From positions 1 to 37,222 of the IMG/VR virus record IMGVR_UViG_3300010388_000138: a stretch of DNA of 37,222 nt; one strand, written 5' to 3'. Every line of letters starts with the position of its first letter. The first letter of the stretch is position 1. The position numbers and the translations under genes were made by a program. The DNA comes from a virus. Positions 1 to 37,222 of this stretch are shown here, one piece after another. Below the pieces are notes generated by a model that made no database searches, had not been told where the DNA came from, and saw only the letters and a program-made list of their open reading frames with translations.

Positions 1-69
1 AGCACCAGCACCAGCAGGAGGAGATCAGCACCAGCACCAGCACCAGCAGGAGGAGGAGATCAGCACCAG
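1..69. repeat. AGCACC-rich terminal repeat, left copy
   Basis: Tandem AGCACC units are broken by GGAGGAGATC (about 17-26) and GGAGGAGGAGATC (about 49-61). Bases 1-48 are identical to 37175-37222, so the two ends overlap and the sequence closes into a circle or is terminally redundant. Because the closure lies inside a short tandem repeat, the assembled copy number may be wrong (collapsed or truncated). It could be an origin or packaging-linked repeat or coding minisatellite; see the candidate reading frame crossing the junction. Confidence 0.85.
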
Positions 70-79
70 TCCTGATAAC

Positions 80-450
80 GTAGGCAGTCGTTACCAATCC
101 ATTTAACATTGCCTACAATTGACAACGCTACACTTTGCCAGTTTGCGCCGGAATAATTTTGTAGGCAGTGTAGGCAGTGTTGGCACTGCCTACAAAGTCG
201 CTAGAAATTCGAGGAAAATTATATAGCCTATATAATAAACATCGAATTTTTAAAGTAGATAATGATATACCTACAGCTACCAACAAACCTGCCAGCATAG
301 GACGGGCGTAGCCTTGCGCGTAGGCAGTCAATAGAATGTTAAACTGCCCACCATATACAGACACGCTACCAACAAACAACAAAAAATGTTGCAAAAGTTA
401 AAACTTGATTTATAATGTTTTGCAAGTCGTCAATAATGATGACTGCCTAC
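80..450. repeat. Iteron-like cluster of GTAGGCAGT (possible origin or control region)
   Basis: The 9-mer GTAGGCAGT occurs at 80-88, 161-169, 170-178 and 320-328 on the plus strand, and as ACTGCCTAC at 185-193 and 442-450. One variant (ATTGCCTAC) lies at 108-116. The copies at 169-179 and 184-194 form a perfect 11-bp inverted repeat with a 4-base loop. The stretch 1-478 has no convincing gene: one long frame on the minus strand (128-394) starts at TTG, lacks a ribosome site and lies across the repeats. Repeats in both orientations beside a terminal repeat fit a replication origin or a multi-site operator. This role is inferred. Confidence 0.6.
389..416 (+). promoter_or_regulatory. Sigma70-like promoter for the left rightward block
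   Basis: TTGCAA at 389-394 and a perfect TATAAT at 411-416 are separated by 16 bases. The -10 sits in a 22-base stretch (405-426, core TTGATTTATAATG followed by TTGCAAG) that recurs with two mismatches at 37131-37152. The spacer holds AAGTT-AA-AACTT, a small inverted repeat that could be an operator. It would drive the genes starting at 479. Confidence 0.6.
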
Positions 451-478
451 ACTAACCACATTTTGAGAGACTGCCAAC

Positions 479-643
479 ATGAAAAATACTATCCGGACAC
501 TAAGTGCCATTATTTTGACACCTGTTATGAGATTGACAGGCTTTAGATTTTCGCGTTCTTACCGTCGTGGTGATACAAAATTACATTCAATAGTTTATGC
601 GGTAGTTGATACCGTAGGCGCAAACATTCGCGCCGGTATCTAA
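479..643 (+). CDS. Small basic hypothetical protein (54 aa)
   Basis: This frame runs from ATG at 479 to TAA at 641-643. A purine-rich GAGAGA ribosome site lies about 8 bases upstream, and a TATAAT promoter lies 63 bases upstream of the ATG. The product is basic, with an Arg/Ser-rich centre (FRFSRSYRRGD) and a modestly hydrophobic N-terminus (about residues 8-16), too weak to call a membrane segment. I do not recognise a family. It would be the first gene of the rightward block and hence probably among the first expressed. Reality is supported by the ribosome site and promoter position only; function is unknown. Confidence 0.5.
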   Translation: MKNTIRTLSAIILTPVMRLTGFRFSRSYRRGDTKLHSIVYAVVDTVGANIRAGI

Positions 644-656
644 TAACATTATCTAA

Positions 657-681
657 AGCGCGGGCGTGAACAACCCGCGCT
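657..681 (+). promoter_or_regulatory. Hairpin in the 479-643 / 710 intergenic gap
   Basis: AGCGCGGG (657-664) pairs perfectly with CCCGCGCT (674-681) across a 9-base loop. No T-run follows, so it is not a standard intrinsic terminator. It may mark an RNA processing or stability site between two co-transcribed genes. Confidence 0.4.
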
Positions 682-709
682 ACACCTTAACAATAGAGAG
701 AGTAATAAA

Positions 710-988
710 ATGATTGCAATACACACTAAATATATAAGCGCGTCAAATTCACGCGGTAGTAGAATTAAAGCCTATACAGCGGCGCATGGTGATTTTAAAG
801 GCTTTACAGCTACTATTTCATATCCAAGCGAATTGAGCGGCGTAGCGTGTCATTTTGCAGCTGTTAAAGCCTTGGTTGAAAAAAACAAACTTAACTGGAA
901 TTTAGAAAATATGCGCTATGGTGACAGCGCCGACGGGCGCGGGTATTCATTTTGTTTTGACGCGTCAAAAGTAGGTGGCGCGATATGA
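710..988 (+). CDS. Conserved small phage/plasmid-type hypothetical protein (92 aa)
   Basis: ATG at 710 is preceded by GAGAGAG about 9 bases upstream. The N-terminal pattern (residues 5-20, TKYISASNSRGSRIKA), followed by a segment with an SG-H-AAVKAL arrangement (about 43-56), resembles a small protein of unknown function that I have seen in many phages and plasmids of proteobacteria. I know no assigned function for it. The product has no membrane segment and no obvious catalytic motif. Its stop overlaps the start of the next gene (ATGA), which indicates an operon with translational coupling. I am confident that it is a gene and not confident about its role. Confidence 0.75.
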   Translation: MIAIHTKYISASNSRGSRIKAYTAAHGDFKGFTATISYPSELSGVACHFAAVKALVEKNKLNWNLENMRYGDSADGRGYSFCFDASKVGGAI

Positions 989-1185
989 ATATCTTAACAA
1001 TTGAATGGGACGGTAAAAAAGTGCAGTTACCTACCAGTGAAGTAAAAAAAGTCTGTTTAGAATTATGCTCAGGCCTTGTTCCATCGTTTCAGGCCGTAAG
1101 AGCGCGCGAATTACGCGCGGCCCTTGCTAAACATAAAAAAGTAGTATGCGGTAAATATAATTTATCTATTCAGGATTTACCTTAG
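985..1185 (+). CDS. Hypothetical protein (66 aa)
   Basis: The start overlaps the stop of the preceding gene as ATGA (985-988), the usual joint in this genome. The product is a small, basic, soluble protein with a short beta-rich start (residues 1-14) and a helical Lys/Arg-rich second half. I recognise no family. Downstream (1186-1262) lies a 77-base gap with a direct repeat TAGCGCGTTAT at 1197-1207 and 1211-1221 before the clamp gene. Co-transcription with neighbours on both sides is likely. Confidence 0.6.
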   Translation: MNILTIEWDGKKVQLPTSEVKKVCLELCSGLVPSFQAVRARELRAALAKHKKVVCGKYNLSIQDLP

Positions 1186-1262
1186 ATTCCAGCGTGTAGC
1201 GCGTTATTAATAGCGCGTTATGCGGTGTAATTTTGCACCTAATAAAAATAAAGGCTAACAAA

Positions 1263-2228
1263 ATGAAAAATATAATTTTCGCTGAAGTAACAAAACAGGC
1301 ATTAAAAGAACGCGCCGTCGGGTATCGTGTCGCAAAATTCGAGAGTGATTGCGTAAAATTGCGGACCAGTATGTTAAACGTTGAATTATATAAACAGCAT
1401 AATACTGACGCGGTTTTAGAGTTATCAATGTTAAAAGCGTTTAAGCTAGACGACATACAAGCCGATTTAACCGTAAAAAATAACGCGTTACCATTATCTG
1501 AGCGTGAATATTTTGAAGGCGCTAATCAAGCGCTTAAAGGCGATGCTATTCAATACATACCAGCAGGCTATATTAACGCTAAGTGGCTTAAAATGTTACC
1601 TAAGGCTAACGAAGTCAGATATTACTTAAATGGCATGAGTTTTAAAAGAGAAGCGGGTAAATTGCAGGTAGTGGGGTCAAATGGTCACACTTTAATTTTA
1701 AACAACGCGATCAGCGAAAACGGTCCAGACTTTAGCGTAATAATTCCAAGTGAAGCTTTGCAAGTGCTAACAAAAATAAAAACATCTTTTACAATGGCCG
1801 TTAATGAAACTCACGCTAAATTTACAGGTGATGACTGGACCATTGAAACAAAATTAATTGACCATCGGTACCCTGACTTCTCAAAAGTATTTAAAAGGGC
1901 GATACACGGCGATATAGATATAAATAGAAAATCGTTAATTCAAGCGATAAAAGACGTGTTACCATTTTTACCGCCTAAGATGCAAGGCGTGGTTTTAACC
2001 GCTACTAATACAGGCCTGGACTTTAACCATCATGGCGACACGCTTGCAAGCGTTCCATTCATTCATTCAAGCGGCACAAAAGCAAGTGAAGGCGTTGACC
2101 TTAACTATTTAATGAACGCGCTGGAATGTTATAAAGACGAAAACATTATGCTAAGTTTTCGCGAAAATTTAATTCAAATTAACCGCGACAGCTTTCAAAC
2201 TATTATCGTTATGAGTATGATAATATGA
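1263..2228 (+). CDS. Probable beta sliding clamp (DnaN-like), diverged N-terminus
   Basis: The 321-aa product resembles the bacterial DNA polymerase III beta clamp over its last two thirds. Residues about 96-210 look like clamp domain II, including FSVIIPSEALQVL (158-170) and IETKLIDHRYPDF (194-206), which corresponds to the SKLVDGRFPDY region of the E. coli protein. Residues about 215-321 look like domain III, with a C-terminal VDLNYLMNALECY...SFQTIIVMSMII that parallels the E. coli tail ending in VVMPMRL. Residues 1-95 do not show domain I features. A clamp encircles DNA and tethers polymerase and repair enzymes. I chose ATG 1263 (AAGG about 9 bases upstream) over an upstream TTG at 1233. 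Length is somewhat below the usual 366 aa. Phage-encoded clamps of this type are uncommon beside a family A polymerase. Confidence in the fold is moderate, based on motif resemblance only. Confidence 0.65.
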   Translation: MKNIIFAEVTKQALKERAVGYRVAKFESDCVKLRTSMLNVELYKQHNTDAVLELSMLKAFKLDDIQADLTVKNNALPLSEREYFEGANQALKGDAIQYIPAGYINAKWLKMLPKANEVRYYLNGMSFKREAGKLQVVGSNGHTLILNNAISENGPDFSVIIPSEALQVLTKIKTSFTMAVNETHAKFTGDDWTIETKLIDHRYPDFSKVFKRAIHGDIDINRKSLIQAIKDVLPFLPPKMQGVVLTATNTGLDFNHHGDTLASVPFIHSSGTKASEGVDLNYLMNALECYKDENIMLSFRENLIQINRDSFQTIIVMSMII

Positions 2229-2287
2229 TAATAATCTTTTTAATGCTGATTAAATTCGCGATACTAGCAATAATGCTAGAAAACTAA
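2225..2287 (+). CDS. Tiny hydrophobic peptide (20 aa) coupled to the clamp gene
   Basis: ATG at 2225 overlaps the clamp gene stop as ATGA, and the frame ends at TAA 2285-2287, only 7 bases before the first terminator stem. The peptide is almost entirely hydrophobic (Ile, Leu, Met, Phe, Ala, one Lys in the middle, ending LEN) and could span a membrane. It could be real, as this genome has other coupled micro-genes, or chance in AT-rich DNA. No family is recognised. Confidence 0.35.
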   Translation: MIIIFLMLIKFAILAIMLEN

Positions 2288-2293
2288 TGGAAC

Positions 2294-2318
2294 GGGCGGC
2301 TAATAACCGCCCTTTTTT
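2294..2318 (+). terminator. Rho-independent terminator 1
   Basis: GGGCGG (2294-2299) pairs with CCGCCC (2307-2312) across a short AT-rich loop and is followed by TTTTTT. It lies directly after the clamp gene and the 20-aa frame. Confidence 0.85.
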
Positions 2319-2336
2319 ATTGCGTCAAACAATAGC

Positions 2337-2358
2337 AAGGCCTTAACAGGCCTTTTTT
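2337..2358 (+). terminator. Rho-independent terminator 2 (tandem)
   Basis: AAGGCC (2337-2342) pairs with GGCCTT (2349-2354) across TTAACA, and the T-run continues to 2358. Together with the preceding terminator it makes a double stop for the rightward block. Confidence 0.75.
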
Positions 2359-2380
2359 ATTGCCTACCATTTAACGACCT

Positions 2381-2560
2381 ATGATGACCGCTATAGTGCT
2401 AAACAATTTAATGCAATACTACCCTATTACCTATCATTCAAACGGCTTGCAGCAAGCCGATAAAGGCTATTCTATGCACCTATTCAATATCAAGCGCGGG
2501 CGTAAAATCACGCGTGAATGTAATGACAGGCGCGTGAAACGCGTATATAACAAGGCTTAG
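2381..2560 (+). CDS. Possible small basic protein (59 aa)
   Basis: An open frame runs from ATG 2381 (ATGATG) to TAG 2558-2560. The second half is strongly basic (KRGRK, DRRVKRVY), which could suit nucleic-acid binding. There is no Shine-Dalgarno, and two terminators lie just upstream, so expression would need its own promoter; I see only weak candidates. No family is recognised. It may be a remnant or a chance frame. Confidence 0.3.
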   Translation: MMTAIVLNNLMQYYPITYHSNGLQQADKGYSMHLFNIKRGRKITRECNDRRVKRVYNKA

Positions 2561-2649
2561 GATTTCAATTCTGGTAAAGCTCAGGATTTCAAATCTAATG
2601 AACGGTCAAAATCTGCCACGAAACGATTTGGAAAATTCTGCCACGAAAC
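2559..2649. repeat. Two pairs of direct repeats with 24-25 bp period
   Basis: AGGATTTCAATTCT (2559-2572) recurs with one change at 2583-2596 (period 24). CTGCCACGAAAC (2613-2624) recurs exactly at 2638-2649 (period 25). The second pair runs into the terminator hairpin that follows. The spacing of about two helical turns suggests protein-binding sites on one DNA face. Function is not known. Confidence 0.55.
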
Positions 2650-2669
2650 CAAATGGCAGAATTTTTTTT
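2632..2669. terminator. Bidirectional intrinsic terminator between converging blocks
   Basis: AAAATTCTGCCA (2632-2643) and TGGCAGAATTTT (2654-2665) form a perfect 12-bp stem with a 10-base loop. T-runs follow on the plus strand (through 2669), and a shorter TTTTCC follows on the minus strand. It sits between the rightward block ending near 2560 and the leftward block ending at 2887. Confidence 0.75.
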
Positions 2670-2671
2670 GT

Positions 2672-2806
2672 ACTTGATAGTGCTTACACATATCACGTCA
2701 GAAACGCCGTAAGCTGGGACTTAACTATCAAGTCATAACAACTAAAATTAACTACGCGCGAAATAGTTAAACACGGCTAAATGATATAGCTGTTATGCTT
2801 CATAAC
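2672..2806. other. Non-coding region with a large imperfect stem-loop and a small hairpin
   Basis: No gene is seen here. ACTTGATAGT (2672-2681) pairs with ACTATCAAGT (2724-2733). Immediately inside, GCTTAC (2682-2687) pairs with GTAAGC (2709-2714), leaving a one-sided 9-base bulge and a 21-base apical loop, so 16 base pairs in total. A second hairpin, GTTATG/CATAAC with a 3-base loop, lies at 2792-2806. The arrangement could be a structured RNA, a protein-binding cruciform or an origin element. The pairing is seen in the sequence; a function is not. Confidence 0.5.
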
Positions 2807-2807
2807 T

Positions 2808-2845
2808 AAAAAATTCCCCAATTATCCGAGCCGATAAATGGGGAA
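2808..2845 (-). terminator. Intrinsic terminator for the leftward replication block
   Basis: On the minus strand TTCCCCA pairs with TGGGGAA (plus-strand arms 2814-2820 and 2839-2845), extended inward by GATAA/TTATC, and is followed by TTTTTT (A-run at 2808-2813 on the plus strand). It lies about 40 bases past the stop of the primase-helicase gene. Confidence 0.8.
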
Positions 2846-2855
2846 ATTTCATGAA

Positions 2856-2879
2856 CTAACAATTAGAGAGAATTGTTAG
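2856..2879. other. Perfect 9-bp hairpin at the end of the replication block
   Basis: CTAACAATT (2856-2864) and AATTGTTAG (2871-2879) enclose a 6-base loop. It lies 8 bases beyond the primase-helicase stop and just before the terminator. It may protect the 3' end of the transcript. Confidence 0.45.
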
Positions 2880-2886
2880 CAGTATG

Positions 2887-5157
2887 TTATTTGATTGCTA
2901 CAACTTTTGCAACAGGTTTTTGCTCTGCTAAGTCCCGAAGGCTAGATTTGCTCATGTGCGCAAACTCAGGTGCGCAGAAGACGTGCTTCTTAGTCTTAGA
3001 CGAACGCGATGCACACATACCGACATCAACCCACCCTGCTTCTTCGAGTGCATGGAACAGCGCAGCAGGCGGGAATTGTTTACAGCCAAACGACATAGCG
3101 GCTCGCTCACATATCGCTTGAAACGGCGAGGCAATCACACCGGACGCAAACTCACCCATGCGAAGTGAAATCATATCCAGCAGTGATGACTCAACAGCAG
3201 ACATGCCATTCTGCACAAGCGACATCTTAAAGTCCGTCATAGGCGCAGGCGCGGCAGGGTTGAACGCCGACACGTCACGCAAAAACAACCAGTTGGCTAT
3301 AAGGTCATATCCGCCGTTGCCAAACCAGCTCCAAATATGTGACGCGGCGGCAGGAGAGATACGCGACGCGCTACTCCAAGTAGCAAACCACCGACGGTCA
3401 CCGCTTTCGAGTGACAGCGGTACACGGTCATTAGAGAACGCAAGCACAGCAAGACGGTTCACGAGATTGTATGGGGCAAGGCCTTTGCGGTTAACGGACA
3501 GCATCTCAGGCGGCGCGGCGATAACTGGCTTGAGTTTATTAGCAAGCATCCGACGCGCGGCGCTGTCAGCTTCTTTAAGCTCGTTAATGACCACAATCTC
3601 TGCTTCAAGATGGTAGCCCCACGCCGACTGAATCGTGTCAGTAGACATCAGTGAATAGTTGCGCAGGTGTGGGCCGCACACGGCGTAAATGAACGGCGCG
3701 TACATGGTGTCCTTACCAATACCTTGACCACCAGCGTGAAGGATAGCGTGGTTAATCTTAACGCGCGGATTCTGTACCTTGAACGCCATATAGTCCCAGA
3801 TATGCGCAAGCTCACGCTCGTCAGGAACGAGGGATTTGCAATGGTCGAGCCATAGAGATATATCACCACCCAAATTTCCGCCACGAGATGAATCTGGGCG
3901 AGCGTCGCGCCACCGGTTGCCATACAATTCACCGTCACGCATAGCGATAACAGTGTCACCAGCAGCGAAGGTAATACCAGCAAGCACCTTAGCGCCCATT
4001 ACCTGACGGTTCTCGTCAAAGCTCATAGCCGCTTCTACTTTACGGTCAGAGTGAATACTCTTGCACGACACATGACGATACACCGCGTTAAATGTCTGAC
4101 GTGAAAATTCACGACGGTTTTGCAAATCGAAATAAGAATCGTCAGACATAACGTAGGCAAAGCGCTGATACCACTCTGCCTTCTCAAGCCGTGCGATTTC
4201 TTTCTGTTCAACTTCTGCAATGATAGCCGCCGCGTCAGTGCTGAACATATCCGACGGTTCGAGTTTGCCAATGGCATTGTGCATCACCTCCGCAAGGATT
4301 TCCTCACGAAGACCGTGTGAGTGCTTAGGTCCACCCATCTCAGCTACCCACGCGAGGTAAGTACGGCTGTCCCACGACGCGCAATGACCATGAAAGCAAC
4401 AGTAGGCGCGGTTGAGCGGGTGGTATCTACCCATCAGTTGCCCATCAGTATGCTCGGCGTGGTTAGGGCAGACCACCCCAACCCAACCCTCAGCGTTAGC
4501 AGACTCCATCACGTCACCACGAGAAGCTAACCAGTCAAGCACTTCATCACTGCCTGTGTCAATGATAGCGATTGGACGCACAGACGCTGTGTCAGCATCA
4601 GACGGGTGAACGTCAAGCGCGTCACATATCTGCGCGAGGGCAAACTCACGCTCAGGATGAAATTCTACAAGGATAGACTGAAATGACGCGCGGTCAGGCT
4701 TCAAATTGACCGACGCAGGGAGACGAAAATTCCGCACAGGGTTAATTGCGCCACTGTCAGTGTAGCCAGCGTCAGCGATTGCTTTAATAGCTGCACTGAA
4801 TTCACCTTTCGTTGGCATATCATCTAAAGCAAACGTGTAGCCCCATTGAAAATTCTGCGGTGAGGTTTCCATTATCCACGTCGGCTCAATGGGCGGGCGC
4901 AAACTCTTAGTGCCAATGTCATCTAGCACGAGAAACGCGACATACTCGCAGTTACCCGCACTCGCAGACGGTTTGCCATCTTTAAAGCGTGACGTGATAA
5001 ACGACGCGGTATTGCCATACCACGCACCCTTACCATCGTACTTTGCTGGCAGGTAGGCAGGCCACGCGAATTGGCCGTTGTCTTTAGCTATTTGTTTGAC
5101 CAAAAGGACGCTCTCGCCTTCAGGTGCTATTCTCTCTAAATACTTAACAAAATTCAT
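2887..5157 (-). CDS. Primase-helicase (VirE/DUF5906-type SF3-like helicase)
   Basis: The 756-aa product combines priming and unwinding for phage DNA replication. Residues about 70-170 (FLVLDDIG with Asp79/Asp80, METSPQNFQWGY) resemble RepB/archaeo-eukaryotic-type primase domains. A likely zinc site follows (Cys230-x2-His233, then Cys253/254, His256, Cys259). The helicase part has a P-loop GGQGIGKDT (476-484), an acidic motif IVVINELKE (521-529) and FSNDRVPL..GDRRWF (574-591), the pattern of the virulence-associated E / DUF5906 family. I chose ATG 5157, which overlaps the polymerase stop (ATGA), over an upstream alternative start. It is last in the leftward operon and ends before hairpins and a terminator. 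The helicase call is firm; the primase call is probable. Confidence 0.85.
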   Translation of the reverse strand: MNFVKYLERIAPEGESVLLVKQIAKDNGQFAWPAYLPAKYDGKGAWYGNTASFITSRFKDGKPSASAGNCEYVAFLVLDDIGTKSLRPPIEPTWIMETSPQNFQWGYTFALDDMPTKGEFSAAIKAIADAGYTDSGAINPVRNFRLPASVNLKPDRASFQSILVEFHPEREFALAQICDALDVHPSDADTASVRPIAIIDTGSDEVLDWLASRGDVMESANAEGWVGVVCPNHAEHTDGQLMGRYHPLNRAYCCFHGHCASWDSRTYLAWVAEMGGPKHSHGLREEILAEVMHNAIGKLEPSDMFSTDAAAIIAEVEQKEIARLEKAEWYQRFAYVMSDDSYFDLQNRREFSRQTFNAVYRHVSCKSIHSDRKVEAAMSFDENRQVMGAKVLAGITFAAGDTVIAMRDGELYGNRWRDARPDSSRGGNLGGDISLWLDHCKSLVPDERELAHIWDYMAFKVQNPRVKINHAILHAGGQGIGKDTMYAPFIYAVCGPHLRNYSLMSTDTIQSAWGYHLEAEIVVINELKEADSAARRMLANKLKPVIAAPPEMLSVNRKGLAPYNLVNRLAVLAFSNDRVPLSLESGDRRWFATWSSASRISPAAASHIWSWFGNGGYDLIANWLFLRDVSAFNPAAPAPMTDFKMSLVQNGMSAVESSLLDMISLRMGEFASGVIASPFQAICERAAMSFGCKQFPPAALFHALEEAGWVDVGMCASRSSKTKKHVFCAPEFAHMSKSSLRDLAEQKPVAKVVAIK

Positions 5158-7067
5158 TTTCCGTATCTCTCTAATGTTGAAACACCAACAGCTAACGGTA
5201 AGCCTTCTGCCCAAGCAGGCGCGCTACACATCACCGTTTCCAAGTCTTGCGCGGCGCTTTCCGCGTCTTCTTTTTTCACTTCTAAGACGATTTCATCGTG
5301 AACATGAAGCACGACAGTATGCCCGATTCGACGCAACGCGTCACGAAGTAAATCGTTAGCAATCGCTTGTGTAATATTCTCACAAGCAAGTCCAGCCCAC
5401 AGCCTAGCTCGCGGCCATTCGACTGCATCAGCAGCGGGTTTCCACGCCGCTTTAGCGTAAGATACGCTACCATCTTCAATATACGCTGACGGGTAACACA
5501 GCACCCGACCCGAAGGCAGGGCGTACCACAAATTCACACCGTCAAACAGATACGTCACGCGCCCAGCGCTAAACTCACGTCCTTTGTGACGCATGGCGCA
5601 CATATACGCCCGCTCAAGCTCACCCCAGTATTGCACCGCCCAAGTATTACTGCGACGCCACGCGTCAACCGTGCGCTTAGCCTCCGCTTCAGGCAGTGAG
5701 ATACCATAGGCTTTGCCCATCGCGCCAAACGCGCCAGCGCCCCCCATATAGCCGCACGACAGAATAGCCACTTTACCAATTTGGCGTTGGTCAGGTGTGA
5801 TGGCGTCCATCGGACGGTTAAAGATACCTGCCGCAGCGCGAATGTAGATGTCCTCTCCTGTGCGGAACACGTCAAGCACGTCTTCACTGCCATGCTGCAA
5901 ACTTGCCCAAGGCGTCACACGCGCTTCGATACCTGCCCAATCTGCTACCACGAACACGTTTCCGTCAGACGGCATCAGCGCAGGGCGAAGCATACCTTTC
6001 AGAACGTCCGTCACGCGCTTGCCATGCACTGGAACGATGTTACGTCCCACAACCATATCATCACGCACTCGCTGTGGCTCTTTGGCACATTTACGCGTGA
6101 AGTTATGCACCTGCGCACCATACGATGACGCTCGACCAGTTGCACTGCCCCCATTAAACACAAACGCGCCACGCACACGGTGGTCTTCTAAGTCAGCAAG
6201 GTAAAGCAAACGGTTAAATTTAGCAACAGACGATGCCCACAAGTCATCAGCGCACTGAATTACCTCACCGACGCGCGGTGGGATTTCTTCAGGGTCGTCC
6301 ATCAGCATTAGATTAGCGCGAACGCTTTTATCGATGGAATACTTCTCACCGTTCCACATCAGCTCACGCGCGGCAGGGCCGACACGCTCAAGCACCCACT
6401 CACGCATCTTAGGTGAACGAACGGACTTAATTGCCCCGTCCGTTAGCTCCACGACACGCGATTGGATTTCCTCAAGCTCAACACTGGCGTAACGCATTGC
6501 GGCGCGGCACAGGTCAACGTCCACCAAAACACCCGCGTCGTTAATGCGCTCATTGACGTGATAATCCGCAAGCTCGTCATCAGTCAACTGACGCAGTGCC
6601 GTAGACACTGCTCGCATAGTCCGCACGTCTTGACGGCAATACTCAATTAGCTCAGGTAGCAATTTGGTGTTGAATGGTGGAGTGCAGCACTGCTTGACTA
6701 GCATCTTGCCACGATGGTCTTTGCGCATCTCGCTAGAGATAGCACGACCAACGTCTTCAAGACTGCCCGGAAGACAATTAGCGCGGGCTTGCACAGCCGT
6801 GCAGTAAAACTGCTCTAGCTTAAAGTCTATCTGAAGAACGTACCAAAAGATTAGCCGCTCAAAGGCGGCGTTATGGGCGCGTATCTGACCCGTGTAGTTG
6901 CGCACGTCATCGGGGAACGGCAAGTCAGGCATCCATGTTTGCACATCACCGTCATCGAAAGCGTAGCACATACACAGCACGTCAGTAGTCAGGTCTTGCG
7001 CGTAATTGTAGACGCCGTGTTTTGGCAGGTCACATTCGCTTCTTGTTTCAAAGTCAATATATAGCAT
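5154..7067 (-). CDS. Family A DNA polymerase with 3'-5' exonuclease
   Basis: This 637-aa replicative polymerase is of the Pol I type without a 5' nuclease. Exonuclease motifs are IDFET (Asp5, Glu7), HNAAFE (65-70) and EYCRQD (142-147). Polymerase motif A is ADWAGIEARV (Asp376), motif B is RQIGKVAILSCGY (Arg428, Lys432, Tyr440), and motif C is HDE (590-592). All expected catalytic residues are present. The family is typical of phages that carry DUF2815 and DUF2800 partners, as here. The ATG follows immediately on a T7 tract ending a GC hairpin, and the strong Shine-Dalgarno lies upstream of that hairpin (see the 7068-7101 element), so output may be set by RNA structure. The stop overlaps the primase start. 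Confidence 0.95.
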   Translation of the reverse strand: MLYIDFETRSECDLPKHGVYNYAQDLTTDVLCMCYAFDDGDVQTWMPDLPFPDDVRNYTGQIRAHNAAFERLIFWYVLQIDFKLEQFYCTAVQARANCLPGSLEDVGRAISSEMRKDHRGKMLVKQCCTPPFNTKLLPELIEYCRQDVRTMRAVSTALRQLTDDELADYHVNERINDAGVLVDVDLCRAAMRYASVELEEIQSRVVELTDGAIKSVRSPKMREWVLERVGPAARELMWNGEKYSIDKSVRANLMLMDDPEEIPPRVGEVIQCADDLWASSVAKFNRLLYLADLEDHRVRGAFVFNGGSATGRASSYGAQVHNFTRKCAKEPQRVRDDMVVGRNIVPVHGKRVTDVLKGMLRPALMPSDGNVFVVADWAGIEARVTPWASLQHGSEDVLDVFRTGEDIYIRAAAGIFNRPMDAITPDQRQIGKVAILSCGYMGGAGAFGAMGKAYGISLPEAEAKRTVDAWRRSNTWAVQYWGELERAYMCAMRHKGREFSAGRVTYLFDGVNLWYALPSGRVLCYPSAYIEDGSVSYAKAAWKPAADAVEWPRARLWAGLACENITQAIANDLLRDALRRIGHTVVLHVHDEIVLEVKKEDAESAAQDLETVMCSAPAWAEGLPLAVGVSTLERYGK

Positions 7068-7101
7068 AAAAAAAGGCGGCCTTTCAGCCGCCCCTCTCCT
7101 T
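7068..7101 (-). promoter_or_regulatory. SD-hairpin-ATG element (terminator-like) in front of the polymerase gene
   Basis: Reading the minus strand: AAGGAGAGG (7101-7093), then GGCGGC (7092-7087), loop TGAAAG, GCCGCC (7080-7075), TTTTTTT (7074-7068), then ATG at 7067. The stem plus U7 is a textbook intrinsic terminator. The perfect SD is about 29 bases from the ATG in linear distance, but about 10 if the hairpin is folded. It could attenuate transcription, bridge the SD to the start as reported for T4 gene 25, or both. Confidence 0.7.
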
Positions 7102-7106
7102 ATCGG

Positions 7107-7745
7107 TTATGCGCGTCTGCGGCGGGTGGTAGGCGCTTCATCCTCGACAGCTTCTTCTTTTGGTGCAGGTTCACCGTCTAGGCTAATCCACTCCACGATG
7201 TCAAACATTGGTGTGTAAATACGCCCGTAGGCTTTGTGTTGATAATGTTCTTTGCCCAAAGAAACAACTGCAACAGGCTTTGTTTGGTCTGTTTCAACTT
7301 GGTTGGCTATGTTGACAGCTAGTGTTTGCACTGCGCGTTTACCGCCAACGCTAGTCACTGTGTAGCGTACTTCTTCACCTTTGTCTTCGCCATCAATACA
7401 TTTAAGCGAAAACCCGACTTGCGTTTCCCAACCACGTTTAGCAGCGGCAGGCGCAGGGTCTAGCTGTGGCAATGGCTCAGTGACGCTGACCATTTTTTCA
7501 CCTAATACTTCACCTTCACCCCACGCAATAAAACCATGCGTAAAGCTGAACGGATTAACTGCCCAAATGCTGTCATTGTCTACTTCAGTTTCTGACGCGC
7601 CATATACCCAATGGCCTGTTCTATCCATTTTAAGTATAGTGACGCCGCCAGCCGTGCTGGTGTCGGTTTGAAGGTTGCGAAGCGCAGATGAAATTGAATT
7701 TACTGCTGGAAGGTTGGCGTTGCCAAATACGGTTAATGATGTCAT
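7107..7745 (-). CDS. DUF2815-type single-stranded DNA-binding protein
   Basis: The 212-aa product resembles the DUF2815 family, which is encoded beside phage family A polymerases and is thought to act as an SSB-like protein with an OB fold. The features that fit are the N-terminal LTVFGNANLPAV, the beta-rich middle (VGFSLKCIDGE, residues about 100-130), a segment on holding a value over a surface for ssDNA (YGRIYTPMFDIVEW), and an acidic tail near the end (EEAVEDEAP) that ends in TTRRRRA rather than the classic acidic SSB tip. It starts at ATG 7745 with AAAGG about 9 bases upstream, 12 bases after the nuclease gene stop. It is followed by the hairpin element before the polymerase. Confidence 0.75.
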   Translation of the reverse strand: MTSLTVFGNANLPAVNSISSALRNLQTDTSTAGGVTILKMDRTGHWVYGASETEVDNDSIWAVNPFSFTHGFIAWGEGEVLGEKMVSVTEPLPQLDPAPAAAKRGWETQVGFSLKCIDGEDKGEEVRYTVTSVGGKRAVQTLAVNIANQVETDQTKPVAVVSLGKEHYQHKAYGRIYTPMFDIVEWISLDGEPAPKEEAVEDEAPTTRRRRA

Positions 7746-7757
7746 TTTAATTTACCT

Positions 7758-8876
7758 TTAAAGTTTATTGAGGGCATTTGTTAATTGCTGCCCGATTAAT
7801 AAGACAGTAGGGCGGGGGTCACTTTCGTGCGCCATCGTACTGCCAGAAGATACTACTGCGACAACATCTGTTGGCATAGGCAGTTTCAGAACCTTTAATT
7901 TCTTCTCTGCCTGCGCCGGTGAAACTAATTTACTGTCATAGATGTCATCATTTGTTAGACCAAGCGCCAAAAGCGATTCTATTGCTTCTGACTCATTAGT
8001 CCATTTTCTTGTCCCACGTTTTGCAACCAATTTGTAGTTAGGGACAGGTTTGCCCGCTTCAAGCATTTGAAACGCAAGCGCTCTCAAATCGGTAATCCAT
8101 TGATCCAGAATCTCTGCCTGTTGTAAATAGTTTGCAATAGAATCTGCATCAATATTATCAAGCGACGCCTGCAACGCTCTATCCACCTCACCTGTCATTA
8201 GAGGGCAAGTTGGTTTAGCTGCGCACCACTTGCAGTGCTTACCGCTAGCTAACGGCGCGTCAGGTGCATCAGACAAATCGATAGCCTTCTTAAGTGTATT
8301 TTCAAACTCTCTAATGCGCTTGAAGGTGGTTTTCCAGCGCTTGACCGACGGGGGCTGAACAATCACAAGCTCAATAGACGCCGCGCCATCAAATACCCAT
8401 TCTAGCCCTTTTGTGCGCATAGCGGCGGCAGCGTAGAACATGAGCTGTTCGTTCTCCTCTACTTCAACGCTAACGCCACTGCCAAACTTCCAATCAAGGA
8501 TAACAGCGCGGTCACCCAGTCTGCCAATGAGGTCAACGCTACCAAACACGTCAGGCAAGAAGTCACCGTAGCTAACATTAGCTTCAACAGTAAATTCCAT
8601 CGACTTAGATGGGTCAATTTCATCAAGCGCCGCCAACGCCGGTTCAATCTTTTCTTTTGCAAGCTCAGTTGTCATATCAATGCCAGCATAAGACAAACTG
8701 TAAATGTTGAAGTTATCTTCAGTCAATAACTTTTCCATTGCAAGGTGGCAAAGCGTGCCTTCATCGGCAAACGATGACGACGGTTTAGGCGGCATTTGTT
8801 GCACCAACTTTACGCTGGCAGGGCAGGCAATAACACGTTTGGCGGTGCTACCGCCGGCGATACTTGAATGGCTCAT
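7758..8876 (-). CDS. DUF2800-type PD-(D/E)XK nuclease with probable 4Fe-4S cluster
   Basis: The 372-aa product has the RecB/Cas4-like nuclease arrangement. Asp115 (GSVD) and Asp128-x-Lys130 (ILDWKFG) form the metal site. Cys18 together with Cys215, Cys218 and Cys224 (HCKWCAAKPTC) fits an AddB-type iron-sulfur cluster. Glu39 (DEGT) matches the conserved early acidic residue. The DUF2800 family sits in the same module as DUF2815 and polymerase A in many phages and is thought to act in recombination or DNA end processing; its exact substrate is not established. The start ATG 8876 overlaps the stop of the 53-aa gene upstream (ATGA). Confidence 0.85.
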   Translation of the reverse strand: MSHSSIAGGSTAKRVIACPASVKLVQQMPPKPSSSFADEGTLCHLAMEKLLTEDNFNIYSLSYAGIDMTTELAKEKIEPALAALDEIDPSKSMEFTVEANVSYGDFLPDVFGSVDLIGRLGDRAVILDWKFGSGVSVEVEENEQLMFYAAAAMRTKGLEWVFDGAASIELVIVQPPSVKRWKTTFKRIREFENTLKKAIDLSDAPDAPLASGKHCKWCAAKPTCPLMTGEVDRALQASLDNIDADSIANYLQQAEILDQWITDLRALAFQMLEAGKPVPNYKLVAKRGTRKWTNESEAIESLLALGLTNDDIYDSKLVSPAQAEKKLKVLKLPMPTDVVAVVSSGSTMAHESDPRPTVLLIGQQLTNALNKL

Positions 8877-9034
8877 TTTGTTTCTCCTCGTAGTTCATCA
8901 GCTTTTTCTTTAAGTCTGTCGATTCTATCTAGCAATGTTTCGTCCAGTGGTTTTATCTCACTTAACCCTGCAATCGCTAAATCAAGTAGCACTAAAAATT
9001 CAGCAGTCGCATTGATTCGAGTTTCATCTTTCAT
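8873..9034 (-). CDS. Small acidic helical protein (53 aa), first gene of the replication operon
   Basis: ATG at 9034 has a good ribosome site (AGAGGA, 8 bases away), and the TGA overlaps the DUF2800 start as ATGA. The product is rich in Glu, Asp, Lys and Leu and is probably two helices (residues 8-24 and 31-50), with no cysteines and no membrane segment. I recognise no family. Position as leader gene of the replication operon, right at the divergent promoter, suggests an early role, perhaps as an accessory or regulatory factor. The gene-structure evidence is good; the function is unknown. Confidence 0.7.
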   Translation of the reverse strand: MKDETRINATAEFLVLLDLAIAGLSEIKPLDETLLDRIDRLKEKADELRGETK

Positions 9035-9117
9035 TTCTTTTCCTCTAATTGTTTAAAGAGATTGCAGTATATCAAAAAAAGTTTGCAAAGAAAAGTTTGC
9101 AATGATAAACTTTAGCC
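9035..9117. promoter_or_regulatory. Divergent promoter/operator region
   Basis: The only non-coding DNA between the leftward replication operon and the rightward block. Rightward: TTGCAA (9083-9088), 17 bases, TAAACT (9106-9111). Leftward: an extended -10 TGATATACT on the minus strand (9074-9066). AAAGTTTGCAA occurs twice (9078-9088, 9092-9102), and AAAGTTT/AAACTTT (9092-9098, 9107-9113) is an inverted repeat overlapping the rightward -10. A single regulator could therefore control both arms. The matches to consensus are partial. Confidence 0.55.
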
Positions 9118-9393
9118 ATGTTAGAAAAAGACGTTGAAAAATACTTAGTAAAAGTCGTCAAAGAGCTTGGCGGCAAATCATATAAGTTCACCTCTCCAGC
9201 GTGTCGGGGAGTGGCAGATAGAATCGTGTGTCTACCAAATGGGACTACATGGTTTATTGAGCTTAAAACCGCAGGCGGCAGTCTGTCAGCACTGCAAAAA
9301 GTCTTTGCATCAGATATGAGCAAACTTAATCAAAAGTACGCTTGCCTCTGGAGCAAAGAAGACATTAATAGTTGGAGAGAGAACAATGATTGA
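9118..9393 (+). CDS. VRR-NUC domain nuclease
   Basis: The 91-aa product is a single VRR-NUC domain (PD-(D/E)XK superfamily). Catalytic pattern: GVADRI with Asp34, IELK with Glu48 and Lys50, and Gln60 in the following helix (SLSALQ). Stand-alone phage VRR-NUC proteins are thought to cut branched DNA such as Holliday junctions. Length is typical. There is no Shine-Dalgarno before ATG 9118, and the predicted -10 ends at 9111, so the transcript may begin at or near the start codon (leaderless). It is first in the rightward block; the next gene starts within its last codons. Confidence 0.85.
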   Translation: MLEKDVEKYLVKVVKELGGKSYKFTSPACRGVADRIVCLPNGTTWFIELKTAGGSLSALQKVFASDMSKLNQKYACLWSKEDINSWRENND

Positions 9394-9553
9394 ATTTGTA
9401 CAACCAATGATTGAATTTTTACAGTACCTTGATGAAAGCAATTTGACATACCTTATTATGCTGTTTTGTTTCTTGCTAATGGCGCGATTGCACCTTAATG
9501 CGCTAACTGAAATTGCACGTCTTCGCAAAATCATGAAGCAGGTGATGAAATGA
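9386..9553 (+). CDS. Small single-pass membrane protein (55 aa)
   Basis: ATG 9386 lies inside the end of the VRR-NUC gene, with GGAGAG 8 bases upstream; the stop overlaps the next start (ATGA). Residues about 19-36 (LTYLIMLFCFLLMA) form one membrane segment, followed by a basic helical tail (RLRKIMKQVMK). I recognise no family. It is one of several tiny membrane proteins in this early block; such proteins often affect host functions, but nothing in the sequence shows which. Confidence 0.65.
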   Translation: MIEFVQPMIEFLQYLDESNLTYLIMLFCFLLMARLHLNALTEIARLRKIMKQVMK

Positions 9554-9798
9554 GCGCAACTTTACTGCTTACATTAAGTTTCTTAACCGTCGACACCAAT
9601 ATCGACAAGCGAGGGCGCACAACTACGCATGAAGTGATTGCGTACACAAGCGTCGTAATACCGTACGACAACATGACTGCCTGCAACAACGCCAAACAAG
9701 AGTATAGCTTTGCAGTAGGCGCGTATCAAATGTTCAAGCGCCCTACGCGCATTATTAGCGCGATTTGCAATGATAGTAAAACGGGGGTGGTTGAATGA
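9550..9798 (+). CDS. Hypothetical protein with hydrophobic N-terminus (82 aa)
   Basis: It is coupled to both neighbours by ATGA overlaps (9550-9553 and 9795-9798). Residues 1-13 are hydrophobic but lack a basic n-region, so a secretion signal is uncertain. Two cysteines (in TACNNAK and AICNDSK) could form a disulfide if exported. The middle looks beta-rich. No family is recognised. Confidence 0.65.
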   Translation: MSATLLLTLSFLTVDTNIDKRGRTTTHEVIAYTSVVIPYDNMTACNNAKQEYSFAVGAYQMFKRPTRIISAICNDSKTGVVE

Positions 9799-9989
9799 CC
9801 GAAATAACTTTAAAAGCCTATTGTGAAGCGCATAACTGCTCGCGCTCAGGCATGGACTACCATATTCGTAAAATAGGGATATTTCCTATTGGCAGTATGC
9901 GTTTATCCGAAGCAGGCGCACCGACATTCTTGTGGAACGTTAAAGATTTAGACGAAGTTAAAAGTTTAATCAGAAGGAAAAGAAAATGA
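9795..9989 (+). CDS. Putative helix-turn-helix DNA-binding protein (64 aa)
   Basis: Residues 4-31 (TLKAYCEAHNCSRSGMDYH...IG) have the layout of a MerR/excisionase-like or phage replication-type winged helix: a first helix with an aliphatic core, a turn after Asn-Cys-Ser, and a recognition helix with Arg and Tyr. The C-terminus is a helix ending in RRKRK. It might regulate phage promoters or act in replication. It is coupled to the gene before (ATGA) and to the gene after (9986). Family assignment is tentative. Confidence 0.6.
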   Translation: MTEITLKAYCEAHNCSRSGMDYHIRKIGIFPIGSMRLSEAGAPTFLWNVKDLDEVKSLIRRKRK

Positions 9990-10186
9990 AAAACGACCTT
10001 ATATATATCGCTATTGGCGCGTTCTTGATTGGCGTTATTGCATCAACGCTGACAATATACGCCACACATAGACATTATTACGAAATCACCAAGACAACAA
10101 TTGGAGAGTTTATTATCCATGACGGGCGCATCTACTCAGTGTATGAAATGGAGCGCAACATTCGTGGGGAGATGGTAGCAAAATGA
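9986..10186 (+). CDS. Small single-pass membrane protein (66 aa)
   Basis: ATGA overlap with the preceding gene and AAGGAAAAGA as ribosome site. Residues about 5-26 (LIYIAIGAFLIGVIASTLTIYA) form a clear membrane segment. The rest is soluble and contains FIIHDGRIYSVYEME, a pattern common in small phage membrane proteins of unknown role. The stop overlaps the next start (ATGA, 10183). Confidence 0.65.
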   Translation: MKNDLIYIAIGAFLIGVIASTLTIYATHRHYYEITKTTIGEFIIHDGRIYSVYEMERNIRGEMVAK

Positions 10187-10317
10187 CTAAAGAAGAATTA
10201 TACAAGCGCCTAACAATGGCACAAAAGAACAAAAAGGAGCTGAAAAAAATTAAACTTCAACTCCTCAAAGAAATCGAGCAGTTGAAGTTGATGCTGAGAG
10301 CATTGGAGGAAGGGTAA
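10183..10317 (+). CDS. Small coiled-coil protein (44 aa)
   Basis: ATG 10183 overlaps the preceding stop; TAA 10315-10317 overlaps the next ATG. The whole product is a charged helix rich in Lys, Glu and Leu (LKKIKLQLLKEIEQL), compatible with a coiled coil. No family is recognised. Its reality is supported by strict coupling on both sides. Confidence 0.55.
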   Translation: MTKEELYKRLTMAQKNKKELKKIKLQLLKEIEQLKLMLRALEEG

Positions 10318-10394
10318 TGGAAATTGATGATGTTGCAGCGCTCATGTTTTACATTGGCGTACTATCTTTAACGGGGTTATGGCTATGTCATTAG
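10317..10394 (+). CDS. Tiny hydrophobic peptide (25 aa)
   Basis: The ATG is the A of the preceding TAA (TAATG), with GGAGGAAGGG just upstream, a strong ribosome site. The peptide has an acidic start (MEIDD) and a hydrophobic stretch (residues 6-24, including FYIGVLSLTGLWL) able to span a membrane. It overlaps the next gene (start 10385). It is short, but the ribosome site is among the best in the block. Confidence 0.5.
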   Translation: MEIDDVAALMFYIGVLSLTGLWLCH

Positions 10395-10543
10395 TTAAGC
10401 CTGTAGCTCCAGTATCACCTGCACCAACAGCCGTTGATTGTAAGCATGACCACTGGCGCGTATATAATAGCCTTGGCTACCGCGAGTGTGACCGGTGCAA
10501 AGAACAAAGACCCATTTTTAACGACATAAGACATCAAAGATGA
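10385..10543 (+). CDS. Small zinc-finger-like protein (52 aa)
   Basis: ATG 10385 lies within the end of the previous frame, and the TGA overlaps the next ATG (10540). After a Pro-rich start (PVAPVSPAPT) come Cys and His residues in a metal-binding spacing: DCKHDHW followed by ECDRCKEQRP. A CxH...CxxC set would bind one zinc. Related small Cys/His proteins of unknown role are common in phages. Possible nucleic-acid or protein binding is inferred. Confidence 0.6.
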   Translation: MSLVKPVAPVSPAPTAVDCKHDHWRVYNSLGYRECDRCKEQRPIFNDIRHQR

Positions 10544-10776
10544 ACATTTCACAAATATTCATAGGGTTGTCACCCTTCTTAAAAGACAGATTTACAAGCG
10601 AAGTATTTACGCTTGGGCTTATTAACGAGCTAAACGAACAGCGCTTTCGTGCTAGATGCCGACGCCTGATACGTCAGCACAACGGCGAAACGCGCAAACT
10701 ATACAAAGCACTAAACAACTTATCCTTTAGTGACAGATTACGATTTTTTGATGTGGTGAGTGGACATGAAGGATAA
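10540..10776 (+). CDS. Hypothetical basic helical protein (78 aa)
   Basis: The start is coupled to the previous stop (ATGA). The product is predicted mostly helical and basic (RFRARCRRLIRQH at about residues 36-48), followed by a helical LYKALNNLSFSDRLRFFDVV. No family is recognised. It overlaps the next gene by 11 bases. Confidence 0.6.
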   Translation: MNISQIFIGLSPFLKDRFTSEVFTLGLINELNEQRFRARCRRLIRQHNGETRKLYKALNNLSFSDRLRFFDVVSGHEG

Positions 10777-11353
10777 AGATTTAGAAATAATAAGAGCAGC
10801 GGTAAAGTACAACAGTACAACCGGTAACTTTTACAAAGGCGGCGCATCTACGCCTGCTGCGCTTAACTGGAAAAACAAAAACGCAACAATCAACGTTAAA
10901 AAAAATGGGCTGCACTCTAACTTTTCAGCATGGAAGGTTGCCGTGTTTTTAGCCTACGGTTGGTACCCTGCGCAGGCAGACGCGGTAGAGTATTTAGATG
11001 GCAACCCAACTAACCTACGCATTAGCAATATCAGAGTTGTTAAAACATCTGAAGACGAAATGACCATGATTGACTTCTGCGACGAAAACGACTTGCGGTA
11101 CCCTAGCGTGTCAGCGCTTATGCGCGGTGAGCCGTTTACTCGCAGAGTAGTAAACGGGTATTCAAGAGCGTATTTTAGCAAGAGATTACTAGAAACAAAT
11201 TGCGCTAAATTACTTGCTAAGAAAATTCGCGATGAAGAAATAAGAGAAAAGCCTAAAAAACGGCCAATGGGCAGACGCCGAAATGAACACTTTATGGAAT
11301 TCTTGAGAACGCACACTATCGTGCCTAAAGGTTGGGAGATGACATTATGCTAA
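10766..11353 (+). CDS. Degenerate HNH-fold DNA-binding protein (195 aa)
   Basis: Residues about 10-92 follow the layout of phage HNH endonucleases (Y-x2-TG-x-FY...AWKVAVFLAYGWYP...VEYLDGNPTNLRISNIRVV), which normally read AHR-LAW...GxWP...DHIDGxxxNNRxxNLR. The key residues differ: the AHR histidine is replaced (AWK), and the catalytic Asp-His is Glu75-Tyr76. The domain is therefore probably inactive as a nuclease but may still bind DNA. Residues 100-195 are basic, with KPKKRPMGRRR near 162-172, and are not recognised. I prefer ATG 10766 over an upstream GTG at 10760. A regulator or accessory protein derived from a homing nuclease is the likeliest reading. Confidence 0.6.
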   Translation: MKDKDLEIIRAAVKYNSTTGNFYKGGASTPAALNWKNKNATINVKKNGLHSNFSAWKVAVFLAYGWYPAQADAVEYLDGNPTNLRISNIRVVKTSEDEMTMIDFCDENDLRYPSVSALMRGEPFTRRVVNGYSRAYFSKRLLETNCAKLLAKKIRDEEIREKPKKRPMGRRRNEHFMEFLRTHTIVPKGWEMTLC

Positions 11354-11586
11354 AAGGCGACTCAGTACACGCAGGCGACCCAGTAGACGCGCCAGCGCAT
11401 TATCAAGGTGACAAGATGCAGTGCATCGACGCAATGCAAGCAATGCTAAGTGTTGATGAATTTAGAGGGTATCTGCGCGGTAATGTTTTTAAGTACCAAT
11501 GGCGATTTAGAGAAAAGAACGGGCTTGAAGATTTGCGCAAAGCACGGTGGTATTTAGACAGGCTAATCAAATTGGAGAATTTCTAA
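11347..11586 (+). CDS. DUF3310 protein (79 aa)
   Basis: Residues about 10-76 match the DUF3310 (SaV-like) pattern closely: DPVDAPAHYQG, then CIDAM, GYLRGNVFKYQWR and KNGLEDLRKARWYLDRLI. It is a small soluble protein found in many phages, usually near replication or nucleotide genes, and its function is unknown. The start at ATG 11347 overlaps the preceding stop and has GGGAG 8 bases upstream. Its stop overlaps the next start (TAATG). Confidence 0.85.
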   Translation: MLKGDSVHAGDPVDAPAHYQGDKMQCIDAMQAMLSVDEFRGYLRGNVFKYQWRFREKNGLEDLRKARWYLDRLIKLENF

Positions 11587-11747
11587 TGTACGCATTTAAA
11601 GGCTATCCAGTAGACCAAGACCCAACCATCAAAGCGCTACGCGGCGAGGACATGGAAAACTACATGAATTTGCTCAAATGGCTAGACACCGTGCCGTTTA
11701 TCCCCTTGAAGGTAAGCGACATCGTGCTGCCTTGGCGGGATAGATGA
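11586..11747 (+). CDS. Hypothetical protein (53 aa)
   Basis: ATG 11586 is the A of the DUF3310 stop (TAATG), with GGAG upstream. The product is a small acidic soluble protein with YAFKGYPVDQDPTIKAL at the N-terminus and LPWRDR at the end. No family is recognised. The TGA overlaps the next start. Confidence 0.6.
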   Translation: MYAFKGYPVDQDPTIKALRGEDMENYMNLLKWLDTVPFIPLKVSDIVLPWRDR

Positions 11748-12127
11748 AACCAAAGCTCAAAACGATGAATGGGGTGTGGATATGCTACACCCCTTGCTGC
11801 TCCATTCCAATGATGGCAGACCACCCCAAAACGGCGTATTTAAGATGGAAATTTATCAATGCTAAGACCCAATCAGATAGAGGCTGTTGCCTTTTTGAGC
11901 CAAATAGACAAAGGAATGATTCTTGCCCCCGTAGGGGCAGGGAAAACAGCAATAACACTGACAGCCATGACAGAGGCGCTCGACACGGGCAGAGTACGCC
12001 GGTTCTTAGTGATAGCACCAAAGCGTGTCTGCACGGATGTGTGGACGATAGAGCCAGCGAAGTGGGCGCCAAGTCTGACCGTATCTATCGCCGTTGGCTC
12101 TTACGCGCAGCGGCTGAACGCGTTTAA
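11744..12127 (+). CDS. Small phage protein whose frame runs deep into the helicase gene
   Basis: ATG 11744 overlaps the preceding stop (ATGA). The first 40 residues (MNGVWICYTPCC...PKTAYLRWK) resemble a small phage protein of about 40-60 aa with a pattern of a short beta hairpin followed by T/A-x-A-Y-x-W. The frame does not stop there but continues 84 codons inside the helicase gene in another frame, giving a Cys/Arg/Ser-rich tail that looks like read-through of a foreign frame. Either the natural stop was lost by mutation or the frame is only coding at its start. I would trust 11744 to about 11860. Confidence 0.45.
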   Translation: MKPKLKTMNGVWICYTPCCSIPMMADHPKTAYLRWKFINAKTQSDRGCCLFEPNRQRNDSCPRRGRENSNNTDSHDRGARHGQSTPVLSDSTKACLHGCVDDRASEVGAKSDRIYRRWLLRAAAERV

Positions 12128-13142
12128 CAAACCGTCGCAAGTTGTAGTGACTAATTACGAAACGCTACTGTCTACGCCGCCTTTAGTTGGGTTTGACGGA
12201 ATAGTGTTTGACGAGCTAACTGTTCTAAAGAACCCATCGGGCAAACGTTTTAAAGCACTGTTTGCTTTAATTAAAAATTTTAAAGTCAGATGGGGGCTTA
12301 CCGGCTCGTTTACCAGCAACGGTCTTATAGATGTTTTTGGGCAGTGCAAAATAATCGACGAAACTTTACTTGGTAAGTCTAAAACGGCGTTTTACCAAAA
12401 GTATTTCATTATGCTTAATAGAGGGTATGTGGAATGGATAGCTAAAGCAACGTCTTTAGCTGAAATAATGGAAGTTATTAAACCGGCTACCTATCTTATA
12501 GATACGCAAGAGTATATGGACACTTTGCCGCCGTTAAACGTCGTACGCGTAAACTGCACTATGGACATGAAAATGTACAATAAAATGAAAAACGATTTTA
12601 TTGTTCAGTTTGAAGACATAGAAGTTAGGGCGATGAACGCGGCAGTAGTTGTATCTAAACTACAGCAAATGGCCAGTGGATTTCTATACTCTGAAGATGA
12701 AACAGCATGGTTCTCACGCCACAAGTTTGACCGTCTTGACGAGATTCTTGAAGAAAACCAACACGCAAACACTATTGTCGTGTACAACTTTCAGGCAGAG
12801 CTTGAAGAACTTAAGCGCCGGTATCCTAAAGCGCAAACAATCGACCAGCAAGGTGTTATATCGGCGTGGAACGCTGGGCGAGTGGAATTACTGCTTGTTC
12901 ACCCTAAGTCCGCAGGGCATGGGCTAAATCTTCAATTTGGTGGCAATAAAATGGTCTTCCTGTCGCTTCCGTGGTCGCTGGATAGATATGAGCAGACTAT
13001 TGGACGGTTGCACCGTAGCGGGCAAAAGAGCGCCGTATATTGCTATGTACTGCTAACAAACAAAACCGTAGACGAGCGCATATTCGCAAGTCTGCATGAC
13101 AAACGCGCAATTTCAGATATTGCCTTAGAGGAATTAAAATGA
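11859..13142 (+). CDS. SNF2-type DEAD/DEAH-box helicase
   Basis: The 427-aa product is a superfamily 2 ATPase of the SNF2 type. Motif I is PVGAGKTA (24-31), motif II FDELT (117-121), and motif III-like LTGSF lies near residue 148. The C-terminal half has GHGLNLQFGG (motif V) and QTIGRLHRSGQ (379-389, motif VI with Arg383 and Arg386). It probably moves along or remodels double-stranded DNA during replication or recombination; phage SNF2-like helicases often accompany VRR-NUC and DUF2800 nucleases, as here. Start ATG 11859 is chosen because the helicase N-terminus (RPNQIEAV) begins there. The next gene's ATG overlaps its TGA. Confidence 0.9.
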   Translation: MLRPNQIEAVAFLSQIDKGMILAPVGAGKTAITLTAMTEALDTGRVRRFLVIAPKRVCTDVWTIEPAKWAPSLTVSIAVGSYAQRLNAFNKPSQVVVTNYETLLSTPPLVGFDGIVFDELTVLKNPSGKRFKALFALIKNFKVRWGLTGSFTSNGLIDVFGQCKIIDETLLGKSKTAFYQKYFIMLNRGYVEWIAKATSLAEIMEVIKPATYLIDTQEYMDTLPPLNVVRVNCTMDMKMYNKMKNDFIVQFEDIEVRAMNAAVVVSKLQQMASGFLYSEDETAWFSRHKFDRLDEILEENQHANTIVVYNFQAELEELKRRYPKAQTIDQQGVISAWNAGRVELLLVHPKSAGHGLNLQFGGNKMVFLSLPWSLDRYEQTIGRLHRSGQKSAVYCYVLLTNKTVDERIFASLHDKRAISDIALEELK

Positions 13143-13318
13143 ACAACTTAACATGGCGTGACATCTTCTTTAATTTAAACAATTACACAGAAGACGAATT
13201 ACAGGGGATGATTGAATCAGAGCGTCACGGTAAACGTAGACGCTCTATATTGGTGCGGTTGCATCAGCGCTACTGCATACTTCGCGCTAATCGTGAACGT
13301 GACGAATTACTCGCTTAA
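13139..13318 (+). CDS. Small basic protein (59 aa), last gene of the rightward block
   Basis: ATGA overlap with the helicase stop. The product is helical and basic (RHGKRRRS, LHQRYCILRANRERDELLA). No family is recognised. Its last 12 bases overlap the 3' end of the lysozyme gene on the other strand, so the early and late blocks meet tail to tail without a terminator between them. Confidence 0.6.
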   Translation: MNNLTWRDIFFNLNNYTEDELQGMIESERHGKRRRSILVRLHQRYCILRANRERDELLA

Positions 13319-13753
13319 AAACAATTCTGCTTCCGCATTTCTGCGTCGAGTAAGCCCAGCTAATACTTTACCGCCGGCCTTGTTCCACCGCAGAAATTGC
13401 TCTGCTATTTCAGATTTAGGTTCTTTTGCTTTTAGCATCTTAACAAGCGTTGACGAAACTAAATTCCCGCTGCCAATGTTATAGCAGAAGCAAACTAGCG
13501 CATCGTATTCATTTTGGGTTAGCGGTTCGCCAATGGCGTTGACGGTATGCTCATAGGGCGCTAGCGTCTGCGCTAGTAAATGCAACGCTGCTGCTTCGCC
13601 CGGCAATGCCTGATTAGCTTTCACGGGTGTTCCATCCGCATAGCGAGTTGAGCCTATGCCTATTGTCCAAACACCCGCAGGGCATTTATAGCTTTGCAGT
13701 TTACAGCCTTCAAATTCTTTAATTAGGGCTAGCCCTTTCTCACCTATCTTCAT
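13307..13753 (-). CDS. Endolysin, GH24 (T4/P22-type lysozyme)
   Basis: The 148-aa muramidase cuts the MurNAc-GlcNAc bond of peptidoglycan. The catalytic arrangement Glu15-x8-Cys24-x5-Thr30 (FEGC...KC...VWTIGIGST) is the E-(D/C)-T triad, here with Cys, as in the P22 type. The C-terminal helix LAGLTRRRNAEAELFLS is typical of the family. There is no N-terminal signal or SAR segment, so release should depend on a holin, and three small membrane proteins lie just upstream. Its start overlaps the stop of the first of these (ATGA). It is the final gene of the late block. Confidence 0.92.
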   Translation of the reverse strand: MKIGEKGLALIKEFEGCKLQSYKCPAGVWTIGIGSTRYADGTPVKANQALPGEAAALHLLAQTLAPYEHTVNAIGEPLTQNEYDALVCFCYNIGSGNLVSSTLVKMLKAKEPKSEIAEQFLRWNKAGGKVLAGLTRRRNAEAELFLSE

Positions 13754-13992
13754 TTCTTTCCCCGTAGCAATAAAATAGTTGTTAGCTTTTGTGTCAGCCG
13801 TATCATGTCGTTGTCAAGAACCCGCACTTGGTCGATTAGCTCAATTAGCGCGTCTGTGGCTTCTTGCAGGATAGGCTTTACGACGGTGGTCGCCCAGAGC
13901 CAGACAAAGTAGACAATATAGCCCATACCACCAGCAGCGATAATTGGGAATCCATATTGGTTAATATATTTAGCGATAGCATCGGCGTCCAT
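13750..13992 (-). CDS. Holin-like membrane protein A (80 aa)
   Basis: Residues about 13-35 (GFPIIAAGGMGYIVYFVWLW) form one N-terminal membrane segment, followed by an amphipathic, charged helix (VKPILQEATDALIELIDQVRVL) and a basic end (LRGKK). The plan matches BhlA/UviB-type holins. It is clearly related to the next gene upstream (QYGFPI.A compared with DVGFPIAA, then a Tyr-Phe-Val segment and a coiled helix with xDNDMIRL/SHDIVRI). The start overlaps the preceding stop (TAATG). The lytic role is inferred from layout and position beside the lysozyme. Confidence 0.7.
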   Translation of the reverse strand: MDADAIAKYINQYGFPIIAAGGMGYIVYFVWLWATTVVKPILQEATDALIELIDQVRVLDNDMIRLTQKLTTILLLRGKK

Positions 13993-14261
13993 TAGTCTTT
14001 CCTCTCAGCGGGAGGTGGTCTTGGTCTGTCTTTCTCTTGCGGTATTTCAAGCGCCGTAGACGCTAATTCATCAATTCTAACGATGTCATGCGACATAGCC
14101 GTAACACGTCTATCTAGTTGCTTGATAATGCCAATCAGACTTTTAATCTTCTCAAGCACACTATCAAGCAGGAATTTCTGCGTCAGATAGACAAAATACA
14201 TTCCGCCAGTCGCCGCCGCAATAGGAAACCCTACGTCCGAAGCGAACTGTAAGAATTCCAT
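13992..14261 (-). CDS. Holin-like membrane protein B (89 aa), paralogue of A
   Basis: It has the same design as its downstream neighbour: an N-terminal membrane segment (about residues 10-29, VGFPIAAATGGMYFVYL), then a coiled charged region (VLEKIKSLIGIIKQLDRRVTAMSHDIVRIDEL) and a Pro/Arg-rich tail (RPRPPPAERKD). The pair looks like a tandem duplication with divergence, which could give a holin and an antiholin or pinholin partner. It is coupled by TAATG on both sides. Confidence 0.7.
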   Translation of the reverse strand: MEFLQFASDVGFPIAAATGGMYFVYLTQKFLLDSVLEKIKSLIGIIKQLDRRVTAMSHDIVRIDELASTALEIPQEKDRPRPPPAERKD

Positions 14262-14473
14262 TATTTACTCGTCCACCAAGCAATGAAAGAGAACAACGCG
14301 CCAACCGTAAAGACGATACCGCCGATAAAGCCCTTGTAGCGCGTCTGCTCGGTTTTCATCTCGTCAAGCGCGGCTATGATAGCGTCTAGCTTTCTCCCTC
14401 TGTCTTCAAACACTTCTTCTAGCGCATCAATGCGCTGTTCTACTTTAGCTAAACGGCAGGCTTCGTCGGGCAT
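14261..14473 (-). CDS. Coiled-coil protein with C-terminal membrane anchor (70 aa), XhlA-like
   Basis: A charged helical region (residues 8-45, VEQRIDALEEVFEDRG..LDAIIAALDEM) is followed by one C-terminal membrane segment (about 50-67, GGIVFTVGALFSFIAWW). This tail-anchored plan is that of XhlA/haemolysin-type lysis accessories. GAGG precedes ATG 14473. It is first of three adjacent membrane proteins before the lysozyme. No Rz/Rz1 spanin pair was recognised, and this protein could take part in that step, but that is speculation. Confidence 0.65.
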   Translation of the reverse strand: MPDEACRLAKVEQRIDALEEVFEDRGRKLDAIIAALDEMKTEQTRYKGFIGGIVFTVGALFSFIAWWTSK

Positions 14474-14480
14474 CTCGACC

Positions 14481-14840
14481 TCACTTTAAGAATCGGAGTT
14501 TATAAAGGACAGTAAAATAAGTTTCCATAATACCATCGATTAAGTTTTGAATTGGCGTGTCGTCTTTATCGCAGACTTTATAGCGGTTAGCGTCAATCCA
14601 TTTCACTTGGTCTTTAAGGAAGGTTTCAATGTTTGCCACGTCAACGCTTGCGATAATCTCAACATCTTTGATTATCTGATAACTGCCTTGATACGCCTCC
14701 GCTAGACCGTCTGCCTGTTCAATAATTTCATGGTAGAAATCATTAAGCGCCATGTGCGCGGCAAAACTTCTAGTGCGGAGGTGTTCACGATGGGCGACAT
14801 CCCTTGCAAGGAATAAGAGCGCGAGAAACTTACTCATCAT
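14481..14840 (-). CDS. DUF5856-like (ferritin-like fold?) protein (119 aa)
   Basis: The helical product with AHREHLRTRSFAAHMALNDFY (residues about 16-36), a Glu-Ile-Ile-Glu-Gln-Ala-Asp motif and a later YKVCDKDD segment resembles DUF5856, a phage family with a four-helix, ferritin-like pattern. His/Glu residues could form a metal site. Function in phages is not established. The start (ATGATG) overlaps the preceding 46-aa gene by 11 bases. I prefer ATG 14840 but ATG 14837 is equally possible. Confidence 0.6.
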   Translation of the reverse strand: MMSKFLALLFLARDVAHREHLRTRSFAAHMALNDFYHEIIEQADGLAEAYQGSYQIIKDVEIIASVDVANIETFLKDQVKWIDANRYKVCDKDDTPIQNLIDGIMETYFTVLYKLRFLK

Positions 14841-14970
14841 CTTGTTTCTGCTTGTCTGTTTGCTCTTTCAAATCCACGAGGATTGGAAATGCGCCTGACG
14901 AGGTGGGTAGATTACCTAATACGCCTAAAATCGCGGTTGCTACTTCTTCTGTAATTTCCCAAGTAATCAT
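14830..14970 (-). CDS. Small hypothetical protein (46 aa)
   Basis: ATG 14970 is the A of the previous TAA (TAATG), with GGAGC 7 bases upstream. The frame ends at TAA 14832-14830. The product begins MITWEITEEVATAILGVL and ends in a charged, Lys/Gln/Asp-rich stretch. It is a soluble or peripheral small protein with one mildly hydrophobic helix (about 9-18), of unknown family. Coupling on both sides supports it as a real gene. Confidence 0.6.
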   Translation of the reverse strand: MITWEITEEVATAILGVLGNLPTSSGAFPILVDLKEQTDKQKQDDE

Positions 14971-15275
14971 TAGTTGCTCCAAGGTGTGCCGTTAGACAAA
15001 ACAACTTTTTGATTCTCAATATGCGCGGCTAATTCTGAGTCTGCTAATGCTTCAGACTGTGTACCCACTAGCTTTTGAATCCACTCAATGACTTGCTCTT
15101 TAGTAAGTTGGTCGTAGGGGATAACATCGCTTGTTGGCGCAGGAAGCCCCGTAATAGAGTTAACCGTTACGCTGTCTGTGCCATCGGTAGCAGTGATTGA
15201 AAAAGTCACTTGATTAACGACGCCGTGCTGGTCGCTCTGTAAGCTAATAGGATTGTATGTGTAAGTGTTTGTCAT
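14970..15275 (-). CDS. Small tail-associated or fibre-linked hypothetical protein (101 aa)
   Basis: The N-terminal half is beta-rich (TYNPISLQSD..VVNQVTFSITATDGTD); the C-terminal half is helical (YDQLTKEQVIEWIQKLVG, then ...HIENQKVVLSNGTPWS). This two-part design, just downstream of the fibre gene, is common in phages and may be a fibre chaperone or small virion component; no activity is known. It ends overlapping the next start. It begins 9 bases after the fibre gene. Confidence 0.65.
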   Translation of the reverse strand: MTNTYTYNPISLQSDQHGVVNQVTFSITATDGTDSVTVNSITGLPAPTSDVIPYDQLTKEQVIEWIQKLVGTQSEALADSELAAHIENQKVVLSNGTPWSN

Positions 15276-15284
15276 GTTGATTCC

Positions 15285-17930
15285 TTATGCGTTGACCGCT
15301 TTAATTACTGCAAAATTGATAGTGGGTGCTTCGGTAACTGTTCCGCTAACAGCAGCTACATGAATTCCAAAAAAACCTGCCCCAACTGCATAGGGGATAA
15401 TATTATACTTGTTGGATAGCCCAGATTGCATGGATAGAACAACGACGTCTGTTCCACTAACTGTACTGTTATAAACAAGAAACGACTGATATGTTGCTGA
15501 CCCCGCCGCTGAAACTAAAGTAATTGAACCGTTGGTTTTATTAAGTGTTACGTCCGTCGTTCTTGATGTAGTTTGCGTAACCGTACCACCAGAGCCTGTA
15601 GTATAGCCTAATTTACCTGCTCCGAAAATATTAACGTCGCCGCTAAAAGCATTAGCCGCCGTACCCGACGCGTAGAAATTAAACCTGCCTGACGTGGCAG
15701 CGATATTGCCGTAGAACCCCGCGTTGTTAACCCCATCTACTAAAGAAGTATCGGCTAAAAACCCTGCTTGAAGCGTAATAGAAGACCCTGAGCCTTTTGT
15801 ACCTTGCGCCGCTTTAAAGCCAGTCATTGTATTTACAGTAAACGACGCCGCCGCAGTGCTTAATATTGTATAGACCCCTGTAGCTAAACCGGTACTTGCT
15901 GACGCAAATGTAGGGTTAACGAGTTGCGCGGTAGAGTTTGTAACAACTGGAGTGCTACCAATAGTTAATCGTGAATTTGCGTCCGGTGAACTTGTACCAA
16001 TCCCTACGTTGCCAGACGAGTCAATGCGCATACGTTCTGTTAATGTTGCGTTATAAAAATCACCAGCAAAGTTACTAAATGTAATGTTTGTTAAATACCC
16101 GTTTGTCCCTGCACCAGCCAATCCAATAACCGCTTTTTGACCAACGGTACTTAAATCACCCACTCCAAGTGTATAAGTAGCCAATCTACCTGCTGTCGTA
16201 GCCAGACTATTAAAGTTAATATTACCCTGTACCTCTACTTTATAGGATGCTCTTGGAGTTACACCAATCCCCAAACTACCAGCCAAATAGTTATCAGCTG
16301 TCCCTGCCATGTAGAGGTTATATCTAGTTGTACCAGCAGAGTAGTTTATACTCCCATAGAACCCGTAGTTGTTAGTTGCGCCTGTTAATCCAGAGCTAGC
16401 ATAAAAGCTATACTGTGTCTGTACTGTCGCGCCAGAAACGCTTGCTTGGTCGCCTCTAAAATGGATTAGCTGATTAAATGATGCGCCAGTAGTAGCTCCA
16501 ATATAAGAGTTAAATCCTACAACCTCCACTGTATTTGACGTTCCAGCGGACGCAGTTAGTGCAAACCCATAGCTGCTTGCCCCATCGTTTAAAGCTCTAG
16601 CTAAATATACACTAGCGGCTGAATTTGTACCAGCAATCCCCACCCGCCCTGCAAAATAATTATCAGCTGTTCCCGAAGCATTGATATTATATCCAGTGTT
16701 CGCAGTGAGGTTAATTTGCGCGGGGAATGTTGGTGCATTAGCAAATACATTTGCTCCTGTACCTGTTTCGTCGGTCAATGCGGCTGCAAGGTTAGCACTT
16801 GATGGCGTTTGAAGAAATGTGGCTACGTTTGCGGCAAGGCCCGATACGCCTGTCGATATAGGAAGTCCTGTGCAGTTAGTTAATGTACCACTTGTCGGTG
16901 TCCCTAAAATTGGAGCTGATAGCGTAGGAGAAGTGCTCAAAACAACATTACCTGACCCAGTAGATGTCGTAACGCCTGTACCGCCATTAGCCACAGGAAG
17001 TGTGCCAGATACACCAGTAGATAAAGGCAGTCCCGTACAGCTAGTTAATGTACCACTTGAAGGCGTACCAAGTGCACCGCCGGGCGCGACATAATCAGTT
17101 CCGGCTGTAGCTGCCGTGAAAGCACTTGTACCGTTACCTTTTAAAACACCTGTAAGTGTCGTAGCACCTGTGCCGCCATTAGCCACAGGAAGTGCTGTGC
17201 CGGACAGCGACACGGCAAGCGTACCTGTAGAGGTGACAGGAGAGCCTGTGACCGACAAGAACGAAGGGACTGTCATTGCAACTGAAGTGACTGTACCTGT
17301 GCCTGTTGGAAGGCTTTGCCATGTCGCGGCAGTACCGCTAGTGGCCACTAACACTTGACCTGTAGAGGGCGCTGTTGCGCTGCTAACAGAAACAATACCT
17401 GACGCTGTTTTAAGACCGTTAGCTGACGTAGCCGTTGTCGCTGACGCTGCGCTACCTGTTGTGTTTTGATTAAGCGTTGGGAACGTACAGTTAGATAAAT
17501 TACCGCTTGATGGTGTACCTAAAACGGGTGTGATAAGCGTAGGCGAATTGTTAAGCACCACATCACCTGTACCCGTTGTTGTAGGAGCTGTTGAGCTACC
17601 TGTACCACCCTGCGCTACGGACAGCGGCGTTGTAAGCCCTGACAATGACTTAATGTCGCTGTTTGCGCCTGTTGATTCATCAATCTTAGCCGCTTGCTCA
17701 TACCGCACTGCATCGCCTGCTACAGTGCCTTTAGCAAGCCCTGTTATCTTTTGATTGCCCATAGGCAATGGCGCTGTAGGGGGCGACTGCCCATCTCGCG
17801 TCACACAGTTGGTTAACGCTGTCGCAATATCCGACGTTGTTGCATTTTGAACCGTTGAAGAAATAGGCGTGTTAGTGGCTACCGGATTTCCCGACGGTAG
17901 ACTGTATGTTCCTGAACCATTAAAAGGCAT
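15285..17930 (-). CDS. Tail fibre / receptor-binding protein (881 aa)
   Basis: The long low-complexity product has repeats typical of phage fibres: VANGGTG followed by Val/Ala/Thr-Thr (about five copies, residues 108-330), LGTPSSG[N/T]L..CT (four copies), and GTGTVTSVAM. From about residue 390 it continues as beta-rich, glycine-alanine-serine sequence with NYFAGRVGI/NYLAGSLGI and MRIDSSGNVGIGTSSP, a motif seen in many phage fibre and S74-linked proteins. No S74 autocleavage domain is present here at the C-terminus. It should bind the host surface. Start ATG 17930 has GGAGA upstream and TAATG coupling. Confidence 0.85.
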   Translation of the reverse strand: MPFNGSGTYSLPSGNPVATNTPISSTVQNATTSDIATALTNCVTRDGQSPPTAPLPMGNQKITGLAKGTVAGDAVRYEQAAKIDESTGANSDIKSLSGLTTPLSVAQGGTGSSTAPTTTGTGDVVLNNSPTLITPVLGTPSSGNLSNCTFPTLNQNTTGSAASATTATSANGLKTASGIVSVSSATAPSTGQVLVATSGTAATWQSLPTGTGTVTSVAMTVPSFLSVTGSPVTSTGTLAVSLSGTALPVANGGTGATTLTGVLKGNGTSAFTAATAGTDYVAPGGALGTPSSGTLTSCTGLPLSTGVSGTLPVANGGTGVTTSTGSGNVVLSTSPTLSAPILGTPTSGTLTNCTGLPISTGVSGLAANVATFLQTPSSANLAAALTDETGTGANVFANAPTFPAQINLTANTGYNINASGTADNYFAGRVGIAGTNSAASVYLARALNDGASSYGFALTASAGTSNTVEVVGFNSYIGATTGASFNQLIHFRGDQASVSGATVQTQYSFYASSGLTGATNNYGFYGSINYSAGTTRYNLYMAGTADNYLAGSLGIGVTPRASYKVEVQGNINFNSLATTAGRLATYTLGVGDLSTVGQKAVIGLAGAGTNGYLTNITFSNFAGDFYNATLTERMRIDSSGNVGIGTSSPDANSRLTIGSTPVVTNSTAQLVNPTFASASTGLATGVYTILSTAAASFTVNTMTGFKAAQGTKGSGSSITLQAGFLADTSLVDGVNNAGFYGNIAATSGRFNFYASGTAANAFSGDVNIFGAGKLGYTTGSGGTVTQTTSRTTDVTLNKTNGSITLVSAAGSATYQSFLVYNSTVSGTDVVVLSMQSGLSNKYNIIPYAVGAGFFGIHVAAVSGTVTEAPTINFAVIKAVNA

Positions 17931-20878
17931 TATTTTTCTCCTGTTATTGAGGTGACTGCGCCAGCAGCAGTGCGTGGTAGAATTCTACCATATTGCAATG
18001 CCCACGCCGAATTTGTTTGAGAAGGGCCTTGTTGCGCTCTTTCTAGCGCATTAGCAAACGCTTCAGACGACATTAACTCTTTAGACAAGCGGTCTGCAAT
18101 AGACTTATCAGCAACTTTTATTAATGATGAATGAACCCATTTAGCTACTGACGCCCAAGTAGTTAATGAAAACGGCGTAGCGGGCGTTGATTGAGTAGCT
18201 AATTTAGCAGTCCCTTCACCGGCTTTAAGCCCACGTTCCGCTAATAAATTAAATTTCTTATTGTCGTTAATAGTTGCCATTATATCTTCTACGACGCGTT
18301 TAACTTGCGGTTTACCTTCAGTCAAATTGTCCAGCGCTTGCGCGGTGTCATAAGGGTGCTTAGGCGTGTCTTTTTTAATACCTTCAATCATAGTTTGAAT
18401 ATGCGCAGTATCTTTAAAATCAGCTAGTTTAGCCGCGCCTTCTTCTTTACCGTAAGTAGATTTTAATAGCGTCGCAATGCGCGGGTTTTCTAAAGCCGCA
18501 TTTACTTTAGCACCTGCTTTATCTGCGCCTGCTGTGATAGGCTCAAACGCATTGCTAATGACTTGCTTTGCCAATTCAGGTTTTGCTTCAGGCGTCATTT
18601 TGTGTAGTATGCGCCCCATTACGCGAGCGTCAGCGTTAACGGCTACTTTAGCCAAGTTCGCTGCGTCAGTTGCGCCGTTTAAATCTTTAGCTGATTTGCT
18701 AATAATACGCTGTTGATTAGCAACCGATTCATCTACCACTTTAGGGATTGCTTTAACTTGCTCGCCAAGCGCCGCTTGATTTGCTTCGATAGGTTCAAAG
18801 TTACGCACGATTTCACTTAGCCGATTTTGAATTCCCGCTCCAGTAGAATCAAGCGTTTTTAGAGCTTCTCGATTATCTTTTAAAAATTTATCTGCGGATT
18901 TGCCGCCTTGCACAACTTCGGCGTTAAATTTACCCTCAACGCCTGTTGCGATAGCTTGTAGCGCTTCGGGGTCGTTACCAAACGCGCGAATAAAATCCGC
19001 CGCTCTATCTGGTTGAAGCATCCGCTCCGTTACATCTGACGGGCTTATTTTAGGGCGAGCGTTACTTGTCTGACGCGTTAAATTAGAAACGGCGCCTTCT
19101 TTAAACGGCTCTGCAACAGTTGTTCTGTAAAGCTCATTGGCTTGGTTAAAAACGGTTCGCGCTTCAGAAGGCGCGTGTGTAGCGATAGATTCTTCAATAC
19201 CCTGTCTTAATAAATCTAAGTTAGCTATGGTAAGCCCTGCTTTAGGGTCGCCTTTAAGATTTCTTGCTTCTTTTAATACGACACTGCGAAGCTCTTTAAG
19301 GTCTTCCAATTTAGCCGCATGAGGTATGCCCTCAGACGTCTTTTTCATTGGATTGCCTCTGGCGTCAAGAATTGCAGGACCTTCTTCGGCTTTTTGTTTA
19401 AATACGGTAAGCGCTTTATCTGTTAAAGGGGCAGTATCTTTATTGATAGCGGTAGAAATTTTATCTGCTATTTGAGATGCTTTATCAATTAACGGCTGAA
19501 CACTGAAAGGCTCAGGCGCAAGCTCGTAGGCTTGTTTGTATATAGGGCTTACTAGAGCTTTAGCTTCATCTTCTAGTGCTACTTTACGCGCAGCGATAGA
19601 CTGCCCAATTTCACGTTGAGCAGGTTGCGCAACTGTACTAGCTACCTGCTGCTTGGCTTCTTCAAGTCCTGCCTGTTGTGTTTCGGCTTGGCGCAATAGT
19701 TCGGCTGTGCGAGCCGCTTTAGTATCTTCAAGCGCTCCTTTCTGCGCAATTTGCGCGTCACGCACGTTTTGATATGGTGCATTAGCGCTTACGTTGCTAA
19801 CAGGCAATTCACCTTGGTGCAACGCATTAAGCGAGCTTTGCGCCTGATTAACTCTTGACGCTAATGCTTCTGCTTCGGCGTCGCGTTTAAGTATCCAAGA
19901 GCTAGGGTCAACTTTTTCTTCTGATGCTCTAATAGACGCGGCTATTTCAGGAGAATCCATAGCTACTGCAAGCTGCTCTGGAGTCAGTCCTTTGTTACGC
20001 AAGCGGTCAATTAACCCGCCCATTGTATCTTTACCTCCTGCTAAAGACTCCAGTTTTCTGTTTAGTATTGCTTCACGCCCTGCTTTAGTCACAGGTTCTG
20101 CAACCTTACCTAAAAACCGTCCAACAGGCGCAAGCGTCGCTGACGCAGCGCCAATTCCAGCGCCAAGTCCAGTATCTAAAACACCCATATTATTCTCTGG
20201 TGCAATAATTTGCCCAGTGACGCCTTGCGTAGTCGCGCCGCCTAAAGTTCTGTAGCCTAAGTCTTTAACAAAATCACCTTCAACGACGTTTTTAGTGCCG
20301 CCATATTTAAGTGCGGTAGCTAACTGTTCGGGTATTTTTGATTTGCCCGCTGCGCTTAACATATCTACCGCTTTACCTGTTACACCTAGGTTTGCTAATT
20401 TTTCAGCCGCCAAGCTAGGTAACTTAGCCCCTCCGCTAACAGCTTTTCCAAGCAAACCCCCAACAGGAAGGGTAGCAATCGATTCGCCGACTACTTGCCC
20501 AACACCAAAAGGGTCACTTTTAGTATCTGCGCCAAGGCCGCTTAACTTAGCTTCAATAGCGGCTTTGTAGTCTTGCGCAGTTGAGGTTTTATTAGGCGCA
20601 ATTAAAGAGTTTAAGTTTTGTTCTTTTTTAGGTAGCGCATGAACAATATCGGCTAAATTAATAGCCGTGTCAGCAGCGCCTTGTGCTGCCCCAGCGTAAA
20701 TATTACCGATGTTTTGCCCAGTGGATTTAAGGTACTCTATGGCGTCTTGTGTAAGTGTTGGCGGCGCTTCTTCGGCAAACCGTTTAGGTGCTGCCGGTAA
20801 TTCTTGAGTAAAGTCTTCCCAAGGCATATTTTTATTAGCTGGCGCTTGCGGCGCAAAATCTTCCCACGGCATAGACAT
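17930..20878 (-). CDS. Large internal virion / ejection protein (982 aa)
   Basis: ATG 20878 overlaps the preceding TAA (TAATG) with GGAGAG upstream, so I start there rather than at an in-frame alternative 5 codons earlier. The product begins with two MPWEDF motifs (residues 3-8 and 18-23), a mark of phage internal virion proteins. It then has Gly/Ala-rich hydrophobic stretches (about 40-300; for example GGLLGKAVSGGA, GLGAGIGAASATLAP) that could insert in membranes, and long helical, coiled segments (about 310-850). No transglycosylase catalytic motif was seen. It probably helps eject DNA, as T7 gp15/gp16-type proteins do, by inference from position and composition. Confidence 0.75.
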   Translation of the reverse strand: MSMPWEDFAPQAPANKNMPWEDFTQELPAAPKRFAEEAPPTLTQDAIEYLKSTGQNIGNIYAGAAQGAADTAINLADIVHALPKKEQNLNSLIAPNKTSTAQDYKAAIEAKLSGLGADTKSDPFGVGQVVGESIATLPVGGLLGKAVSGGAKLPSLAAEKLANLGVTGKAVDMLSAAGKSKIPEQLATALKYGGTKNVVEGDFVKDLGYRTLGGATTQGVTGQIIAPENNMGVLDTGLGAGIGAASATLAPVGRFLGKVAEPVTKAGREAILNRKLESLAGGKDTMGGLIDRLRNKGLTPEQLAVAMDSPEIAASIRASEEKVDPSSWILKRDAEAEALASRVNQAQSSLNALHQGELPVSNVSANAPYQNVRDAQIAQKGALEDTKAARTAELLRQAETQQAGLEEAKQQVASTVAQPAQREIGQSIAARKVALEDEAKALVSPIYKQAYELAPEPFSVQPLIDKASQIADKISTAINKDTAPLTDKALTVFKQKAEEGPAILDARGNPMKKTSEGIPHAAKLEDLKELRSVVLKEARNLKGDPKAGLTIANLDLLRQGIEESIATHAPSEARTVFNQANELYRTTVAEPFKEGAVSNLTRQTSNARPKISPSDVTERMLQPDRAADFIRAFGNDPEALQAIATGVEGKFNAEVVQGGKSADKFLKDNREALKTLDSTGAGIQNRLSEIVRNFEPIEANQAALGEQVKAIPKVVDESVANQQRIISKSAKDLNGATDAANLAKVAVNADARVMGRILHKMTPEAKPELAKQVISNAFEPITAGADKAGAKVNAALENPRIATLLKSTYGKEEGAAKLADFKDTAHIQTMIEGIKKDTPKHPYDTAQALDNLTEGKPQVKRVVEDIMATINDNKKFNLLAERGLKAGEGTAKLATQSTPATPFSLTTWASVAKWVHSSLIKVADKSIADRLSKELMSSEAFANALERAQQGPSQTNSAWALQYGRILPRTAAGAVTSITGEK

Positions 20879-22347
20879 TATTGCGCTCTCCAACTAGCTG
20901 GATTAGATAAATCACCCCCAAGATAAACATGACCTTTGTACACTTCCCCCGGTTGAAGCGATTGAGGTTTCGCCGGCGCTTGTTGTACTGGCGCTTGTTG
21001 TATTGGCGCTTGTTGTTGTACTGGCGCTTGCATAGGCATTTGTTGCTGTACTGGTCGTTGCATAGGCATCTGTTGCTGTACTGGTAGACGCGTAGGCGCG
21101 GTAGGAACAGGTGATTCCCCACCTAACGCTCCTCCAATAGCAGGGCGTTGGTCTTTAGGAACTGCCGACAAAACCCCCTCAATAGCTGACTTTCTTGAAG
21201 CCGCTTTTTGTGCTAAAACTTCCGCTGAATCTTTTGGCTGAGGAAAATAAATTCGGTCTGCCGCTTCAAACTCATTAGGGTCAATCTTAGCGCCCGATTC
21301 TTTACGCAATTTGGCGTGGATAAAAGATTCTTTTGCTTGTTTTAACAACTGTTCGTTTACAGGGAGCATAGCTGTAGCCGCACCCCCTAAAATAGGGATG
21401 TTTGTGACACCTTCACTAGCTTTAAGTTTCCAAGGGGCGTAGTTAGTCCCAACTTTCTCAATAACAGCATCCGCGTCTTGCATACGAGTGCCATATTCTA
21501 AAGAATTAGACGCTGCTTGGCTTAACCCTTTAGTAGCTTTATTTGTTAAATCACTAGGCAGGTTAGTAGCAGGTTCATATTCACCTGTTTTTCTATTAAA
21601 CCTACCTCTTTCGCCATTTTCAAAAGTTACCGGAGCATACGATGACTCCCCGCCGCTAGTATTTTGACGTAAACTTGCCGCCAAACTAATATTTGCTGCT
21701 TGTTGCGCGAGTCTTTCATCTTGCATATTCTTTAAAAAGATTCGCTGTTCTTCAGCGCGGGTAGCTCTTTCTTCGGCGTTTGCAGCGGCTATTTCTTTTC
21801 TGTTTTGCAATGCTTCTTGTTTAATTTCTTTATCCTGCTGCTTACCGTACATGAACTGCTCATGCGCTTGCAGTGGCGCGGCGTATTCTGGCGCAACGGG
21901 AATTAGACTGCTAATAGCGCTCATTCGTTGGTCAGGCGTTAAATCTTTTGCAGGTTGTTGCGTAAACTCTTGGCGAGGAACCGTTTGTGGTTGTTCATCT
22001 CCGGTAACGCCCGCCCACAGTTTACTTCCCCAAGAAGGTGTTTGCTCAGGCGTTGCAAGGCTGTCGCGCATTTCTTGTGGGATAGGAAGCCCTGCTTGCA
22101 AAAGACCATTAGCCAAGGCTTTGTTTCTGGTCATTTCTGCCTTATCCAACTCATTCTGCGCCGTGCCTTCTTGATAGCCGCCGATAAGGTTTTTGACCGC
22201 GCCTAGGATAGCGCCGCCAGTATTGGGGACGTACCACCCACTGACCATTTGACCTGCGGCTACATTGTCACCTTGTTCTTGTAACTTGCGAGCTAAAGCA
22301 ATTCGTTCTTTAGCGCCAAGCACCTTTTCGTCATATAAACTAGCCAT
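20878..22347 (-). CDS. Internal virion protein with Gln/Pro minisatellite (489 aa)
   Basis: I start at ATG 22347 (GGAGG 6 bases upstream, overlapping the previous stop) rather than at an upstream TTG/GTG in the same frame. Residues 1-60 are helical then Gly-rich (GGAILGAVKNLIGGY). The middle is coiled (EIAAANAEERATRAEEQR). Near the C-terminus a tandem VQQQMPMQ(R/A)P-type repeat (about 410-455) precedes GEVYKGHVYLGGDLSNPASW, a tail motif seen in other phage internal proteins. The role is probably as a virion or ejection component. The Gln/Pro repeat is encoded by 20,960-21,090 and may vary in length among relatives. Confidence 0.75.
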   Translation of the reverse strand: MASLYDEKVLGAKERIALARKLQEQGDNVAAGQMVSGWYVPNTGGAILGAVKNLIGGYQEGTAQNELDKAEMTRNKALANGLLQAGLPIPQEMRDSLATPEQTPSWGSKLWAGVTGDEQPQTVPRQEFTQQPAKDLTPDQRMSAISSLIPVAPEYAAPLQAHEQFMYGKQQDKEIKQEALQNRKEIAAANAEERATRAEEQRIFLKNMQDERLAQQAANISLAASLRQNTSGGESSYAPVTFENGERGRFNRKTGEYEPATNLPSDLTNKATKGLSQAASNSLEYGTRMQDADAVIEKVGTNYAPWKLKASEGVTNIPILGGAATAMLPVNEQLLKQAKESFIHAKLRKESGAKIDPNEFEAADRIYFPQPKDSAEVLAQKAASRKSAIEGVLSAVPKDQRPAIGGALGGESPVPTAPTRLPVQQQMPMQRPVQQQMPMQAPVQQQAPIQQAPVQQAPAKPQSLQPGEVYKGHVYLGGDLSNPASWRAQ

Positions 22348-22639
22348 TAGAGCCTCCAAACAGCCCGTTCCACTTATTCTGTATCCCTTGCATAAAACTG
22401 CCTTCGTCAGGTGTTTTAGCTTGCATACTTGCAAATTGAGGGTCATATTGACCAAATTCATCAGCATACTGTTGCGCGTCGCTTTTGCCTGCCGCTTTAA
22501 TATCTTGATAGCCTTTGGCAAGCGCGTTAGCGTTACTCATTATAGATTGCGCAGAAGGCGCGCCGCCATAATGTTGCGCTTGCGGTTGGTTTCTAAGCGC
22601 TGCCACCAGCGCTGCGTGTTGGTCTTCACCTAGCATCAT
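22340..22639 (-). CDS. Small virion-linked hypothetical protein (99 aa)
   Basis: The start at ATGATG (22639) overlaps the stop of the S74 protein. The product is soluble, Gln/Ala/Asp-rich (AQHYGGAPSAQSIM, DEFGQYDPQFASMQ) and ends in FGGSNG. No family is recognised. Its position between two probable tail/internal proteins suggests a virion component. Confidence 0.65.
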   Translation of the reverse strand: MMLGEDQHAALVAALRNQPQAQHYGGAPSAQSIMSNANALAKGYQDIKAAGKSDAQQYADEFGQYDPQFASMQAKTPDEGSFMQGIQNKWNGLFGGSNG

Positions 22640-24948
22640 TACATTAACCCCAGCATTTCATAATTAACCATTTTAAACCCACTTGGGTGCATAACGATAG
22701 CTTCTGGCATAACTTGTTCCACTTCGTCCGCCATAACACCGGCGAACGGTTGCCCCCACAAGTAATCCCATGTGTAAAGCCCAATACCAAGAATGTGTGT
22801 GCCAATACGTTTAATGTTCTTTTTAAGCCTTCTATCAGACTTAACCGCCGCCCCAATACCTGCGCCGCCAAGCGCGCCCCCTGCGCCAATTAACGAGCTA
22901 GTTAATTGTGAGCTTGCCGCCATTTGCGCATTATAGAGTCCTTGGTCGTATTGCCCCTGCGCTGTTGCCGCACCAAGCATATCCGCCCCTTGCCAGTTTG
23001 CTAACTGTCCGGGCTGTGATACACCCACTGAAGGTAAATTAGCCGTTTGCATTTGCGAGCCACTGCGCACTGCGTTCAGCATATTGATTGGGTTTTGCTG
23101 AATCATTTGCTGTTGTTGCAGGTCTTGCGCTGACGCGGCATTGTTTTGCTGTGCGCCTTGCAAACCTTGGTTATACAGCGTCGATAACTGTTGATTATTT
23201 AAATTAGCATTAGCAAGCCCTGCGTTAAACGTCTGTAATTGCGCGTTGTTGAGCGCTTGTTGATTAGCGCTTGCCATACCAAAGTTTTGCGCCACCGCAG
23301 CGTTCTGTGCTTGCTGATTGGCTTGGTTCTGACCAAATTGCTGTGCTTGTGACGCATTAGCAAACGTGCCAGCGCTTAAATCTTGATTAAACGCTTGTTG
23401 TTGCGCGGCGTTCTGCGCTTGTTGCGCCGCTTGGTTTTGCGCGTATTGCTGTGCCTGCGCTTGGTTAGCAAACTGCGTTGTACCTAAGTTTTGATTGTAC
23501 GCTTGCTGTTGCGCAGTGTTCTGCGCCTGTTGCATCGCTGCATTTTGACTAAATTGTTGCCCTTGCGCTTGATTAGCAAACTGCGCATTAACCAATGCGG
23601 TAGTATTATTCTGCCCCACCGCTTGATTACCAAACCCTGCCGCAGCCAACCCTTGGCTAAATTGCTGACCAAGCGCTTGATTATTGGCTTGTTGAGATGC
23701 AATATTCTGCGCGTTGTTTTGCCCTGCCGCCGCGTTTGCAAGCGACTGCGCAGTCACATTCTGCCCAAATTGTTGCCCTAAAGACTGATTGCCAAATTGA
23801 GCGCCTTGAAGACCCATTCCAAACATACCTTGCGCCGCTGAAGTTGCGCCGCTAATAGCGCTGTTTCTGGCTGATTCGTAGGCTTGCTGTTTTTGGTTAT
23901 TAAAATTCAACATGGCGTTGTTATACGCTTCACTTCCGCGAGTGATACCTTGGTTAGCCAGTTTGCTTTCTAACTGCTGTTGCTGTTGGTTAAATTGCGG
24001 GTCAAGATACTGCGTATTAGCTTTATATAGCGCGTCAGAAGTCTGCTGTTGCAATAACTGAGGGTCAAGCCCTAAGTTAGTTTGCAATTTAGCGCTATTA
24101 TTCTGGTCTGCGGAGAGCGCGCCTGCATTTTGATTTGCGCCCACTGAAGTCTGAATCTTATCTGCGTTGTTGGCAAGCGCAGTCTGCGCGAGACCTGTAG
24201 CGCCTGTTTGATTTGTGATATTCCCCGCCGCTGCAATTTGACTTTGAATATTACCTGCGTCATTAAAGCGATTTTGAATTGCGCCTGCGTCAGCAATATT
24301 ACTTTGAATATCCCCACGGTCACTCAAACTTGCTTGAATATCGCCTGCGTCAGCGACTTGATTTTGAACGCCTGACGTGTCAAGGCCGCCTCCAGCAAAC
24401 TCACCGGCTACATTGGTCGTCATTCGCCCAGCGGTAGACTCTGGCGCGCCTTGAATATCAAAGTTTTGGGATATATTGTTCTGTAGCGCATCGCTTACTT
24501 TATTGACACCTTGCGACGCAAGGTCAGTAAGCCCCATATTGACGGCTTGATTTTTGTCAAAAATGTACTGGTCGTTAGCGCCTAATGTTTGCTGTTGCGT
24601 CCATTGTTGCGGCAAATATGTTGTATCAAATTTGGCTGGCAACGCTCCTGTTGCCGCATAGGTTGCTTTTTGCGCAGGCGTCAGTTTAGACTGGTCAAAG
24701 GGCATATTGCCCCATTTGTCTGCTTTTGCAGGGTTGTTGTAGTTAACGCCCGTTGAGCCTTGTGAAATCTTATTGCCGCTTGCGTCAAGTTTATATGTCC
24801 CGTCAGAGTTCATCGCATACTGCGTTGGCCCTGCTTGGTTGGTCATATTACCCATTTGCGCTGCAAGCGCGGCGTTTTGATTGCCTGACGCCGTAGCTTG
24901 AGCGGCGGCTTTATAATCTGGTGCGGGAGGTGCGGATGGTTTTCCCAT
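22639..24948 (-). CDS. Virion protein with Gln-rich repeats and a C-terminal S74 autocleavage domain
   Basis: The 769-aa product has a degenerate 9-residue repeat (DAGDIQ...-type, about 192-250), then an Ala/Gln/Asn-rich repeat array (about 390-600; units resembling FANQAQ.QQF.QN), then a hydrophobic Gly/Ala stretch (about 681-703). It ends with the intramolecular chaperone motif SDRRLKKNI (from Ser704; Lys709) through EVEQVMPEAI...GFKMVNYEML. In the S74 family this part cleaves itself off after folding a trimer. At 66 residues it is shorter than the usual 100 or more. Two mutually exclusive hairpins cover its ribosome site (24949-24992). It may be a tail or ejection protein; the fold of the long middle is unknown. 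Confidence 0.8.
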   Translation of the reverse strand: MGKPSAPPAPDYKAAAQATASGNQNAALAAQMGNMTNQAGPTQYAMNSDGTYKLDASGNKISQGSTGVNYNNPAKADKWGNMPFDQSKLTPAQKATYAATGALPAKFDTTYLPQQWTQQQTLGANDQYIFDKNQAVNMGLTDLASQGVNKVSDALQNNISQNFDIQGAPESTAGRMTTNVAGEFAGGGLDTSGVQNQVADAGDIQASLSDRGDIQSNIADAGAIQNRFNDAGNIQSQIAAAGNITNQTGATGLAQTALANNADKIQTSVGANQNAGALSADQNNSAKLQTNLGLDPQLLQQQTSDALYKANTQYLDPQFNQQQQQLESKLANQGITRGSEAYNNAMLNFNNQKQQAYESARNSAISGATSAAQGMFGMGLQGAQFGNQSLGQQFGQNVTAQSLANAAAGQNNAQNIASQQANNQALGQQFSQGLAAAGFGNQAVGQNNTTALVNAQFANQAQGQQFSQNAAMQQAQNTAQQQAYNQNLGTTQFANQAQAQQYAQNQAAQQAQNAAQQQAFNQDLSAGTFANASQAQQFGQNQANQQAQNAAVAQNFGMASANQQALNNAQLQTFNAGLANANLNNQQLSTLYNQGLQGAQQNNAASAQDLQQQQMIQQNPINMLNAVRSGSQMQTANLPSVGVSQPGQLANWQGADMLGAATAQGQYDQGLYNAQMAASSQLTSSLIGAGGALGGAGIGAAVKSDRRLKKNIKRIGTHILGIGLYTWDYLWGQPFAGVMADEVEQVMPEAIVMHPSGFKMVNYEMLGLM

Positions 24949-24992
24949 GTTTAATGTCCTTTGGTTTTTACATTAAACTAGGTTGCTAGTTT
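24949..24992 (-). promoter_or_regulatory. Competing hairpins at the S74 protein gene start
   Basis: On the minus strand, AAACTAG-CAAC-CTAGTTT (24992-24975) can fold first. GTTTAATGT (24978-24970) can instead pair with ACATTAAAC (24957-24949), which ends exactly at the ATG (24948) and holds AAAGGA around the loop/stem border. The two folds share GTTT (24978-24975) and cannot coexist. The stop codon of the GNAT gene (24993-24991) begins in the first stem. Translational control of the S74 gene is inferred. Confidence 0.55.
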
Positions 24993-25398
24993 ATCTGTAC
25001 TTATTTAATAATTTGCATTGATGGGGGTACATTGTAAGGATATGTAAATCGCCGTCAATACCTGCGTCTTTTATAATGTGGTCAGTTTGAAAGCCACAAT
25101 TTGCACTAAACTTTAGCGACTTTGTATTGCTTGAATCAACTACCGTTGCAATTCGCTTCAACTTTAGTTGATGAAACGCATATTCAAAGCAAAAGCATAA
25201 GAAATCAATATCTAATCTCCCTGATATACCTATGTGAAGCTGCGCGGACGAACCGTTACAATCAGTGCAAGCCACGCAAGCGACTAGCCTACCGTTTCGC
25301 TCAAGGCCTATAAATTGCCCTGTGTCGGTAGAGTATGTACCTCCGGTAACGTTTGATATGTAGGTCGCCAATTCCTTTTGTCGGTCAACAACTATCAT
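24991..25398 (-). CDS. GNAT-family acetyltransferase-like protein (135 aa)
   Basis: The C-terminal half fits the RimJ/RimL-type GNAT pattern: LKRIATVVDSSNTKSLKFSANCGF (residues about 81-104) followed by ...KDAGIDGDLHILTM. The N-terminal half (IGLERNGRLVACVAC) corresponds to the first beta strands. GNAT genes of this size are often found among phage tail genes and are thought to modify a phage or host protein. The A-site P-loop motif is not sharply defined here. Its start overlaps the previous stop (TAATG). Confidence 0.7.
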   Translation of the reverse strand: MIVVDRQKELATYISNVTGGTYSTDTGQFIGLERNGRLVACVACTDCNGSSAQLHIGISGRLDIDFLCFCFEYAFHQLKLKRIATVVDSSNTKSLKFSANCGFQTDHIIKDAGIDGDLHILTMYPHQCKLLNKYR

Positions 25399-26957
25399 TA
25401 TAGTACGCCACCGCCTTCAAATACATAGTCTGTTGCATAATAGCGGGTGTCGCACGTTGAGCTTGAAGTTTTAATTCGATAGGTTCCATAATGCCCCATG
25501 CCTGACGCCATTTGCCATCGTGTAAACGGAGTGATATTTCCGCCCCAAGAGCAGTCATCCCAAAGCCCAACGTCCCATATACCCTCAACGGTAGATAAAG
25601 AGTTGTACGGCGCGGGAGGCGCAGATACAAGGTCAAAATCAAGATTCATCTGTCCTGAAAAAGCAAACGAATGGTCATACCCCATCGATACGCGAGCCAT
25701 TGTCCATCGTTTTATCTGACTTTGACTTCCAAAAGATGAAAAAGCAGGGAGTAAATCAGTGGATATATCTGCACCATTGTCGTTTTGGCCATCCCAAAAT
25801 TTATACACTTTGTTGCCGTTAGCAAATAAAAGTTCATTATCGACAAATGTCCAGCACGTTGCGTTAACGTTTGTAAATCGTGACCATGCGCCGCTAATTG
25901 TGTTCATTACATACTGCTGAAACTCGGTTGAGCTAATGGGAACATTCACAAACAGCATATTATTGGGTGGGTTTAACACCACTTGCCAGCCGTAATTGTC
26001 CGCATAGAGTGTAGTCGCGTCAGTAATGCGCTGCTGAATTTTGTTTGTGATAGATGTTTTGACGTTAACTCGGCTAGACATTAGCCACTGAGATAAAGGG
26101 ACTAGCCCATCTTTGTTTAAAAGTAGTACATCTCCGCCGTATTTTATGGTGCAGTTACGACCAACAGGCGAGCCTGCATAATAAATGCCGTTAAGCGACC
26201 ATGTAGACGCGCTGGAAGGGTCTGTGCCACTAAACACGGCAATCTCACCTGCTGTGGTAATGACGATAAAATAGTCGTCCATACCGTTACCTGCGTCCAG
26301 CGTCCATGTATCAATTTTAGCTATACTTCCGCCTTGAACAAATAATGGCGCAAAGTCATACGCTGTGGCTGCGCCTGCAATAGCGTCAACGCCTAAATAC
26401 CAGCATTTCATGCTGTTCTTTTGCGTTAGCCATACGCGTCTATGATGGACTAATATGTCAATAAGTAGGCTAGTGTCAACGCCAGTAATAGCATAAGTTG
26501 ATGATGTTCCGGTAACAGAATACCAAGTAGACCCGTTGTAGATTAAAAGATTATCTGCGCCATTTACCGCCATAGTAAATGAACCACCGCTAGTAGACAC
26601 TTGCCCAAAATGCCATCTTGCGTTGGTAAGCCCTGTTACGGCGGTGGTAGGAGAAGCAGGCGTTTTAGTCGTTATATCCCAAATAGTTGCCGAACTTCCC
26701 GAAATAGCCACTGCAAAGCGTGAGATTTGTCCGCTTTGCCCTTCATAGGTAATAAACGACTCAATCGTACCTGTAATGCCGCTAGACCATAGTGTATAGC
26801 CTTTGCGCGATTGCAATTCAGTAGGCAAACAAAACCAGTTATCAATGATGACTGCCTCATTAGGCGACATCGTTGCTAATTGATTGACCGCGTTCCACCC
26901 GCCGATTGGCGCTGTGACAGTGACGGTATTTGATGATTGGCGTTTAGGACGTAGCAT
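25398..26957 (-). CDS. Tail tube/hub protein (T7 gp12 / tail tubular B-like) (519 aa)
   Basis: Begins with a segment typical of podovirus tail tube proteins: PIGGWNAVNQLATMSPNEAV then IIDNWFCLPTELQSRKGY (residues about 17-60). A predominantly beta-rich, WD/propeller-like body follows, with SGQISRFAVA, DNLLIYNGSTWYSV and VGRNCTIKYGGDVLLLNKDGL. Together with the 302-aa adaptor it would make the tail tube attached to the portal. Start ATG 26957 overlaps the previous TAA. Confidence 0.75.
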   Translation of the reverse strand: MLRPKRQSSNTVTVTAPIGGWNAVNQLATMSPNEAVIIDNWFCLPTELQSRKGYTLWSSGITGTIESFITYEGQSGQISRFAVAISGSSATIWDITTKTPASPTTAVTGLTNARWHFGQVSTSGGSFTMAVNGADNLLIYNGSTWYSVTGTSSTYAITGVDTSLLIDILVHHRRVWLTQKNSMKCWYLGVDAIAGAATAYDFAPLFVQGGSIAKIDTWTLDAGNGMDDYFIVITTAGEIAVFSGTDPSSASTWSLNGIYYAGSPVGRNCTIKYGGDVLLLNKDGLVPLSQWLMSSRVNVKTSITNKIQQRITDATTLYADNYGWQVVLNPPNNMLFVNVPISSTEFQQYVMNTISGAWSRFTNVNATCWTFVDNELLFANGNKVYKFWDGQNDNGADISTDLLPAFSSFGSQSQIKRWTMARVSMGYDHSFAFSGQMNLDFDLVSAPPAPYNSLSTVEGIWDVGLWDDCSWGGNITPFTRWQMASGMGHYGTYRIKTSSSTCDTRYYATDYVFEGGGVL

Positions 26958-27352
26958 TACAGTGAGCCTTCTACAATTCTGCCATCAGGCAAAGTAACAA
27001 ATGTCTTTTTAGCCTCTCTAGCGGCAAAATAGTTTGCCATGTCGTCAGGCGATTGTTGTCTAAAATTAGTGTCAGAAGGTTGATAACTCCATAAATTTTC
27101 GTCCACGCCGCCTTTTTGCCAGTTACCTCCGAGCATATCTGGGGCGCTATAAATAGACCCACTAGAAAATGTTGGGTGGTTTGGCATTTTAAACTCGTCG
27201 TTTAAATGCCTTCCTGTTGCGTCTTGATAGTCTTGCAAGCTGTTGTATGGCGCAGGGACGCCATATTTGGTGACATATCCTGCCTCGTCATACCCTTTCG
27301 GGTTATCTTCAGGCATCTGACGTAAAAGTTGAGCTAATCTAACGGCGTCCAT
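26957..27352 (-). CDS. Small virion-linked hypothetical protein (131 aa)
   Basis: The soluble product has no strong motif; it is rich in Asp, Tyr, Pro and Asn and ends with DGRIVEGSL. It lies between the HNH gene and the tail tube gene. Its upstream neighbour would have been the 302-aa adaptor before the HNH gene entered. It may be a small tail component. No family is recognised. Confidence 0.6.
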   Translation of the reverse strand: MDAVRLAQLLRQMPEDNPKGYDEAGYVTKYGVPAPYNSLQDYQDATGRHLNDEFKMPNHPTFSSGSIYSAPDMLGGNWQKGGVDENLWSYQPSDTNFRQQSPDDMANYFAAREAKKTFVTLPDGRIVEGSL

Positions 27353-27360
27353 AAATGTTC

Positions 27361-28071
27361 CTAACTAACGTGTTTCCAAGTTCTACCAATATCAATAAAT
27401 CTAATGGTAGTTTCGCTGACTGCGTAATCTCTAGCAATTCTTGCGTAAGTTGCGCCATATTCTAACCGTTGTCGTATAACAGGTATATCAGATTCAGTTA
27501 ATTTAGCGTCTTTTTGCGCAGAACCTTTTACTGTTACCCGTCTACCTTTAGCCACCATATCCGCAATGTTTTCCGCTTGCGTTCCGTGAACTAAATGTGC
27601 GGGATTAACGCAATTTGGCGTGTCACAAGTGTGCATTATTACGCCGGTCATTTCAATTTCAGGGTTGTGTTCTTTAAACATTTCTCGATGTACAAAGACT
27701 AAAGATTTTCCGCTTCCAATTCTGCCATACCCATCTTCATTACGATGCCCCATAAATAGGCGGCACCCGTTTTCGTGTTCTTCAACGTGCCTTAAAATCC
27801 TATCCATAATTGAAGACAGCTTAATTAAATGGTCGGGGTTAACACAATTTTTATTTTTACATTTATGCGCTATTTTACCATCAAGAAGTTCATTAGGGTG
27901 GTAGTATTCCCAAACAGCTCTGTGGACAACCGTGTTTTTTCCGTCTTTAGTTATCTTTCCATACCCTTGTTTATCTCGATGCCCTATAAACAACATACAC
28001 CCATTTTCTTCAACAATGGTTTGCGTTTCTACTCTTTCAATAAACGGTGCAAATCTACTTTTTTGTTTCAT
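27361..28071 (-). CDS. HNH homing endonuclease with tandemly duplicated HNH domain and HTH
   Basis: The 236-aa product holds two copies of an HNH_3-type unit: residues about 22-83 and 98-161, period 78. Each has GC.LF.GHR...GYG.I, then a VHR (His50, His128), H-x-C (His69/Cys71, His147/Cys149), and CVNP-x-HL (Cys76/His81, Cys154/His159). After them comes a NUMOD-like HGTQAENIADMVAKGRR and a C-terminal helix-turn-helix (about 189-230, IARDYAVSETTIRFI). It is probably a selfish nuclease cutting a site in a related phage genome. It interrupts the otherwise tightly packed tail genes, with its own SD (AGGAAGAA) and 66 bases of leader. Confidence 0.85.
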   Translation of the reverse strand: MKQKSRFAPFIERVETQTIVEENGCMLFIGHRDKQGYGKITKDGKNTVVHRAVWEYYHPNELLDGKIAHKCKNKNCVNPDHLIKLSSIMDRILRHVEEHENGCRLFMGHRNEDGYGRIGSGKSLVFVHREMFKEHNPEIEMTGVIMHTCDTPNCVNPAHLVHGTQAENIADMVAKGRRVTVKGSAQKDAKLTESDIPVIRQRLEYGATYARIARDYAVSETTIRFIDIGRTWKHVS

Positions 28072-28137
28072 TTTAGTTCTTCCTAGTTAATTAAGACAGA
28101 ACTAAGTATATCCTATTTGATTCAGAAAAGAAAGACC
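28072..28137 (-). promoter_or_regulatory. Leader of the HNH gene with 8-bp inverted repeat
   Basis: TTAGTTCT (28073-28080) and AGAACTAA (28098-28105) are perfect inverted repeats 17 bases apart, containing the ribosome site on the minus strand. This is one of the few gaps in the late block and marks a boundary of the inserted HNH gene. It may limit translation of the endonuclease. Confidence 0.45.
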
Positions 28138-29046
28138 TTAAGATGTAGTGTTGCCATACCCAGTGTCGGGAATATTATTTTGCGTGAGCAGTATATTTGG
28201 ATAGCGTGGCGCGAGGGACAGCGTATCTGCGCCGCTCTCTGCTGCTTTCCATTTCTCCAGCTCACGAGTGTAATCCTGAAGCACTGCGGAAGTGTCAAAG
28301 CCTTTAATCTCAAATAGCTTGAGCTTTGTTCCTAGCACCATTACGCGGTCTGGGAATAGCGTTGTGTCAGAGTCAAGAGTTAAACGTGATTTAGTTGTTC
28401 CATCAGCCGCTACAACCCATGCGTTAGAAACGTACTCAAAGCCCATTACTAGCACTGCGGTAGGTGCAGGCCAGATAGTGAACTTGTTACCCATCATTCT
28501 AAAGCGCATACGAGGGCCTGTCGTGACATAGCTTGCTTTAAGCCATTGCCACTCTTGAGCGTCTTTAGGGCCGATAATCGACCAACGGTTTGATTTGTTG
28601 TATTGGGTTTTGTCTACCATCCGCGCGTAATCACTAGGCATCGCGTACTTAGCTTGGCTAAATGTAATGGTGATACCTGTTGCAGTGGCAGTAGCAGGAA
28701 TAGAAGTTGTAGCCGTTGTTGTACCAACAAACGTAACAAAAGTGTCTTGTGACAGTCCTTCGCCAATAGCCATAAAATCAGTTGATAACCCTGTTACTGA
28801 TGACAAATTAGTGATGGTTGTCGAGCCTTCAGTGACATCGCCCGTATATTGATAGTAAACCGTTTCAAATCGATACTCTGCTGCTAGCGCTTGCCAATCA
28901 CGCTCAGTTGACAGCGTGTCGCCTGCGCGGTTCATCAGCGCTTGAATTTGAAGAACTTGAGGGTCGGTGGAAGTCGCTACCGATGAGGGAACTGGCAGCC
29001 CTAATTCTAAGCAGACATCTTGGACGTTTGTAAGTAGGGATGCCAT
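28138..29046 (-). CDS. Head-tail adaptor / tail tube protein A-like (302 aa)
   Basis: The product begins LLTNVQDVCLELGLPVP and continues with ALMNRAGDTLSTERDWQAL (residues about 34-52) and later MPSDYARMVDKTQYN, WSIIGPKDAQEWQWLKASY, and FTIWPAP, a pattern of phage proteins related to P22 gp4-type or T7 gp11-type adaptors. Beta-rich middle (TEGSTTITNLSSVTGL). It would join the portal ring to the tail tube. It starts 5 bases after the previous stop with AAGGA about 10 bases upstream. It is followed by the inserted HNH gene. Confidence 0.7.
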   Translation of the reverse strand: MASLLTNVQDVCLELGLPVPSSVATSTDPQVLQIQALMNRAGDTLSTERDWQALAAEYRFETVYYQYTGDVTEGSTTITNLSSVTGLSTDFMAIGEGLSQDTFVTFVGTTTATTSIPATATATGITITFSQAKYAMPSDYARMVDKTQYNKSNRWSIIGPKDAQEWQWLKASYVTTGPRMRFRMMGNKFTIWPAPTAVLVMGFEYVSNAWVVAADGTTKSRLTLDSDTTLFPDRVMVLGTKLKLFEIKGFDTSAVLQDYTRELEKWKAAESGADTLSLAPRYPNILLTQNNIPDTGYGNTTS

Positions 29047-29051
29047 GCTCT

Positions 29052-29564
29052 TTATTCCTTAACTGTTCTTACTCTTTTAACTTCTGGTGGTTGTGCGTCC
29101 ATCAAGATTTTCATTTGTGCTTGAAGCTCCGCAATTTGGTCAGTTTGAGCTTTAATAAGCTCGTCTGCGTCTATTTTACCACGATTTAAAAAGGCCTGTG
29201 CTTTATTGCGAAGTTGTGTACCTCCCATAATGCGAAGGAACGCGCTGTCAGGTGCGCCTGCAACTTGTTCAATATACCTAAAACCTTGGTAGGCAAGCTC
29301 AATACGAAGTGACTCAGAAATTTCTGGCCATTCTTCCATTGGCGTACCTTTAATATCTTTTAAGCCTTTATAGGCGTGCCATTGCCGTGCAAAACGGGCT
29401 TTATGGTTGTCGTCGGCAATCGTGTCAATCGCAAGCGATTTGTCGCCGGGGACATTGATTCGGATAAAGTCGTATTCTTGCCCATCGTGCGTTCCAATGT
29501 AGAAAGAAACGTCTAAGTAAGCATCGCCGCCGGTGTCGCCGACGTAAGAAAGTTGTTCGCTCAT
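29052..29564 (-). CDS. Virion-linked hypothetical protein (170 aa)
   Basis: An N-terminal beta-rich part (TGGDAYLDVSFYIGTHDGQEYDF) leads into a helical part with SLRIELAYQGFRYIEQVAG and a C-terminal coiled coil (IKAQTDQIAELQAQMKIL, about 137-155). Proteins of this type sit between the capsid genes and adaptor genes in related podovirus-like genomes. The function is unknown, probably a head-tail joining or head accessory. It is preceded by a hairpin. Confidence 0.6.
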   Translation of the reverse strand: MSEQLSYVGDTGGDAYLDVSFYIGTHDGQEYDFIRINVPGDKSLAIDTIADDNHKARFARQWHAYKGLKDIKGTPMEEWPEISESLRIELAYQGFRYIEQVAGAPDSAFLRIMGGTQLRNKAQAFLNRGKIDADELIKAQTDQIAELQAQMKILMDAQPPEVKRVRTVKE

Positions 29565-29582
29565 ATTTAATCCTAGAAAGTT

Positions 29583-29608
29583 GGCGGTAAGCCGTCTAGC
29601 TTACCGCC
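29583..29608 (-). terminator. Strong hairpin after the capsid genes (attenuator-like)
   Basis: GGCGGTAAGC (29583-29592) and GCTTACCGCC (29599-29608) form a perfect 10-bp GC-rich stem with a 6-base loop, placed in the 51-base gap after the decoration protein gene. On the minus strand it is followed by AACTTTCT, a poor T-tract. A partial terminator after the most abundant head proteins, like the T7 T-phi site after gene 10, or an RNA-stability hairpin would both fit. Confidence 0.65.
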
Positions 29609-29615
29609 TTAAAAA

Positions 29616-30110
29616 TTATACTACTTGACCTTGGTGGAATGGACGGTTGATTTGAATCAACGCCAAGCCAGAGCTAGGTGTACCTGTTGTGGTAGATACT
29701 TTAGCATTTAAGATTTGCTCACCGTTTACTTGAGCATCGTCAACGCTGCCGGGTGTTGCCGCTAACGCATAGACGTCAGCGCCAGCAGTCATCGCGTTAG
29801 GTGCTTTAACAGCCGCAATACCAGTAATTTGATACCAGCCGTATTGTGACGCTACGTTAGCTGACATCGCTACAGCAACTTGACCAACGCCGCCAGTGGC
29901 AGGCGCTAACGCGGTTGTCGCTAAGTAAGAATCATAATCAACTAATGAACCAACAACAGTTGATGCAACGCCTTTCAAATAAATGAATTCGCCTGCACCG
30001 TATGTTGGGTCTACCGCAGTTACGATAGTACCTAATGCGTGGTTTTGAGTGGTATCAGTAATGGCGATACCTTGAAAACCCGCTAAAGGGGTTGTAATGT
30101 TATAAGCCAT
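29616..30110 (-). CDS. Probable capsid decoration / head protein (164 aa)
   Basis: A small Ala/Thr/Val/Gly-rich, beta-rich protein directly downstream of the major capsid gene. Features include GIVTAVDPTYGAGEFIYLKG and GQVAVAMSANVASQYGWYQI, seen in other phage head-linked proteins of unknown exact role. It is likely produced in high amounts with the capsid and ends just before the strong hairpin. The decoration role is inferred from place, size and composition. Confidence 0.65.
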   Translation of the reverse strand: MAYNITTPLAGFQGIAITDTTQNHALGTIVTAVDPTYGAGEFIYLKGVASTVVGSLVDYDSYLATTALAPATGGVGQVAVAMSANVASQYGWYQITGIAAVKAPNAMTAGADVYALAATPGSVDDAQVNGEQILNAKVSTTTGTPSSGLALIQINRPFHQGQVV

Positions 30111-30119
30111 GAGTGCCTC

Positions 30120-31118
30120 CTAGGTTGTGCTGAATGTTGCGTTGAATTGCGCACCAGAACAGGTTAACGCGCCAGAGAAGCCCATTAAGCGAACAATCGC
30201 GTCTTGGTTAACTGCTTGACGGTCACCGCCGATTGGCACGAAGTTGCGGTCTTTGTGAGGACGGAAGTACACATATTTTGTGTTAATAAAGTCCATACGA
30301 GTTGCAGTTTGGTTACCACCAATACCGCCACCAAGTACAACGTCAGCAGAGCCAGCGCCGCCGTAGAATTTCAACGCAGAGAAACCTGCCGCGCCTAATT
30401 TGTCGTCAGTGATACGTTGGATTGCTTGCAAAGACGCTAAATAAAGCGAATAAGCTGTTGAACCCGCGTAAATCAAATCAACATGGTCTGTACCACGAAC
30501 AACTGATAACGCGACGGTGTTCATGCTGTTTTGAATGTTAGCTGCAGTTGCCGCTACGCCAGCCAAACCAGTTGAAGTGTACGCGCCATTGCGCCAGAAA
30601 GTCCAAGTAGCACGGTCAATACCGCCGTAAGTACCAGTAGATGGTGAAGTGCTAATCATAGCCGCTAAACCAACTAAGTTTTTACCTGCGTTACCTGTAC
30701 CGTCGCCGTGTAAATCCACGTCGATTTTGTTTTGAAGACGAGCTTCAGCAATTTCAACACGGGTAGCAAGCAATTCAATCATTGCTTCTTTGCCGCTGTT
30801 AGCTAACATTTCAGGGCCTGAAATGGTTACAGCGTCTGCGTAATGCTTTAAATTGAACTGCGCAGCACTGATTGGCGAATCAGGTGAAATATTGATAGCT
30901 TCGTAACCGCTATAGCTTGACGCATAGTTGGTTGCAGGGTCGTTATAAAACAATTCTTGCAAGATGGTTGAACCACCGCTGATTGTTTTTACGTTACCAC
31001 GTTCTTTCAAACGAAGTAATAACGCGTTGTTGTTTGTTAAGTTATCTTGAGCCGATTTGGTACGGCTTTCGATGGTGGTTGCGATAATGTCACTAATCGC
31101 GCTGTTTGCAAATGCCAT
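30120..31118 (-). CDS. Major capsid protein (332 aa)
   Basis: The product follows the scaffold and precedes the decoration protein. Notable parts are SRTKSAQDNLTNNNALLLRL (about 18-37), TILQELFYNDPATNYASSYSGYE (about 52-74), DAVTISGPEMLAN (about 94-106), and a C-terminal FVPIGGDRQAVNQDAIV. This sequence type is common to the capsid protein of several marine and freshwater podovirus-like phages of the HK97 fold; I could not place it in a named family with certainty. It forms the head shell. Confidence 0.8.
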   Translation of the reverse strand: MAFANSAISDIIATTIESRTKSAQDNLTNNNALLLRLKERGNVKTISGGSTILQELFYNDPATNYASSYSGYEAINISPDSPISAAQFNLKHYADAVTISGPEMLANSGKEAMIELLATRVEIAEARLQNKIDVDLHGDGTGNAGKNLVGLAAMISTSPSTGTYGGIDRATWTFWRNGAYTSTGLAGVAATAANIQNSMNTVALSVVRGTDHVDLIYAGSTAYSLYLASLQAIQRITDDKLGAAGFSALKFYGGAGSADVVLGGGIGGNQTATRMDFINTKYVYFRPHKDRNFVPIGGDRQAVNQDAIVRLMGFSGALTCSGAQFNATFSTT

Positions 31119-31137
31119 TGCTTAATCCTCGTAAAAT

Positions 31138-32067
31138 TTAAAAACCGTGAAGGCGCATCGCCTGCCTAACGGCATCTTCAGTAGTTGCAGGGATAACTGT
31201 TCGGTTTGCACCCGCAGGTGAACCTTTAACCGATACCGCTGCTGCCTTTGCTGCTTTTGCAGCTTGGTCTGCCTGCGTTAAATTTTGACGATTCCCGCCG
31301 CCTTGCTGTTGAGCATAGACTTTTTGAAACGTATTATCGTTTAACCGCAATGCTTTCTCATAAGCATCATCCAAGTCGTTTGCAAGTCCACGTTCTAGCA
31401 GGTCTGCCATCGTTGACTGCACCTCGGTAAAATACTCATGTCGTTGCGCAAAATCCGAAATTTTAGATTGAATTTGAGCGTCTTCGTGACTTTGTCTAAA
31501 TTCCGAAGCATCTCGCAGTTGTCGTTCTTTCTCGTCTAGCTGCGCTTTAAGATTGTGCATGGTCGGGTCGTATGGCAAGCCGGCTAGCTGGCCCATATCA
31601 ATCTGATAATCATGCGCTAATTTCATTAGCATTTCCGCTTTTTCTTGGTATGACCCTCGACGAAGCGTATGTTCTGTTTTTAGAAGATTAAAAAACGCAA
31701 CGTCAGGCGTGACTTGCATTTCTTCTAAATAATTTTTGTATGGAGCAATCGACTTATCTATGGTTTTAGCAAAGTTAGCCGCTGATTTATACTGCTCTAT
31801 CCCTCTATGGAACTGTTCTTCACGCTCTATAATATGCTTCTGTACAGTTTCTGGCAACTTTTCTAATTCGGCTGCCGCTTCCGCTTTCCATGATTTCCAC
31901 GGTGAGCGTTCAGGAGGCGTTGCTTTTACTTCCTCTTGTGGTGCTTCATCACGGTCTTCTGAAGGGCTTGTGTCTTCAAGTTTATCCAACTCACGACCAA
32001 TAATATCGTGGGTTGTTTCTGTTGCTACTTCTTCGACTGAGTCTTCAGTCGTTGTTTCTTCGCTCAT
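31138..32067 (-). CDS. Scaffolding protein (309 aa)
   Basis: Strongly acidic N-terminus (residues 1-50, mostly Glu, Asp, Thr), then WKSWKAEAAAELEKLPETVQ and a long helical, charged body (about 75-225, REEQFHRGIEQYKSA, KEHTLRRGSY-like segments). A Gln/Ala-rich C-terminus ends in AVRQAMRLHGF. It sits directly upstream of the capsid gene. It guides procapsid assembly and is normally removed. Composition and position identify it. Confidence 0.8.
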   Translation of the reverse strand: MSEETTTEDSVEEVATETTHDIIGRELDKLEDTSPSEDRDEAPQEEVKATPPERSPWKSWKAEAAAELEKLPETVQKHIIEREEQFHRGIEQYKSAANFAKTIDKSIAPYKNYLEEMQVTPDVAFFNLLKTEHTLRRGSYQEKAEMLMKLAHDYQIDMGQLAGLPYDPTMHNLKAQLDEKERQLRDASEFRQSHEDAQIQSKISDFAQRHEYFTEVQSTMADLLERGLANDLDDAYEKALRLNDNTFQKVYAQQQGGGNRQNLTQADQAAKAAKAAAVSVKGSPAGANRTVIPATTEDAVRQAMRLHGF

Positions 32068-32080
32068 GTGGTGTCCTTGG

Positions 32081-32407
32081 TTAGCTTATTCTTGCGGCAA
32101 TTTCTTGTCGCAACGATTCTTTTTTACGCTTTTGCGCAAAATGGTCTACTTTGGGTGTCATGTCTTCGTTACCGACTTCACTACACCCATTGTTCTTTAA
32201 ATGCCTGCGGTGCTGTCCTCTATCAGAAATTATACTACCATCAATTTGTGACTTATAAGGTGCAAACTCGGCGTGTACAAAAGACGCAGAAATGACCCGC
32301 GTCATTATCGTGTCGCAACACTCCGGCAAGTTATCGTAATCCGCCAGCTTTCTGAAGATGTCCTGCGTCGCGCCGCATTTCTTGCATTTGACTTCATACA
32401 GCGGCAT
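32081..32407 (-). CDS. FmdB-type zinc-ribbon protein (108 aa)
   Basis: MPLYEVKCKKCGATQDIFRK is the start of the FmdB-type zinc ribbon; Cys8 and Cys11 are followed by Cys30/Cys31 (PECCDTI), where two cysteines are adjacent rather than spaced CxxC, so the second half of the site is altered. Small FmdB-like proteins are common in phage head gene clusters, where their role is unclear. The C-terminal half is basic (KKESLRQEIAARIS). Its start overlaps the preceding stop. Confidence 0.7.
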   Translation of the reverse strand: MPLYEVKCKKCGATQDIFRKLADYDNLPECCDTIMTRVISASFVHAEFAPYKSQIDGSIISDRGQHRRHLKNNGCSEVGNEDMTPKVDHFAQKRKKESLRQEIAARIS

Positions 32408-33003
32408 TACGCGTCGTCCTCAGTCCACTCAATGCTTAAATACAAATTAGCGCCTGTTGGAACGGCTTGTCCACCAAAATTAAAAGCTAATGATTCTCCT
32501 GTACCTCGCAAAACTATCGCTTTGTCATTGCGTGTCCCAAAAGTGTAAACGTGCGGAAGCGCCGCAGCACCCGGAGTAGCGCCAGCAGACAAATATGTTT
32601 TTGCGCCTTCAACGGCTATACCCGTTCCTAACGCAGAAGGGTTGGCTGTATATAGCCTTAATGTCGCGGATTGCGCTGCATCAGTTGAATCTGACTGCGC
32701 AGGAGTAACGCTGGTAGATGTGCCGCCAGTATTTGCTGCGGTACGCTTAACTATGTAATGGTCGTATATAGACGCCGATGTTGCAGTACCTACTATTGAC
32801 GCCTTTGTTACACGAATAACTTTTGTTGCCGAGCCAGTTAACACTAGCACGTCAGTAGCCGTTGCTACCGGCGTAATATCTTGCGCGACATACTTAAAAG
32901 TGGCGCGTGTACCATTACTGCTAATTGATAGCACATTACCATCTGCTCTTGCGGCGACGGGAACGCCAGTGTTGTTTACCCCCGAAATAACTTCATAGCC
33001 CAT
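32407..33003 (-). CDS. Beta-rich head-linked protein (198 aa)
   Basis: Rich in Thr, Ser, Ala, Val and Gly with alternating strands (ATDVLVLTGSATKVIRV, KAIVLRGTGESLAFNFGG); ends LYLSIEWTEDDA. Such proteins lie between portal and scaffold in many podovirus-like genomes and are likely minor head or decoration proteins. No catalytic motif was seen. TAATG coupling with the portal gene. Confidence 0.65.
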   Translation of the reverse strand: MGYEVISGVNNTGVPVAARADGNVLSISSNGTRATFKYVAQDITPVATATDVLVLTGSATKVIRVTKASIVGTATSASIYDHYIVKRTAANTGGTSTSVTPAQSDSTDAAQSATLRLYTANPSALGTGIAVEGAKTYLSAGATPGAAALPHVYTFGTRNDKAIVLRGTGESLAFNFGGQAVPTGANLYLSIEWTEDDA

Positions 33004-35129
33004 TAGTTTATAACCTCTGTCTGAATTGTTCTAGTTGCATGGCCTATCATAGCCACTTCAATGCTGGTTTTGTTGTTTTGCTCTGTTCGCCATTGCTCAA
33101 GCGCATACTTTTGGTCTTCAATATCCTTAGATGCCTGAATCTTAATTTGTTCAATTTGAAGCTCTGTTTGCGCTTCTAGTTGCTTAGATTGCATCTCAAA
33201 CTGCATTTTTTGCTGTTCAAGTTGAGATTCCGCTTGAATTTTAGATTGCTCAAGTTGAAGTTTAGCCTGCTCAATCTGATTTTCTGCTTGCAGTTTGACT
33301 TGTTCAAGTTGCATCGTAGCCTGTTCTGACTGCTGTTGCGCCTGCATCTTCATTTGAGCAATTTGCGCTTCTGCCTGTGTGCGCTGTTCATCTTTAGTTG
33401 GGCCTTGCGGTTGTTGCGCTTTTTGACTTGCTTGATTGACAAACTGCTCAAGCACACCTTCAAGCTCTCTACCGGCTTTAAATCCTCGAACCCCATAAAG
33501 CAATAGCTGACCAACTAACGGAAGCATCGCAGGGTCTTCTTTTGCCGCGCCAATACCTTCTTTAATAAAGCCGCTCACCGCTGTCAAAAACTCCATGCGG
33601 TTTTGTTTTTCAGTCTGCTTATCAAGCTCAACTAGCGTGTCTGTTTCAATATCAATATTGAACACCCTAGCAGGCTCATTTTTAAGCAGTTGAATCGCCT
33701 CTTGCGCAAATTGCGCGTCAGGTGTGTTCATAATGCCTGACACTTCAACTAATGTCTGTGGCTGGTATTTCGAGCAGATAATCTCTGACTTCATGCGTAG
33801 AATTTCACGCGCAAAGCGATACAACCCGTCTTTCATGTTACCAAGGCGAAGTGACGCAAACTGACTTTTAATTTGCTGTGCTGTCGCGGTTTCGCTTGCT
33901 ACTGACGCGCCACGCATGATGTCAGACAATCCAGTTGTTTCGTAGATGATTTGCTTACATGACTCACGCGCTTGATATAGCTGTTGCAGTGCAGACGCAA
34001 CGTCGCCAAGCGGCATAAATTGCACAGCGTTCTGCAAGCCGCCTTTTTCCATGAACGCCGCCCAGTTTTTGACAGGGACAAGCACCCCGTCATTACCTTC
34101 TTTCATCAAACGTTCAATGGACGGCTCGTCCGCTGCATAAATACCCATGACCTTAAGCGCTTTGGTCAAATGCTTGATTCGACCTGTTAGCTCGTCAATC
34201 TCGTCTGCTTGGTCTTGATAGAGCAGGAAATCAGCCACAGGAATCAACGTTCCTGTCGTTGTAGTAGAAAAGTAAGGCTTAGGGCAGGGGAAGAAGCTAG
34301 TAAGCCCTAGAGGGTCTTCTCTGTGGTCTAAAATGACATCGTAGCTATCTGCAATCCAATAGACGCATTTTTCTGATTTACACCAAATCTCCCACACTTC
34401 CGCTTTTTTGTCGGTTTTAGTGGTTTCTTTGTCGCCGTCTTTACGGTTTGAGGTGTTAGTTAGCGGGACTTTCTCAAATATATCGCCAAAACGGTCTGTT
34501 CCCTCATCTAGCGTCATGTAGACGCGTCGAGCTACCCATGTCACCTCGTCCCACGTCCGAGCAGGTAGATGCGCGAAGTCTTGCCAGTAAACATAATCCA
34601 CCGGTGTTGTTTCAGACACCACCTGCTCATACACTTCAGGTTGCGCTAACCCGTTTTCTTCGTCCGGTGTACGCTCAAGGGAGTATTCTTCGCTCCCCAC
34701 TTCCGTATAATTGGTAATTTCAGGCTCAAACGCTTCAATCTTAGGTTCATAGCGTAGCCATGCCACACCTCTGCCCGGAAGCAGTCTGTCGTCTACCACG
34801 CAAGACAGCGTATCGTGAAAATCAGGATATTCTTTAATTTCAAAGTCAAGAACACGCTCTAAAATAATCGACGCAACTCTGCCGGCGTCATTTTTATCGT
34901 CAAAACGTCTTGAAATGTCAGGATTGGGCGGTTTTGCGTAAATTGCCGGTTTTAGCGTCTGTACGTTAGACCAAAGAATGTTAAATCGTGCGTCCGCTTG
35001 CTCTGCGTCCTTACGCTCGTCGCGGTAGCGCTTGACAATCTTCTCGCCACGCTCTGTCCACTTCTTATATTCTTCTTGGTAGCGCGATATTTCGTCGTGC
35101 CAAGGCTGTGCTGATAGTTTGTCACTCAT
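33003..35129 (-). CDS. Portal protein, P22-like (708 aa)
   Basis: Forms the dodecameric DNA gate at one head vertex. Recognisable parts: FNILWSNVQTLKPAIY (about 48-63), RGVAWLRYEP, VYWQDFAHLPARTWDEVTWVARR (about 185-210), and IIYETTGLSDIMRG (about 395-410), typical of the P22-portal class. The last 140 residues form a long Gln/Glu-rich helix made of repeats such as QLEQ-x-KxQAE (about 575-690), a coiled-coil barrel-like extension. The start overlaps the terminase stop (TAATG). Confidence 0.85.
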   Translation of the reverse strand: MSDKLSAQPWHDEISRYQEEYKKWTERGEKIVKRYRDERKDAEQADARFNILWSNVQTLKPAIYAKPPNPDISRRFDDKNDAGRVASIILERVLDFEIKEYPDFHDTLSCVVDDRLLPGRGVAWLRYEPKIEAFEPEITNYTEVGSEEYSLERTPDEENGLAQPEVYEQVVSETTPVDYVYWQDFAHLPARTWDEVTWVARRVYMTLDEGTDRFGDIFEKVPLTNTSNRKDGDKETTKTDKKAEVWEIWCKSEKCVYWIADSYDVILDHREDPLGLTSFFPCPKPYFSTTTTGTLIPVADFLLYQDQADEIDELTGRIKHLTKALKVMGIYAADEPSIERLMKEGNDGVLVPVKNWAAFMEKGGLQNAVQFMPLGDVASALQQLYQARESCKQIIYETTGLSDIMRGASVASETATAQQIKSQFASLRLGNMKDGLYRFAREILRMKSEIICSKYQPQTLVEVSGIMNTPDAQFAQEAIQLLKNEPARVFNIDIETDTLVELDKQTEKQNRMEFLTAVSGFIKEGIGAAKEDPAMLPLVGQLLLYGVRGFKAGRELEGVLEQFVNQASQKAQQPQGPTKDEQRTQAEAQIAQMKMQAQQQSEQATMQLEQVKLQAENQIEQAKLQLEQSKIQAESQLEQQKMQFEMQSKQLEAQTELQIEQIKIQASKDIEDQKYALEQWRTEQNNKTSIEVAMIGHATRTIQTEVIN

Positions 35130-36433
35130 TATATTCGTCTACCTCTACGTTTCGAGCTGTGTTCCCACAACTCCTCTAAGGACTGGTCTTCCCAGAATTT
35201 TGCTTTGGGTTTTGGCGCTGCGTCTGGTCGTTGTTCACGCCATGCAAGACACGCGTACCGGAAAGCGTCAGCAAAGTGAGATGTCCAATCGTGTTTAGGC
35301 CGTTCATTAAACACCTTTTTGTCCACATTATACTCTCTTTGGTACTGTGTTAGCGCTTCCATTCCTTCTTTGCAGTTTGGGTCGAACCAACAGTTTGCTA
35401 ATGATAACCTAGCGGCTTGTATCCCGTCCATAAGTGATATGTTTGGCACGATTCTAGGTGCCCACCCAAGTGACCTAAACTGCTCCTCGATACTTCTGCC
35501 CGTTTGCAGTGATTTAGCCTTCGCGTCGTGCGGCAAATACAGCCATTCGCCGTAATCATAGCCTTTACTCTGCAAAATGTCATGATAGTGCGCGATAGGC
35601 ATGCCACTGTTGCTGTAGCAGTCAATGAATCTAAGCTCTTTACCCGCCACCTGAAACCACCAAATCGCCGTGTCGTCACTCCACCCCAAATCGATAGCCG
35701 CAAATGTCTTGAGTTTGCGGTCATAGCAAGGCCTTTCCCTGCCTGACTGTTTCACTTCGTACATTTCCTTACCGTATATCGCCCCCGGTATCGCCGCGTC
35801 AAAGTTGCATTCCATCTCCTGTAGCCACGCATCCTCCGACAACTCTTTCCTCAGCGCATCTATTTCCTCTTGGTCGAGGATACCCGAATTTGAGGCTGTC
35901 AACAGTAGGGTAAAGCAGTCTTTGTCCTGCTTACCCGCTTCAAAGCGTTCGTAAAAGCTATTCTTACCCTTTGGCGTCCCGATAATTATCGCCCACCCTT
36001 TGCGGTCAGCCAGCGCAGGACGGATAACATACGGCCATACAGTTGACTTCCAATCGCCATACTCGTCAGCAATAATCCCGTCAAAGTAAAGACCGCGCAA
36101 CCTGTCAGGATTGTCAGCACCAAATAACTGAATACGCGCCCCGTTTGGAAAATCGAGTCGTAATTCACTTTCGTTCACCTTTATGTTGGGTATGGGTTTC
36201 GTAAACGTTTTACAGTAATCCCAGATTACTTGTTTTGCCTGTGAGTAGTATGGGCAGATGTAGGCATACCTACCATCTCCACTAGCGTCCATACAAGCAC
36301 ACTTTATCAATTCATTAATACACGCTACCGACTTGCCCGCCCTTCTGTGAGCAACCACAACTGCCCATCTTTCTTTTCTTGCGTGGAGTGGTCGAAATAC
36401 ATCTCTTGGCTTATAGGGTATGACAACTTTCAT
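35129..36433 (-). CDS. terL: Large terminase subunit (434 aa)
   Basis: The motor and nuclease for DNA packaging. Walker A is HRRAGKS (29-35), Walker B DGIIADEYGD (118-127) with catalytic Glu124, and a coupling-type motif GTPKGKNSF lies near 153. The RNase H-like nuclease has AIDLGWSDDTAIWWF (about 243-257), a middle Asp (LPHDAKAK) and DAFRYACLAW near 394. I start at ATG 36433, which overlaps the small terminase stop (ATGA), although GTG 36442 is possible. The sequence belongs to the headful/P22-like or T7-like groups; I cannot decide which, so the packaging mode is open. Confidence 0.95.
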   Translation of the reverse strand: MKVVIPYKPRDVFRPLHARKERWAVVVAHRRAGKSVACINELIKCACMDASGDGRYAYICPYYSQAKQVIWDYCKTFTKPIPNIKVNESELRLDFPNGARIQLFGADNPDRLRGLYFDGIIADEYGDWKSTVWPYVIRPALADRKGWAIIIGTPKGKNSFYERFEAGKQDKDCFTLLLTASNSGILDQEEIDALRKELSEDAWLQEMECNFDAAIPGAIYGKEMYEVKQSGRERPCYDRKLKTFAAIDLGWSDDTAIWWFQVAGKELRFIDCYSNSGMPIAHYHDILQSKGYDYGEWLYLPHDAKAKSLQTGRSIEEQFRSLGWAPRIVPNISLMDGIQAARLSLANCWFDPNCKEGMEALTQYQREYNVDKKVFNERPKHDWTSHFADAFRYACLAWREQRPDAAPKPKAKFWEDQSLEELWEHSSKRRGRRI

Positions 36434-36807
36434 GACTCCCACCCTATGACAAGGCTTGCCGCTGTGCCATCCGCATTAGTTATGCCGAAAGCCACCTTGT
36501 TCTGCTCTTTAGCGCTTGCCCACCCATGAACGTTCTGAAGGATTGCCAACGCCGCTTTCGTGTCACCCCCTAGCGCTGCGTCTTTTAGCACCTGTGCCAT
36601 TTGCGCCTCTGCGTCGGCAGCGCCCTTCATCGTCATTAACTCAACGTTTGGGTCTAACTGACACAACTGCCGATACTCGCTTGGAAGTAGCCCCGCAGCG
36701 AGGGCGAGCTTGTCACCCTTTAGCCCAAGCGCTGACGCATCGTAAATGGCGTTTAGACGCGCCTCTGTGACTTTTAACTCTCTTGGTGAATATGGAAATG
36801 ATTGCAT
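36430..36807 (-). CDS. Probable small terminase subunit (125 aa)
   Basis: First gene of the late block, overlapping terL. The helical product has an N-terminal helix-turn-helix-like part (ARLNAIYDASALGLKGDKLALAAGL-, residues about 17-42, then PSEYRQL) and a helical middle (DAEAQMAQVLKDAALGGDTKAALAIL, about 64-89) with a NVHGWASAKEQNKV segment, the layout of small terminases that bind pac/cos DNA. AAGGA precedes ATG 36807. The site it binds is probably in the repeat-rich region just upstream. Confidence 0.8.
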   Translation of the reverse strand: MQSFPYSPRELKVTEARLNAIYDASALGLKGDKLALAAGLLPSEYRQLCQLDPNVELMTMKGAADAEAQMAQVLKDAALGGDTKAALAILQNVHGWASAKEQNKVAFGITNADGTAASLVIGWES

Positions 36808-37112
36808 GGTCGCATGAATCCTTAGCTTGTTAAAAAATATTTATAATATATAGGGAAATGACTTTTTTGTCTGTGAATGTTTTGCGTAGCCTTTGGAATT
36901 AGACGCCCCCCCCCTTGTGTCAATTATTTGACTATGTGTCATTTATTTGACGGTATATATGGAAAATGCTTCTACTAGACATGGTAGGCCTGCCAGTCGT
37001 CTTGTCAAGTCCTCCCCGCCTGCGCTTTTTTATTTTATTTTAACCCCCCCTTACCCTTGCAAGCCACGAAATACGCGGGTTATAGGGCTTTCCAGTCTAC
37101 GCGGTCAATGCT
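36808..37112. promoter_or_regulatory. Late-block control region with no confident gene
   Basis: Over 300 bases with no credible gene. A possible leftward promoter is TTGACA (36923-36918, minus) with TAATTC (36901-36896) at 16 bases; an AT-rich TATATT/TATAAA stretch (about 36,839-36,858) lies nearer the terS start. Other features are a C9 run (36906-36914), a C7 run (37044-37050) and the 17-mer tandem repeat. A 55-codon frame from ATG 36959 has no ribosome site and is not called. Confidence 0.5.
36916..36951. repeat. Tandem operator-like repeat, 19-bp period
   Basis: TGTGTCAATTATTTGAC (36916-36932) recurs with one mismatch at 36935-36951. Each copy holds the inverted core GTCA-N6-TGAC (first copy GTCAATTATTTGAC, with near symmetry). 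Two copies spaced about two helical turns apart, 110 bases upstream of terS and overlapping the possible -35, suggest a dimeric regulator of late transcription, or a terminase binding site. Confidence 0.6.
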
Positions 37113-37130
37113 ATGATAAAGGCTAAACCA

Positions 37131-37152
37131 TTGATTTATAATGGCTTGCAAG
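37131..37152 (+). promoter_or_regulatory. Second copy of the 22-bp promoter-like element
   Basis: 20 of 22 bases match 405-426, including TTGATTTATAATG and TTGCAAG. TATAAT is at 37137-37142; a good -35 is not seen here, unlike the copy at 389-416. Rightward transcription would run through the AGCACC repeat across the junction toward gene 479. Confidence 0.5.
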
Positions 37153-37156
37153 GTAT

Positions 37157-37222
37157 AGCACCAGCACCAGCACCAGCACCAGCACCAGCAGGAGGAGATC
37201 AGCACCAGCACCAGCACCAGCA
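37157..37222. repeat. AGCACC-rich terminal repeat, right copy
   Basis: Five AGCACC units plus AGCA, then GGAGGAGATC (37191-37200), then three more units. The last 48 bases repeat bases 1-48 exactly. The window therefore ends inside the same array in which it begins. Confidence 0.85.

What the first reader, a model, noticed from the sequence alone, without database searches (positions are those of the whole stretch)
1263..2228. Beta-clamp-like gene with a foreign N-terminus in a phage that has a family A polymerase
Residues about 96-321 carry clamp domain II and III signatures, including a C-terminal VMSMII resembling VMPMRL. The first 95 residues do not look like domain I. Family A polymerase phages generally use other processivity factors or none. 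A two-domain or replaced-domain clamp could form an unusual ring, recruit host Pol III, or act as a decoy for host clamp partners.
Basis: partly seen in the sequence, partly recalled or inferred. Interest (0 to 1): 0.72.

Follow-up and report, generated by a model that had tools for sequence, protein, structure and literature searches.

The report
Degenerate sliding-clamp homologue in phage
This bacterial virus carries a shortened, heavily altered copy of the ring protein that holds bacterial DNA polymerases on DNA; it keeps the groove that partner proteins plug into but has lost most of the known residues for closing the ring and touching DNA, so it may bind or divert host replication proteins rather than work as an ordinary clamp.

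Summary
The gene at 1263-2228 is real, conserved and under purifying selection: 18 full-length relatives, about 70-89% identical, dN/dS about 0.12. Residues about 93-321 are bacterial beta-clamp (DnaN) domains II and III: PF02767 at 1e-11, solved clamps at 1e-16, AlphaFold pLDDT about 90. Residues 1-92 match no clamp domain I by sequence or profile. The structure model drapes them as a reduced domain I, but at pLDDT below 55 and from an alignment biased that way. "Foreign N-terminus" is therefore unproven; "degenerate domain I" is likelier. The VMSMII tail is a window-only decay of the MGMRL that nearly all relatives keep.

New here: the family keeps the partner-peptide pocket but loses the listed ring-interface and DNA-contact residues. 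Sister phages (polymerase 63-69% identical) carry, in the same slot, a 198-aa "mini-clamp" (domain II plus half of III) with the same pattern. A more distant relative (MW202483) has no detectable clamp. The E. coli Dhillonvirus TheodorHerzl also pairs a family A polymerase with a mini-clamp.

Best reading, about 45%: a clamp-derived partner-binding protein (host-factor trap or adaptor), not a canonical sliding clamp. Main rival: a rebuilt ring serving phage replication. Everything about function is inference.

The parts
1263..2228 (+). clamp-homologue gene, 321 aa
   Evidence: 18 full-length relatives, purifying selection
1263..1538 (+). residues 1-92: unrecognised N-terminus, probably a reduced clamp domain I
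   Evidence: no sequence or profile match; low-confidence model with clamp half-domain order; dN/dS as low as the core
1539..1901 (+). residues 93-213: clamp domain II
   Evidence: PF02767; pLDDT about 85-90
1902..2225 (+). residues 214-321: clamp domain III
   Evidence: phrog_947, solved clamps, pLDDT about 90; PF02768 only below its cut-off in relatives
1617..1628 (+). R119-L122 (RYYL), pocket subsite I
   Evidence: identical to E. coli R152-L155
1677..1694 (+). S139-L144 (SNGHTL), pocket; E. coli TDGHRL 172-177
   Evidence: G, H and L kept in 18 of 18, R176 lost
1749..1754 (+). S163-E164, positions of DNA-facing E. coli R197-K198
   Evidence: K198 replaced by E in 18 of 18
1869..1889 (+). 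Y203-V209, pocket; includes P204 and V209 (E. coli P242, V247)
1962..1979 (+). PFLPPK, position of the E. coli dimer-interface residues I272-L273 and neighbours
   Evidence: P and F in 18 of 18
2097..2108 (+). D279-Y282, pocket subsite II (E. coli N320-Y323)
   Evidence: Y kept in 18 of 18, N to D in 17 of 18
2205..2225 (+). I315-I321 (IVMSMII), C-terminal tail, pocket; (I/V)MGMRL in most relatives
1194..1239 (+). two conserved hairpins in the leader of the clamp gene
2294..2354 (+). two terminator-like hairpins after the clamp gene
2887..5214 (-). primase-helicase (DUF5906), same phage replication operon
5154..7067 (-). family A DNA polymerase
   Evidence: PF00476, phrog_17; no canonical clamp-binding motif found

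Best explanation
The gene encodes a clamp-derived partner-binding protein rather than a canonical DNA-encircling clamp. It keeps DnaN domains II and III, and so the groove into which clamp-binding motifs of host proteins (Pol III alpha, clamp-loader delta, repair polymerases, MutL, Hda) dock. Its domain I is reduced beyond recognition, and the known ring-closing and DNA-channel residues are mostly gone. Encoded in a small operon separate from and convergent with the polymerase operon, it most likely binds host clamp-binding proteins. That would either trap them, for instance the clamp loader, so that host replication stalls while the phage copies itself with its own family A polymerase, or bring selected host proteins to phage DNA. 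Shown here: homology, residue pattern, selection, synteny. Inferred: time of expression, oligomeric state, partners and effect.
For: Pocket sites kept (0.67 of sites carry a residue seen in bacterial clamps) while dimer-interface (0.17) and DNA-contact sites (0.01) are lost; 44 other phage full-length clamps keep 0.94, 0.64 and 0.73; mini-clamps show 0.69, 0.10 and 0.06. In the well-aligned core: I272 to P, L273 to F, E298-E301 deleted, R197 to S/T/G/N, K198 to E in all 18. Five sister contigs with polymerase 63-69% identical carry a 198-aa mini-clamp in the same slot, made of domain II plus the half of domain III that completes the pocket. A relative with polymerase 55% identical has no detectable clamp, so that polymerase type does not need one. 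The clamp diverges faster than the replication proteins (70-89% against 94-97% for the polymerase). No canonical clamp-binding motif in polymerase or primase. Monomeric E. coli clamp with I272A and L273A binds delta about 50 times tighter than the dimer (PMC11139829).
Against: The channel helices are still net positive and the protein is basic, pI about 8. PFLPPK is invariant in the family and may form a new interface. Domain III is complete, unlike in mini-clamps. Pocket residues R176 and P363 are changed in all 18, N320 in 17 of 18, and R365 in the window, so affinity for clamp-binding motifs is not certain. Many mini-clamp phages show no polymerase of their own, for which a Pol III trap would be self-harming. 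Domain I site counts rest on an uncertain alignment.
Confidence: 0.45

Rival explanations
1. A working but rebuilt sliding clamp: the protein forms its own ring (for example a dimer with a small domain I) through a new interface, is loaded by the host clamp loader, and tethers the phage polymerase, host Pol III or host repair proteins to phage DNA.
For: Model superposes on whole clamps, Z 28, 2.6 A over 312 residues; complete domain III; purifying selection along the whole protein; invariant PFLPPK segment at the interface position; channel helices net positive; phage clamps exist in many phages.
Against: Known interface and DNA residues lost; N-terminus at pLDDT below 55; no clamp-binding motif found in the phage polymerase; same slot holds a 1.5-domain protein in sister phages.
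Confidence: 0.37
2. True domain replacement: residues 1-92 are an unrelated domain fused to clamp domains II-III, giving a two-domain clamp with a new activity or a trimeric ring.
For: No detectable similarity of the N-terminus to any clamp; the lead into domain II has the length seen in mini-clamps, which begin there.
Against: Predicted helix-strand-strand-strand order is that of a clamp half-domain; distant phage clamps L043 and L053 show a shrinking but recognisable domain I; no other family matches the N-terminus.
Confidence: 0.13
3. A decaying remnant without function, most advanced in the window copy.
For: The window copy has lost the terminal Arg-Leu (MSMII), and L002, its nearest relative, ends in MGMRS.
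Against: Open frame of constant length in all aligned relatives and dN/dS about 0.1 throughout.
Confidence: 0.05

Closest known systems
Bacterial DnaN / beta sliding clamp (PF00712, PF02767, PF02768)
   Same: Domains II and III by sequence and model; most of the partner-peptide pocket
   Different: Domain I unrecognisable and about 30 residues shorter; dimer-interface and DNA-contact residues lost; basic rather than acidic
Phage mini-clamps (phrog_3007, labelled RusA-like Holliday junction resolvase; Dhillonvirus, L095 and relatives)
   Same: Pocket kept, ring and DNA determinants lost; same genomic slot in sister phages; equal-length lead into RYYLNG
   Different: 172-245 aa, no N-terminal region, and only the second half of domain III
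Short-domain-I phage clamps L043 and L053 (342 and 351 aa)
   Same: Profile match over domains II-III (E 2e-20); shortened domain I; grouped with the window family in the domain II tree (84/84)
   Different: Domain I about 103-112 residues with a recognisable TDLD motif; no family A polymerase detected on those contigs
Full-length phage clamps (phrog_947), e.g. Vibrio phage vB_VpaS_AL-2 (324 aa, next to a DNA polymerase that reads like family B)
   Same: Phage-encoded clamp, similar length
   Different: AL-2 matches phrog_947 over its whole length at 9e-65 including domain I; the window protein only from residue 116

Membership tests
DnaN / beta sliding clamp | central domain (PF02767) | tested here: met
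   E 1.1e-11, over cut-off
DnaN / beta sliding clamp | C-terminal domain III (PF02768) | tested here: met
   Below the Pfam cut-off (relatives 8e-5 to 0.04), but matched by phrog_947, solved clamps, profile-profile and a model with pLDDT about 90
DnaN / beta sliding clamp | N-terminal domain I (PF00712) | tested here: inconclusive
   No sequence or profile hit; low-confidence clamp-like model
DnaN / beta sliding clamp | partner-peptide pocket residues | tested here: met
   About two thirds of 18 sites carry a residue seen in bacterial clamps; R152, L155, G174, H175, L177, P242, V247, Y323, M362 identical in all 18
DnaN / beta sliding clamp | dimer-interface residues | tested here: not met
   2 of 12 sites in the window protein; I272 to P, L273 to F, acidic loop deleted
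DnaN / beta sliding clamp | DNA-contact residues of the channel | tested here: not met
   0 of 9 sites in the window protein; helices still net positive
DnaN / beta sliding clamp | closed ring loaded on DNA, raising polymerase processivity | not testable with these tools
   needs multimer modelling and biochemistry
Phage mini-clamps (phrog_3007) | 172-245 aa, starts at domain II, only second half of domain III | tested here: not met
   The window protein has a full domain III and 92 extra N-terminal residues; phrog_3007 matches only residues 115-213 (2.8e-11)

The most novel reading that the evidence does not exclude
Phages that bring their own family A polymerase use clamp-derived proteins, stripped to the partner-binding pocket, as decoys that capture the host clamp loader or Pol III and so shut host replication without harming their own. 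The 321-aa protein and the 198-aa mini-clamps at the same locus are two versions of this device.
Probability: 0.27. Interest if true: 0.75.

Novelty: new variant of a known kind. Interest (0 to 1): 0.48.

Why it matters
Phage proteins that bind the bacterial clamp from outside are known (for example Gp168, structure 7evp). A phage protein evolved from the clamp itself that keeps the pocket but drops ring and DNA contacts would be a different strategy, and the swap between a 321-aa and a 198-aa form at one locus in phages with related polymerases makes it testable. If it is instead a working ring, it would show how far clamp interfaces can be rebuilt. The mini-clamp family, labelled RusA-like resolvase in PHROGs, deserves re-annotation either way.

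Tried and rejected
First AlphaFold run on the close family alone: failed, pLDDT 38.6. Profile search of the N-terminus against 124 full clamps and against L043/L053: no signal; against the full clamps no better than shuffled columns. tblastn of the N-terminus against 50,697 phage records: chance hits only. Domain II tree: canonical clamps form a clade without the window family (97/94), but an AU test does not reject placing it with them (p 0.39) and long branches are involved, so descent from mini-clamps or from full clamps is unresolved. Strict link of reduced clamps with a phage polymerase: rejected; 8 of 50 mini-clamp records have a clear family A polymerase, against 1 of 49 other clamp records, five of the eight are close relatives of each other, and many records are fragments. 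The PF03175 PolB search is uninformative because its control rang nowhere. Pseudogene: rejected on selection. Upstream TTG start at 1233: rejected, relatives share the ATG. Papers on a truncated or phage-encoded beta clamp: none to the point in the held library, which misses most subscription journals.

Full report
WHAT IS THERE. The ORF at 1263-2228 encodes 321 residues. Pfam finds the clamp central domain at 115-205 (E 1.1e-11); PHROGs finds a processivity factor family at 116-311 (4.5e-24); solved bacterial clamps match 116-302 (1.3e-16). A first scan of viral contigs gave 19 loci: 18 full-length relatives at about 70-89% identity, of constant length with the same ATG, and one partial. Almost all end in (I/V)MGMRL or (I/V)MAMRL, so VMSMII in the window is a local decay of the canonical tail. 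The ratio of nonsynonymous to synonymous change among relatives is about 0.12, equal in residues 1-95 (0.123) and in the core (0.117): the odd N-terminus is a maintained part of the protein.

THE N-TERMINUS. Residues 1-95 match nothing: no PF00712, no profile-profile signal against 124 full-length clamps, a score reached by 15 of 60 shuffles, and only chance tblastn hits. The first AlphaFold run, on close relatives alone, failed (pLDDT 38.6). The second, with 85 diverse clamps, gave pLDDT about 90 for residues 95-321 and 35-54 for 1-90, with helix 2-15 and strands 21-27, 30-35, 40-45, the order of a clamp half-domain. The whole model superposes on solved clamps (Z 28, 2.6 A over 312 residues). 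This leans towards a reduced domain I, but the alignment itself suggested that pairing. Two distant phage clamps, L043 and L053, have a shortened yet still recognisable domain I and show that shrinkage happens.

RESIDUE PATTERN. At pocket, dimer-interface and DNA-contact sites, the fraction of residues seen in at least 4% of bacterial clamps is 0.67, 0.17 and 0.01 in the window family; 0.94, 0.64 and 0.73 in 44 other phage full-length clamps; 0.69, 0.10 and 0.06 in 44 mini-clamps. Part of this depends on an uncertain alignment of domain I, but the core alone shows I272 to P, L273 to F, E298-E301 deleted, R197 to S/T/G/N and K198 to E. Against over-reading: the channel helices remain net positive and the protein is basic, and an invariant PFLPPK segment lies where the dimer interface would be, so a new interface could exist.

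GENOMIC SETTING. The gene ends a small rightward gene cluster (710-2228) and is followed by two terminator-like hairpins. It faces the convergent replication operon: primase-helicase, family A polymerase, a 212-aa protein that looks like an ssDNA-binding protein by position (PHROGs label nucleotidyltransferase), and a PD-(D/E)XK exonuclease. Relatives carrying the clamp keep this order, with polymerase 94-97% and clamp 70-89% identical. Five contigs with polymerase 63-69% and primase 59-60% identical carry, in the same slot, a mini-clamp of about 198 aa: domain II plus the second half of domain III. MW202483, polymerase 55% identical, has no clamp by three searches. The Dhillonvirus TheodorHerzl of E. 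coli K-12 has a family A polymerase and a mini-clamp. Most other clamp-encoding viral records show no family A polymerase. No canonical clamp-binding motif was found in the phage polymerase or primase, though such motifs are degenerate.

INTERPRETATION. The parts kept are those that bind partner peptides; the parts lost are those known to close the ring and touch DNA; and at this locus related phages manage with 1.5 domains or with none. I favour a clamp-derived partner-binding protein (0.45). A host-factor trap is the sharpest version: monomeric E. coli clamp mutated at I272 and L273 binds clamp-loader delta about 50 times tighter than the dimer (PMC11139829), and a phage with its own polymerase could afford to block Pol III. 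A recruiting adaptor fits equally well for phages that depend on host Pol III, which most mini-clamp records may be. A rebuilt ring (0.37) is the main rival. A true domain replacement (0.13) and decay (0.05) are less likely. All functional steps are inference.

NOVELTY. Phage clamps as such are well known. A phage clamp homologue with pocket kept and ring and DNA determinants lost, replaced by a mini-clamp at the same locus in sister phages, is a new variant as far as the tools and the held literature show.

Noticed in passing
L095:4971-5567; L030:3992-4510; many of L199-L267: A large family of 172-245 aa phage proteins made of clamp domain II plus the second half of domain III, ending in IMPMRL-like tails or tail extensions; PHROGs labels them RusA-like Holliday junction resolvase (phrog_3007), apparently a mislabel. 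Three half-domains per chain would allow a tetrameric ring, untested.
   Followed up: partly
window 1194-1239: Two adjacent hairpins just before the clamp gene are strongly conserved in relatives (one compensatory pair, several G-U changes); no Rfam match. Possible regulatory leader.
   Followed up: partly
window 710-1185: Two small upstream ORFs of unknown function; the first matches phrog_3199 and is kept in many relatives, the second only in L002.
   Followed up: no
window 1263-2228 versus 5154-7067: Synonymous divergence of the clamp gene is about twice that of the polymerase gene in the same genome pairs, suggesting recombination or exchange of the left region.
   Followed up: no
window 1-75: The record begins with a short imperfect repeat (agcaccagcaccagcaggaggag...), perhaps an assembly edge or a real low-complexity end.
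   Followed up: no
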